Part shown: in pieces, positions 1-38,210 of the stretch | Layout of the letters: every line of letters begins with the position of its first letter | Position numbering within the stretch: position 1 is the stretch's first letter | Assembly: GCA_020350445.1 (NCBI GenBank) | Contig: CP070717.1 | Coordinates: forward strand, 4,314,682 to 4,352,891 | DNA: 38,210 nucleotides | Origin: Acidobacteriota bacterium | GTDB lineage: Bacteria > Acidobacteriota > UBA6911 > RPQK01 > JAPXNP01 | Direction: 5' to 3' | Program-made: the position numbers and the translations under genes | Notes under the pieces: generated by a model | Database searches by the model: none | What the model was told of the DNA's origin: nothing | What the model saw: only the letters and a program-made list of their open reading frames with translations

Positions 1-233
1 CCGGAACCGATATCCGCGAGGTGCGTTCGAGGTGTCATGAAATTCCGGGCCGCCCAGAGCGCCTCAAAGAAATGGAAACGGAGAAGATCGGAGGCTTCGC
101 GCACTGCGGTCAGGTTGACCCGCTGGTTCCACTCCTGGAGCGTGGCTAGATAGCGGTCCAGTTGCTCCTCTTGTTCCAAGCTCAGTGTCACGCCACAGGA
201 CGTTTCGAGAAGGCTTCGCTCTTCGCTGTTCAT
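1..233 (-). CDS. rsmG: 16S rRNA (guanine527-N7)-methyltransferase RsmG, 5' part only
   Basis: Only the first 77 codons are inside the window; the gene runs off the left edge. RsmG (GidB) methylates G527 of 16S rRNA using S-adenosylmethionine. The visible N-terminus shows the family hallmarks: a helical start, then LQEWNQRVNLTAVRE at about residues 32-46, then FHFFEAL, and LADIGSG at the beginning of the SAM-binding Rossmann motif, right at the window edge. The ATG at 233-231 overlaps the TGA of the upstream mnmG gene as ATGA, so translation is probably coupled. The mnmG-rsmG order is a common bacterial arrangement, which supports the call. Confidence 0.93.
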   Translation of the reverse strand, partial: MNSEERSLLETSCGVTLSLEQEEQLDRYLATLQEWNQRVNLTAVREASDLLRFHFFEALWAARNFMTPRTHLADIGS

Positions 234-2098
234 CTCGGACTCTTCCTTTGGTTGAGATAGATATGCAGAACGGAGAGGGCCGCGGGAGTGATGCCCTGGA
301 TTCGGGAGGCTTGAGCAAGATCGAGAGGCCGAACGCGTTCGAGACGCTGTGCCATCTCAGTGGAGAGCCCCGGGATTTGCTGGTAATCGAAGGTGGGCGG
401 GATTCTCTGTGCCTCCATGCGCTCGAGTCTTTCCACATCGCGCCGCTGTTGCTCGATATAGCCCTCATAGCGCAGTTCGATCTGAACGGACCGGAGTTCC
501 TCCTCGTCGAGCGCCATCCCCTTGGCCTGCAGCAGGTGATCCAGATCCTTCAGGTCAAATTCGGGCCTTTTCGCCACCTGAATCAGGGGTGTCCCCGGCT
601 CAACGCCGAAGTTGCGCAGTTCGTTGTAGAGAGGTTCGCTCGCTTTGAGGTGTGTTGAGCGTAACAGTTTGATTGCGCCATCTGCTCGGTTCCAGCGGGC
701 CTGGTGATGGTCAAACCGGTCAGTCGGTACCAGGCCCAGCTCGAAGCCGGTGGGCATCAACCGCCGATCGGCGTTATCGATTCGCAGGAGCAGGCGATAC
801 TCGGAGCGCGATGTGAACATGCGGTAAGGCTCGTCAACACCCTGGGTGACGAGATCGTCCACCAGGATCCCGATGTATGAATTTCGCCGGCTGAGATGAA
901 GCTCGGGTCGATCGAGCGCCCGCTGGGCAGCGTTGATGCCGGCCAGCAAGCCCTGGGCGGCGGCCTCCTCGTAGCCCGTGGTGCCGTTGATCTGGCCGGC
1001 ATGGAAAAGGCCGGGAATCATCTTGGTTTCGAGCGTCGGATACAGTTCTGACGGTTGCACGTAGTCGTATTCAACGGCATAGCCCGGCCTGATCATGAAA
1101 GACTCTTCCAGCCCCGCGATTCCAGCCAGAACATTCCGCTGAACATCGACGGGCATACTGGTCGAGAGGCCGTTGACGTAAATGACGTCGGTTTCCAAAC
1201 CCTCCGGCTCCAGAAAGAGCTGATGCCGGTCGCGTTCGCTGAAACGGACAACCTTGTCCTCAATGGAAGGGCAGTAACGGGGGCCGATCCCGGTGATCTC
1301 TCCGCCGTAGAGAGGGCTCCGATGAAGGTTCTCTTGAATCACCTGGTGGACCGCTTGATTGGTGTAGGCAATCCAACAACTCACCTGTTCCAGTTCGGGC
1401 CGCCCCTGAGAGGCGAAGGAAAAGTAGGTTGGCTCGTCGTCGCCAGCCTGTTCGTCAAAGCGGGAGAAATCGATACTGCGTCGGTCGAGCCGTGGAGGCG
1501 TGCCGGTCTTGAGCCGGCCCATCCTGAAACCCAGGCCATAGATCGACTCTGCGAGCGCGATCGAGGCCTTCTCGCCTGAACGGCCCGCCCGAAACTTGCG
1601 CTCTCCCATGTGACAGAGCCCATTGAGAAAGGTCCCGGTCGTCAGGACGATTGACCGGCAACCCAAGCGCGTCCCATCGCCCAGGTCCACACCAGCCACG
1701 CGGCCACCCTGCAGAACGTAACCGGTCGCTTCTCCCTCGATCACGTCGAGCCCTGCGATCGATTCCAGTTCCCGCTGCATGGCCGAGCGGTAGAGGGTCT
1801 TGTCGTTTTGTGTCCTGGGAGCCTGGACTGCGGGACCCCGCCGCCGGTTCAGTAGGCGGAACTGGATTGCCGTTCGATCCGCAACCCGGGCCATCAACCC
1901 GCCGAGGGCATCGATCTCTCGAACCAGGTGGCCTTTGGCGATTCCGCCAATCGAGGGGTTGCACGACATCTGGGCTATCATTGAACGGTTGATCGTCACC
2001 AACGCCGTTCGGGCGCCCAGGCGGGCGGCCGCAGCCGCGGCTTCACAGCCGGCATGGCCTCCGCCGATCACGATAACTTCATACATTTCAACCGCCAT
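230..2098 (-). CDS. mnmG: tRNA uridine-5-carboxymethylaminomethyl modification enzyme MnmG (GidA)
   Basis: This 622-aa protein has the full length of MnmG, the FAD-binding subunit that works with the GTPase MnmE and methylene-tetrahydrofolate to modify wobble uridine 34 of certain tRNAs. The N-terminal dinucleotide-binding motif VIVIGGGHAGCEAA is at residues 9-22. The GidA signature MSCNPSIGGIAKGHL follows at about 44-58, then LTTGTFLNG near 151-159 and further conserved blocks such as KTGTPPRL and QINGTTGYEEAAAQG. The C-terminal helical domain is present (DYQQIPGLS). I chose the ATG at 2098 because it lies 8 nt after a perfect TATAAT; a second ATG at codon 5 is the alternative. The stop overlaps the rsmG start. 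It is divergent from selD. Confidence 0.97.
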   Translation of the reverse strand: MAVEMYEVIVIGGGHAGCEAAAAAARLGARTALVTINRSMIAQMSCNPSIGGIAKGHLVREIDALGGLMARVADRTAIQFRLLNRRRGPAVQAPRTQNDKTLYRSAMQRELESIAGLDVIEGEATGYVLQGGRVAGVDLGDGTRLGCRSIVLTTGTFLNGLCHMGERKFRAGRSGEKASIALAESIYGLGFRMGRLKTGTPPRLDRRSIDFSRFDEQAGDDEPTYFSFASQGRPELEQVSCWIAYTNQAVHQVIQENLHRSPLYGGEITGIGPRYCPSIEDKVVRFSERDRHQLFLEPEGLETDVIYVNGLSTSMPVDVQRNVLAGIAGLEESFMIRPGYAVEYDYVQPSELYPTLETKMIPGLFHAGQINGTTGYEEAAAQGLLAGINAAQRALDRPELHLSRRNSYIGILVDDLVTQGVDEPYRMFTSRSEYRLLLRIDNADRRLMPTGFELGLVPTDRFDHHQARWNRADGAIKLLRSTHLKASEPLYNELRNFGVEPGTPLIQVAKRPEFDLKDLDHLLQAKGMALDEEELRSVQIELRYEGYIEQQRRDVERLERMEAQRIPPTFDYQQIPGLSTEMAQRLERVRPLDLAQASRIQGITPAALSVLHIYLNQRKSPR

Positions 2099-2106
2099 CG
2101 CTGCCT

Positions 2107-2112
2107 ATTATA
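2107..2112 (-). promoter_or_regulatory. -10 box of mnmG, likely leaderless transcript
   Basis: On the minus strand this reads TATAAT, a perfect -10 hexamer, followed by only 8 nt (AGGCAGCG) before the mnmG ATG at 2098. Transcription would therefore start at or next to the start codon. I see no convincing -35 box. It mirrors the selD promoter on the other strand. Confidence 0.6.
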
Positions 2113-2154
2113 GTCGCAGAAGCGCCTTCAACCCGCTTGCGTCGGACTTGCGCG

Positions 2155-2160
2155 TATAAT
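2155..2160 (+). promoter_or_regulatory. -10 box of selD, likely leaderless transcript
   Basis: A perfect TATAAT is followed by GGCAGC and then the selD ATG at 2167, leaving no room for a Shine-Dalgarno sequence in the transcript. The core sequence TATAAT(A)GGCAGC is nearly identical to the divergent mnmG promoter read on the other strand. No strong -35 hexamer is visible at 16-18 nt upstream. Confidence 0.6.
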
Positions 2161-2166
2161 GGCAGC

Positions 2167-3213
2167 ATGATTTTCAATAGAAAGAAACGTCTCACCGAGA
2201 TGGTGAAGTGCGCCGGTTGAGCCTCTAAGCTGGCACCGGAGGTGCTGGAAGAGATTCTCGCTGGAATAGAACCTGTCGTCGATCCTAACGTCCTGGTCGG
2301 ATTCGACACGGCCGACGATGCCGGAGTCTATCGGCTTTCCGATGACCTTGCGATCGTTCAGAGTGTCGATTTCTTTACGCCGGTCGTCGACGATCCGTCA
2401 ACTTATGGTCAGATAGCCGCTTCCAACGCGCTTAGTGATCTCTACGCGATGGGAGCACAGCCGCTCTTTGCCCTCTCCGTGCTCGGATTCCCGGAGGGAG
2501 AGCTCGAGACCAGCGTTCTTTCTGAGGTCGTGCGCGGGGGAAGCCTGAAGATGGCCGAGGCCGGTGTCCCGGTCATCGGTGGGCATTCCGTCCAGGACCG
2601 TGAGATTAAGTTCGGCTACTGTGTTACTGGGAAGGTCGATCCCAAAAGAATCTGGAGAAACACCGGAGCCAAACCAGGCGATGTGCTGGTCTTGACGGAG
2701 CCGCTTGGACTCGGGATCATCAGCACCGGGGTCAAGTTCAAGAAGATTGATGAAGCTACGGAAGAGCGGGCGGTTGAAGTCATGTTGCGACTCAATCGGG
2801 CGGCGGCCGAGGCTCTGCAGCCCTTCGAAGTCCACGCAGTTACCGATATCACCGGATTTGGCCTGATCGGCCACGCCTTCGAAATGGCGAAAGGTAGTGG
2901 AGTTGTTTTCGTATTGGATCCCGATAGCGTCCCCGTTATCGAAGGTACCGTGCGAATGGCCGAAAAGAAGATGCTGCCGGGCGGAATCCTGTCAAACCGT
3001 AATTATGTTGGCAACCATGTCGATTGGTCCGGGGTTTCGGATCTGATGCAAAATATCCTGCTGGATCCTCAGACCTCCGGCGGTCTTCTCGTCGCGTTGG
3101 AGAAGGAAGCGGCCGAAGCCTATCTGGACGCTCTTCGAACCCGGGGGCTTGCTGGGGCTGCGATTGGGCGAGTGGGCGAAGCCGAGGCGGTCAGTATCCG
3201 CTTTGGTGCCTGA
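2167..3213 (+). CDS. selD: Selenide, water dikinase SelD, selenocysteine-containing (UGA at 2218-2220)
   Basis: SelD makes selenophosphate from selenide and ATP, the selenium donor for selenocysteine and selenouridine. The open frame after the UGA alone would begin at a GTG at 2242 and lack the active site. Reading from ATG 2167 through the in-frame TGA at 2218-2220 gives MIFNRKKRLTEMVKCAG-U-ASKLAP, so the UGA falls exactly on the catalytic residue (Cys17 in E. coli SelD), with the essential lysine three positions later (K21). Total length is 348 residues, normal for the family. Other family motifs are GFDTADDAGVY, DFFTPVVDDP, GGHSVQD, TDITGFGLIGH and DPQTSGGLL. The start codon sits 6 nt after a TATAAT box. 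The product implies that the genome encodes SelA, SelB and tRNA-Sec, none of which is in this window. Confidence 0.95.
2218..2253 (+). promoter_or_regulatory. UGA codon plus bacterial SECIS element in selD
   Basis: The UGA at 2218-2220 is followed by a hairpin that can be drawn by hand. The outer stem pairs 2223-2226 (CUCU) with 2250-2253 (AGAG). An AAG/A internal loop follows, then an 8-bp stem of 2230-2237 (CUGGCACC) with 2241-2248 (GGUGCUGG, two G-U pairs), capped by the loop GGA at 2238-2240. The loop starts 17 nt after the UGA and begins with G, as expected for bacterial SECIS elements read by SelB. The pairing is seen in the sequence; the function is inferred from the family. Confidence 0.85.
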
Positions 3214-3236
3214 AGCTCAGGATCCAAGCCGACAAG

Positions 3237-3500
3237 TCAATTTGGACGGATCTTCAGGGACTTAAGGAAGTCTTCGTCTTTTGTCGTCAGTTCCAGGCGG
3301 ACAGCCGGCAACTGTCGAACCTCTTCAGCGACTTCCTGCCGTTGACTGAACCCCACCGTCGCTTCGATGATCAGGAAAACGTCGAAACCGTCCTCGCGAA
3401 TCTCCCGAATCACCTTGGCAACATGAGGGGAATCGGTCAGCGCTTCATTGATCGCTTTTTCCAGCTTCTTTCTGTGGTTCCTCAGTTGATCGTCCAACAT
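3237..3500 (-). CDS. Small conserved-looking hypothetical protein, 87 aa
   Basis: I cannot name a family with certainty. The 87-residue product is basic and helical at the N-terminus (HRKKLEKAINEALTDSPHV), followed by a compact alpha/beta stretch, IREIREDGFDVFLIIEATVG, that looks like a folded domain. It has no signal peptide, membrane segment or cysteines. The gene is convergent with selD (stops 24 nt apart) and divergent from the mutase gene. Its codon use resembles its neighbours, and no longer frame competes on the other strand except a weak antisense extension. The start ATG at 3500 lacks a clear ribosome-binding site. It is probably a real cytoplasmic protein. Confidence 0.65.
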   Translation of the reverse strand: MLDDQLRNHRKKLEKAINEALTDSPHVAKVIREIREDGFDVFLIIEATVGFSQRQEVAEEVRQLPAVRLELTTKDEDFLKSLKIRPN

Positions 3501-3588
3501 TGAATGGCCCCTGGGGGTCTGCTACCATCAGCGGTGGTATTCTCGCCTAGAGCCATGATAGCAGAGTCCCCCAACGGGTGTAACTAGA

Positions 3589-5181
3589 ATGACAGATGAC
3601 CGCTCTTCCCCGATAGATGAGGGCCTGGAGGATGATCAGCCTGGATTCTATGGCCCGGATGACACTCAAGATCTTGACTACGTAAGAGATCTCGGATCTC
3701 CAGGCACCTTCCCTTTTACCCGCGGTATCCACCGAGATATGTATCGCAACCGTCTTTGGACAATGCGCCAATATGCCGGATTTGGAACCGCAAAAGAGAC
3801 GAATCAGCGGTTCCGATTCCTCCTCGATCAGGGAACCTCTGGCCTCTCCGTCGCGTTTGACCTGCCGACGCAGATCGGCCTCGATTCGGATCACCCCGGC
3901 GCATTCGGAGAAGTCGGAAGGGTGGGCGTCGCCATTGACAGTGTCGCGGATATGGAAGAACTGTTCGAGGATATCCCCCTCGATGCCGTCTCCACGTCAA
4001 TGACGATCAATGCGACTGCGGCTATCCTCTTGGCCTTTTACCTCGTTGTGGCCCGCCGGCAAGGCGTCCACTGGTCAAAACTGAGGGGCACGATCCAGAA
4101 CGACATTCTTAAGGAGTATGTAGCGCGGGGAACGTTCATCTATCCCCCCGAACCCTCAATCCGCCTCGTGACGGACACGATTGCCTTCTGTCAGGCAAAT
4201 GTTCCCCGCTGGAACCCGGTCTCAATTAGCGGTTACCACATTCGAGAGGCAGGCGCCTCCGCTCTCCAGGAAGCGGCTTTTACCCTGGCCAACGCCGAAA
4301 CCTACCTTCAGGCAGCCCTCGATTCAGGCTTGGATATCGATCAGTTCTCTCCTCGGTTCTCCTTCTTCTTCAGTGTGCACAACAACTTCTTCGAGGAGAT
4401 TGCAAAGTTCAGGGCCGTCCGGAAGGTCTGGGCCCAGCGTATGAAAACCCGGGGTGCGCGGAATCCCAGATCCCTGGCCCTACGCTTCCACGCCCAGACT
4501 GGAGGCAGCACTCTGACCGCTCAACAACCGGAAAACAACACGGTTAGAGTAACCCTGCAGGCCTTGGCGGCGATCCTGGGAGGGGCCCAATCGCTGCATA
4601 CGAACAGTAAGGACGAAGCACTGGCGCTGCCGACTGAGGAAGCCGTTTCCCTGGCTCTCCGAACCCAACAGATCATAGCTCACGAATCAGGGGCGGCTGA
4701 GATCGCCGATCCGCTCGGGGGAAGTTGGTACCTGGAACGTTTGACCGGGGACTTTGCCAGCAAGATCGATGCTTATCTCCAGGAAATTGATCGATTGGGG
4801 GGTGTGCTTTCGGCCCTGGAGCAGGGGTATTTTCACAGGCAGATTCAGGAAGCCGCGTTCCGCTTCCAGAAGGAAGTCGAATCGGGGACTCGAACTGTTG
4901 TCGGGGTCAACCGATTCAATGATAAGGGGCGTCCGGCCATACAGACTATGAAGATTCCGGAAGGGGTCGAGGCGCGACAAAAGGAGCGCTTGAAAGGCGT
5001 CAGAATGCAGGAACGGCCCCGTCTGGCTGCCGCCTTGGAGAAGGTCCGGAATACCGCTTCGGGAACCGGGAATCTGCTGCCTCCCATCATCGAGGCGGCT
5101 GAGGCCCAGGCGACCGTTGGTGAAATTGCAGACGCCCTGCGGAAGGTTTTTGGAGAACACAAGGAGACTGTCGCTATTTGA
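3589..5181 (+). CDS. Methylmalonyl-CoA mutase large (alpha) subunit without B12 domain
   Basis: This enzyme family interconverts (R)-methylmalonyl-CoA and succinyl-CoA by an adenosylcobalamin radical mechanism, in propionate metabolism. The 530-aa product covers only the TIM-barrel substrate domain. [13 protein letters not shown] carries the substrate-contacting tyrosine (Y62), followed by [54 protein letters not shown] (active-site H217) and [15 protein letters not shown]. No DxHxxG cobalamin-binding motif is present, so a separate B12 subunit must be encoded elsewhere. The FDLPTQ and HAQTGGSTL variants resemble the archaeal-type two-subunit enzymes. A related acyl-CoA mutase (for example isobutyryl-CoA mutase) cannot be fully excluded, although the tyrosine favours methylmalonyl-CoA. 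The TGA stop overlaps the next gene's TTG start. Confidence 0.92.
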
Positions 5182-5951
5182 AAGCCCCAGAAGGGACACT
5201 TCTCAGCATTCGCGATCTCACGGTTTCCTACCGGTCGGATCACAGGCAGCACGCGCCGCTTTCGGGTCTGTGCCTCGATATCAGAGAAGCTGAAACGGTT
5301 GGCCTCGTCGGTGAGTCAGGTGCCGGCAAGACCACCCTCGCACATACCTTGCTGGGAATACTTCCGGGTTCCGCCGTCGTGCGCACCGGAGAGATCCTTC
5401 TGAGAGGTCAAAACCTCCTGGCGCTCCAACCGTCCGAATGGAGAGGAGTTCGGGGACGACGGATCGGGTTGGTGTTTCAAGAACCAACCGCTGCCCTGAA
5501 TCCAGTGATGCGAATCGAAACGCAAATCTGCGAAGGGATGGTTCACCACTACAGTCATGATCGGCAGACAGCCCGCACCAGGGCCCAGGACCTGTTGCTC
5601 GAGGTTGGAATCCAGAACACCGAGGTCGTTCTCGATTCCTACCCCTTCCAGTTGTCAGGCGGGATGTGCCAGAGAGTATTGATCGCCTCTGCCCTTTCGC
5701 TGGAACCGGAACTACTGATTTGCGATGAGCCAACCAGTGCTCTCGATGTGGCCGTCCGCAATCAGATTCTCGCGCTCCTGGTTCGGTTGCAACGCGTTCA
5801 CAAATTCGCTATCTTATTCATATCCCACGACTTATCCACTCTAGAGCTAGTGTCTGATCGAGTGCTGACCCTCCGCGATGGCCGCCTTCTGCCGCTAGTC
5901 AAGCCAAGCGAACAGTCTGCCGGTTCAATCGAAACCAGAGGAGAGCGATGA
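5178..5951 (+). CDS. Peptide/nickel-type ABC transporter ATPase, OppD/DppD-like
   Basis: This 257-aa ABC ATPase has Walker [10 protein letters not shown] near residue 41, Q-loop [14 protein letters not shown], signature LSGGMCQR, Walker [13 protein letters not shown] and H-loop FISHD. The ALNPVMRI segment and overall layout match the OppD/DppD class, which powers uptake of peptides, nickel or related solutes through a two-permease channel. It is short: the usual C-terminal extension with Fe-S or peptide-transporter residues (about 60 aa) is missing. The start is a TTG that overlaps the mutase stop (TTGA), with GGAG about 11 nt upstream. It is coupled to the next ATPase by ATGA. No permease or binding-protein gene is adjacent, so the transported substrate is unknown. 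Confidence 0.88.
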
Positions 5952-6793
5952 GTTCCCTGGAAGTCTTGGAATTGACCAAGGTGTTTGGAAGCAGAGAGGA
6001 GCCACACCTTGCGGTTGACCATGTGTCCTTTTTGGTAAACCGCGGTGAAACACTCGGTCTGGTTGGGGAATCGGGATGTGGGAAATCAACCCTCGCCTAC
6101 TGCCTCGCGCGACTGATCCCTCCAACATCGGGCAGCGTGAGATTCGGTGGTCACGACTGGCTTCGGGTTGAGGGGAAGGCGCTGCGCAATCTCAGGCGGA
6201 AGATACAGTTGGTCTTTCAGGATCCCTTCACCTCTCTGAATCCCACGATGAGGATCGAGAGAATCCTCTCAGAACCATTGACGGTCCATCAGATTGGAAG
6301 CCGTAAAGAACGAGCAGTCCACGTTCGAGAAATGCTGAAAGTTGTTGGCCTTGAAGCCGACCATGCCAGCCGGAAACCGGCAGAGTTTTCCGGAGGTCAG
6401 CGTCAGAGAATCGCAATAGCAAGGGCCCTGATGACCCACCCCGAATTCCTCATCGCCGATGAGCCCCTCTCTGCGCTCGATGCGAACACCCAGGAGAGAA
6501 TCCTCGACCTGCTTGCCGGCCTCAGGGAAAGATACTCCCTCTCGATGCTGTTCATATCCCACGATCTGGCGGCCGTGCAGCGAGTGTGCGACCGTGTCGC
6601 CATCATGCACTGTGGAAAACTTGTGGAAATCGCTAACGCAAAGACGATTTTTCAGAACCCACGACACGTTTATACGCGCTTCCTCCTGGATTCTGCCTCG
6701 ATCACCGATGTCAGCGCTCTACCCGGAAATGTTCCGGCCTATGAGCAAGCCGACCTGCGCGAAGTGGGTCCGGAGCATTGGGCCGCAGTCTGA
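5948..6793 (+). CDS. Peptide/nickel-type ABC transporter ATPase, OppF/DppF-like
   Basis: This 281-aa product is the second ATPase of an Opp/Dpp-type pair. It shows Walker A GESGCGKSTLAY, Q-loop LVFQDPFTSLNPTMRI, signature FSGGQRQRIAIARAL, Walker B FLIADEPLSALDANTQ and SHDLAAVQRVCDRVAIM. The C-terminal stretch IFQNPRHVYTRFLLDS is the typical OppF tail. ATG 5948 overlaps the stop of the upstream ATPase, so the two are surely co-translated. It ends 12 bp before a convergent gene. The partner permeases OppB/C and a solute-binding protein are not in this cluster, so they must act in trans or have been lost. Confidence 0.9.
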   Translation: MSSLEVLELTKVFGSREEPHLAVDHVSFLVNRGETLGLVGESGCGKSTLAYCLARLIPPTSGSVRFGGHDWLRVEGKALRNLRRKIQLVFQDPFTSLNPTMRIERILSEPLTVHQIGSRKERAVHVREMLKVVGLEADHASRKPAEFSGGQRQRIAIARALMTHPEFLIADEPLSALDANTQERILDLLAGLRERYSLSMLFISHDLAAVQRVCDRVAIMHCGKLVEIANAKTIFQNPRHVYTRFLLDSASITDVSALPGNVPAYEQADLREVGPEHWAAV

Positions 6794-6805
6794 CCGAACG
6801 CCTGA

Positions 6806-7534
6806 TTATTGAACAGCTGAGCTGGCGAGTGCCGCTTCATGCGCGCGTGGTGTCAACTCGTCACTGTTGATCTTGCCGTCCAGCAGGTAGACGATGCGAT
6901 GAGCGTTGGCTGCAATATCAGCCTCGTGGGTAACGAGGACGATGGTGTTGCCCTCTGAATGAAGCTTATCGAACAGCGTCATGATTTCTCGGCCGGTCTT
7001 TGAATCGAGGTTTCCGGTCGGTTCATCGGCCAGAATGATCGAAGGGGTATTAACCAGCGCTCGCGCAATGGCAACTCTCTGCCGCTGACCGCCTGAGAGT
7101 TCGCTCGGCCGGTGGTGCATCCGATTGGCCAACTCGACCTGTTCCATCGTCCGAATCGCCCTCTCATGCCTTTTGGCAGCCGGTACACCGGCATAAATGA
7201 GCGGCAATTCAACATTCTGCAGGGCTGTGGCTCGAGGGAGGAGGTTGAAGGTCTGAAAGACGAAACCGATTTCCCGATTTCGGATATAGGCTAGCTCATC
7301 ATCGTCCATGTCACTGACCAACTTGCCATTCAGGTAGTAGTCACCCTGCGATGGCGTATCCAGGCAACCGATCAAGTTCATCAGTGTGGACTTGCCGGAA
7401 CCGGAGGGTCCCATGATGGCGATGTACTCGTTCTTTCTCACTTCGAACGAGACGCCGTGAAGTGCATGGATCTTCTCCGATCCCATTTCGTAGGTTTTCC
7501 AGAGGTTCTCAGTTCGGATCAATGAATCTGCCAC
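6806..7534 (-). CDS. MacB/LolD-type ABC transporter ATPase
   Basis: This 242-aa ATPase belongs to the class that energises FtsX-like mechanotransmission permeases (MacB, LolCDE). It has Walker [14 protein letters not shown]-loop [20 protein letters not shown], signature [15 protein letters not shown], Walker [14 protein letters not shown] and H-loop VTHE. It is downstream of an HlyD-family adaptor with only 3 bp between the stop and this ATG, so the two form an operon. A MacB or LolC/E permease normally follows, but here the next gene is the convergent OppF-like ATPase. The transport partner is therefore missing locally. The product could serve efflux of a hydrophobic compound or peptide, or lipoprotein trafficking. 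Confidence 0.9.
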
Positions 7535-7537
7535 AGC

Positions 7538-8986
7538 CTATCCCCCTTGCTTTTCTTCTGCCTTGACCGGGTCTCCATCCTTCAGGGTCCGCAGCGTCTT
7601 GTAACTGCCGGTGACAATCGTCTGATCCTCCTCGAGACCTTCAACGACCTCGATGTTGGATTCACCGACGATACCGGTCTTCACTTCGGTGAAAACTGCT
7701 TTACCGTCTGTAAGGACAAAGACGCCCTCGAATTCTTTCTTCTCTAGTTTCTGATCGTTGGTGCTTTCCTTCTCTTCTTCCTCAGTGGCGGTCTTCTTCT
7801 TATCGTCATCACGAACGAGAGCACCATTCTCGTCCTGGCTGAACTCGCGCACAGTGAGTGCCTGAATCGGGATAGTTAAGACATCCGCTCGAGTCCGAGT
7901 CGTGATCTCAGCCGTGCAACTCAAACCGGGTCGAAGTGAGGCGGGAGGCTCGGCGAGCTGGATGACAACCTTGAAATCTTTTGCTTCCTGCGTCTGTCCA
8001 ACCGCCTGGATCGCTGAGTTTCCGATCTCCGTGACAATCCCATCCAGGGGGTTGTCGGGCAGAGCGTCCACTTTGACCACGGCCTTCTGTCCCATTTCAA
8101 GGTCGACGATATCGGTCTCATCGACCTCAACCTCTGCCTCTATGACAGAAAGATCCGCAATCACCATGAGCGTGGCTGCCGGGTTGTTGAGCGTGCCTGG
8201 GACCGCGCGCTCACCCACTTCGACGTTCAACTGGGTGATCACGCCGGCCAGGGGCGAGCGGATTGTCGTCTTTGAAAGGAGGTCCTGCGACCGCTCGAGG
8301 AAAGCCTTCTGCTGGGCGACACGGCTAATTGCACTCTCGTAGGAGGTCTGAGCTTGCTGGAGAACCACCTGTGACACCGCCAGCTGGGAATGGGCCTGCT
8401 CGAGCGAAACCTCGGCCTGTGCCAGGGCCGATTCTGCATTAATCACATCATTCTTGACCAGCTCATAGTCATCCTTCGAGATCAGGTTGTCTTCGTACAA
8501 TTCTTGCTTGCGCTCGAAGATCCTGTTCCGAAGTTCGTAGTTCTGCTGGGCCTTACGAAGCTCTACCTCCGCAACCCGGACCCCGGCCTCATCCCGCTGG
8601 ACATTCGTCTCCTGGACAGCGATGCCGGCCTTCTGGTTGCGGGCCTCTGACTCAGTGGAAGCGAGGACTGCTTCCTGTGCTGTAACCTCGGCCTTGGTTT
8701 GGATCGGGTCGATGTGAAGCAACAAGCTACCCTTCTCAACCCGGTCCCCTTCTTTGACCAGGAGGTCGGTGATTACACCCGAAATCTCGGCTTGGAGTTC
8801 AACATACTCCTTAGGCTTGATCTCGCCCGTAGCTGTCACGATCGAGATCAGCTCGGCCTTGCGTTCCACTTGCCCAGTTTCGACCCCTACCGTGTCTTTC
8901 CGCCGAGCATTGACGCTGAAGCCGATGATGGCCGCGAGTACAGCAAGAGCAATAGTAATAATGATAATCTTTTTCTTAGCAGCCAT
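7538..8986 (-). CDS. MacA/HlyD-family periplasmic adaptor protein
   Basis: This 482-aa protein has an N-terminal membrane anchor (residues 5-25, hydrophobic after MAAKKK), then a lipoyl/biotinyl half-domain (GEIKPKEYVELQAEISGVI, VKEGDRVEKGSLLLHIDP). A long coiled-coil hairpin rich in Glu, Gln and Ala spans roughly 85-235. The second lipoyl half (TIRSPLAGVITQLNVEVGE) and beta-barrel domains follow. This order defines tripartite-pump adaptors that bridge an inner-membrane transporter to an outer-membrane channel. A highly charged stretch rich in Asp, Glu and Lys (about 383-419) interrupts the C-terminal membrane-proximal domain. ATG 8986 has AAAGGTGG 9 nt upstream. It is operonic with the ATPase downstream and divergent from moeA. 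No outer-membrane TolC-like gene is nearby. Confidence 0.9.
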   Translation of the reverse strand: MAAKKKIIIITIALAVLAAIIGFSVNARRKDTVGVETGQVERKAELISIVTATGEIKPKEYVELQAEISGVITDLLVKEGDRVEKGSLLLHIDPIQTKAEVTAQEAVLASTESEARNQKAGIAVQETNVQRDEAGVRVAEVELRKAQQNYELRNRIFERKQELYEDNLISKDDYELVKNDVINAESALAQAEVSLEQAHSQLAVSQVVLQQAQTSYESAISRVAQQKAFLERSQDLLSKTTIRSPLAGVITQLNVEVGERAVPGTLNNPAATLMVIADLSVIEAEVEVDETDIVDLEMGQKAVVKVDALPDNPLDGIVTEIGNSAIQAVGQTQEAKDFKVVIQLAEPPASLRPGLSCTAEITTRTRADVLTIPIQALTVREFSQDENGALVRDDDKKKTATEEEEKESTNDQKLEKKEFEGVFVLTDGKAVFTEVKTGIVGESNIEVVEGLEEDQTIVTGSYKTLRTLKDGDPVKAEEKQGG

Positions 8987-9018
8987 GTTTCATCGCCACC
9001 TTTCCATTACTACGGATG

Positions 9019-9048
9019 AGTGTATCCAAAAGTTTCCTTACCTGTCAC
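9019..9048 (-). promoter_or_regulatory. Predicted promoter of the adaptor-ATPase operon
   Basis: Read on the minus strand, GTGACA (9048-9043) is followed by 18 nt and TACACT (9024-9019), giving 5/6 and 4/6 matches to the sigma-70 consensus. The adaptor start codon is 32 nt downstream of the -10 box, with a ribosome-binding site between. It is a prediction from sequence only. Confidence 0.45.
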
Positions 9049-9158
9049 TCACCGTTACGTTTCGTTGGCTGCGGCTATTCAACCCTGTCGAAGTTAAGCC
9101 AAAGATATCCGCGAAGATTGGGCTGTTTGTAAGGTGAACCTTTTTCGAGTAGATTGTT

Positions 9159-10397
9159 ATGACTTTGATAAATCCCTTGATCTCCTACGAACGGGCGCTT
9201 GAACTCGTATTGACCCATCTTCCCGCTCCACATCCAGAGCGAGTTGATCTGCAGTCGGCACTGGGGCGCATTCTCGCAACCGATGTTTACGCTGATCTCC
9301 AGGTGCCTCCCTTCGACAAGTCGATCATGGATGGCTTTGCGCTTCGTTCGGCTGATGTCCCAGCCGTACCTTTTGTCCTGGATCTCGCGGGAGACATCCC
9401 CGCGGGCACCGTCTTTGACAGACCCTTGGAAGCCGGCCAGGCGGCCCGGATCATGACCGGCGCGCCGCTCCCTGCCGGCGCCGATGCCGTCCAACAGGTC
9501 GAGAAGACGCGCCTTCTCTCCGAAACCAAGATCGAGATTCTGGAGAAGGTAACTCCCGGCCAGTTTGTCTCCCCCGCTGGATGCGAGGTCAGGCAGGGAG
9601 CGCTTGTTGTTCAAGCAGGACAGGTGCTTGGCCCAGCTCACATTGGAACACTGGCGATCTTCGGCAAGGCAAGGGTTGACGTGTTCCGAACGCTCAATGC
9701 CGCAGTCATCAGCACCGGTTCAGAGCTCGTCGAAATCTCCGAGCGACCAGGTCCAGGCCAGATCCGCAATTCGAACGGACCCATGTTGATCGCCCAAAGC
9801 CACAACCTCGGCTTGCGAGCCTCGCTCTTCCCCCATCTGCCGGATGACCGCAAGGCGACGGAGCGCCTCATTGAAAGCGCCTCATCGCTTGATGTCCTCA
9901 TCTTCAGTGGAGGTGTTTCGGCTGGAGAATGGGACCTCGTCCACCAGGTGATGAAGGAAATGGACGCCACCATTGTTTTCCACGGCGCAGCCGTGAAACC
10001 TGGAAAGCCGATACTCTTTGCCCGCCGCGGTCGCCAGATGATATTCGGTCTTCCCGGAAACCCCGTCTCTTCATTTGTCACCTTCGAACTATTCGTCCGG
10101 CCCGCAGTGCGTCGAGTCATGGGCTTTGTTGGCGCGGAGCTGCCGAAACTGAGCGCCAGAGTCACTAAAGATGTGACCCAGAAACCGGGAAGGCGATTCT
10201 TCAAGCCAGCTCGCCTTCGGTTTGGTGCCGATGGAGCAATCGTCAAGCCCGTTGAGACGAAAGGTTCGGCCGATCTGGCTGCCTTTGCAGCGGCCAACGC
10301 CTTGATCATCGTTCCCCCGGAAACCTCACACATCCCAAAGGATTCCAGCGTCGATGTCATTCTTCTCGAACAGTTTGTTCTGGAGGGCAGACGGTGA
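9159..10397 (+). CDS. moeA: Molybdopterin molybdenumtransferase MoeA
   Basis: MoeA inserts molybdate into adenylylated molybdopterin to finish molybdenum cofactor. The 412-aa length and motifs fit: VPPFDKSIMDGFALRS near residues 49-64, MTGAPLPAGADAVQQVE near 99-115, AVISTGSELVE, GQIRNSNGPML, SGGVSAGEWDLV, VKPGKPILFA and FGLPGNPVSSFV in the MogA-like domain, then a C-terminal beta barrel. The ATG at 9159 has no strong Shine-Dalgarno directly upstream. The stop codon overlaps the GTG start of moaC, so the two genes form a small cofactor operon. Neighbouring selD fits an organism that makes Mo- and Se-dependent redox enzymes, although no such enzyme is encoded here. Confidence 0.95.
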   Translation: MTLINPLISYERALELVLTHLPAPHPERVDLQSALGRILATDVYADLQVPPFDKSIMDGFALRSADVPAVPFVLDLAGDIPAGTVFDRPLEAGQAARIMTGAPLPAGADAVQQVEKTRLLSETKIEILEKVTPGQFVSPAGCEVRQGALVVQAGQVLGPAHIGTLAIFGKARVDVFRTLNAAVISTGSELVEISERPGPGQIRNSNGPMLIAQSHNLGLRASLFPHLPDDRKATERLIESASSLDVLIFSGGVSAGEWDLVHQVMKEMDATIVFHGAAVKPGKPILFARRGRQMIFGLPGNPVSSFVTFELFVRPAVRRVMGFVGAELPKLSARVTKDVTQKPGRRFFKPARLRFGADGAIVKPVETKGSADLAAFAAANALIIVPPETSHIPKDSSVDVILLEQFVLEGRR

Positions 10398-10858
10398 AGC
10401 TGACTCATCTGGATGAACAGGGCCGGGCCCGGATGGTTGATATCAGCACGAAACCGCGCATCGAGCGCCGAGCAGCGGCCCAGGGAAAGGTCTTCATTTC
10501 GCAGGCGACCGCTGAGGCCGTGCTTTCCGCCGGTCTGCCCAAAGGGAACCCGTTCGAAGTGGCTCGTTTGGCGGGGATTCAAGCCGCTAAGGATACTGCC
10601 CGTCTCATCCCCCTGTGTCATAACCTGAACCTCGATTTCGTCGATGTCACCATCGAGTTGCGCGAAGGATTCTTCCTGGTGTCCAGCCAAGTCTCCTGTC
10701 GCTGGGCAACCGGTGTCGAGATGGAAGCTCTTACAGCTGTTTCGGTCGCCGCACTGACCCTCTATGATATGTGTAAAGCGGTGGACAAGAGCATCGAAAT
10801 TGGCGAGATTCGCTTACTCAGCAAGGAAAAAGGGTCTGTCGTCAGCGACACCCCCTGA
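10394..10858 (+). CDS. moaC: Cyclic pyranopterin monophosphate synthase MoaC
   Basis: MoaC converts the MoaA product into cyclic pyranopterin monophosphate in molybdenum cofactor synthesis. The 154-aa product has the expected size and conserved segments: MVDISTKP near the start, GNPFEVARLAGIQAAKDT, RLIPLCHNL around residues 72-80, and GVEMEALTAVSVAALT followed by YDMCKAVDK (about 110-135). The GTG start at 10394 overlaps the moeA TGA (GTGA), suggesting translational coupling. A slightly later start is possible but would cut into conserved sequence. moaA and the small MoaD/MoaE subunits are not in the window. Confidence 0.95.
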   Translation: MKLTHLDEQGRARMVDISTKPRIERRAAAQGKVFISQATAEAVLSAGLPKGNPFEVARLAGIQAAKDTARLIPLCHNLNLDFVDVTIELREGFFLVSSQVSCRWATGVEMEALTAVSVAALTLYDMCKAVDKSIEIGEIRLLSKEKGSVVSDTP

Positions 10859-10902
10859 GCGAAGCCGCTGCTCCTCAGAGAAACAGTCTATGAGATCCTC
10901 GC

Positions 10903-10908
10903 TATAAT
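10903..10908 (+). promoter_or_regulatory. -10 box of the VWFA gene, likely leaderless transcript
   Basis: A perfect TATAAT is followed by 6 nt and then the GTG start at 10915. The spacing matches that of the selD promoter. The region where a -35 is expected (10880-10885, GAAACA) is a poor match. Confidence 0.5.
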
Positions 10909-10914
10909 GAACCT

Positions 10915-11958
10915 GTGAGAATCTGTCGCACGTTACTGCTTGCTTTCTTCATTGTAATCACCGGGCCGCTTTCCGCCCAGGAGCAGGAAGAGCCCAAACC
11001 CGTCGAGGAGACGCCCCAGAGCCAGCCGTCAACGGAAGTCCCGCCCGATGAGGGCGGTTTCCGAATTGGAGTAGCCGTTGATCAAGTCTTCCTGTCGGTT
11101 AACGCCCGCTCTGTTTCGGGAGGGTTCGTTAAGGACCTGACCCGTGATGATTTTCGTGTTTTTGAAGATGGCCGTCTCCAGAGGATTGTGAACTTCTACA
11201 GTCAACAGGTGCCGGTCAAGGTTGTCCTGCTGATCGATGCGAGCGGTAGTACCCGACACAATCAGACCGAAATCAGGCAGGCAGCTCTAGAATTCGCAGA
11301 GAACCTCGAGCCGGAAGACCAGGTTGCGGTGATCACCTTTAACTACCAGCCCCGGCTGATCCTCAACTGGACCAACGATCAATCCAAGATCCAGCTCGCT
11401 CTCGAAAGCATCTATGCCAAGGGCAATACCGTACTGAATGATGCCCTCTATGTGACGTTCGACGACCTGCTTCGCGGCGCTGATGGTAAATCCGCCGTTA
11501 TTCTCTTAACCGATGGAATCGATACGGGAAGTATGGTGAGCTTCGATGAATCGGTTGATCTCGCCCTGCGATCGGAATCGATGGTCTATGTGGTTTCAAA
11601 GCTCGAAGAGTATTGGGCGAATGCGATCTACCAGCGGCAGCAAATTCGATCCCGAGTGGCGATCATGCCCAGGGAACTGACCGACGACTACATTCTCGAA
11701 ATGAAGCGATCCCTCTCGCGTCTGGCGAATCTCACGGGCGGCAAGGTGCTGGATACCAAGGCCTTTAACAGCCTGACCGATGTTTATGCCCAGGTGGCAG
11801 AAGAACTCAAGAACCAGTACTACCTCTCCTATATCCCAACCAATCCAACCCAGGACGGGACCTGGCGCAATATCAATGTCGAAGTGGGTCGGGGCGGGAT
11901 CGTTGTACGAAGTCGCCAGGGCTATTTCGCCGACCGCACGCGGTCCACAGCGAACTAG
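10915..11958 (+). CDS. Secreted VWFA-related domain protein
   Basis: This 347-aa protein begins with a signal peptide (hydrophobic residues 5-18, likely cleavage after PLSAQ). A low-complexity Pro/Glu linker follows to about residue 48, then a beta-sandwich lead-in (VNARSVSGGFVKDLTRDDF, VFEDGRLQRI). A von Willebrand factor A domain has a MIDAS motif DASGS at 108-112 and a second metal-site segment LLTDGIDTGSM. This architecture, with the phrase about a domain 'deviating' in the DDF-x-V-x-EDG block, is very common in Acidobacteriota as the VWFA-related family, whose function is mostly unknown. It probably acts in the periplasm or at the cell surface in protein binding. The GTG start follows a TATAAT box by 6 nt. 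The gene is not obviously in an operon with moaC, 56 bp upstream. Confidence 0.87.
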   Translation: MRICRTLLLAFFIVITGPLSAQEQEEPKPVEETPQSQPSTEVPPDEGGFRIGVAVDQVFLSVNARSVSGGFVKDLTRDDFRVFEDGRLQRIVNFYSQQVPVKVVLLIDASGSTRHNQTEIRQAALEFAENLEPEDQVAVITFNYQPRLILNWTNDQSKIQLALESIYAKGNTVLNDALYVTFDDLLRGADGKSAVILLTDGIDTGSMVSFDESVDLALRSESMVYVVSKLEEYWANAIYQRQQIRSRVAIMPRELTDDYILEMKRSLSRLANLTGGKVLDTKAFNSLTDVYAQVAEELKNQYYLSYIPTNPTQDGTWRNINVEVGRGGIVVRSRQGYFADRTRSTAN

Positions 11959-12027
11959 TTTCGCTTGAACGTACCCCAGCGCTTTTCCCAGTGAAAGCCA
12001 GGCAACTTTCAACCTGAAATCAAACAT

Positions 12028-12058
12028 TTGCTAAAATAGGACCGCGCTGGTACTATTT
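12028..12058 (+). promoter_or_regulatory. suf operon promoter with overlapping Rrf2-type operator
   Basis: TTGCTA (12028-12033), a 17-nt spacer, and TACTAT (12051-12056) form a sigma-70 promoter with 4/6 matches in each box. Across the spacer lies an inverted repeat: AAATAGGACC (12034-12043), GCGCT, GGTACTATTT (12049-12058), with 9 of 10 positions pairing. A 25-bp dyad with ATAG/CTAT outer arms resembles the architecture of type 1 IscR operators. Since the first gene downstream is an Rrf2 regulator, autoregulation in response to Fe-S status is the natural inference. Confidence 0.75.
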
Positions 12059-12077
12059 AATTCTTCGCGAGTGAATT

Positions 12078-12545
12078 ATGATTCGAATGAGTAAGTTTGC
12101 AGATTATGGTCTGGTCTTGATGACGCAGTTTCTTCGGGCTTCTTCGGCTGAAGAGAATCTGAGTGCCCGGGAGCTTGCCAGCCAGACCCGCCTTCCGCTT
12201 CCCATGGTGAGCAAGGTACTCAAGGCGTTGACACGAGAGGGTTTACTGGTTTCCCATCGGGGAGCCAGTGGCGGATACAGCCTGTCGCGGAGTCCGGCGA
12301 AGATCTCCGTTGCCGAGGTCCTCACAGCGGTCGAAGGGCCAATTGCCATGACCGAGTGTCTCGATTCAACCAGTGTCTGCAAACAGGAGTCCGTTTGTCC
12401 GGTTAGAACGAATTGGGAACGGATCAATTTTGCCGTTCAGGATGTATTGGATGCGATTTCCCTCGCCGATATGCTGGAACCGCTTCCCGATCATCTTGTG
12501 ACTCTGGGTGTAGGGGAGACTGAGACCCCTTCCCATCGGCAGTGA
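12078..12545 (+). CDS. Rrf2/IscR-family Fe-S-responsive regulator of the suf operon
   Basis: This 155-aa protein has the Rrf2 winged-helix N-terminus: MSKFADYGLVLM, LSARELASQTRLPLPMVSKV as the helix-turn-helix, and HRGASGGYSLSR as the wing. Three cysteines, C94, C101 and C107 (spacing x6, x5), lie where IscR-type proteins bind a [2Fe-2S] cluster. It matches the SUF-system regulator group that precedes sufB in many bacteria. It is the first gene of the sufBCDSUT operon and sits just downstream of a dyad operator that overlaps its own promoter. The expected role is repression of the operon when Fe-S cluster supply is sufficient. The start at 12078 follows family length; ATG 12087 is an alternative. 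Confidence 0.9.
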   Translation: MIRMSKFADYGLVLMTQFLRASSAEENLSARELASQTRLPLPMVSKVLKALTREGLLVSHRGASGGYSLSRSPAKISVAEVLTAVEGPIAMTECLDSTSVCKQESVCPVRTNWERINFAVQDVLDAISLADMLEPLPDHLVTLGVGETETPSHRQ

Positions 12546-12586
12546 TTGTATTCCGTGATTTTGGAGTTTAGGAAAGGTGAATTCAA

Positions 12587-14035
12587 ATGGCTAGCGAAAC
12601 TGAAGAGCTGCAAAGGTTAGCTGAAGAAGAATATAAGTACGGTTTCTATACCGATATCGAATCCGAGGCTCTTCCTCCGGGTCTGAATGAAGACGTGATC
12701 CGGTTGATTTCCGAGAAGAAATCGGAGCCTGGCTGGATGTTGGAGTGGAGACTGAAGGCATATCGCCAGTGGCTGAAGATGGAAGAGCCTACGTGGGCGT
12801 TCCTCAAGTACCCGAAGATCGACTACCAGGATATCGTCTATTACTCGGCGCCCAAGAAGCAGGCCGATGGTCCCAAGAGTCTTGATGAGGTTGATCCCGA
12901 GCTTCTGGAAACCTACCAGAAACTGGGTATTCCGCTGGAAGAGCAGGAGATCCTGGCCGGTGTCGCCGTTGACGCGGTTTTCGACAGCGTGTCGGTGGCG
13001 ACGACATTCAGGGAGAAGCTCGCCGAACAGGGCATCATCTTCTGTTCGATGAGTGAGGCTCTCAAGGAGCACCCTGATCTGGTTCGGCAGTACCTCGGTT
13101 CCGTTGTTCCTCACTCGGACAACTTCTTCGCCGCTTTGAACTCGGCGGTCTTCAGTGACGGTTCCTTCTGCTACATCCCGAAAGGGGTTCGTTGTCCGAT
13201 GGAGTTATCCACCTATTTTCGCATCAACGCGGCGAAGACCGGTCAGTTCGAACGGACCCTGATCGTTGCCGACGAGGGGAGCTACGTCAGCTACCTCGAA
13301 GGGTGTACTGCACCGATGAGGGATGAAAACCAGCTTCACGCTGCGGTGGTGGAGCTCGTTGCCCTGAAGGACGCCACGATCAAGTATTCCACGATCCAGA
13401 ACTGGTATCCCGGGGATGATCAAGGCCGGGGCGGGATCTACAACTTTGTCACCAAGCGGGGAAAGTGTCTCGGTGAGAACTCACGAATCTCCTGGACTCA
13501 GGTCGAGACCGGATCTGCAATTACCTGGAAGTATCCCTCCTGTCTGCTGATTGGGGACAATTCAGTCGGCGAGTTCTACTCGGTGGCGTTGACGAAAAAG
13601 CGACAGCAGGCTGATACCGGCACCAAGATGATTCACCTTGGCAAGAACACCAGCAGCAACATCGTTTCCAAGGGTATTTCGGCTGGTGAAGGCCAGAACA
13701 CCTACCGCGGACTCGTGAAGATAGGGAAGAAAGCGGTCAATGCCCGCAACTATACCCAGTGTGATTCGATGTTGATCGGTGACAAGTGTGGAGCACACAC
13801 CTTCCCCTACATCGAAGTAGGTAACAGTACGGCTCACATGGAACACGAGGCATCAACGTCGAAGATTGGCGAAGACCAGATCTTTTACTGCCAGCAGCGG
13901 GGTCTGTCGGCTGAAGATGCCGTTTCGATGATCGTGAATGGCTTCTGCAAGGAAGTCTTCAAAGAACTACCAATGGAATTTGCGGTTGAAGCGCAGAAGC
14001 TGCTGAGCGTCAACTTGGAAGGCAGTGTCGGCTAG
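12587..14035 (+). CDS. sufB: Fe-S cluster assembly scaffold SufB
   Basis: SufB is the scaffold subunit of the SufBC2D complex, on which new Fe-S clusters are built. The 482-aa product has the full SufB architecture: an N-terminal helical region ([31 protein letters not shown]), [30 protein letters not shown], then the right-handed beta-helix core, and the C-terminal stretch [18 protein letters not shown] with [19 protein letters not shown]. The conserved cysteine in GDKCGAHT and the downstream glutamate and cysteine residues are in place. A good ribosome-binding site (AGGAAAGGTG) lies 7 nt before ATG 12587. Third-position usage is typical of its neighbours. Confidence 0.97.
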
Positions 14036-14061
14036 AGCAATTGGATGAATGGAGAAGCAAA

Positions 14062-14832
14062 ATGCTTGAGATAAAGAACTTACATGTTAGAGCAGAGGGT
14101 AAGGAGATTCTGAAGGGAATCGACCTGAAAGTGGCGCCCGGCGAGGTGCATTCGATCATGGGTCCGAACGGCTCAGGAAAGAGTACGTTGGCAAACGTGT
14201 TGGCCGGCCGGGAGGATTTTGAAGTAACGCAGGGTGAGATCATTTACAGGGATCAGGACCTGCTCGATATGGATCCTGAAGAACGAGCACGGGAAGGTGT
14301 CTTCCTGGCTTTTCAGTATCCCGTTGAGATCCCCGGTGTCAGCAACACCTACTTTCTCCGCGCCGCACTCAATGCGGTCCGCAAACATCGCGGTGAGAAA
14401 GAAGTGGATGCCATGGAGTTCCTGAAGCTCGTGCGCGAGAAGGCAAAGCTACTCAAGATGGATCAGAGCCTTTTGAGCCGTCCCGTGAACGAAGGTTTCT
14501 CGGGTGGGGAGAAGAAGCGCAATGAGATCTTCCATATGGCAGTTCTCGAGCCGGCCCTGGGTATCCTGGATGAAACCGACTCCGGTCTGGATATCGACGC
14601 GCTGAAGATAGTCGCTGATGGTGTCAACGCGCTCAGGAATAAGGATCGTTCCTTTGTCGTTGTCACTCACTACCAGCGTCTTCTGGACTACATCGTTCCG
14701 GACTTCGTGCACGTGCTCTACGAAGGGAAGATCGTCAAGTCAGGCGACAAAGACCTTGCACGTGAACTCGAGAAGACTGGTTATTCCTGGCTTCAGAACG
14801 GCAAACCCGAAATCCAGCCGGTGGGCCAGTAA
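14062..14832 (+). CDS. sufC: Fe-S cluster assembly ATPase SufC
   Basis: SufC is the ABC-type ATPase that drives conformational change in SufBC2D. The 256-aa protein has Walker A GPNGSGKSTLANVLAG, the SufC-specific LAFQYPVEIPGVSN Q-loop region, signature FSGGEKKRNEIFHMAVL, Walker B LGILDETDSGLDIDAL and the H-loop VVTHYQRLL. I chose ATG 14062, where LEIKNLHVRAEG starts the fold and GGAGAAGC sits upstream. A longer frame from TTG 14041 would add seven residues without support. It lies 26 nt after sufB and is followed 15 nt later by sufD. Confidence 0.97.
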   Translation: MLEIKNLHVRAEGKEILKGIDLKVAPGEVHSIMGPNGSGKSTLANVLAGREDFEVTQGEIIYRDQDLLDMDPEERAREGVFLAFQYPVEIPGVSNTYFLRAALNAVRKHRGEKEVDAMEFLKLVREKAKLLKMDQSLLSRPVNEGFSGGEKKRNEIFHMAVLEPALGILDETDSGLDIDALKIVADGVNALRNKDRSFVVVTHYQRLLDYIVPDFVHVLYEGKIVKSGDKDLARELEKTGYSWLQNGKPEIQPVGQ

Positions 14833-14847
14833 GGGAGAGGCGCACCG

Positions 14848-16185
14848 ATGACCCGAGCGGTAATGGAAAAGAAAGACGATCTGTTTGAAGCGATGGTTGA
14901 ATTCGGCCGGAGTGCGGAACTCTCTGGGCCCACCTGGTTGAAGGAACGTAGGGCCGCGGCCCTCAAGCGTTTTGAGGACCTGGGCCTGCCGACAAAACGA
15001 GATGAATCGTGGCGGTTCACTGATACGAAGGTCCTGAAGAGGACGCCGTTTGTACCGGCCGTCGCCGACGCTTCTCCCGGTGTGGACCTTTCGGACTTGT
15101 CCTTTTCGACCTTTGGTGAGGACCGGCTGGTCTTCCTCAACGGTCATTTTGCGGAAGAGCTCTCATCGAAGAACCTCCCGAAGGGCATCAGAGTCCGTAG
15201 CCTGGCGACTGCCTTGCAGCAGGATGCCGATGGGCTTGAGCCTATCCTTGGGCGGTATGCGACTTCTGAGCATGAGGCCTTCAATTCCCTTAATCTGGCC
15301 CTCTTTCAGGATGGAGCGGTAATTGAGGTTGATCCCGGTTGTGTGGTCGAGTCGCCGATTCATCTGCTGTTTGTGAATCGTGCGGCGGATGGCCCCTTGC
15401 TCATCAACACTCGAGTACTGGCAGTTTGCGGGGACAATTCGCAGGTTAGCCTGGTGGAATCACACCTCGGCCTTCCTGGTCATCCCTATCTCAGCAATGG
15501 AGTGACGGAAGTTTTGGCTGGGGATAATGCTGTAGTGGATCACTACAAAGTCCAGCAGGAGAACTCCGATGCGTTCCATATCGCGACGTTCCAGTCTCAT
15601 CAGGGCCGAAACGCAAATGTCCGAACCATGACGGTTACCCTTTCCGGGGCAGTCGTTCGCAACGAGACGAATGCCGTACTCGGCGGAGAAGGGGGTTGGG
15701 CTGAGCTGAATGGTCTCTTCCTGGTTGGGGAGGATCATCACGTCGATAACTTCACGCGTATCGAGCATGCAAAGCCGCACTGTGACAGCCGGGAAGTCTA
15801 TCGGGGAATTCTCTCTGAGCAGGGTTCGGGCGTCTTTCGCGGCAGAATCGTAGTCGCAAAGGATGCTCAGAAGACCGATTCGAAGCAGACGAACAACAAC
15901 CTCCTGCTCTCGGATGAAGCGTTGATCAACACTAAGCCACAGCTAGAGATCTATGCCGATGATGTCAAGTGCACCCATGGTGCCACGATCGGACAGCTCG
16001 AAAAGGAGGCGATCTTCTATCTGCGCTCGCGCGGTATCTCGGAAAGCGCTGCGCGCAGTATGCTGATTTACGCATTTGCGACTGACGTTGTGGGTCGTAT
16101 CAAGGTTGAATCACTGCGAGAGGAACTCGACCGATACCTGTTTAGCTGGCTGCCCAAGGGCGAAGTTGTGCGGGAGGCATTCTAA
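14848..16185 (+). CDS. sufD: Fe-S cluster assembly protein SufD
   Basis: This 445-aa product is SufD, the SufB paralogue of the SufBC2D scaffold, thought to help with iron entry. It shows the N-terminal SufD features PTWLKERRAAALKRFEDLGL and KRDESWRFTDTKVL, the beta-helix core with NNNLLLSDEALINTKPQLEI and YADDVKCTHGATIGQLEKEA (conserved Cys and His), and the C-terminal RSRGISESAARSMLIYAFA. ATG 14848 is preceded by GGGAGAGG at a good distance. An internal ATG at codon 6 (MEKKDD) is an alternative start. It is the fourth gene of the suf operon. Confidence 0.96.
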   Translation: MTRAVMEKKDDLFEAMVEFGRSAELSGPTWLKERRAAALKRFEDLGLPTKRDESWRFTDTKVLKRTPFVPAVADASPGVDLSDLSFSTFGEDRLVFLNGHFAEELSSKNLPKGIRVRSLATALQQDADGLEPILGRYATSEHEAFNSLNLALFQDGAVIEVDPGCVVESPIHLLFVNRAADGPLLINTRVLAVCGDNSQVSLVESHLGLPGHPYLSNGVTEVLAGDNAVVDHYKVQQENSDAFHIATFQSHQGRNANVRTMTVTLSGAVVRNETNAVLGGEGGWAELNGLFLVGEDHHVDNFTRIEHAKPHCDSREVYRGILSEQGSGVFRGRIVVAKDAQKTDSKQTNNNLLLSDEALINTKPQLEIYADDVKCTHGATIGQLEKEAIFYLRSRGISESAARSMLIYAFATDVVGRIKVESLREELDRYLFSWLPKGEVVREAF

Positions 16186-16223
16186 CCCCGAGAGGGGTGG
16201 GATCTCCGAAGACGGGGAAGAGC

Positions 16224-17498
16224 ATGGATAGCATCGAACGAGCTGAAGCGACTGTGAGTGATCGACTGACCGGGCCTTGTCGGATTGATGTCGATCGGCT
16301 CAGAGGGGATTTTCCTATTCTGAGTTCGACGGTTTACGGCAAGCCCCTCGTCTATCTGGACAACGCGGCGACAACACAGAAACCAGCGGTTGTGATCGAG
16401 ACCCTGCGCAATTACTACGAGCAGGTCAACTCGAACATCCACCGAGGTGTCCACCACCTGAGCCAGGTGGCAACAGATGAGTATGAGAAATCTCGTCGAA
16501 CCGTACAGCGATTTCTGAATGCTCGCAAGGTTTCAGAAATCGTGTTTGTCCGCGGGACGACGGAAGGCGTCAATCTGATCGCTCAAACCTTTGGCCGGAG
16601 CCGTCTGGCTGAAGGAGATGAAGTGGTGATCTCGGCGATGGAGCATCATTCCAATATCGTCCCCTGGCAAATGGTCTGCGAGCAGATGGGAGCCAGGCTG
16701 AAGGTCATCCCGATGAACGATCGGGGCGAGTTGCTCATCGAGAAATACGCCGGGCTACTGGGACCGCGGACCAAGCTGGTTTCGTTTGTTCATGTTTCGA
16801 ACGCTCTCGGAACGGTGAATCCTGCCCGAGAGATGATTCAGTTAGCGCATGAGCGGGGAATCCCGGTTGTATTAGACGGAGCCCAGTCGTTGCCGCATTT
16901 GAAGGTCGATGTGCAGGAGCTCGATGTCGATTTCTTTGTCTTCTCGGGGCACAAAGCTTTTGGCCCAACCGGGATCGGAGCTGTCTACGGCAAGTTGAAA
17001 CACCTCGAAGCCATGCCGCCTTACCAGGGTGGCGGAGACATGATTAGCTCGGTATCGTTTGAGAAGACGACCTACAACGAAGTCCCCCACAAGTTCGAAG
17101 CGGGCACTCCGAACATTGCCGGCGCGATCGGTTTGGGAGCTTCTCTGGAGTACCTCGCGGGGCTTGATCTCGATGTGGTTGCCGGTTACGAAGAGGGGCT
17201 TGTCGAGTATGCGCATGAAGCACTTCTCGAAGTTCCGGGCCTCAGGCTGATCGGAACTGCAGAGAAGAAGGCCGGCGTTGTCTCGTTTGTGCTGGAGAGT
17301 GTGCATCCGCACGACATCGGCACAATTCTCGATCGAGAAGGAGTCGCCATCCGAACCGGCCACCATTGCGCACAGCCGGTGATGGATTTCTATGGGGTTC
17401 CGGCAACAGCGCGGGCCTCCTTCGCGTTTTACAATAAGCGCGAGGAAATTGATATCCTAGTGCAAGGCCTCGGGAAGGCTATAGAGGTATTTCGCTGA
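16224..17498 (+). CDS. sufS: Cysteine desulfurase SufS
   Basis: SufS is a group II PLP-dependent cysteine desulfurase that delivers persulfide sulfur to SufU and the scaffold. With start ATG 16224 (GGGGAAG 3 nt before it) the protein is 424 aa. A GTG at 16197 would add nine residues and is less convincing. Family motifs are VYLDNAATTQKP, NIHRGVHHLS, FVRGTTEGVNLIA, EHHSNIVPWQ, DGAQSLPHLKVDV, SGHKAFGPTG with the PLP lysine K244, and RTGHHCAQPVMDF with the catalytic C382. It is immediately followed by sufU (1 bp between stop and start), the usual partner pairing. Confidence 0.96.
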   Translation: MDSIERAEATVSDRLTGPCRIDVDRLRGDFPILSSTVYGKPLVYLDNAATTQKPAVVIETLRNYYEQVNSNIHRGVHHLSQVATDEYEKSRRTVQRFLNARKVSEIVFVRGTTEGVNLIAQTFGRSRLAEGDEVVISAMEHHSNIVPWQMVCEQMGARLKVIPMNDRGELLIEKYAGLLGPRTKLVSFVHVSNALGTVNPAREMIQLAHERGIPVVLDGAQSLPHLKVDVQELDVDFFVFSGHKAFGPTGIGAVYGKLKHLEAMPPYQGGGDMISSVSFEKTTYNEVPHKFEAGTPNIAGAIGLGASLEYLAGLDLDVVAGYEEGLVEYAHEALLEVPGLRLIGTAEKKAGVVSFVLESVHPHDIGTILDREGVAIRTGHHCAQPVMDFYGVPATARASFAFYNKREEIDILVQGLGKAIEVFR

Positions 17499-17499
17499 C

Positions 17500-17952
17500 A
17501 TGAGCTTCGTGAACGAACTTTACCAGGAAGTGATTCTTGATCACAATCGACAGCCCCGCAACTACGGCGATCTCCCGGACGCAACTGAGAAAGCGGAAGG
17601 CTACAATCCGCTTTGCGGCGACCGGGTGACGGTCTATATCAAACGGGATGGTGATGTCATCCAGGACGTGAAGTTCGTCGGTGCCGGCTGTGCGATTTCC
17701 ACAGCATCTGCATCGCTGATGACCGAAACGCTCAAAGGGAAGAACCTCGCCCAGGCGCGGGTCTTGTTTGAGAAGTTTCGTGACATGGTCATGGGTAATC
17801 TCGATATGGAAATGGATGATGAGGACCTCGAAAAACTGGTTGTCTTCCATCGCCTGAGTGACTACCCCGTCCGAGTCAAATGCGCCACGCTCGTTTGGCA
17901 TGCGCTCCTCTCAGCCCTGGAGAAGGAAGAAAAGGCCGTTTCGACGGAATAG
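17500..17952 (+). CDS. sufU: SufU-type zinc sulfurtransferase
   Basis: SufU accepts persulfide from SufS; in Firmicutes it binds zinc and acts as a sulfur relay rather than a scaffold. The 150-aa product begins LYQEVILDHNRQPRNYG. It carries the ligand set C39 and D41 (NPLCGDRV), C64 (GAGCAISTAS) and C128 (PVRVKCATLVWHAL), matching SufU. It also has the extra 18-20 residue insertion between the second and third cysteine regions (GKNLAQARVLFEKFRDMVMG and following) that separates SufU from IscU. It lies directly after sufS and before sufT. Confidence 0.95.
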   Translation: MSFVNELYQEVILDHNRQPRNYGDLPDATEKAEGYNPLCGDRVTVYIKRDGDVIQDVKFVGAGCAISTASASLMTETLKGKNLAQARVLFEKFRDMVMGNLDMEMDDEDLEKLVVFHRLSDYPVRVKCATLVWHALLSALEKEEKAVSTE

Positions 17953-17960
17953 GAAACAAG

Positions 17961-18335
17961 ATGTCCGAAGCAGAGAGAAGAGACGAGCGGTTACATCAGC
18001 TGGAGGGCGGGCCTGATTCAGGCGCTGAGAATACAGAACTGCGGGCACATGTGATCTCCGCCCTGGAGAGCGTCTATGATCCCGAAATCCCCGTCAATAT
18101 CTACGAAATGGGTCTGATTTACGAACTGCGGATCAGCGATTCCGGCAACGTCGCTATCCAGATGACCCTGACCTCGCCGGCCTGTCCTGTGGCGGGCTCT
18201 CTCCCGGGTGAGGTTGAGACCCAGGTGCGGCAGGTTGAAGGGGTCAACGATGTATCGGTCGAACTCGTCTGGGATCCCCCCTGGACGATGGAGCGGATGT
18301 CTGAAGCAGCCAAGCTTGAGTTGGGATTCCTGTGA
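17961..18335 (+). CDS. sufT: SufT, MIP18/DUF59-family Fe-S assembly factor
   Basis: The 124-aa protein belongs to the DUF59 (MIP18) family that assists Fe-S cluster maturation. Conserved segments are ALESVYDPEIPVNIYEMGLI (about residues 34-53), TSPACPVAGSLPGEV with the conserved cysteine (about 72-86), and VWDPPWTMERMSEAAKLELG near the end. ATG 17961 was chosen because AGGAAAC lies just upstream; the reading frame is open further upstream, but that part overlaps sufU. The position after sufU at the end of a suf operon is typical for SufT. Confidence 0.93.
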   Translation: MSEAERRDERLHQLEGGPDSGAENTELRAHVISALESVYDPEIPVNIYEMGLIYELRISDSGNVAIQMTLTSPACPVAGSLPGEVETQVRQVEGVNDVSVELVWDPPWTMERMSEAAKLELGFL

Positions 18336-18344
18336 GGGCAGCGC

Positions 18345-18812
18345 GTGAAGTTTAGAGTCGGACTGCTGGCTGCGATCCTGGTGCTGATCGTAGGTGTTGC
18401 CTACCTTCATCCAGTGACAAACGATCTCCTTTTCCAGGAACCCGAAAAGGGCAACCCTTTGGGGTATCTGAAGAATCTACCTGAGCCCAGGACCCCCGTT
18501 CCCCCTGCACCTTCGGCAACCACCGGCAAAGCGGCGCCAGGTCTTTCTGAGAATCAAGGGGAACCGGCTGAAGAGACGGTGCCGTCCAACCAGGTCTCTA
18601 ACAGTGAGGTCAGTAGAATCCTGCTGCAGATTCTCGCCGCGCGGAAACTGGCCGATGGGATCAGTCTGTCGGTGACTGATCGGGAAATCATAGTCTATGG
18701 CAACGTCCGGTCAGAGGAAGATCTGGACCGAATCGTTGACATTCTTGATCGCGGTCGCGAATCTCGAACGATCAACCTGCAATTTGTTACCCGGGCTAAC
18801 GAGGTTCAGTAG
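18345..18812 (+). CDS. Membrane-anchored protein with BON-like C-terminal domain
   Basis: This 155-aa protein starts with one hydrophobic segment (residues 4-20, LLAAILVLIVGVAYL) that could be an anchor or signal peptide. A Pro-rich, low-complexity linker follows (about 40-85). A C-terminal alpha/beta part, ISLSVTDREIIVYGNVRSEE then DIL-rich helix and INLQFV, resembles a single BON domain (a fold of secreted, lipid- or matrix-associated proteins). The family call is tentative. The start is a GTG at 18345, 9 bp after the sufT stop, so it may be the last gene of the suf transcript; a functional link to Fe-S assembly is not evident. Confidence 0.7.
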   Translation: MKFRVGLLAAILVLIVGVAYLHPVTNDLLFQEPEKGNPLGYLKNLPEPRTPVPPAPSATTGKAAPGLSENQGEPAEETVPSNQVSNSEVSRILLQILAARKLADGISLSVTDREIIVYGNVRSEEDLDRIVDILDRGRESRTINLQFVTRANEVQ

Positions 18813-18834
18813 GATTGGGGTCTGAACGAACGGT

Positions 18835-20577
18835 TTAGAATCCGCCGCCTCCTCCTCCCCCGAAACCCCCGCCGCTAGAACCTCCGCCTCCACTGAAGGA
18901 GGAACCACCACTGGATCGAGGTGAAGAACTCAAAGCGGTTCCCGTCGCGAGCGACATCTGGTTCAGTGCTCCGGCGAACTGACTGGGCCGAAATACCCCG
19001 GCATGGGAACCGGAATACCAGTGTGGGGGCTCTGAGTAGATTCCATCAAACGCCCGAGCCCACCGCTCCTCGACTCCAAGGGCCATTGCGAAGGGGAGGT
19101 AGGCTTCAAACATTTCGGGGCCTGTGATCATCTTTTTGTAGCGATCACTTTCCACCCGGGTCAGGAACTCCTCGAACCCCCGAATCTGATCGAAGACCTT
19201 GGCCCCGAGACGGGTGCGCGCAGGAAGAAGAAAGGCGAAGATGCCAATGATCAGGGCAGAAGAGTACCCGGCCAGGGCAAACTGAAGTACCCCGAATCCG
19301 AGTAGATCAGCGAATGGCCCCATGCCGGCGGTTGTTAATATCCCGATGCCTATCGCTGTCATCAGCGCAGGTTGACGAAGTTTATCGGGTCGCCGGCGGT
19401 AGTATTTTCGGACCAGCAGTTCAGCAAAGATCTGATTATTGATCTCTTTAAGTTCCTTGTAGAAGGAGTTCTCGAGATCCTTCAGAGAAACGCTGGCACG
19501 CAGCCCGTCATCGAACAGGGCGTCAAGGATCCGTTTTTCATAGGGCCGCAGCTGATCCGTGGACGAAGTCGTTTCAGTCTGGTGGAAGGTGTAGAAGTTG
19601 GAAGAGTACAGACCCAGGAATTTCTCCTGACGGGATTCCTCGATCTTCAGTAAGCCCCGAATTGCCAGGTCGACGATTGTTGCAGTGACATCCCGGAGAT
19701 CGGGGGTATTGTCGGCCAGGGTTCCCACTGCGGCCGGTGAGAGATCTGCGGGGGGCTGGTAGCTTGGAACGAGTGGCCCCTTCGCCGGATCCCGTCCCCA
19801 GCTGCTCCAGACGAGGTACATCCCGATAAAGACGAGCAGGGGAACGATCAACAGCCAATTCCTCAAAAGGTAACGAGTCATCCGGACGGAAAGACTTGGT
19901 CGCTCAACCGCACCGGGATCCCAGGCCACTGCGATAGTCAGCCCCTCAAACAGGCCGAGTTCCCGTTGAGTGGAGAACGTGATATCGGGCCCAAGAACTG
20001 AGATGGAAACAGCCTGCTCCCGTGAGGCATAGGGACCGGTGTACCCTGCGCTACGAATGCCAGTGGCCTTCTTGGGAAGATGAACAACAGCACGCGAAGA
20101 TTTGATCGGGATTTCCCACTCATCGCCGGTTGCGTTCCAGTAGAGTTCATCGTGTTCATCAAAGAACTGGATAGCGTTTCCGACCGAATACCGCAGCACA
20201 ATCGTCCGCTTCTGATCCTGTGCACCCGGAACCCAGATTTTGACCTTTCTGAAGCGACCTTCGCGGGAATCTTGCCATTCGAGCTTTCGGCCGGATTCAT
20301 CGGTCACGGAGAGGATGTCGAGGTCGAGGTGGAAGTTGGGGTCGCGGGGAGTCTGGTAGACCACAGGGATCAACCGGTAGAGGCCGTTCCAGCTTCCTTT
20401 GAAATCTGCTTCGATGGTCTCGGTAATCAGGATCTGACCTTGGTTCTCGACCCAGATCTCGGCTTGAAAATGGCTGATTTCGAGGGACCGGGCCAGCGCT
20501 GGAACGAGAAACAGCCCGAGAAGGAAGAGACTGGTCGGCAGCTTCTTGCCGTGAACGGAGAAGATCCTTCTAATCAT
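18835..20577 (-). CDS. DUF2207-family membrane protein with Gly-rich tail
   Basis: This 580-aa protein has a signal peptide (residues 12-30), an extracytoplasmic beta-rich DUF2207 domain (EISHFQAEIWVENQGQILIT, WNGLYRLIPV), and a transmembrane helix near residue 240 (LLIVPLLVFIGMYLVW). A cytoplasmic segment and two further hydrophobic helices lie near 410-455 (TAIGIGILTTAG, LIIGIFAFLL). The last 30 residues are a Ser/Gly-rich tail ending in a run of glycines and Phe. This tail is characteristic of DUF2207 and TPM-type proteins that occur beside LemA. Function is unknown; envelope stress or membrane quality control has been proposed for such pairs. The start overlaps the lemA stop. Confidence 0.88.
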   Translation of the reverse strand: MIRRIFSVHGKKLPTSLFLLGLFLVPALARSLEISHFQAEIWVENQGQILITETIEADFKGSWNGLYRLIPVVYQTPRDPNFHLDLDILSVTDESGRKLEWQDSREGRFRKVKIWVPGAQDQKRTIVLRYSVGNAIQFFDEHDELYWNATGDEWEIPIKSSRAVVHLPKKATGIRSAGYTGPYASREQAVSISVLGPDITFSTQRELGLFEGLTIAVAWDPGAVERPSLSVRMTRYLLRNWLLIVPLLVFIGMYLVWSSWGRDPAKGPLVPSYQPPADLSPAAVGTLADNTPDLRDVTATIVDLAIRGLLKIEESRQEKFLGLYSSNFYTFHQTETTSSTDQLRPYEKRILDALFDDGLRASVSLKDLENSFYKELKEINNQIFAELLVRKYYRRRPDKLRQPALMTAIGIGILTTAGMGPFADLLGFGVLQFALAGYSSALIIGIFAFLLPARTRLGAKVFDQIRGFEEFLTRVESDRYKKMITGPEMFEAYLPFAMALGVEERWARAFDGIYSEPPHWYSGSHAGVFRPSQFAGALNQMSLATGTALSSSPRSSGGSSFSGGGGSSGGGFGGGGGGGF

Positions 20578-21125
20578 TCGAACTGAACTTTCGGCACGGC
20601 CCGCTCTGCCTCTTCGACTTCAAAGAATTCCTTCTCCTCGAAGCCGAAGATTCCGGCCAGGATGTTAGACGGGAATTGTTGAATCTTCGTGTTGAGGTCA
20701 CGCACCGTAGCATTGTAGTAACGACGTGCATTCTGGAGAGCCTCTTCAATCTCGGCCAGCTGCGACTGCAGCTCCTTGAAATTCTCGGAAGCCCTTAATT
20801 CCGGGTAGTTTTCAGCGAGAGCCAGGAGTGACTTGAGAGCCCTTCCTAGTTCGCCTTCGAGCTGCACCTGTTGACCGGGACCGGTCGCAGTCAGGGCCCG
20901 GCTGCGGGCTTCAACGACAGACTCCAGCGTCTGGCGTTCGTGGGCTGCATATCCTTTGACCGTGTTGACCAGATTGGGGATGAGATCGTGACGTCGTTTG
21001 AGCTGGACTCCGATATCGGACCAGGCATTGGTCGTCAAGATTCTCAATTTGACCAGTGAGTTGTAGATCAGAACGACCGCTGCCGAAAGGACCAGCAGAA
21101 GGACGAGGCCTACGATTGTGAGCAT
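20574..21125 (-). CDS. lemA: LemA family protein
   Basis: This 183-aa product has an N-terminal transmembrane helix (residues 3-20) and the LemA signature: YNSLVKLRILTTNAWSDIGV, QLKRRHDLIPNLVNTVKGYA, HERQTLESVVEARSRA, and after the helical bundle YYNATVRDLNTKIQQFPSNI and EEKEFFEVEEAERAVPKVQF. LemA proteins are membrane-bound helical bundles of unclear function, often paired with DUF2207 or TPM-domain proteins, as here. ATG 21125 is followed downstream by an ATGA overlap with the DUF2207 gene, so the two form an operon. Confidence 0.95.
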   Translation of the reverse strand: MLTIVGLVLLLVLSAAVVLIYNSLVKLRILTTNAWSDIGVQLKRRHDLIPNLVNTVKGYAAHERQTLESVVEARSRALTATGPGQQVQLEGELGRALKSLLALAENYPELRASENFKELQSQLAEIEEALQNARRYYNATVRDLNTKIQQFPSNILAGIFGFEEKEFFEVEEAERAVPKVQFE

Positions 21126-21265
21126 GCCGGAACCACCTCGCTATGATTGTTTAGCACAGTCCTGCCCCGGTTTAGCCCGGTTTTGGCAGGCGGATCAGAC
21201 GGACCCCTTTAGTTTTAACCATGGGGCTGACGAGATGGTTCCTCTGGGAAGAGGTCGGAGCAGTC

Positions 21266-22099
21266 CTACTTAACCCAGATCTTGATCGAGGTTTCCCCGT
21301 CCCGGACCTCCAGGATTTCGTCAGCTTTGCTGAGTTCATCCAGCAGATTATCAGGGTTCAGTCCCTTCGCTCGGAGATGTTCCTTGGCCTCGTCGGGCAG
21401 GGCCGAAATCAGCAATTGGGTCAATGAAAGGGGCAGCGACATCTTGAAAGACTCAGCCCCCCCTTCCGAGATCACCACGTGGAGTCGCTTGGAGGAGTTC
21501 GCGGCTGAACCTTTCGAACGGTCTTCTCCGAGCAACTTCGGATCAATCCGCAGCAGCGCGAGCGTTGCCTGGTTTTGCACCTCGGAGTCCCGGCTGTTGC
21601 TGACTGATTCCTGAAGAATCGGCACCGCTCTTCGGTTGACCCTTGAATCGCTGACGTAGCTGAGCTGAACGGCGGCGACCAACCGAAGTTCGGAGTTCGG
21701 GTCTTCAAGTGCCGAATAAGCGCGATCGATGTACGCCCTGTTCCCCGCTTCGTAGAGCTCGCAACTGAGCCGGGCGACGGAGTATTTCGCCTCTGTTTCG
21801 AGCGCGGTGATGGAAGGGCCGAGAGAGAGGAAGGACTCATAGCGCAGAAGCGATGGTTCCTTTCTGCCAAGCTTTTCGAGCGCCCGTGCCTGGTAGAAGT
21901 GCGACTGTGGGATAAGGCCACTTTTCGGATAGTCGCGCTGGAGTTCATCAAGCCGATCGAGTGCATATTCCCACCGCTGATCGAACATCGCCAGCTTCGC
22001 GTCCTGGAAGAGGTTCTCGGCTGACGATGCCAGTGTCGGACTCAGGCATAGCGGGACCAACAGGATGAATATGTTTCTTAGTCTGCAGCGTCTGCTCAT
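21266..22099 (-). CDS. Secreted TPR/HEAT-repeat protein of an ECF sigma operon
   Basis: This 277-aa protein has a signal peptide (residues 8-26, LRNIFILLVPLCLSPTLASS). Two TPR-like helical repeats follow (NLFQDAKLAMFDQRWEYALD, FYQARALEKLGRKEPSLLRY), then HEAT-like repeats (LRLVAAVQLSYVSDSRVNRR, VQNQATLALLRID). The C-terminal module (about 205-277, MSLPLSLTQLLISALPDEAK, LEVRDGETSIKIWVK) resembles the SHOCT-like domain at the end of YvlB/LiaX proteins. The ATG overlaps the anti-sigma stop (ATGA), so it belongs to the sigma-anti-sigma transcript. It may sense or process the periplasmic signal; that role is inference. Confidence 0.8.
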   Translation of the reverse strand: MSRRCRLRNIFILLVPLCLSPTLASSAENLFQDAKLAMFDQRWEYALDRLDELQRDYPKSGLIPQSHFYQARALEKLGRKEPSLLRYESFLSLGPSITALETEAKYSVARLSCELYEAGNRAYIDRAYSALEDPNSELRLVAAVQLSYVSDSRVNRRAVPILQESVSNSRDSEVQNQATLALLRIDPKLLGEDRSKGSAANSSKRLHVVISEGGAESFKMSLPLSLTQLLISALPDEAKEHLRAKGLNPDNLLDELSKADEILEVRDGETSIKIWVK

Positions 22100-22800
22100 A
22101 TGCGATTCTCCATTTGTAGGAGCTTAAGTTTTGTGAGCGTGGAGCGCGATTCAATAACCTGTCTCCAAAGCATGAGATCCTCCGGCATACAGTCGGGAGA
22201 GTTCGCGATCTCAAGTAGTAAAGTCTCCAGTTCATTCAGGATCGGTCTTAGATCTTCAAACCGTACGTCTTTCAGCTTGGGCTCGAGAAGACGCTTCTGG
22301 AAGACAAGCTTCCTGGCCACTTCCTGCTCCAGGTCAAACCCGGTTTCAGAGCAGTCGATTGTTCCGTCGAAGAGAGAAAGGAGAAACATCTGGCTGCGAC
22401 CCAGATAGGTCAGTAGCTCGAGTCGAGTCGCCTGCTTGTCGAGACTCTGGAAATAGGCCAGGTTGACTTCAGGGACACTCTGGGCTTTCCAGAGCCATCC
22501 GAGCAGGAAGGCGATAATGAGACTCGCGGCGATAGCCAGCCAGGGAAGCGGTTGCTTGAAGGGGGACCTTTCCGCGGCCTGGCCGGGAAGTCTTGCCGGA
22601 TTGCGTTCCAGGATTCTGTCCGCTCGTTCATCGAGCTGCGCATCATACTCCTGCAGCAGGGCCCGAAGAGTCCGGGCTTCTGCAAGGGCTTGCCGGCACG
22701 AGGCGCAGGCCTCGAGATGCCCCTGGTCAAGATCGGCCAGGCCCACTTCTCCTAACGTGAATTGGTCGATCAGTTCTTCGTTTCTCTTACAGGGCAACAT
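22096..22800 (-). CDS. Zinc-binding membrane anti-sigma factor
   Basis: This 234-aa protein has a ZAS-type zinc motif at the N-terminus: an early cysteine (MLPCKRNEEL) and HLEACASCRQ (His-x3-Cys-x2-Cys). These bind and hold ECF sigma factors. One transmembrane helix follows (PWLAIAASLIIAFLLGWLW, about 90-110), then a periplasmic helical domain. The start ATG 22800 is inside the last codons of the sigma gene and is preceded by AAAGGGA. A TTG at 22815 would add only five residues. The sigma-anti-sigma overlap and order are canonical. The periplasmic domain has no recognised sensor. Confidence 0.87.
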   Translation of the reverse strand: MLPCKRNEELIDQFTLGEVGLADLDQGHLEACASCRQALAEARTLRALLQEYDAQLDERADRILERNPARLPGQAAERSPFKQPLPWLAIAASLIIAFLLGWLWKAQSVPEVNLAYFQSLDKQATRLELLTYLGRSQMFLLSLFDGTIDCSETGFDLEQEVARKLVFQKRLLEPKLKDVRFEDLRPILNELETLLLEIANSPDCMPEDLMLWRQVIESRSTLTKLKLLQMENRI

Positions 22801-23356
22801 AGTTTTCCCTTTCAAGGTCGGCCAGCTTCAGTCGAAGCGAGCGCAGGGCATTGTGCAAAGTCGACTTAACTCCTCCGGAAGTCAGGCCGATCGTCTCAGC
22901 AATTTCTTCGAGCTTGAGCTCACCAAGGAGCCTCATTCGGACCACCTCCCGCTGGCGATCAGGAAGCTCGGCAATTGCAGCCTGAACTCTCTGAAATATC
23001 TCTCCCTGCATCATCGCCCGTTCCGGCGATCCGCTGCCTTCCACAAGCTGTATCATGTGCTCACCCATCTCGACACTCGACTGCTGGGCTTTGAAGTGCC
23101 TGCTTCGGAAATGATCCACCTGGCGGTTTCTGGCAATGCGGAAGATCCAGGCCGCCAGAGGGGCTCGTCCATCAAAGCTTCCAGCCTTCTTGCAGACTCG
23201 AAACAGGACATCCTGAGTCAGTTCGAGAGCGTCATCCTCATTGTGAAGGCTGCCGAGGAGGTACTTGAAGACACGCCTTCGATAGAGCGCATAGAGCTCA
23301 TCGGCGGCTCGAGAGTCTCCAGCGGCAATCGCCTTCATCAGCTGGTGCTCAGTCAT
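22787..23356 (-). CDS. ECF-type RNA polymerase sigma factor
   Basis: This 189-aa protein has sigma region 2 (DDALELTQDVLFRVCKKAGS, APLAAWIFRIARNRQVDHFR) and region 4 with the helix-turn-helix (LPDRQREVVRMRLLGELKLE, EIAETIGLTSGGVKSTLHN). It is the first gene of a three-gene operon with an anti-sigma factor and a secreted repeat protein. Promoter-proximal sequence contains no obvious ECF -35 (GAAC) motif, so autoregulation cannot be claimed from sequence. ATG 23356 follows family length; the Shine-Dalgarno is weak. Confidence 0.93.
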   Translation of the reverse strand: MTEHQLMKAIAAGDSRAADELYALYRRRVFKYLLGSLHNEDDALELTQDVLFRVCKKAGSFDGRAPLAAWIFRIARNRQVDHFRSRHFKAQQSSVEMGEHMIQLVEGSGSPERAMMQGEIFQRVQAAIAELPDRQREVVRMRLLGELKLEEIAETIGLTSGGVKSTLHNALRSLRLKLADLERENYVAL

Positions 23357-23453
23357 TCAATGTTAGATACGGAGCTCAACTGTAAAAGGTTTATGGGAAC
23401 AGATGATCAATCGAGGGCAGTTAATTCTGGAGCGCGGGAAAAGACCGCCAGGC

Positions 23454-23693
23454 CTACTCCTGGTCAGGCCTTCCGATGCGCCAATAGTGATCGATACAGC
23501 GAGTGCAGATCGCCCACTGGTGGGGCTGTTCCGAGTAGGCAACCAGTGTCTCGGTGTCTTCGTACTTCCAGCAGTGGACACAGTGGACAGGATGAACGGT
23601 CTTGGTGTTCCGGAGAGCAAGAAAGGCGAGCACCACCAACACAACGGTCGAGGCGAGCACTCCGGCTATAGCGTGGCCTAGCGTTATTGACAT
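23454..23693 (-). CDS. Small membrane protein with Cys4 zinc-ribbon tail, 79 aa
   Basis: Residues 8-28 form one hydrophobic helix. The cytoplasmic or periplasmic remainder holds two CxxC knuckles, HCVHCW and CTRC, separated by about 24 residues, plus conserved-looking histidines. The layout resembles a zinc ribbon. I do not recognise a named family. A plausible extended -10 (TGCTAAAAT) lies upstream on the same strand, and GGAAAG precedes ATG 23693. The gene lies just upstream of the ECF sigma operon and in the same direction; a functional link is possible but unproved. Confidence 0.6.
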   Translation of the reverse strand: MSITLGHAIAGVLASTVVLVVLAFLALRNTKTVHPVHCVHCWKYEDTETLVAYSEQPHQWAICTRCIDHYWRIGRPDQE

Positions 23694-23799
23694 CCCAAAC
23701 TTTCCTGATTCAGACCGAAAGCAATAAGTACCTTTCGTAGGAGGATTTTAGCAGTTTTCGGTCAGGAAGAGAACCTGGAATTCAATTCGGCAAGCGGGA

Positions 23800-23833
23800 C
23801 CCCACCCAATACCGGGTGGCCGTTCAGGTGGGG
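23800..23833. repeat. Nested inverted repeats downstream of the STAS gene
   Basis: CCACCC (23802-23807) pairs with GGGTGG (23814-23819), and CCCCACC (23800-23806) can instead pair with GGTGGGG (23827-23833). The two stems share bases and exclude each other. They lie just past the STAS stop (minus strand) and could end its transcript, but there is no U-run. Confidence 0.45.
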
Positions 23834-23844
23834 CTTAGGAGAGG

Positions 23845-24210
23845 TTACGACATTCCTTCGGGCACAACAGCATCCCGAAGCGCCTGGATCGCGTCGGCCT
23901 CATTTTCGTAAACATCGAGAAGCGGGAGGATCTGGCTGATGGCAAGCACATGCTTGACCCTGTCGCCCATCCGCAGCAATTTCACAGAGACCCCGAAACG
24001 CTTCGCCATCTTCATACTGGCGACGAGTTCACCGATGCCAGAGCTATCTATCCACTCGACCCCAGAGAGGTTCAGGAGGATTCTCTTCCATCCGTCGGCC
24101 ACAAGCTGATTCATGACGTCGTGAAGAATTCTCTCCCCGACTCCGGCGATCATCCGTCCGTCCAAATCAACGATGATGACATCATCAACTTGTCGAATAT
24201 CGACTTCCAT
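23845..24210 (-). CDS. STAS-domain anti-anti-sigma factor-like protein
   Basis: This 121-aa protein is a single STAS domain of the SpoIIAA type: VIIVDLDGRMIAGVGE, then ILLNLSGVEWIDSSGIGELV with the DSSG motif whose first serine (S56) is the phosphorylation site in relatives. Such proteins are switched by serine kinases and bind anti-sigma factors or take part in stress pathways. ATG 24210 is fixed by AGGAGAG 6 nt upstream; the frame stays open further upstream but without a ribosome-binding site. No partner kinase or phosphatase is encoded nearby. The ECF sigma operon in the same region uses a different, zinc-type anti-sigma factor. Confidence 0.9.
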   Translation of the reverse strand: MEVDIRQVDDVIIVDLDGRMIAGVGERILHDVMNQLVADGWKRILLNLSGVEWIDSSGIGELVASMKMAKRFGVSVKLLRMGDRVKHVLAISQILPLLDVYENEADAIQALRDAVVPEGMS

Positions 24211-24365
24211 CTTTGCTCTCCTATCAACAGCGCGGATTATAGCACGCAGCCTCGGAAACCTCTTGGTGGCTGCAACCAGATCGCGCCATCTTACAGTCTG
24301 ACTTCCCAGAAGCAGACATACCACCGAATGCCCAGGGAAGCAACTGGAACTGAGTCAAACCTTCA

Positions 24366-25352
24366 TCAGTTGGACGGGGTCGTGGCCTGGAGAATCCGTG
24401 CCACCGTCTTGAGTGCCACATTGCGCCCGGTAATGATGATGACCAAGGGTTTTTCTGGGGGCAGGGGGCCGAGTCTTCCCGAAAGAGCTGCAGCCACTGC
24501 CACTGCCGATGAAGGTTCGATCAAGTAGTGGTGCTTGTCTAGAAACCAGGTAACCGCCGATAGGATCTCGCCTTCCGAACAGAGAACAACTCGCTTCAGA
24601 AACCGACGGATAACCTCGAAGGTCTGCAGCCCAATACCACCTTCGACACCCCCTGCAGCCGTCTGGATCGGCGGGAGTTCGGTCACTGCCGCCCCTCGTT
24701 CGAGGGAGAGTTGGAGTGCCGGTGAGTCGCGATGCTGGGAAGCGATCAGCGTTGGCGAGCCGATTCGCTGTGCCAGAAGGTAGCTGGCCCCTGCTGCCAG
24801 GCCGCCACCCCCTACTGGAAAGAGGAAGGACTGGGCATCGGGAATCTCTTCCAGGATCTCGGCTGCAATGGTGCCGCCGTTAGCTGCCATGATCCGGGGA
24901 TCATCGAAAGCAGACACAAAGGGAAGCGCATGATTCTCAGCCTCTGCCTTGGCGTACTTCTCGGCCTCATCGTAACCGGGGAATGGTGTGACGATAACAT
25001 TGGCTCCGAGGGCGAGCATCCCCTGCCTTTTCGATTCGTCGACACTCGCAGGGAGATAGACGGTGACGGGAATCCCCAATTCCCGTCCAGCGTAGGCGAG
25101 CGCCCAGCCGTGGTTTCCGGCAGAGCAAGTCGCAACGCCGGTTTCGCGTTGGGCATCCTCCAAATAAGAGAGCCGGTACAGCGCTCCTCTCAGCTTGAAC
25201 GATCCTGTGATCTGCAGAGATTCGAGCTTGAAGAAGGTCGGTACCTTCAGCTGCTGGGAAAGCTCTGGCGAGAATTCAACCGGTGTCTGTCGGATCTTTC
25301 CGGCGAGGGCGGAACGAGCCTCTTCGATCATGCCGAGGCTGAGCTTTTCCAT
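24366..25352 (-). CDS. Threonine/serine dehydratase-like PLP enzyme
   Basis: This 328-aa fold-type II PLP enzyme resembles catabolic threonine dehydratase (TdcB) and serine racemase. The PLP lysine is K53 in LQITGSFKLRGA. The substrate loop is SAGNHGWALAYA, the phosphate-binding glycine loop is VGGGGLAAG, and a C-terminal segment IIITGRNV holds the usual serine-like cofactor contact region. It lacks the C-terminal ACT-like regulatory domain of biosynthetic IlvA, which suggests a degradative or unregulated enzyme producing 2-oxobutyrate or pyruvate plus ammonia. It lies 3 bp after the CBM9-like gene, so they may be co-transcribed. Exact substrate cannot be read from sequence. Confidence 0.85.
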   Translation of the reverse strand: MEKLSLGMIEEARSALAGKIRQTPVEFSPELSQQLKVPTFFKLESLQITGSFKLRGALYRLSYLEDAQRETGVATCSAGNHGWALAYAGRELGIPVTVYLPASVDESKRQGMLALGANVIVTPFPGYDEAEKYAKAEAENHALPFVSAFDDPRIMAANGGTIAAEILEEIPDAQSFLFPVGGGGLAAGASYLLAQRIGSPTLIASQHRDSPALQLSLERGAAVTELPPIQTAAGGVEGGIGLQTFEVIRRFLKRVVLCSEGEILSAVTWFLDKHHYLIEPSSAVAVAAALSGRLGPLPPEKPLVIIITGRNVALKTVARILQATTPSN

Positions 25353-25355
25353 CGT

Positions 25356-26075
25356 TTAGTCCTGCTCCCCGGAAACGACGAATACCCCAAATGCCGACGG
25401 GATGTGAAAATCGGGCGTCTCGCTCGCAGGGGTACACCAGGAGATCCACTTTTCAAGAACCTGTTGATCGGCTCCGGGGCTGAATTCTGCACGAAAGAGA
25501 CCTGCAATGATGTGACTTCCATTGCGCAACGCTTCGATACCAAAGCCAGTCAGGCTCGAAACAGGGATCGCGGCCTCCACAGTGTAACCACCTGGGCCTA
25601 TCGCTGCTTGTGCTTGCAGCCCCGGCAGGTCCCAGTCCTGATCGAACTGGCGGTAGTGGCTGGCGGAATAATCAAGGATTCGAGACCACGGATCGATTTC
25701 CACCGAGAAGTATCTTTCGAGCTCCGCATCGAGTGAGAAGAAGATCTCGACGCGATCCCCCCTTTCCACTGCTCGCTCCCCCTCGCCTTCTCCCTTCGTG
25801 ACCTGGGAATCTTCAGCCTCGAATGCGAAATAGAGGGTGTGCTCCGTCAAGAAGGCCCGAAAACTGGTTGCGGGAGTCAGCTCTTCTCGCCAGGGAAAGG
25901 CGAACCGATCCTCCCTCGGAACTTGTCTCCAAGCCTCCTCGTCCAGTCTTCCGTCGAGATTGATAGAAGTACCTGGGTGTTGCTCGAGACTGTAGGTGCA
26001 TTCGTCGTCGGCTTCGCCTGCTGAGGTGGAAGTCAGCAGGAGGTACAGCATCAGAGAAAGCGTCAGAAACTTCAA
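25356..26075 (-). CDS. Secreted CBM9-like (DOMON-type) domain protein
   Basis: This 239-aa protein has a signal peptide (residues 1-19). Its single domain begins with the motif INLDGRLDEEAWRQVP, the hallmark of family 9 carbohydrate-binding-like modules. FRAFLTEHTLYFAFEAED and VEIFFSLDAE follow, typical beta-sandwich strands of that family. Such domains bind sugars or haem-like ligands in secreted proteins; here it stands alone, so its ligand is unknown. It is probably co-transcribed with the downstream dehydratase gene (3 bp between the genes) and lies 17 bp downstream of osmC. Confidence 0.8.
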   Translation of the reverse strand: MKFLTLSLMLYLLLTSTSAGEADDECTYSLEQHPGTSINLDGRLDEEAWRQVPREDRFAFPWREELTPATSFRAFLTEHTLYFAFEAEDSQVTKGEGEGERAVERGDRVEIFFSLDAELERYFSVEIDPWSRILDYSASHYRQFDQDWDLPGLQAQAAIGPGGYTVEAAIPVSSLTGFGIEALRNGSHIIAGLFRAEFSPGADQQVLEKWISWCTPASETPDFHIPSAFGVFVVSGEQD

Positions 26076-26092
26076 AGACAGGGCGCTCCTTG

Positions 26093-26515
26093 TCAGACGA
26101 GGGTCGGTCGAAATTTGATCTCGCCTTCCAGCGTTTTCTTAACCGGACACTTCTCCGCGATCGAGAGGATCCGTTCCCGCTGTTCCTCTGAAAGATCCCC
26201 CTTGAGAGAAATCTTCAGGGAGATCTCTGAGACGAAGCCCGCGGTGCTGGTGCAGTCGGGGCATTCTTCAGCCTTCATCTTCCGATGATCGAGTTCGACA
26301 GAGATTGATTCCAGGGGCCACTCCTTGCGACGGGCATACATCTGCACGGTGATGGCGGTGCAGGCTCCCACCGAACTCAGAAGCAACTCGTAGGGTGAGG
26401 GGCCTTTGTCAGCGCCACCCAGATCGGCGGGTTCATCACCGCTCCACTGGTGTGCGTCTGTCGATATCTTGAGTGTATAAGGGCTCGGGGTGGATTCGAC
26501 GGTGACTTTTCTCAT
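26093..26515 (-). CDS. OsmC/Ohr-family peroxide reductase-like protein
   Basis: This 140-aa product has the OsmC fold: a beta-rich N-terminus, KGPSPYELLLSSVGACTA with the first redox cysteine C52, and the C-terminal IAEKCPVKKTL with C123. In OsmC and Ohr these reduce organic hydroperoxides. An additional CPDC pair at 85-88 is unusual. The sequence looks like the YhfA-type OsmC subgroup rather than Ohr. ATG 26515 is set by AGGAG with 7-8 nt spacing; the longer open frame upstream lacks support and runs into the nfuA gene region. Divergent from nfuA. Confidence 0.88.
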   Translation of the reverse strand: MRKVTVESTPSPYTLKISTDAHQWSGDEPADLGGADKGPSPYELLLSSVGACTAITVQMYARRKEWPLESISVELDHRKMKAEECPDCTSTAGFVSEISLKISLKGDLSEEQRERILSIAEKCPVKKTLEGEIKFRPTLV

Positions 26516-26551
26516 GAAGAAGCTCCTTCGCTTTTGCACCCAATATTTACA

Positions 26552-26580
26552 GGAAAACTTTGCAATTGTTAAACTTTTCC
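26552..26580. promoter_or_regulatory. Dyad operator candidate between osmC and nfuA
   Basis: GGAAAACTTT (26552-26561) and AAACTTTTCC (26571-26580) form an inverted repeat with 9 of 10 matches and a 9-nt spacer containing CAATTG. It lies in the only divergent intergenic gap (67 bp), right next to the nfuA start. It could coordinate a peroxide-protection gene with an Fe-S repair gene. The regulator is unknown. Confidence 0.5.
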
Positions 26581-26582
26581 CT

Positions 26583-27215
26583 ATGGAACATACGGAAACC
26601 GAATTGATGGACGAGTTTTCGCTGACTCTAACCGATCTGGCAAAGGAAAAAGTGCAGGCGGCTTTAGATGGGCAGGCCGATAAGACAGGGCTGCGCATCG
26701 AAGCGAAGGCCAACGGCACACCCCAGTTCAGTTACAGCATGCGACTGATTGGGACCGATGATCGCAAGCCGGATGATCTGGTGGTGGACGTCGGTGGGTT
26801 TGCAGTGGTTGTCGATCCTGCCAGTGCCCGGAACCTGAATGGCGTAACCGTCGACTATGAAGACAGGGTCGTACGGAGCGGTTTCAAGTTCGATAACCCG
26901 AATAAACCTGAAGTTCCACAAGTGGGTTCAGGGCCTCGAGGGGATTTGACCGGATCTGTAGCGGAAAAGGTCGAGCACCTTCTCGAGACGGAATTAAACC
27001 CTGCGGTGGCAGCCCATGGGGGCCGAATCACTCTGGCCGGTGTCAAAGACAATAAGGTGTATTTGACATTTGGCGGAGGTTGCCATGGTTGTGGGATGGT
27101 TGATGTAACGCTGAAGCAGGGTGTCGAAGCCCGTATTCGGGAGTTGATCCCCGAGATCACCGAGGTAATTGACACGACCGATCACTCTTCTGGGGAACGG
27201 CCTTTCTACGCCTAA
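26583..27215 (+). CDS. nfuA: Fe-S biogenesis protein NfuA (degenerate A-type domain plus NifU C-domain)
   Basis: This 210-aa protein has two parts. The N-terminal (about 10-110) looks like the HesB/IscA A-type carrier fold (LTDLAKEKVQAALDG, GLRIEAKANG) but has none of its three cysteines; FKFDNPNKPE stands where the CGCG tail should be. The C-terminal NifU-like domain (about 120-205) has the cluster motif GGGCHGCGMVDVTLKQGVE with C167 and C170. The same architecture is seen in E. coli NfuA, a carrier that repairs or delivers [4Fe-4S] clusters under stress. ATG 26583 is the best start; ATG 26607 is an alternative. It complements the SUF operon elsewhere in the window. Confidence 0.93.
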   Translation: MEHTETELMDEFSLTLTDLAKEKVQAALDGQADKTGLRIEAKANGTPQFSYSMRLIGTDDRKPDDLVVDVGGFAVVVDPASARNLNGVTVDYEDRVVRSGFKFDNPNKPEVPQVGSGPRGDLTGSVAEKVEHLLETELNPAVAAHGGRITLAGVKDNKVYLTFGGGCHGCGMVDVTLKQGVEARIRELIPEITEVIDTTDHSSGERPFYA

Positions 27216-27229
27216 GGGACTGCTGAGGT

Positions 27230-27258
27230 TTGCATTCCTGTAGTTTTTGCCTTATATA
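27230..27258 (+). promoter_or_regulatory. Weak promoter candidate of the solute-binding lipoprotein gene
   Basis: TTGCAT (27230-27235), 17 nt, then TATATA (27253-27258). The -10 is a fair match and the -35 a poor one. The ATG lies 40 nt downstream. Confidence 0.3.
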
Positions 27259-27298
27259 GGTCTTTCAATTCCGCCAGATATGTTTGGGGTAGATTACG

Positions 27299-28456
27299 AT
27301 GTTTAGAAAACTGCTTGTTTGGTCTTTACCGTTGTTGTTGCCGATTGTGACTTCTTGCGGCGGATCTTCCGAAAGTGCGATCACCAAGATCCAGAGGGAT
27401 AAGTTCGCATACTTCGGGACGGTTCCGTTTGAACCTCCGCTGATGTACCAGGCGGGGGCCGAGCTGGTCGGTCCGGATGCTGCCTTGGGGCAGGCGATTG
27501 TGGAGCGGATCGATGCAGCCCGGGAATCGGCGACAGGAAGTCACGTCAAGTTGAACTGGATCAACCGAACCTATTCGGGCCTGATACCGGCAATTGAAAG
27601 CGGAGAAATCCAGTTGGCGCTCGGTGTCCTGGCAATTACGGACGAACGGAAACAACAGGTTCAGTTTTCCGATCCGTATTACACCTCGGAGTTGGTGTTG
27701 ATCATCAACCCGGTGCACAAGGATCTGAAACCGGATGGGCTGAGCGGTGGGAAGATCGGTGTTCGCGAGGGAACGGGAGTGGAGGCCTTTGTCGCTTCAA
27801 AGTACCCATCGAGCACGCTGGTCAAGTTTGGAACTCTCGATGATGCGGTCCTCGCGTTGCGGCGCAGCGAAGTCGACGCCGTGATCGATGACAAACTCAT
27901 GGCCGCCTATTCGCTGGCAACCACACCAGGGGCTTCTCACATGGAAATCTATCCTGAGACGCTGGGCACGCTGGAAGTGGCAGTTGCCATGCGGAAGGGT
28001 GATGCTCAACTCCTGAAGCTGGTCAACGAGATCATCGCCGAGTTCAACAACGAAGACCGGTTCGCAAGCCTCAGAACTGAACACTTGGGAACGAGGCTCG
28101 ACGATGTTGCAGTCCGCTATTCCACCAGGCAGGAAGAGTTGAAGAAGGCTGCAGAGCCGCGCAGTGTCAGCATTCGGGTCTCGAAAGACAACAACTTTGA
28201 CTTCGACATCTACAAGATGGCGAACCTACAGTTTGTTCTGCAGGAGCGGAGTTCGGGCAACTCGTACCGCAGTTCCCGCATCGACTTCCAGGGCCGGACG
28301 GGTATGGCCAGTGTGAGTATTCCTCCGGGATCCTATACGCTCTCACTGCCAAGTTTCAATTTCTCGACGTCGGTTGAAATCAACGCTTCTGATCCCACCC
28401 GAGTCCCCATCAATATTCGAGTGACGAGTGGCGGAGTTGTAGTCCGCAAGGGCTAA
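27299..28456 (+). CDS. Solute-binding lipoprotein (family 3) with C-terminal beta-sandwich
   Basis: This 385-aa lipoprotein has a lipobox at LPIVTSC with the lipidated cysteine C20. Residues about 30-260 form a family 3 periplasmic solute-binding fold (SGLIPAIESGEIQLALGVLA, KQQVQFSDPYYTSELVLI, GKIGVREGTGVEAF, LRRSEVDAVIDDKLMAAYSL), the class that binds amino acids or acts as a sensor input. Residues about 283-385 are an added beta-rich domain (VSIRVSKDNNFDFDIYKM, SIPPGSYTLSLPSFNFSTSV) resembling carboxypeptidase-regulatory-like or PEGA-type sandwiches. No ABC permease or ATPase is adjacent, so it may be a binding or sensory protein. A rho-independent terminator follows. Confidence 0.82.
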   Translation: MFRKLLVWSLPLLLPIVTSCGGSSESAITKIQRDKFAYFGTVPFEPPLMYQAGAELVGPDAALGQAIVERIDAARESATGSHVKLNWINRTYSGLIPAIESGEIQLALGVLAITDERKQQVQFSDPYYTSELVLIINPVHKDLKPDGLSGGKIGVREGTGVEAFVASKYPSSTLVKFGTLDDAVLALRRSEVDAVIDDKLMAAYSLATTPGASHMEIYPETLGTLEVAVAMRKGDAQLLKLVNEIIAEFNNEDRFASLRTEHLGTRLDDVAVRYSTRQEELKKAAEPRSVSIRVSKDNNFDFDIYKMANLQFVLQERSSGNSYRSSRIDFQGRTGMASVSIPPGSYTLSLPSFNFSTSVEINASDPTRVPINIRVTSGGVVVRKG

Positions 28457-28487
28457 CGAGACTTAGCCACCAACCCGGGTCTTTTCG

Positions 28488-28518
28488 GGCGTCCGGTATC
28501 GAACCGGACGCCTTTTTT
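28488..28518 (+). terminator. Rho-independent terminator
   Basis: GGCGTCCGGT (28488-28497), loop ATCGA, ACCGGACGCC (28503-28512), then TTTTTT. A perfect 10-bp stem with a T-run. It ends the lipoprotein transcript and insulates the iron-regulated operon that follows. Confidence 0.95.
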
Positions 28519-28567
28519 CTTGCCTCATCTGCTCAGCGTTTCATTCCGTCTGAACCCCGCTTGAGGC

Positions 28568-28596
28568 TTGACAACAAGGCCGTAAGCGAGCATACT
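28568..28596 (+). promoter_or_regulatory. Promoter of the porin-flavin operon
   Basis: A perfect -35, TTGACA (28568-28573), 17 nt, then CATACT (28591-28596), 4/6 to TATAAT. Transcription would start near 28603, directly upstream of the Fur box. The predicted 5' leader is about 227 nt. Confidence 0.75.
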
Positions 28597-28608
28597 TACA
28601 TTGCTTAT

Positions 28609-28629
28609 TGAAAATGATTTTCATTATCA
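28609..28629. promoter_or_regulatory. Fur box downstream of the porin-flavin promoter
   Basis: TGAAAATGATTTTCA (28609-28623) is a perfect 7-1-7 palindrome, one base per arm from the Fur consensus TGATAATnATTATCA. A second, overlapping 7-1-7 unit (28615-28629, TGATTTTCATTATCA) is offset by 6 bp, as in classical Fur boxes. Against the 19-bp consensus, 28610-28628 matches at 16 positions. It sits at about +7 to +27 relative to the predicted start, so Fe-Fur would block transcription. Other Fur-family regulators (Zur, Mur) remain possible. Confidence 0.85.
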
Positions 28630-28829
28630 ATAACAAGATTCAGGGGTCGTTCTTGGGTCTGGGGTTTCAGAGGGCGAGAATGAGGGGTGGGGATGCGCCA
28701 GTTGCAGCCAGCGCATCCCGGTAGCGTTTCGATTGCAGTCGAGTAAAACGCAGGTTTTAGTATAGGACCCCCCATTGGGGCAGTCAAACGCCCTCCTGTT
28801 AATGTCTTACACGCATTGAGGAGGTTGGA
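28630..28829 (+). promoter_or_regulatory. Long structured 5' leader of the porin operon
   Basis: No gene is seen here. A perfect 9-bp stem pairs GGGATGCGC (28690-28698) with GCGCATCCC (28711-28719) around a 12-nt loop. CCCC/GGGG around ATT occurs near 28768-28780. The leader ends with a strong ribosome-binding site (GGAGG) before ATG 28830. The hairpins have no T-run and do not match riboswitch classes I know, including FMN. Confidence 0.5.
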
Positions 28830-30218
28830 ATGAGAAGAGTTCTTGCAGCTGTGACGATGGCCTTGTTCCTACAGGTTGCGGCCATACATGCCGCTGATGA
28901 GCAAACTATAGATAGCCGTTTGAGCGAACTCGAAAAGAGGCTCAAGGCGTTGGAAGAGCGCGAACAACAGAGAGCTGTTGAGGCTGAAGAGACAGAGAAA
29001 TCAGAGATGACGGTCGAACTCGAAGAGTTACGGCGACAGGTAGGGATTCTGGCGGAAGAAGTCGAGAAGATGCGCAGTGGTGAAGAAGGAGTCGAGATTA
29101 CTCAGGAAAGGGCCAGCTCCCTTGGATTGGGCCCTTCAGCTGCGAGTGTCTATCGGAAGCAGAGTGGTGTGTCGATCGCGGGTTATGGTGAAATGCTCTA
29201 TTCCAACTTCGCCGATCAGAATCAGTCGGGAACCCCTGTTGACAAAATCTCGAACCTGGACTTTCTGCGGGCGATCTTTTATGCCGGCTATCGCTTCAAT
29301 GACCGGTTCCTGTTCAACTCTGAAATCGAGGTTGAACACGCCACGACCGATAAATCGGGGAGTGCATCCGTAGAGTTCGCCTATGTCGAGTACTTGATCA
29401 ACAAGAACCTGACGGCTCGCGGCGGAATGCTCCTGGTACCTATGGGATTTGTCAATGAGTTTCACGAACCGAACGTCTTTCTGGGGGCATTACGGCCTCG
29501 GACAGAACAGGTCATTATGCCAACCACCTGGAGAGAAAACGGCTTCGGCGTAACCGGTTCGTACGGGCCTCTCAACTTCCGGACCTATCTTGTCAACGGA
29601 CTCGATGCCGGTGGTTTCAGTGCGGGAGGCTTTCGAGGCGGCCGCCAGAAAGGCTCGAAAGCCAAGGCGGGTGATATGGCATTTGTCGCCAGGGGGGATC
29701 TCAACCCGACACCGGGTATCGTCATTGGTGGATCGATCTATCATGGCGGCTCAGATCACGGCCAGTTTAAGACAGACATCGGAAAGCTCGATTTAGGGAC
29801 GACGATTTGGGAAGTCCACGGCGAAGCGAAGTTCCGCGGGTGGGACCTCAGGGGTCTGCTCGCTGGCAGCCATCTTCAGAACGCGGGCCTCTTCAACGAA
29901 TTGAAGGGTTTGTCTGGGAGCGATGGGATTGCTGAATCGATGCGTGGTGGCTATCTCCAACTTGGCTACAATCTCCTCTCCGGTCATCACGAATCGATGG
30001 GTTTGACTCCGTACTACCGTTTTGAGTCGGTCGATACCCAGCACAAGATGCCGGTTGGGTTCTTCTCCGATCCAGCCAACAACCAGGACTTTCATACCCT
30101 GGGATTCGAATTCAAACCGATCTACAACATTGTGATCAAAACAGACTATCAGTGGCTGCAGAATGGTGCGAAGACTGGCCTGAATCAGTTCAATATCGGA
30201 CTGGGATACAGTTTCTAA
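28830..30218 (+). CDS. Outer-membrane porin with N-terminal coiled coil
   Basis: This 462-aa protein has a signal peptide (residues 4-21, LAAVTMALFLQVAAIHAA), then a charged coiled coil (about 25-85, heptads of Leu and Glu such as SRLSELEKRLKALEER). A 16- to 18-strand-type beta barrel starts at VSIAGYGEMLYSNFADQ and ends with the outer-membrane terminal motif GLGYSF. It resembles the DcaP/phosphate-selective porin class, in which a periplasmic coiled coil precedes the barrel. It is the first gene after a Fur box, suggesting that it admits iron complexes or partners of the electron system encoded downstream. ATG 28830 has GGAGG 6-8 nt upstream. The substrate is unknown. Confidence 0.85.
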   Translation: MRRVLAAVTMALFLQVAAIHAADEQTIDSRLSELEKRLKALEEREQQRAVEAEETEKSEMTVELEELRRQVGILAEEVEKMRSGEEGVEITQERASSLGLGPSAASVYRKQSGVSIAGYGEMLYSNFADQNQSGTPVDKISNLDFLRAIFYAGYRFNDRFLFNSEIEVEHATTDKSGSASVEFAYVEYLINKNLTARGGMLLVPMGFVNEFHEPNVFLGALRPRTEQVIMPTTWRENGFGVTGSYGPLNFRTYLVNGLDAGGFSAGGFRGGRQKGSKAKAGDMAFVARGDLNPTPGIVIGGSIYHGGSDHGQFKTDIGKLDLGTTIWEVHGEAKFRGWDLRGLLAGSHLQNAGLFNELKGLSGSDGIAESMRGGYLQLGYNLLSGHHESMGLTPYYRFESVDTQHKMPVGFFSDPANNQDFHTLGFEFKPIYNIVIKTDYQWLQNGAKTGLNQFNIGLGYSF

Positions 30219-30247
30219 GGTTGATGAGGGAATAAGAGGTCGACTAC

Positions 30248-30817
30248 ATGATTAGACAAATCTGGAAATCAGGTTTCCTTATCTTGCTCGTGAGTTGGCC
30301 TCTTTCTTCAGTCACCTCGGGAGTCCAGGGGGCGACCTATCCTTCCAGAGAAGAAGTGCTGCAGGAAGTCTATGGTTCGGCGGTGATAGCGGCCGAACGC
30401 GTCTTTCTGACAAGTGCTGAACAGTCAACGGCTGCGGAAAAGGCCGGAGTCGATATTCCCTCGCCGCTGATCGCGCGGTACGTCCTCAAGAAAGACCAGG
30501 CGGTCGTCGGCCGGGCCTATGTGGATACCCACATCGTTCGTACCAAGAAGCAGAGTGTTCTCATCTGCCTCGCCGCAGACGGAGCGATCAAGCGAATCGA
30601 AGTCACCGCCTTCCTGGAGCCTCCGGAGTATCTCGTCCCCGACGTCTGGTACCAGCAGTACGAAGGGCGGATGTTGTCTGAGGACTTGAGACTTCAGCGT
30701 GACATTCGTTCCGTGGCCGGAGCGACCCTCACCTCGATGACGACCGCGGCTGCGGTGCGGAGGGTTCTGGCGATTGACGAGGTGCTCGAGAAGAAATCGA
30801 CGGGAGGATCCCGATGA
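30248..30817 (+). CDS. Periplasmic FMN-binding domain protein with flavinylation motif
   Basis: This 189-aa protein has a signal peptide (residues 7-28). It carries an FMN-binding domain of the RnfG/NqrC type, with the covalent attachment motif RSVAGATLTS at 154-163, in which T160 would receive FMN through a phosphoester bond made by ApbE. The serine usually three residues before the Gly is alanine here. DGAIKRIEVT and EPPEYLVPDVWYQQYEG are typical domain segments. ApbE is encoded two genes downstream in the same operon. It is expected to be a one- or two-electron carrier in the periplasm. ATG 30248 has AGAGGT about 8 nt upstream; the stop overlaps the next ATG (ATGA). Confidence 0.88.
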   Translation: MIRQIWKSGFLILLVSWPLSSVTSGVQGATYPSREEVLQEVYGSAVIAAERVFLTSAEQSTAAEKAGVDIPSPLIARYVLKKDQAVVGRAYVDTHIVRTKKQSVLICLAADGAIKRIEVTAFLEPPEYLVPDVWYQQYEGRMLSEDLRLQRDIRSVAGATLTSMTTAAAVRRVLAIDEVLEKKSTGGSR

Positions 30818-31284
30818 CTACTTGTGAGAGACGGATCTTCAACGCACTGGCTTTCATCGTTTCAATTACAGGATTTGCCTACCTGGTGATGAAGTACGCG
30901 ATGGAGACGGATGATCCTTTTGCACTGGTGAATCACCCATTCCAGCCCTACGCTCTGGACCTTCATCTCCTGGCCGCACCTTTCCTTCTCTTTGTTTCGG
31001 GGATGCTGGTACGAGGGCATATCAGACCGAAACTGAAGCAGGCCAACAGAGGGAATCGTAAGAGCGGTCTGATTACTCTCTGGATGATAGCTGCCATGTC
31101 GGTTTCGGGTTACCTGCTTCAAGTCGTAACCAACGAAACGCTGTACCAGGTCAGCCTTGCTCTCCACCTGGTTTCGGGCACCCTTTTTGCTGCCTTCTTC
31201 CTGGGCCACGTGATCCGGAGCATTCGACTTCGCCGGACAGGGAAGGCGGGACTGAGAGAGGTGGAGAAGAAACTTGCCGCCTGA
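30814..31284 (+). CDS. Four-helix membrane protein, putative di-haem b electron conduit
   Basis: This 156-aa protein has four hydrophobic helices, about residues 9-27, 48-67, 86-105 and 113-133. The charge pattern predicts both ends and the 70-85 loop (RPKLKQANRGNRK) in the cytoplasm. Histidines lie at the ends of helix 2 (H51, H69) and helix 4 (H118, H132). With this topology H51 and H118 face the periplasm and H69 and H132 the cytoplasm, which would give two bis-histidine b-haems stacked across the membrane, as in cytochrome b561/DUF4405-like proteins. Haem binding is inference; I know of no named family that fits exactly. It is coupled by ATGA to the FMN protein and overlaps apbE. Confidence 0.72.
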   Translation: MTTCERRIFNALAFIVSITGFAYLVMKYAMETDDPFALVNHPFQPYALDLHLLAAPFLLFVSGMLVRGHIRPKLKQANRGNRKSGLITLWMIAAMSVSGYLLQVVTNETLYQVSLALHLVSGTLFAAFFLGHVIRSIRLRRTGKAGLREVEKKLAA

Positions 31285-32383
31285 CATCTCCGGTTTGCGG
31301 GCACCCGCCTCGCTCCGGAAGGTTCTGCGTTCTGGGCTGCTCCCTGCACTCTTCTTGTTCTTCTCTATTCACTGTGCAGCGCTGGGTCGGCCGGTGGAGA
31401 TTCAGGAAGAGTCGCATCGAGAGGAACTCGACGCAGCGGAAGTCACGGTTCGTGAAGTCTTCCTGATGGGAACCGTTGCGACGATTCAAGTGCGCGGCGC
31501 CGAACCATCCTCCCGCCGAAAACTGGCCGCCGACCTCATCACCTCGCTCGAGCGGACCGAGGACGAGTTGAGTACATGGAGAAGGTCGAGTGAGCTCAGC
31601 CGTTTGAACCAAGCGCAGATCGGAGCACAATTCGCTCTCTCGGACTCAACCTGCGAGATGCTCAAAAGCGTTTTCGATCTCAGCCAGCGAACGGGAGGTG
31701 CGTTTGATCCCGCCATTGGCAGGTTGATTGAGGTATGGGATCTCCAAGGGCAGGGTCGCATACCGGGCGAGACTGAGCTCAAGCCTCTCCTGGATCGAGG
31801 TGGTTTGAAGGGTTTTGACTTTCGCCGAGCATCCTGTGAGGTGGTACGCCGCGTTGATACAACCATTGATGCTGGAGCTTTTGGAAAGGGTGAGGCTCTC
31901 GATCGATTGGATGGAATAGGCTCCCGGTTTGAGAATTCGTCCTGGCAGGTCAATCTTGGCGGTCAAGTCCGCGTTTCGGTGGCACCGGGGCATGCGCCCT
32001 GGATAGTGGAGCTTGCTTCACCGGAAGACCGTGAATCCACGGTAGCGGAGATTGTGCTCAGCAAGGGATCGATCGCGACAAGTGGGAGCTTGCTTCGGGA
32101 CCGGTGGGTTGAGGGCAGGCGAATCGGGCACCTGCTCGATCCACGAACTGGGATACCGGCGAAGTACTTTGGGTCGGTCGCGGTCTGGCATCGGTCGGCT
32201 CTGCAGGCGGATGCCCTATCGACAGCGCTCTTCGTCATGGGGCCGAAGGACGGACTCGAATGGGCAGAACGGGAAGCAGTGGCAGCCTGCTATCTCTTCA
32301 TGGAGGACGGAGTCCTAAAGGTCTTATCGTCGAGTGAGTTTCAGAAGATGTTTGTTAAAGGGAGAGGCTTCGGGGAGCGCTGA
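31274..32383 (+). CDS. apbE: FAD:protein FMN transferase ApbE
   Basis: ApbE transfers FMN from FAD onto a threonine of FMN-binding proteins outside the cytoplasm. The 369-aa protein has an N-terminal hydrophobic export signal (about 20-32, LLPALFLFFSIHCAALG). A cysteine is present there, but the residue before it is His, so a lipoprotein is doubtful. Catalytic and cofactor segments follow: LSTWRRSSELSRLN, GGAFDPAIGRLIEVWDL, TTIDAGAFGKGEALDRL, NLGGQVRVS, GSIATSGSLLRDR, IGHLLDPRTG and DALSTALFVMG. The TTG start at 31274, inside the end of the upstream gene, has GGAG 7 nt before it. It is the last gene of the Fur-box operon; its stop is 1 nt from the convergent porB stop. Confidence 0.94.
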   Translation: MPPDISGLRAPASLRKVLRSGLLPALFLFFSIHCAALGRPVEIQEESHREELDAAEVTVREVFLMGTVATIQVRGAEPSSRRKLAADLITSLERTEDELSTWRRSSELSRLNQAQIGAQFALSDSTCEMLKSVFDLSQRTGGAFDPAIGRLIEVWDLQGQGRIPGETELKPLLDRGGLKGFDFRRASCEVVRRVDTTIDAGAFGKGEALDRLDGIGSRFENSSWQVNLGGQVRVSVAPGHAPWIVELASPEDRESTVAEIVLSKGSIATSGSLLRDRWVEGRRIGHLLDPRTGIPAKYFGSVAVWHRSALQADALSTALFVMGPKDGLEWAEREAVAACYLFMEDGVLKVLSSSEFQKMFVKGRGFGER

Positions 32384-32384
32384 T

Positions 32385-33305
32385 TCATCGAGGGGCTGCG
32401 GCGTAGCTCTGCGCCGGGTCCCCTTCTCGATGTTCCGAGAGCCGCTGCAGCTTCGTCCAGCGGGCATCGACATTCTCCTGAAACTGCTGGATGGCCTTCC
32501 GGTCCAGGTTCTGGAATCGACCCTGCGCCTGGACATAGGCCTCGACAGAAACCGGGTCCGTGATCTCGTGCAAGCGGTAGCTCGAGCCGTTCTCGACTTC
32601 GAACAGGGGGAAGACGCGGGACAGGACAGCCAGCCGTGCAAAGCGGACGGAGAGCTCCGAGGAGATTTTCCACCCTGGAGGACAAGGAGAAAGGATGTGG
32701 AGGAACCGAGTACCCTGTATGCGTTTTGCCTTGAGTGACTTGTTGTAGAGATCGTCCGGATAGGCGACGGAGGCAGTCGCGGCATAGGGGATCGCATGGG
32801 CGGCCATGATCTGGATGATGTCCTTCTTGACTTCCATTTTTGCTGAGGGCGTAGTCGTCGTCCAGGCACCCCAGGGTGTCGCTGAACTTCGCTGAATCCC
32901 GGTGTTCATGTAGGCCTCGTTGTCGTAGCAGACATAGAGGATGTCCTCATTGCGTTCGGCCGCGCCAGAAAGTGCCTGGAGGCCGATATCGAAGGTGCCG
33001 CCATCTCCGGCCCAGGCGACGACTTCTGTCTCCCGGTCCCCTTGCAAATCCAGTGCCGCCCGGACTCCCGAAGCGGTGGCTGCAGCTGTTTCAAAAGCGG
33101 TGTGGAGAAGTGGGACCTTCAGGGCTGAGAAGGGGTGTGGTCCGGCGATGACCGACCAACAGCAGGCTGGCATCACGACAATGGTCTTCTCACCGAGTGC
33201 CTTCAGTACATAGCGCATCGCCAGGGCTGCGCCACAACCCTGGCAGCCCAGGTGGCCCGAGGTGATGTACTCTTCGGCAGGAAGCATGGAGGCCGGGCTT
33301 TTCAT
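32385..33305 (-). CDS. porB: Pyruvate:ferredoxin oxidoreductase beta subunit PorB
   Basis: This 306-aa protein is the thiamine-pyrophosphate-binding subunit. Cysteines of GHLGCQGCGAALAMRY (near residue 20) and a later cysteine (SPCPPGW) are positioned to bind a [4Fe-4S] cluster. The TPP motif GDGGTFDIGLQALSGAAER is near residue 99, followed by YVCYDNEAYMNTGIQRS, which is typical of PorB that uses pyruvate. The start overlaps the porA stop (ATGA). It is the last gene of the four-gene operon and converges with apbE, whose stop codon is 1 nt away. Another 2-oxoacid as substrate cannot be excluded. Confidence 0.95.
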   Translation of the reverse strand: MKSPASMLPAEEYITSGHLGCQGCGAALAMRYVLKALGEKTIVVMPACCWSVIAGPHPFSALKVPLLHTAFETAAATASGVRAALDLQGDRETEVVAWAGDGGTFDIGLQALSGAAERNEDILYVCYDNEAYMNTGIQRSSATPWGAWTTTTPSAKMEVKKDIIQIMAAHAIPYAATASVAYPDDLYNKSLKAKRIQGTRFLHILSPCPPGWKISSELSVRFARLAVLSRVFPLFEVENGSSYRLHEITDPVSVEAYVQAQGRFQNLDRKAIQQFQENVDARWTKLQRLSEHREGDPAQSYAAAPR

Positions 33306-34468
33306 CTCTTCAGTCCAATCCAGATCAGGTCTTCAGGCTCGTCCCGTACAGTTGTGTAATCAATCGTTTCACGGATCATGGCCGGAGTGACGTCCCGACC
33401 TCCGAGCCCGGTGACAAAGCCGAACACGGGAATGCTGCAGTGGTTGTGGAGAGCCGCCCGCAACTCCTGGGCGAAGATGCCGCCTGCCCCATAGCTGAGG
33501 TTACGATCGATAACCGCAACCTTCTTGATCCCATCGACAGCTTGCTGAACCTCGGCAGATGGAAAGGGGCGGAAGGTGCGAATCTTCATCAGGCCGACGC
33601 GCCTGCCCTCATCCCGGAGCTCATCGATTACAACGCGGGCCGTACTCGTGATGGTGCTCGATGTCACCAGTAAGAGTTCGGCCCCGTCGGTGCGGTAGGT
33701 CTCAATGAGCCCGTAGCGTCTCCCGAACTGTTCGCCGAACTCGGCATCGACGCGCCGAATCACTTCAACGGCTTCGTTCATGGCTTCCTGCAGGTCGTAA
33801 CGCAGTTCCATGTATGTCTCTGGCGTTGCCAGCCCGTTGAAAGCGCGTGGGTTAGATATGTCGAGCCGCACTTTCGGGTTGAACGGCGGGAGGAACCTGT
33901 CCACATCGGTCTGGGTGGGGAATTCCACCGCTTCAGCGGTATGGGAGAGCACGAAAGCATCGAGGACGAGCATAGCCGGCACAAGCAGCTCTTCTGCAAC
34001 TCTAAAGGCCTGAATCACCGTATCTAGTACCTCCTGATTGCTTTCGCAATAGAACTGCATCCAGCCGGTATCCCGTTGCGCCAGTGAATCATTCTGGTCA
34101 GTCCAGACCGACCAGGGAGCCCCCATCGCCCGATTTACGTTTGCCATCACAATTGGCAACCGGGCTCCGGCGCTCCAATGCAGCATCTCGTGCATCAGGG
34201 CCAACCCGTGAGCGGAAGTTGCTGTAAAGCAGCGTGCGCCGGTAGAGGAAGCGCCAACCAGTGCAGCCATGGCAGAGTGTTCCGATTCGACTTTCAGGAA
34301 CTTTGCGTCCAGGGCCCCATTGGCACAGAACTCACTCAACAGTTCGACGACCTGCGTCTGCGGCGTAATCGGGTAGGCTGAGATGACCTGGGCCCGGGAC
34401 AGGCGAACACCGTGCGAAACGGCGTGATTCCCTGTCACTACCTGCTGGTGTGCGGCGACTGCACTCAT
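33302..34468 (-). CDS. porA: Pyruvate:ferredoxin oxidoreductase alpha subunit PorA
   Basis: This 388-aa subunit carries the 2-oxoacid-binding segment VISAYPITPQTQVVELLSEF near its start. VESEHSAMAALVGASSTGAR, FTATSAHGLALMHEML and VNRAMGAPWSVWTDQNDSL follow, then the transketolase C-terminal-like domain (LMKIRTFRPFPSAEVQQAV, VIDRNLSYGAGG). ATG 34468 overlaps the stop of the upstream GltD-ferredoxin fusion (ATGA); a longer open frame would extend into that gene without a ribosome-binding site. With PorB, PorG and a ferredoxin-containing subunit it oxidises pyruvate to acetyl-CoA, or reduces CO2 in the reverse reaction. Confidence 0.95.
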   Translation of the reverse strand: MSAVAAHQQVVTGNHAVSHGVRLSRAQVISAYPITPQTQVVELLSEFCANGALDAKFLKVESEHSAMAALVGASSTGARCFTATSAHGLALMHEMLHWSAGARLPIVMANVNRAMGAPWSVWTDQNDSLAQRDTGWMQFYCESNQEVLDTVIQAFRVAEELLVPAMLVLDAFVLSHTAEAVEFPTQTDVDRFLPPFNPKVRLDISNPRAFNGLATPETYMELRYDLQEAMNEAVEVIRRVDAEFGEQFGRRYGLIETYRTDGAELLLVTSSTITSTARVVIDELRDEGRRVGLMKIRTFRPFPSAEVQQAVDGIKKVAVIDRNLSYGAGGIFAQELRAALHNHCSIPVFGFVTGLGGRDVTPAMIRETIDYTTVRDEPEDLIWIGLKR

Positions 34469-36093
34469 GCGTCCTCCTCGATCAGAGAGGCAACACCGCG
34501 GGGGCATTCCTCGACACAGATGCCACATCCTTTGCAGTAAGTGAGGTCAACCTCGAAGCCCCTCTCGGTCTTCGCTACGGCTGCTTCAGGACAGAAGAGC
34601 CAACAGTTTCCGCACTCATTGCAGACGCCACAGGAAAGGCAGCGATTCGCCTCGCGGACAGCTTCGCTTGGGCCGATCGTCAGGTGAACTTCAGCAAATC
34701 CCGACGACCTTTCAGCTGCCGGCAGTGAACGGGTGAGGATCCCCTCGGCTGGTTCGAAGTAGCTGAGGTTGAGGCTTTCACGAGGAAATGGCTCGAAGGG
34801 GGAGCCTTGAAAAGAGTCTTCTGAGCGAAGGCCTCCAAGGTAGAAGTCGATTCTTTCCGCGGCCAACTTCCCCGAAGCGATCGCCTGGATAACCATACTT
34901 GGCCCCGTCTCGGCATCCCCTCCTATGAAGATGGCTGGATCCGAGGAATCTCTGAGGAACGACAGGTCAGCCATTTCGCCTACGGCGACAATGAGGTTAT
35001 CCGCCTCGAGCGTGAAGTAAGATTCACCAACTGGTACCGGTCGCGCCCTGCCGTCTTCGCCAATGCCATCAAGGCGCATCTCCTGAAACTCCACCTCGAG
35101 CTGAGCGCCGCCTTCCCTTACCCGCGTTGGAGATGCCAGGAAAAGAAAATCGATACCTTCGTCCTCGGCCGCCCGGATTTCGTCGTCATGTGCGGGCATC
35201 TGGTCCCGAGTCCGCCGGTAAACGATGACTGGTTCACCTCCCAGCCGCAATGCGGTACGGGCGGCGTCGATGGCGGTATTGCCGCCTCCGATTATGATGA
35301 CGCAGCGGCCGACTTTGACAGGGTCACCTCGATTGACTTCCTCCAGGAAGCCCAGGCCGGTCTGGACCTTTGGATGATCCAACCACTTGAGTGATTTACT
35401 CCGGTGTGCTCCCGTCGCCACAAACAGGGCCTCGTGACGTTTTCTCAGGTCTACGATGGAAAGATCCTTGCCGATCGTGCATCCCAGTTCGAATTCGACA
35501 CCAAACTCGCGGATCCGGCTGATTTCGATATCCAGGAATTCGCGTGGGAGGCGGTAGCTGGGAATCCCCATCCGCAGCATCCCCCCTGCGTCGGACTCGG
35601 CTTCGTAAACGACAGTCGAGTGGCCCTTCAAGCGGAGAAAGTAGGCGCAGCTAAGACCTGCAGGTCCGGAACCGATGATCCCGACGGAATGGTGCCACTC
35701 GGCAGGGGTACGGTTCCGGTTCGGGAACTTCGAATCGATGCAGAACTCTCCGACAAACCGCTCAACCGACTGCACCGAGATGCCCGTGTCCAGTTCCGCT
35801 CGACTGCAGAATCCCTGGCAGGGGTGATAACAGACCCGGCCAGTGACGGCCGGCAGAGGATTGCACTCAGTAATCTTGCGGAAAGCACCTTCGAAATCCC
35901 GCTCAGCAACGAGCCCGAGTACCCGGGGAATGTCGGTTTCAGCGGGACAGCGTCCCCGGCAGGGCGCCAGTTTCTCGGAAATGACCGGTTTCATGTAGCG
36001 CCAACTACCGGTCTGGTTGAAGGCCATGGTTCCGGTGGAAGCCGCCATCGGCTCGGAAAGCCGGGGAATCTTAGATGCCCTGTCCTGCTTCAT
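34465..36093 (-). CDS. GltD-type NAD(P)H oxidoreductase fused to PorD ferredoxin domain
   Basis: This 542-aa fusion has an N-terminal Cys-rich helical domain of the GltD class (LAPCRGRCPAETDIPRVL, GRVCYHPCQGFCSRAELD) and a FAD-binding Rossmann motif, SVGIIGSGPAGLSCAYFL (about 136-153). A second, NAD(P)H-binding motif is VIIIGGGNTAIDAARTAL, and the FAD-closing segment is IFIGGDAETGPSMVIQAIAS. The C-terminal 75 residues form a two-cluster ferredoxin (CLSCGVCNECGNCWLFCPEA and CKGCGICVEECPRG) matching PorD, the delta subunit. It is coupled to porG and porA by ATGA overlaps. It could pass electrons between the oxidoreductase and NAD(P)H. The start at 36093 is the first ATG; later ones (34 residues in) are possible. 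Confidence 0.93.
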   Translation of the reverse strand: MKQDRASKIPRLSEPMAASTGTMAFNQTGSWRYMKPVISEKLAPCRGRCPAETDIPRVLGLVAERDFEGAFRKITECNPLPAVTGRVCYHPCQGFCSRAELDTGISVQSVERFVGEFCIDSKFPNRNRTPAEWHHSVGIIGSGPAGLSCAYFLRLKGHSTVVYEAESDAGGMLRMGIPSYRLPREFLDIEISRIREFGVEFELGCTIGKDLSIVDLRKRHEALFVATGAHRSKSLKWLDHPKVQTGLGFLEEVNRGDPVKVGRCVIIIGGGNTAIDAARTALRLGGEPVIVYRRTRDQMPAHDDEIRAAEDEGIDFLFLASPTRVREGGAQLEVEFQEMRLDGIGEDGRARPVPVGESYFTLEADNLIVAVGEMADLSFLRDSSDPAIFIGGDAETGPSMVIQAIASGKLAAERIDFYLGGLRSEDSFQGSPFEPFPRESLNLSYFEPAEGILTRSLPAAERSSGFAEVHLTIGPSEAVREANRCLSCGVCNECGNCWLFCPEAAVAKTERGFEVDLTYCKGCGICVEECPRGVASLIEEDA

Positions 36094-36668
36094 CCACCAA
36101 CCTCCTCAACGATTGGGAGGACAACGGCCTCAAAGGCTTGTTGGGCGGCATTTACGTTCTTTTCGGGTCGAACGGGGACACCTTCCCTGACGGCAACGAG
36201 AACGGATTCAAGTCTCAACAGTCCAGTCACCCTGGCAAACGCCCCCAGGACTGCCGTATTGACAATTGGATTGGTACGGCTCCCAAGGTGGTTCTCAAAG
36301 GCGATTCTTCCGGCATCAACGGTGGCGACTCTCCAGCCGCCTCTTTCAAACTGGGTAAACCTGTCGGGTTTCCGATCAGAATTGACCAGTATCCAGCCTG
36401 CCGTTTTTAGACCCGCCGTCACATCAACGGTGGCGATCAACGTTGGATCTAGAATCACCACGTGATCGGGTGTTTCAATCTGGCAGCGCAGGCGGATGGG
36501 AGCATCGGAGCAGCGTAAGAACGCGGCCACCGGTGCCCCTCGCCTCTCCACCCCAAACGTGGGAAATGCCTGTACAAACTTCCCCTCACTGAAAAATGCC
36601 GAGGCCAGGATCTCCGAGGCGACAACTGTTCCCTGGCCCCCTCTCCCATGGAAGCGTACCTCAATCAT
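36090..36668 (-). CDS. porG: 2-oxoacid:ferredoxin oxidoreductase gamma subunit PorG
   Basis: This 192-aa subunit starts with the family motif EVRFHGRGGQGTVVASEILA. SFF-type linker residues and KFVQAFPTFGVERRGAPVAA follow, then DHVVILDPTLI and RTNPIVNTAVLGAFARVTG. It is the first gene of the operon porG, gltD-porD fusion, porA, porB; all adjacent stop and start codons overlap by 4 nt. ATG 36668 has GAGGT 9 nt upstream. PorG helps form the coenzyme A binding site. Confidence 0.94.
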   Translation of the reverse strand: MIEVRFHGRGGQGTVVASEILASAFFSEGKFVQAFPTFGVERRGAPVAAFLRCSDAPIRLRCQIETPDHVVILDPTLIATVDVTAGLKTAGWILVNSDRKPDRFTQFERGGWRVATVDAGRIAFENHLGSRTNPIVNTAVLGAFARVTGLLRLESVLVAVREGVPVRPEKNVNAAQQAFEAVVLPIVEEVGG

Positions 36669-37032
36669 CGCCGATGACCTCGCGGTGGGGAATCGACCGG
36701 CAGTATTTTGAACGATGAGAACTGGGAATTGCTCATCAGAATCACCGATTGTGCCAGCTGAACCAGAAGCGGGGGTAAATCCCCCACCAGGGGAAACACT
36801 TGCTGTCAGTCGCTCCGTGGTTGTAGCAAATGACTTTCCTTCAGTCTCCTGCCTCTGCGGTCTTTCAGGTGAAAAGACCTGGCCTCGTAAGAGGCTCTTC
36901 CTTCATCAATGTTAACTTAGAAATGCAAGTAGTGTTCCAAGAAACGTGCGAAATGCGGGCGTAGAGGTGGAAAGCGATCACATCGCTATACGATATACTT
37001 TCGGCAAACAGAAATAACGAACTAGGATCCCC
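36669..37032. other. 364-bp divergent intergenic region with several hairpins
   Basis: No gene is supported. Four inverted repeats are seen: GATGAG/CTCATC (36714-36719 and 36732-36737), GGGGG/CCCCC around TAAAT (36771-36785), GGTCTTT/AAAGACC (36859-36865 and 36873-36879), and GCCTC/GAGGC around GTAA (36882-36895). A possible -10 TATACT for the plus-strand peptidase lies at 36994-36999. The porG promoter is not clear. The hairpins could belong to leader structures on either strand. Confidence 0.4.
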
Positions 37033-38070
37033 ATGAATGACTCTCACAGTAGATCAGTTTTTGGCAGAGATGTCGTTGGAACTCTCGAAGTCCTGATGGA
37101 TATCGCTTCGCCAACGGGAACGGAAGCAGAAATAGGGGGCGTTCTCGCCTCCCGACTTCTGGCCGAGGGCTTTCGGGTCAAGACCGATACAGTTGACGGA
37201 GATAGAATCAATGTCCTGGCAACCGGAACTGATGAGCCGACTGTTCTCTTCTGTACTCACATGGATACCGTCCGTCCCCATCTACCCTGTTCCCAACAGG
37301 ACGGTGTCATTTACGGGCGTGGAGCTTGTGACGCCAAGGGCGCAATGGCTGCAATGCTAGTGGCCGCTTGCGAGCTGAAAAGCGCTGGGATCGAAGATGT
37401 CGGGGTCTTGTTTGTCGTGGGTGAAGAAACGAATTCGGATGGTGCTCGAGCTGCGGCAGCGTCTGGGCTCCGTGTCGATTACATCGTTCTGGGAGAGCCC
37501 ACTCAGAACCGGTTGGCCGCTGGTCAGAAGGGAACCCTGGTCTTCCGTCTCGCAGCCAAAGGGGTTGCGGGTCATTCCGCATATCCTGAATTTGGAAGAT
37601 CGGCGATTCATCGGCTCATCCCCTTGATGAAGGATTGGATCGACCATGACTGGGGCTCCAGCCCGAAGATGGGGCTGACGACACTGAACTTTGGCACAAT
37701 GCACGGTGGCGTCGGAGCCAATGTCTTTGCGCCCGAAGTGGTTGTCGAAGGGATATTCAGGGTGAGCACCTCATTGAAGGAGGTGAAGCAGCAAATTGAA
37801 CCCTACCTTACCGACGATTTGCAGTTTAGTGTCGTGAGTGAAGCGGAGCCACTCGAACTGTTCTGCCCCTCAGGTTTTGAGAGTGAGGTAGTCTCGTTCG
37901 GATCCGATGCGCCGTTTCTCAACTCCATTGGCCAGGTTTTGATGATGGGACCCGGCTCGATCGAGTATGCTCATCGAGACAATGAACAGGTCAAGGCGGT
38001 GGAATTGGAAGAGGCGGTTCGGCATTATATTCGACTCGGAAGGATGCTGAGTCGTGGGCGCGAGAGTTAA
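37033..38070 (+). CDS. M20-family deacylase (DapE/ArgE/LysK-like)
   Basis: This 345-aa zinc hydrolase has the M20 motifs in order: LFCTHMDTVRPHLP (metal ligands H and D), GRGACDAKGAMAAML, VVGEETNSDGA with the general-base glutamate, LGEPTQNRLAAGQKGTLVF, the dimerisation domain with GVAGHSAYPEFGRSAIH, and YAHRDNEQVK at the C-terminus. This class removes acyl groups from diaminopimelate, ornithine or lysine intermediates. dapB begins 32 bp downstream, so a role as succinyl- or acetyl-diaminopimelate deacylase (DapE-like) is the best guess. It is slightly shorter than E. coli DapE (375 aa). A weak AGGA precedes ATG 37033. Confidence 0.88.
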   Translation: MNDSHSRSVFGRDVVGTLEVLMDIASPTGTEAEIGGVLASRLLAEGFRVKTDTVDGDRINVLATGTDEPTVLFCTHMDTVRPHLPCSQQDGVIYGRGACDAKGAMAAMLVAACELKSAGIEDVGVLFVVGEETNSDGARAAAASGLRVDYIVLGEPTQNRLAAGQKGTLVFRLAAKGVAGHSAYPEFGRSAIHRLIPLMKDWIDHDWGSSPKMGLTTLNFGTMHGGVGANVFAPEVVVEGIFRVSTSLKEVKQQIEPYLTDDLQFSVVSEAEPLELFCPSGFESEVVSFGSDAPFLNSIGQVLMMGPGSIEYAHRDNEQVKAVELEEAVRHYIRLGRMLSRGRES

Positions 38071-38101
38071 GCTTCGAAAGGATTGAGTGGAGGAATCTCG
38101 A

Positions 38102-38210
38102 ATGAGAATAGGACTTATCGGTGCCGGTAAGATGGGTCTCGAGATCGAGAGGCAGGCGACTCCACGAGGACATCAAGTCATCAGGCGCTTTTGGCTCGAG
38201 GAGCCCTTAG
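38102..38210 (+). CDS. dapB: 4-hydroxy-tetrahydrodipicolinate reductase DapB, 5' part only
   Basis: Only 36 codons are in the window. They read MRIGLIGAGKMGLEIERQAT and continue through PRGHQVIRR. The GxGxMG dinucleotide-binding start with an ALRGH-like helix end fits the DapB N-terminus; other NAD(P)-binding reductases with the same fold are possible. GGAGG lies 8 nt before ATG 38102. DapB makes tetrahydrodipicolinate in diaminopimelate synthesis, matching the DapE-like neighbour upstream, 31 nt away. Confidence 0.75.
   Translation, partial: MRIGLIGAGKMGLEIERQATPRGHQVIRRFWLEEPL

Follow-up and report, generated by a model that had tools for sequence, protein, structure and literature searches.

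A conserved four-gene cassette for a porin, a candidate flavoprotein, a predicted membrane cytochrome and ApbE, with a predicted Fur box, as a candidate reductive iron-assimilation module in Acidobacteriota

The DNA that we analysed, a window of 38,210 nt from an Acidobacteriota genome, contains a cassette of four co-directional genes coding for a porin, an exported FMN_bind protein, a four-helix membrane protein and ApbE, with a predicted Fur box in front of it (Table 1). We think that this cassette probably encodes an iron-starvation-induced module for reductive iron assimilation, made of a flavin carrier, a cytochrome and a porin. It is conserved across several phyla, and as a unit it appears not to have been described before. 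A sequence-only reading of the same DNA had proposed an iron-repressed system for electron export; the Fur-type regulation and the iron context of that proposal stand, whereas for its "electron export" we prefer the term periplasmic reductive iron assimilation. The gene order that it gave, and the ATGA or overlapping starts from the FMN_bind gene to apbE, agree with the open reading frames.

Table 1. Features of the cassette, in window coordinates.
Feature	Position	Strand	Remarks
Intrinsic terminator	28487-28513	+	11-pair stem then TTTTT; pattern scan and direct sequence reading
Sigma-70-like promoter, TTGACA-17-CATACT	28568-28596	+	consensus match only, 10/12 positions
Predicted Fur box TGAAAATGATTTTCA (7-1-7); a second unit, TGATTTTCATTATCA, overlaps it at an offset of 6 bp	28608-28629	+	motif match, conserved upstream of orthologues
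Porin ORF	28830-30218	+	first cassette gene
Exported FMN_bind (RnfG-like) ORF	30248-30817	+	
Four-helix membrane protein ORF	30814-31284	+	ATGA overlap with FMN_bind gene
apbE ORF	31274-32383	+	TTG start, overlaps membrane protein gene

The predicted terminator sets the operon apart from an upstream gene for a solute-binding protein. By itself the scan for promoters and terminators did no better than shuffled sequence (2 promoters found, against a mean of 2.0 in shuffles). The Fur box lies directly 3' of the promoter's -10 element. Positions 28608-28624 match the Fur box TTGAAAATGATTTTCAT exactly, and no match to the pattern GATAATGATAATCATTATC with three or fewer mismatches occurred in 100 shuffles. 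The same positions form an exact WTGAAAATNATTTTCAW, for which 2 of 100 shuffles gave one match within two mismatches, so the box that had been reported at the operon promoter goes beyond shuffle expectation. Genome-wide, the only exact TGAAAATNATTTTCA is the operon site. We dismissed a Fur-like match at 8957-8975, inside the start of a 482-aa coding sequence (7538-8986). Other genomic sites within two mismatches look like chance; the two that we inspected (L214 and L217) adjoin secY/adk-like and lipid-kinase/prephenate-dehydratase-like ORFs.

By searching contigs with an alignment of 18 sequences we found 74 loci; a single-protein query against genome contigs gave no matches. The cassette is present in about 100 non-redundant loci, mainly in Acidobacteriota and also in Planctomycetota, Gemmatimonadota and other groups. 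A neighbourhood search with scoring of upstream boxes had been suggested for related genomes. Of 99 non-redundant loci scored from -450 to +160 relative to the first cassette gene, 44 have Fur-type palindromes directly in front of the cassette, whereas 1.05 Mb of sequence elsewhere yielded 14 matches. In a control with 200 permuted half-sites the mean was 0.25 loci (median 0, maximum 15). The other 55 loci have no strong box within this stretch, and some of them carry one farther upstream. The box, whose conservation in orthologous operons had been named as one point on which the proposal could fail, is kept across several classes and phyla. Taken as predictions from sequence, Fur regulation of the cassette and its iron context are well supported by the comparison of loci.

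The source genome has a Fur gene of its own. A Pfam search for FUR gave no match there, yet the assembly contains a Fur-rubrerythrin fusion as its C-terminal half, the 5' part of the gene running into a scaffold gap of 100 N near C1:1265600, and we therefore attribute the apparent lack of a Fur gene to the gap. Fur-family boxes are alike, and each relative has between one and three Fur-family genes; a manganese- or zinc-responsive member of the family might thus read the box, in which case the operon would serve another metal or another porin cargo, and the DtxR-type regulators beside the Anaeromyxobacter cassettes might respond to manganese. We regard this as very unlikely, because the box exactly matches the WTGAAAATNATTTTCAW-type FUR box, a published and computationally derived delta-proteobacterial consensus (PMC545781), because the ferrous-iron transporter FeoB is encoded in the same strand run as the cassette in relatives, and because a redox chain is chemically sensible with Fe(III)/Fe(II) but not with zinc.

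The neighbourhoods in relatives provide evidence for iron that is independent of the sequence-only reading. A FUR-family gene lies immediately upstream in 6 of the 48 upstream neighbours tallied (identified singly in L069, L075, L081, L082 and L087). One locus has the order Fur-FeoB-ApbE-porin-FMN-cytb (L169), and two Anaeromyxobacter loci have the order FeoB-DtxR/FeoA-porin-FMN (L163 and L168); in these three relatives feoB and the cassette lie in a single strand run. TonB receptors lie downstream of the cassette in L052, L107 and L137. The absence of uptake genes, of which the earlier reading had named a TonB receptor, is therefore local to the operon: relatives do have feoB and TonB receptors adjoining the cassette. 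In the source genome feoB is absent from the window and is located at C1:2347627, not adjoining the operon. No fumarate-reductase-type partner occurs in our list of neighbour families or in the scans of single neighbours, as the earlier reading had noted for the operon, and we identified no P19 or FTR1 genes among the scanned neighbours. Some clades lack cytb or apbE beside the FMN gene; the third membrane protein in Anaeromyxobacter and epsilon relatives does not match the operon cytochrome, and tests of it for homology to cytb gave no confirmation.

Other neighbours invite different readings. A gene for a di-haem peroxidase (CCP_MauG) adjoins the cassette in L045 and L173, and in Ideonella a gene annotated as cytochrome c peroxidase precedes the porin. 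The flavin protein could accordingly be an iron-sparing carrier that, under iron starvation, replaces c-type cytochromes and feeds di-haem cytochrome c peroxidases or MauG, with no reduction of iron. Such an idea was raised in the discussion of PMC8238504, and Fur-controlled swaps of flavin for iron are known, for example flavodoxin (PMC545781). It seems unlikely here: the membrane partner appears to hold two haems, so that little iron would be saved, the peroxidases are themselves di-haem proteins, and the feoB, dtxR-feoA and TonB-receptor neighbours, like the porin encoded within the operon, suggest transport. In Parabacteroides, a homologous porin gene precedes genes for an imelysin-family protein and a di-haem oxidoreductase, a neighbourhood linked to Efe-type uptake. 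Sequence does not reveal the direction of electron flow, and the chain might run inwards, with periplasmic Fe(II) oxidised at uptake (FTR1/EfeB-type) and the flavin and haems passing electrons to quinone. We give this extremely little weight, because FeoB, the partner that adjoins the cassette in relatives, takes up Fe(II) without oxidising it, and because the covalent-flavin carriers of comparable clusters have been proposed to be reductases (PMC8238504).

ApbE, as claimed, is a strong match to PF02424 (197 bits against a cutoff of 25.6), and we read it as an exported FAD:protein FMN transferase. Its candidate substrate is barely above the cutoff for FMN_bind PF04205 (22.1 bits against 22) and has a profile match to RnfG (9eri_G, E = 7.7e-8). 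The adjacency of apbE and an FMN_bind gene that characterises ApbE-flavinylation clusters is found here and is maintained across the phylum. Substrates of ApbE normally have the motif D-x-x-[S/T]-G-A-[S/T], with Asp at position -6. In the FMN_bind protein the motif threonine is Thr160, within VAGATLT, the residue that the earlier reading had picked out and the predicted site of flavinylation. The core G-A-[T/S] is present in 52 of 53 sequences; position -6 is Arg in 37, His in 13 and Pro in 3, and never Asp, so that none of the 53 has the Asp-containing D-x-x-[S/T]-G-A-[S/T]. Replacement of the motif Asp by Ala had only a minor effect (PMC12052999).

The third product had been described as a four-helix, di-haem-like protein. 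Its structure model has four helices (pLDDT 96), and His51, His69, His118 and His132 are invariant in two alignments (50/50 and 52/52 sequences), both in support of that description. The nearest folds are those of di-haem b cytochromes, namely HyaC, cytochrome b561 and bc1 cytochrome b, at non-significant E-values of 0.14 and up, and the protein falls below the cutoff of its nearest Pfam family, cytochrome b561 PF01292 (26.1 against 30.1 bits), with no Pfam match to the membrane electron carriers known from flavinylation systems, NapH-like, MsrQ, PepSY, DsbD, NqrB/RnfD or DUF4405. We predict that it is a b-type cytochrome that would bind two haems, and by sequence it is outside the PepSY, DUF2271, DUF4405 and FezC classes.

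No Pfam porin family, including PF07396 (Phosphate-selective porin O/P), matched the porin of the operon, and we therefore took its identity from the structure model; a Parabacteroides homologue is just over the PF07396 cutoff (21.1 against 20.9). The AlphaFold model is a 16-strand barrel (pLDDT 91) that matches PDB porins with E-values of about 1e-12, which bears out the earlier assignment; OprP (2o4v) gives E = 6.8e-12 and general porins are equally good. Given this barrel, sequence matches to HasA (E = 0.004 and up, over 51 residues) were set aside as chance. The N-terminus is modelled as a coiled coil, with helices to residue 82 including the signal region, and the invariant residues of the porin alignment include five Glu and two His. 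Porin and redox proteins together resemble porin-cytochrome conduits, and the modelled coiled coil could reach into the periplasm, so electrons might pass outwards through or along the porin in dissimilatory or extracellular respiration. Iron should not, however, shut off respiratory iron reduction, yet the box is of Fur type and conserved; the cassette contains no multihaem cytochrome, and its neighbours are genes of iron assimilation. We judge this route to be highly improbable.

For reductive assimilation we infer which way electrons flow, that Fe(III) accepts them and that the porin carries iron, as follows. When iron is replete, Fe-loaded Fur would occupy 28608-28629 and block the promoter, and when iron falls all four proteins would be made. 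ApbE would load the periplasmic FMN_bind protein with FMN at Thr160. In the cytochrome, two pairs of His residues would each hold a b haem; this protein would draw electrons from a donor in the membrane, most likely quinol, and hand them to the covalent flavin, and the reduced flavin protein would then reduce periplasmic Fe(III) or Fe(III)-chelates. The resulting soluble Fe(II) would be imported by FeoB, encoded elsewhere in the source genome, and the porin would be the passage for iron complexes through the outer membrane. More speculatively, and on balance doubtfully, the cassette may be a TonB-independent route of reductive iron uptake, in which the porin, with its Glu/His-rich conserved set and with its coiled coil extending into the periplasm, admits Fe(III) complexes, the four-helix di-haem proteins, as a family not named before, feed the covalent-flavin carrier, and reduction takes place at or inside the channel to supply FeoB.

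Parts of this scheme have precedents. Fur-repressed flavinylation clusters are known (PMC8238504; PMC3751524): the PepSY-like/DUF2271/DUF4198/ApbE clusters, among them Caulobacter CC_3059-3063 (PMC3751524), likewise combine ApbE, a periplasmic covalent-flavin carrier and a haem membrane protein with Fur repression and a proposed reduction of Fe(III) for uptake. Our operon differs from them in having FMN_bind instead of DUF2271 and a four-helix di-haem-like protein without a PepSY match, in adding an OprP-like porin, and in belonging to a cassette found mainly in Acidobacteriota. The DUF4405 and FezC cytochromes of flavinylation clusters and ferrosomes (PMC11334425) are also small membrane proteins with conserved His, apbE-adjacent or iron-linked, but DUF4405 proteins have six helices and form a Pfam family of their own, whereas the operon protein has four and reaches no Pfam cutoff. 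FoxB and HiuB, periplasmic siderophore reductases (PMC13001220), share Fur regulation, a membrane protein with two haem sites, and Fe(II) thought to reach FeoAB; by current thinking they act on the ferri-siderophore itself and work with a TonB receptor, whereas the operon interposes a flavin carrier and a porin. Fur-controlled porins for which iron entry has been proposed, psp and OprB-like, occur in Geobacter and Desulfuromonas, the OprB-like one adjoining feoAB (PMC545781), but no flavin carrier, cytochrome or ApbE is reported alongside them and the operon porin matches neither Pfam family. RnfG and NqrC, the covalent-FMN subunits, share the FMN_bind fold, whereas the operon protein is exported, soluble and outside an Rnf/Nqr operon, and its family has Arg, His or Pro at motif position -6. 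Finally, FMN_bind occurs in an iron-uptake context in P19/FTR1 clusters (PMC8238504), whereas the transporter in relatives of our cassette is FeoB.

To our knowledge, a route of periplasmic Fe(III) reduction that feeds FeoB or other Fe(II) transporters has been worked out in only a minority of bacteria. The module is a compact and testable candidate for this step in a little-studied phylum, with a regulator and a transporter adjoining the cassette in several genomes and with related clusters in the cultured Anaeromyxobacter oryzae and Ideonella dechloratans, the latter having the cassette without fur or feo. It would add a family of membrane cytochromes and a variant flavinylation motif to ApbE-linked electron transfer.

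The four genes of the cassette are co-directional and follow a single promoter (see table). The sequence-only reading had described a Fur box behind a TTGACA promoter, followed by genes for a porin, an FMN_bind protein, a membrane protein and ApbE. All of these are present, and the box directly 3' of the promoter, TTGAAAATGATTTTCAT, is an exact match to the delta-proteobacterial FUR box WTGAAAATNATTTTCAW, a published computational reconstruction (PMC545781). A second Fur-box unit overlaps it with an offset of 6 bp. The site is the sole exact TGAAAATNATTTTCA in this 5.13 Mb Acidobacteriota genome, whose closest named relatives are Acidobacteriota MAGs. The sole site with one mismatch (G000:C1:2750088-2750102, near position 8089 of piece L040) is ~30 bp 5' of an OprB-family porin gene; this second-best box recalls the Fur-controlled OprB porin that adjoins feoAB in Geobacter.

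Features of the window in and around the cassette
Feature	Position	Remark
Rrf2-type regulator, then apparent suf-type Fe-S assembly cluster	12078-17952	cluster judged by eye; a further iron-related unit in the window
Family-3 solute-binding-like protein	27299-28456	C-terminal extension; upstream of cassette
Terminator	28487-28513	11-pair stem; end of upstream solute-binding-protein gene
Promoter TTGACA-17-CATACT	28568-28596
Fur box	28608-28624
Porin	28830-30218
FMN_bind protein	30248-30817
Four-helix membrane protein	30814-31284
apbE	31274-32383

Conservation of the box at orthologous operons, on which the sequence-only reading had depended, was borne out by a neighbourhood search with box scoring. 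We defined a site as a 7-1-7 Fur palindrome matching at least 13/14 positions, within -450 to +160 of the first cassette gene. Such sites occur at 20 of 48 loci in the phylum, versus 2 sites in 504 kb elsewhere, and at 44 of 99 non-redundant loci in a wider set, versus 14 other sites in 1.05 Mb. The other 55 of the 99 have no site within that interval, and several of them carry one farther upstream. Our wider Fur pattern, which permits A at one further position, was picked after AT-rich sites had been seen, so the relevant controls are the off-target count and a set of 200 permuted half-sites, which hit 0.25 loci on average (median 0, maximum 15). Because sites are also present at Planctomycetota and Gemmatimonadales loci, the link between cassette and Fur, as judged from these motifs, extends beyond Acidobacteriota.

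Relatives of the FMN protein are found in 87 of 297 genomes in the phylum, and the 74 named loci take in Planctomycetota, Gemmatimonadota, Myxococcota and epsilon relatives. The genes are arranged either as porin-FMN-cytb-apbE or as apbE-porin-FMN-cytb (cytb being the membrane protein), with some losses; an Ideonella dechloratans plasmid carries them as porin-FMN-apbE-cytb. At four loci of close relatives (L048, L049, L106 and L110) the porin is missing, and a relative of the window's solute-binding-like gene lies immediately 5' of the FMN gene. In Anaeromyxobacter and the epsilon relatives the FMN gene is followed by another small membrane protein that does not have the four-His pattern described below (L163 6456-6929, L173 6453-6923), so the membrane partner seems to have been swapped.

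Iron genes recur beside the cassette. Same-strand upstream neighbours (n = 48) include six Fur family genes, five of them confirmed singly, three DtxR-type, three FeoA and one FeoB. In a Thermoanaerobaculia locus (L169) one strand carries Fur-FeoB-ApbE-porin-FMN-cytb in succession, and a Fur-type box is close to the start of the Fur domain; Anaeromyxobacter oryzisoli and Anaeromyxobacter oryzae have FeoB-DtxR/FeoA-porin-FMN. TonB receptors lie 3' of the cassette at three loci (L052, L107 and L137), and in Parabacteroides imelysin-family and di-haem oxidoreductase genes follow a homologous porin. CCP_MauG peroxidase genes occur as neighbours three times, which keeps in play an iron-sparing role, in which the flavin protein would stand in for c-type cytochromes and feed peroxidases under iron starvation.

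ApbE is beyond doubt, scoring 197 bits in Pfam. The FMN_bind match barely exceeds its threshold (22.1 vs 22), and a profile built on the FMN protein picks up RnfG (9eri_G, E 7.7e-8). The GA[T/S] of its flavinylation motif is kept in 52 of 53 sequences, with Arg, His or Pro at position -6, where Asp is usual. A recent review terms this Asp strictly conserved and reports that Ala in its place has a minor effect only, so the predicted substrate may still be flavinylated without it (PMC12052999). Two divergent FMN_bind relatives outside the cassette, in the same order (L098 3354-3920, L099 5818-6405), have SRAT or TRAT instead of GAT and are possibly non-flavinylated paralogues. The membrane protein falls under the Pfam b561 threshold and is modelled as four helices (pLDDT 96). 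His51, His69, His118 and His132 are invariant (50/50 and 52/52 homologues), spaced as two pairs in helices 2 and 4, and the best fold matches, none statistically significant, are the di-haem b cytochromes HyaC, b561 and bc1 cytochrome b. No porin family in Pfam recognises the porin; its model, a coiled coil and 16-strand barrel (pLDDT 91), matches solved porins at about 1e-12. Whereas OprP has an arginine ladder, the invariant residues here include five Glu and two His, which may point to a preference for cations.

By Pfam search we found no FUR gene in the window's genome. The main Fur protein of the clade is a fusion to rubrerythrin (ferritin-like) of about 315-340 aa, carried by close relatives (L197, L201), on which a literature search returned nothing. 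The C-terminal half of this fusion is present at C1:1264992-1265552 (L210; 65% identical), and because its open frame, followed upstream, passes through the last part of the FUR domain and then meets a scaffold gap of 100 N, the fur gene is broken by the assembly and its absence is not established. A gap of this type also lies just 5' of feoAB. Runs of exactly 100 N are numerous in the single contig (for example L181 893-992, L210 2060-2159, and in L042, L043 and L044), which is thus a gapped scaffold in which gene absences are unreliable.

Flavinylation clusters that are under Fur repression and include a haem membrane protein have already been described (PMC8238504, PMC3751524), as have DUF4405/FezC cytochromes (PMC11334425), FoxB/HiuB reductases, which are thought to supply Feo (PMC13001220), and Fur-controlled porins, one adjoining feoAB (PMC545781). 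The word porin is absent from the main texts of two flavinylation surveys, and FeoB and Acidobacteriota both go unmentioned in the main text of the one from 2021. We found no paper describing the cassette in the open-access library searched, which is no proof of novelty, as an earlier description may exist; it appears to be an undescribed variation on the known Fur-repressed clusters. The cassette probably serves Fe(III) reduction: Fur would repress its promoter, quinol would be the electron donor to a membrane protein that probably binds haem, and electrons would flow outwards by way of a protein with covalently attached FMN. Fe(III) would be the acceptor, iron complexes the likely cargo of the porin, and the Fe(II) would then be imported by Feo.
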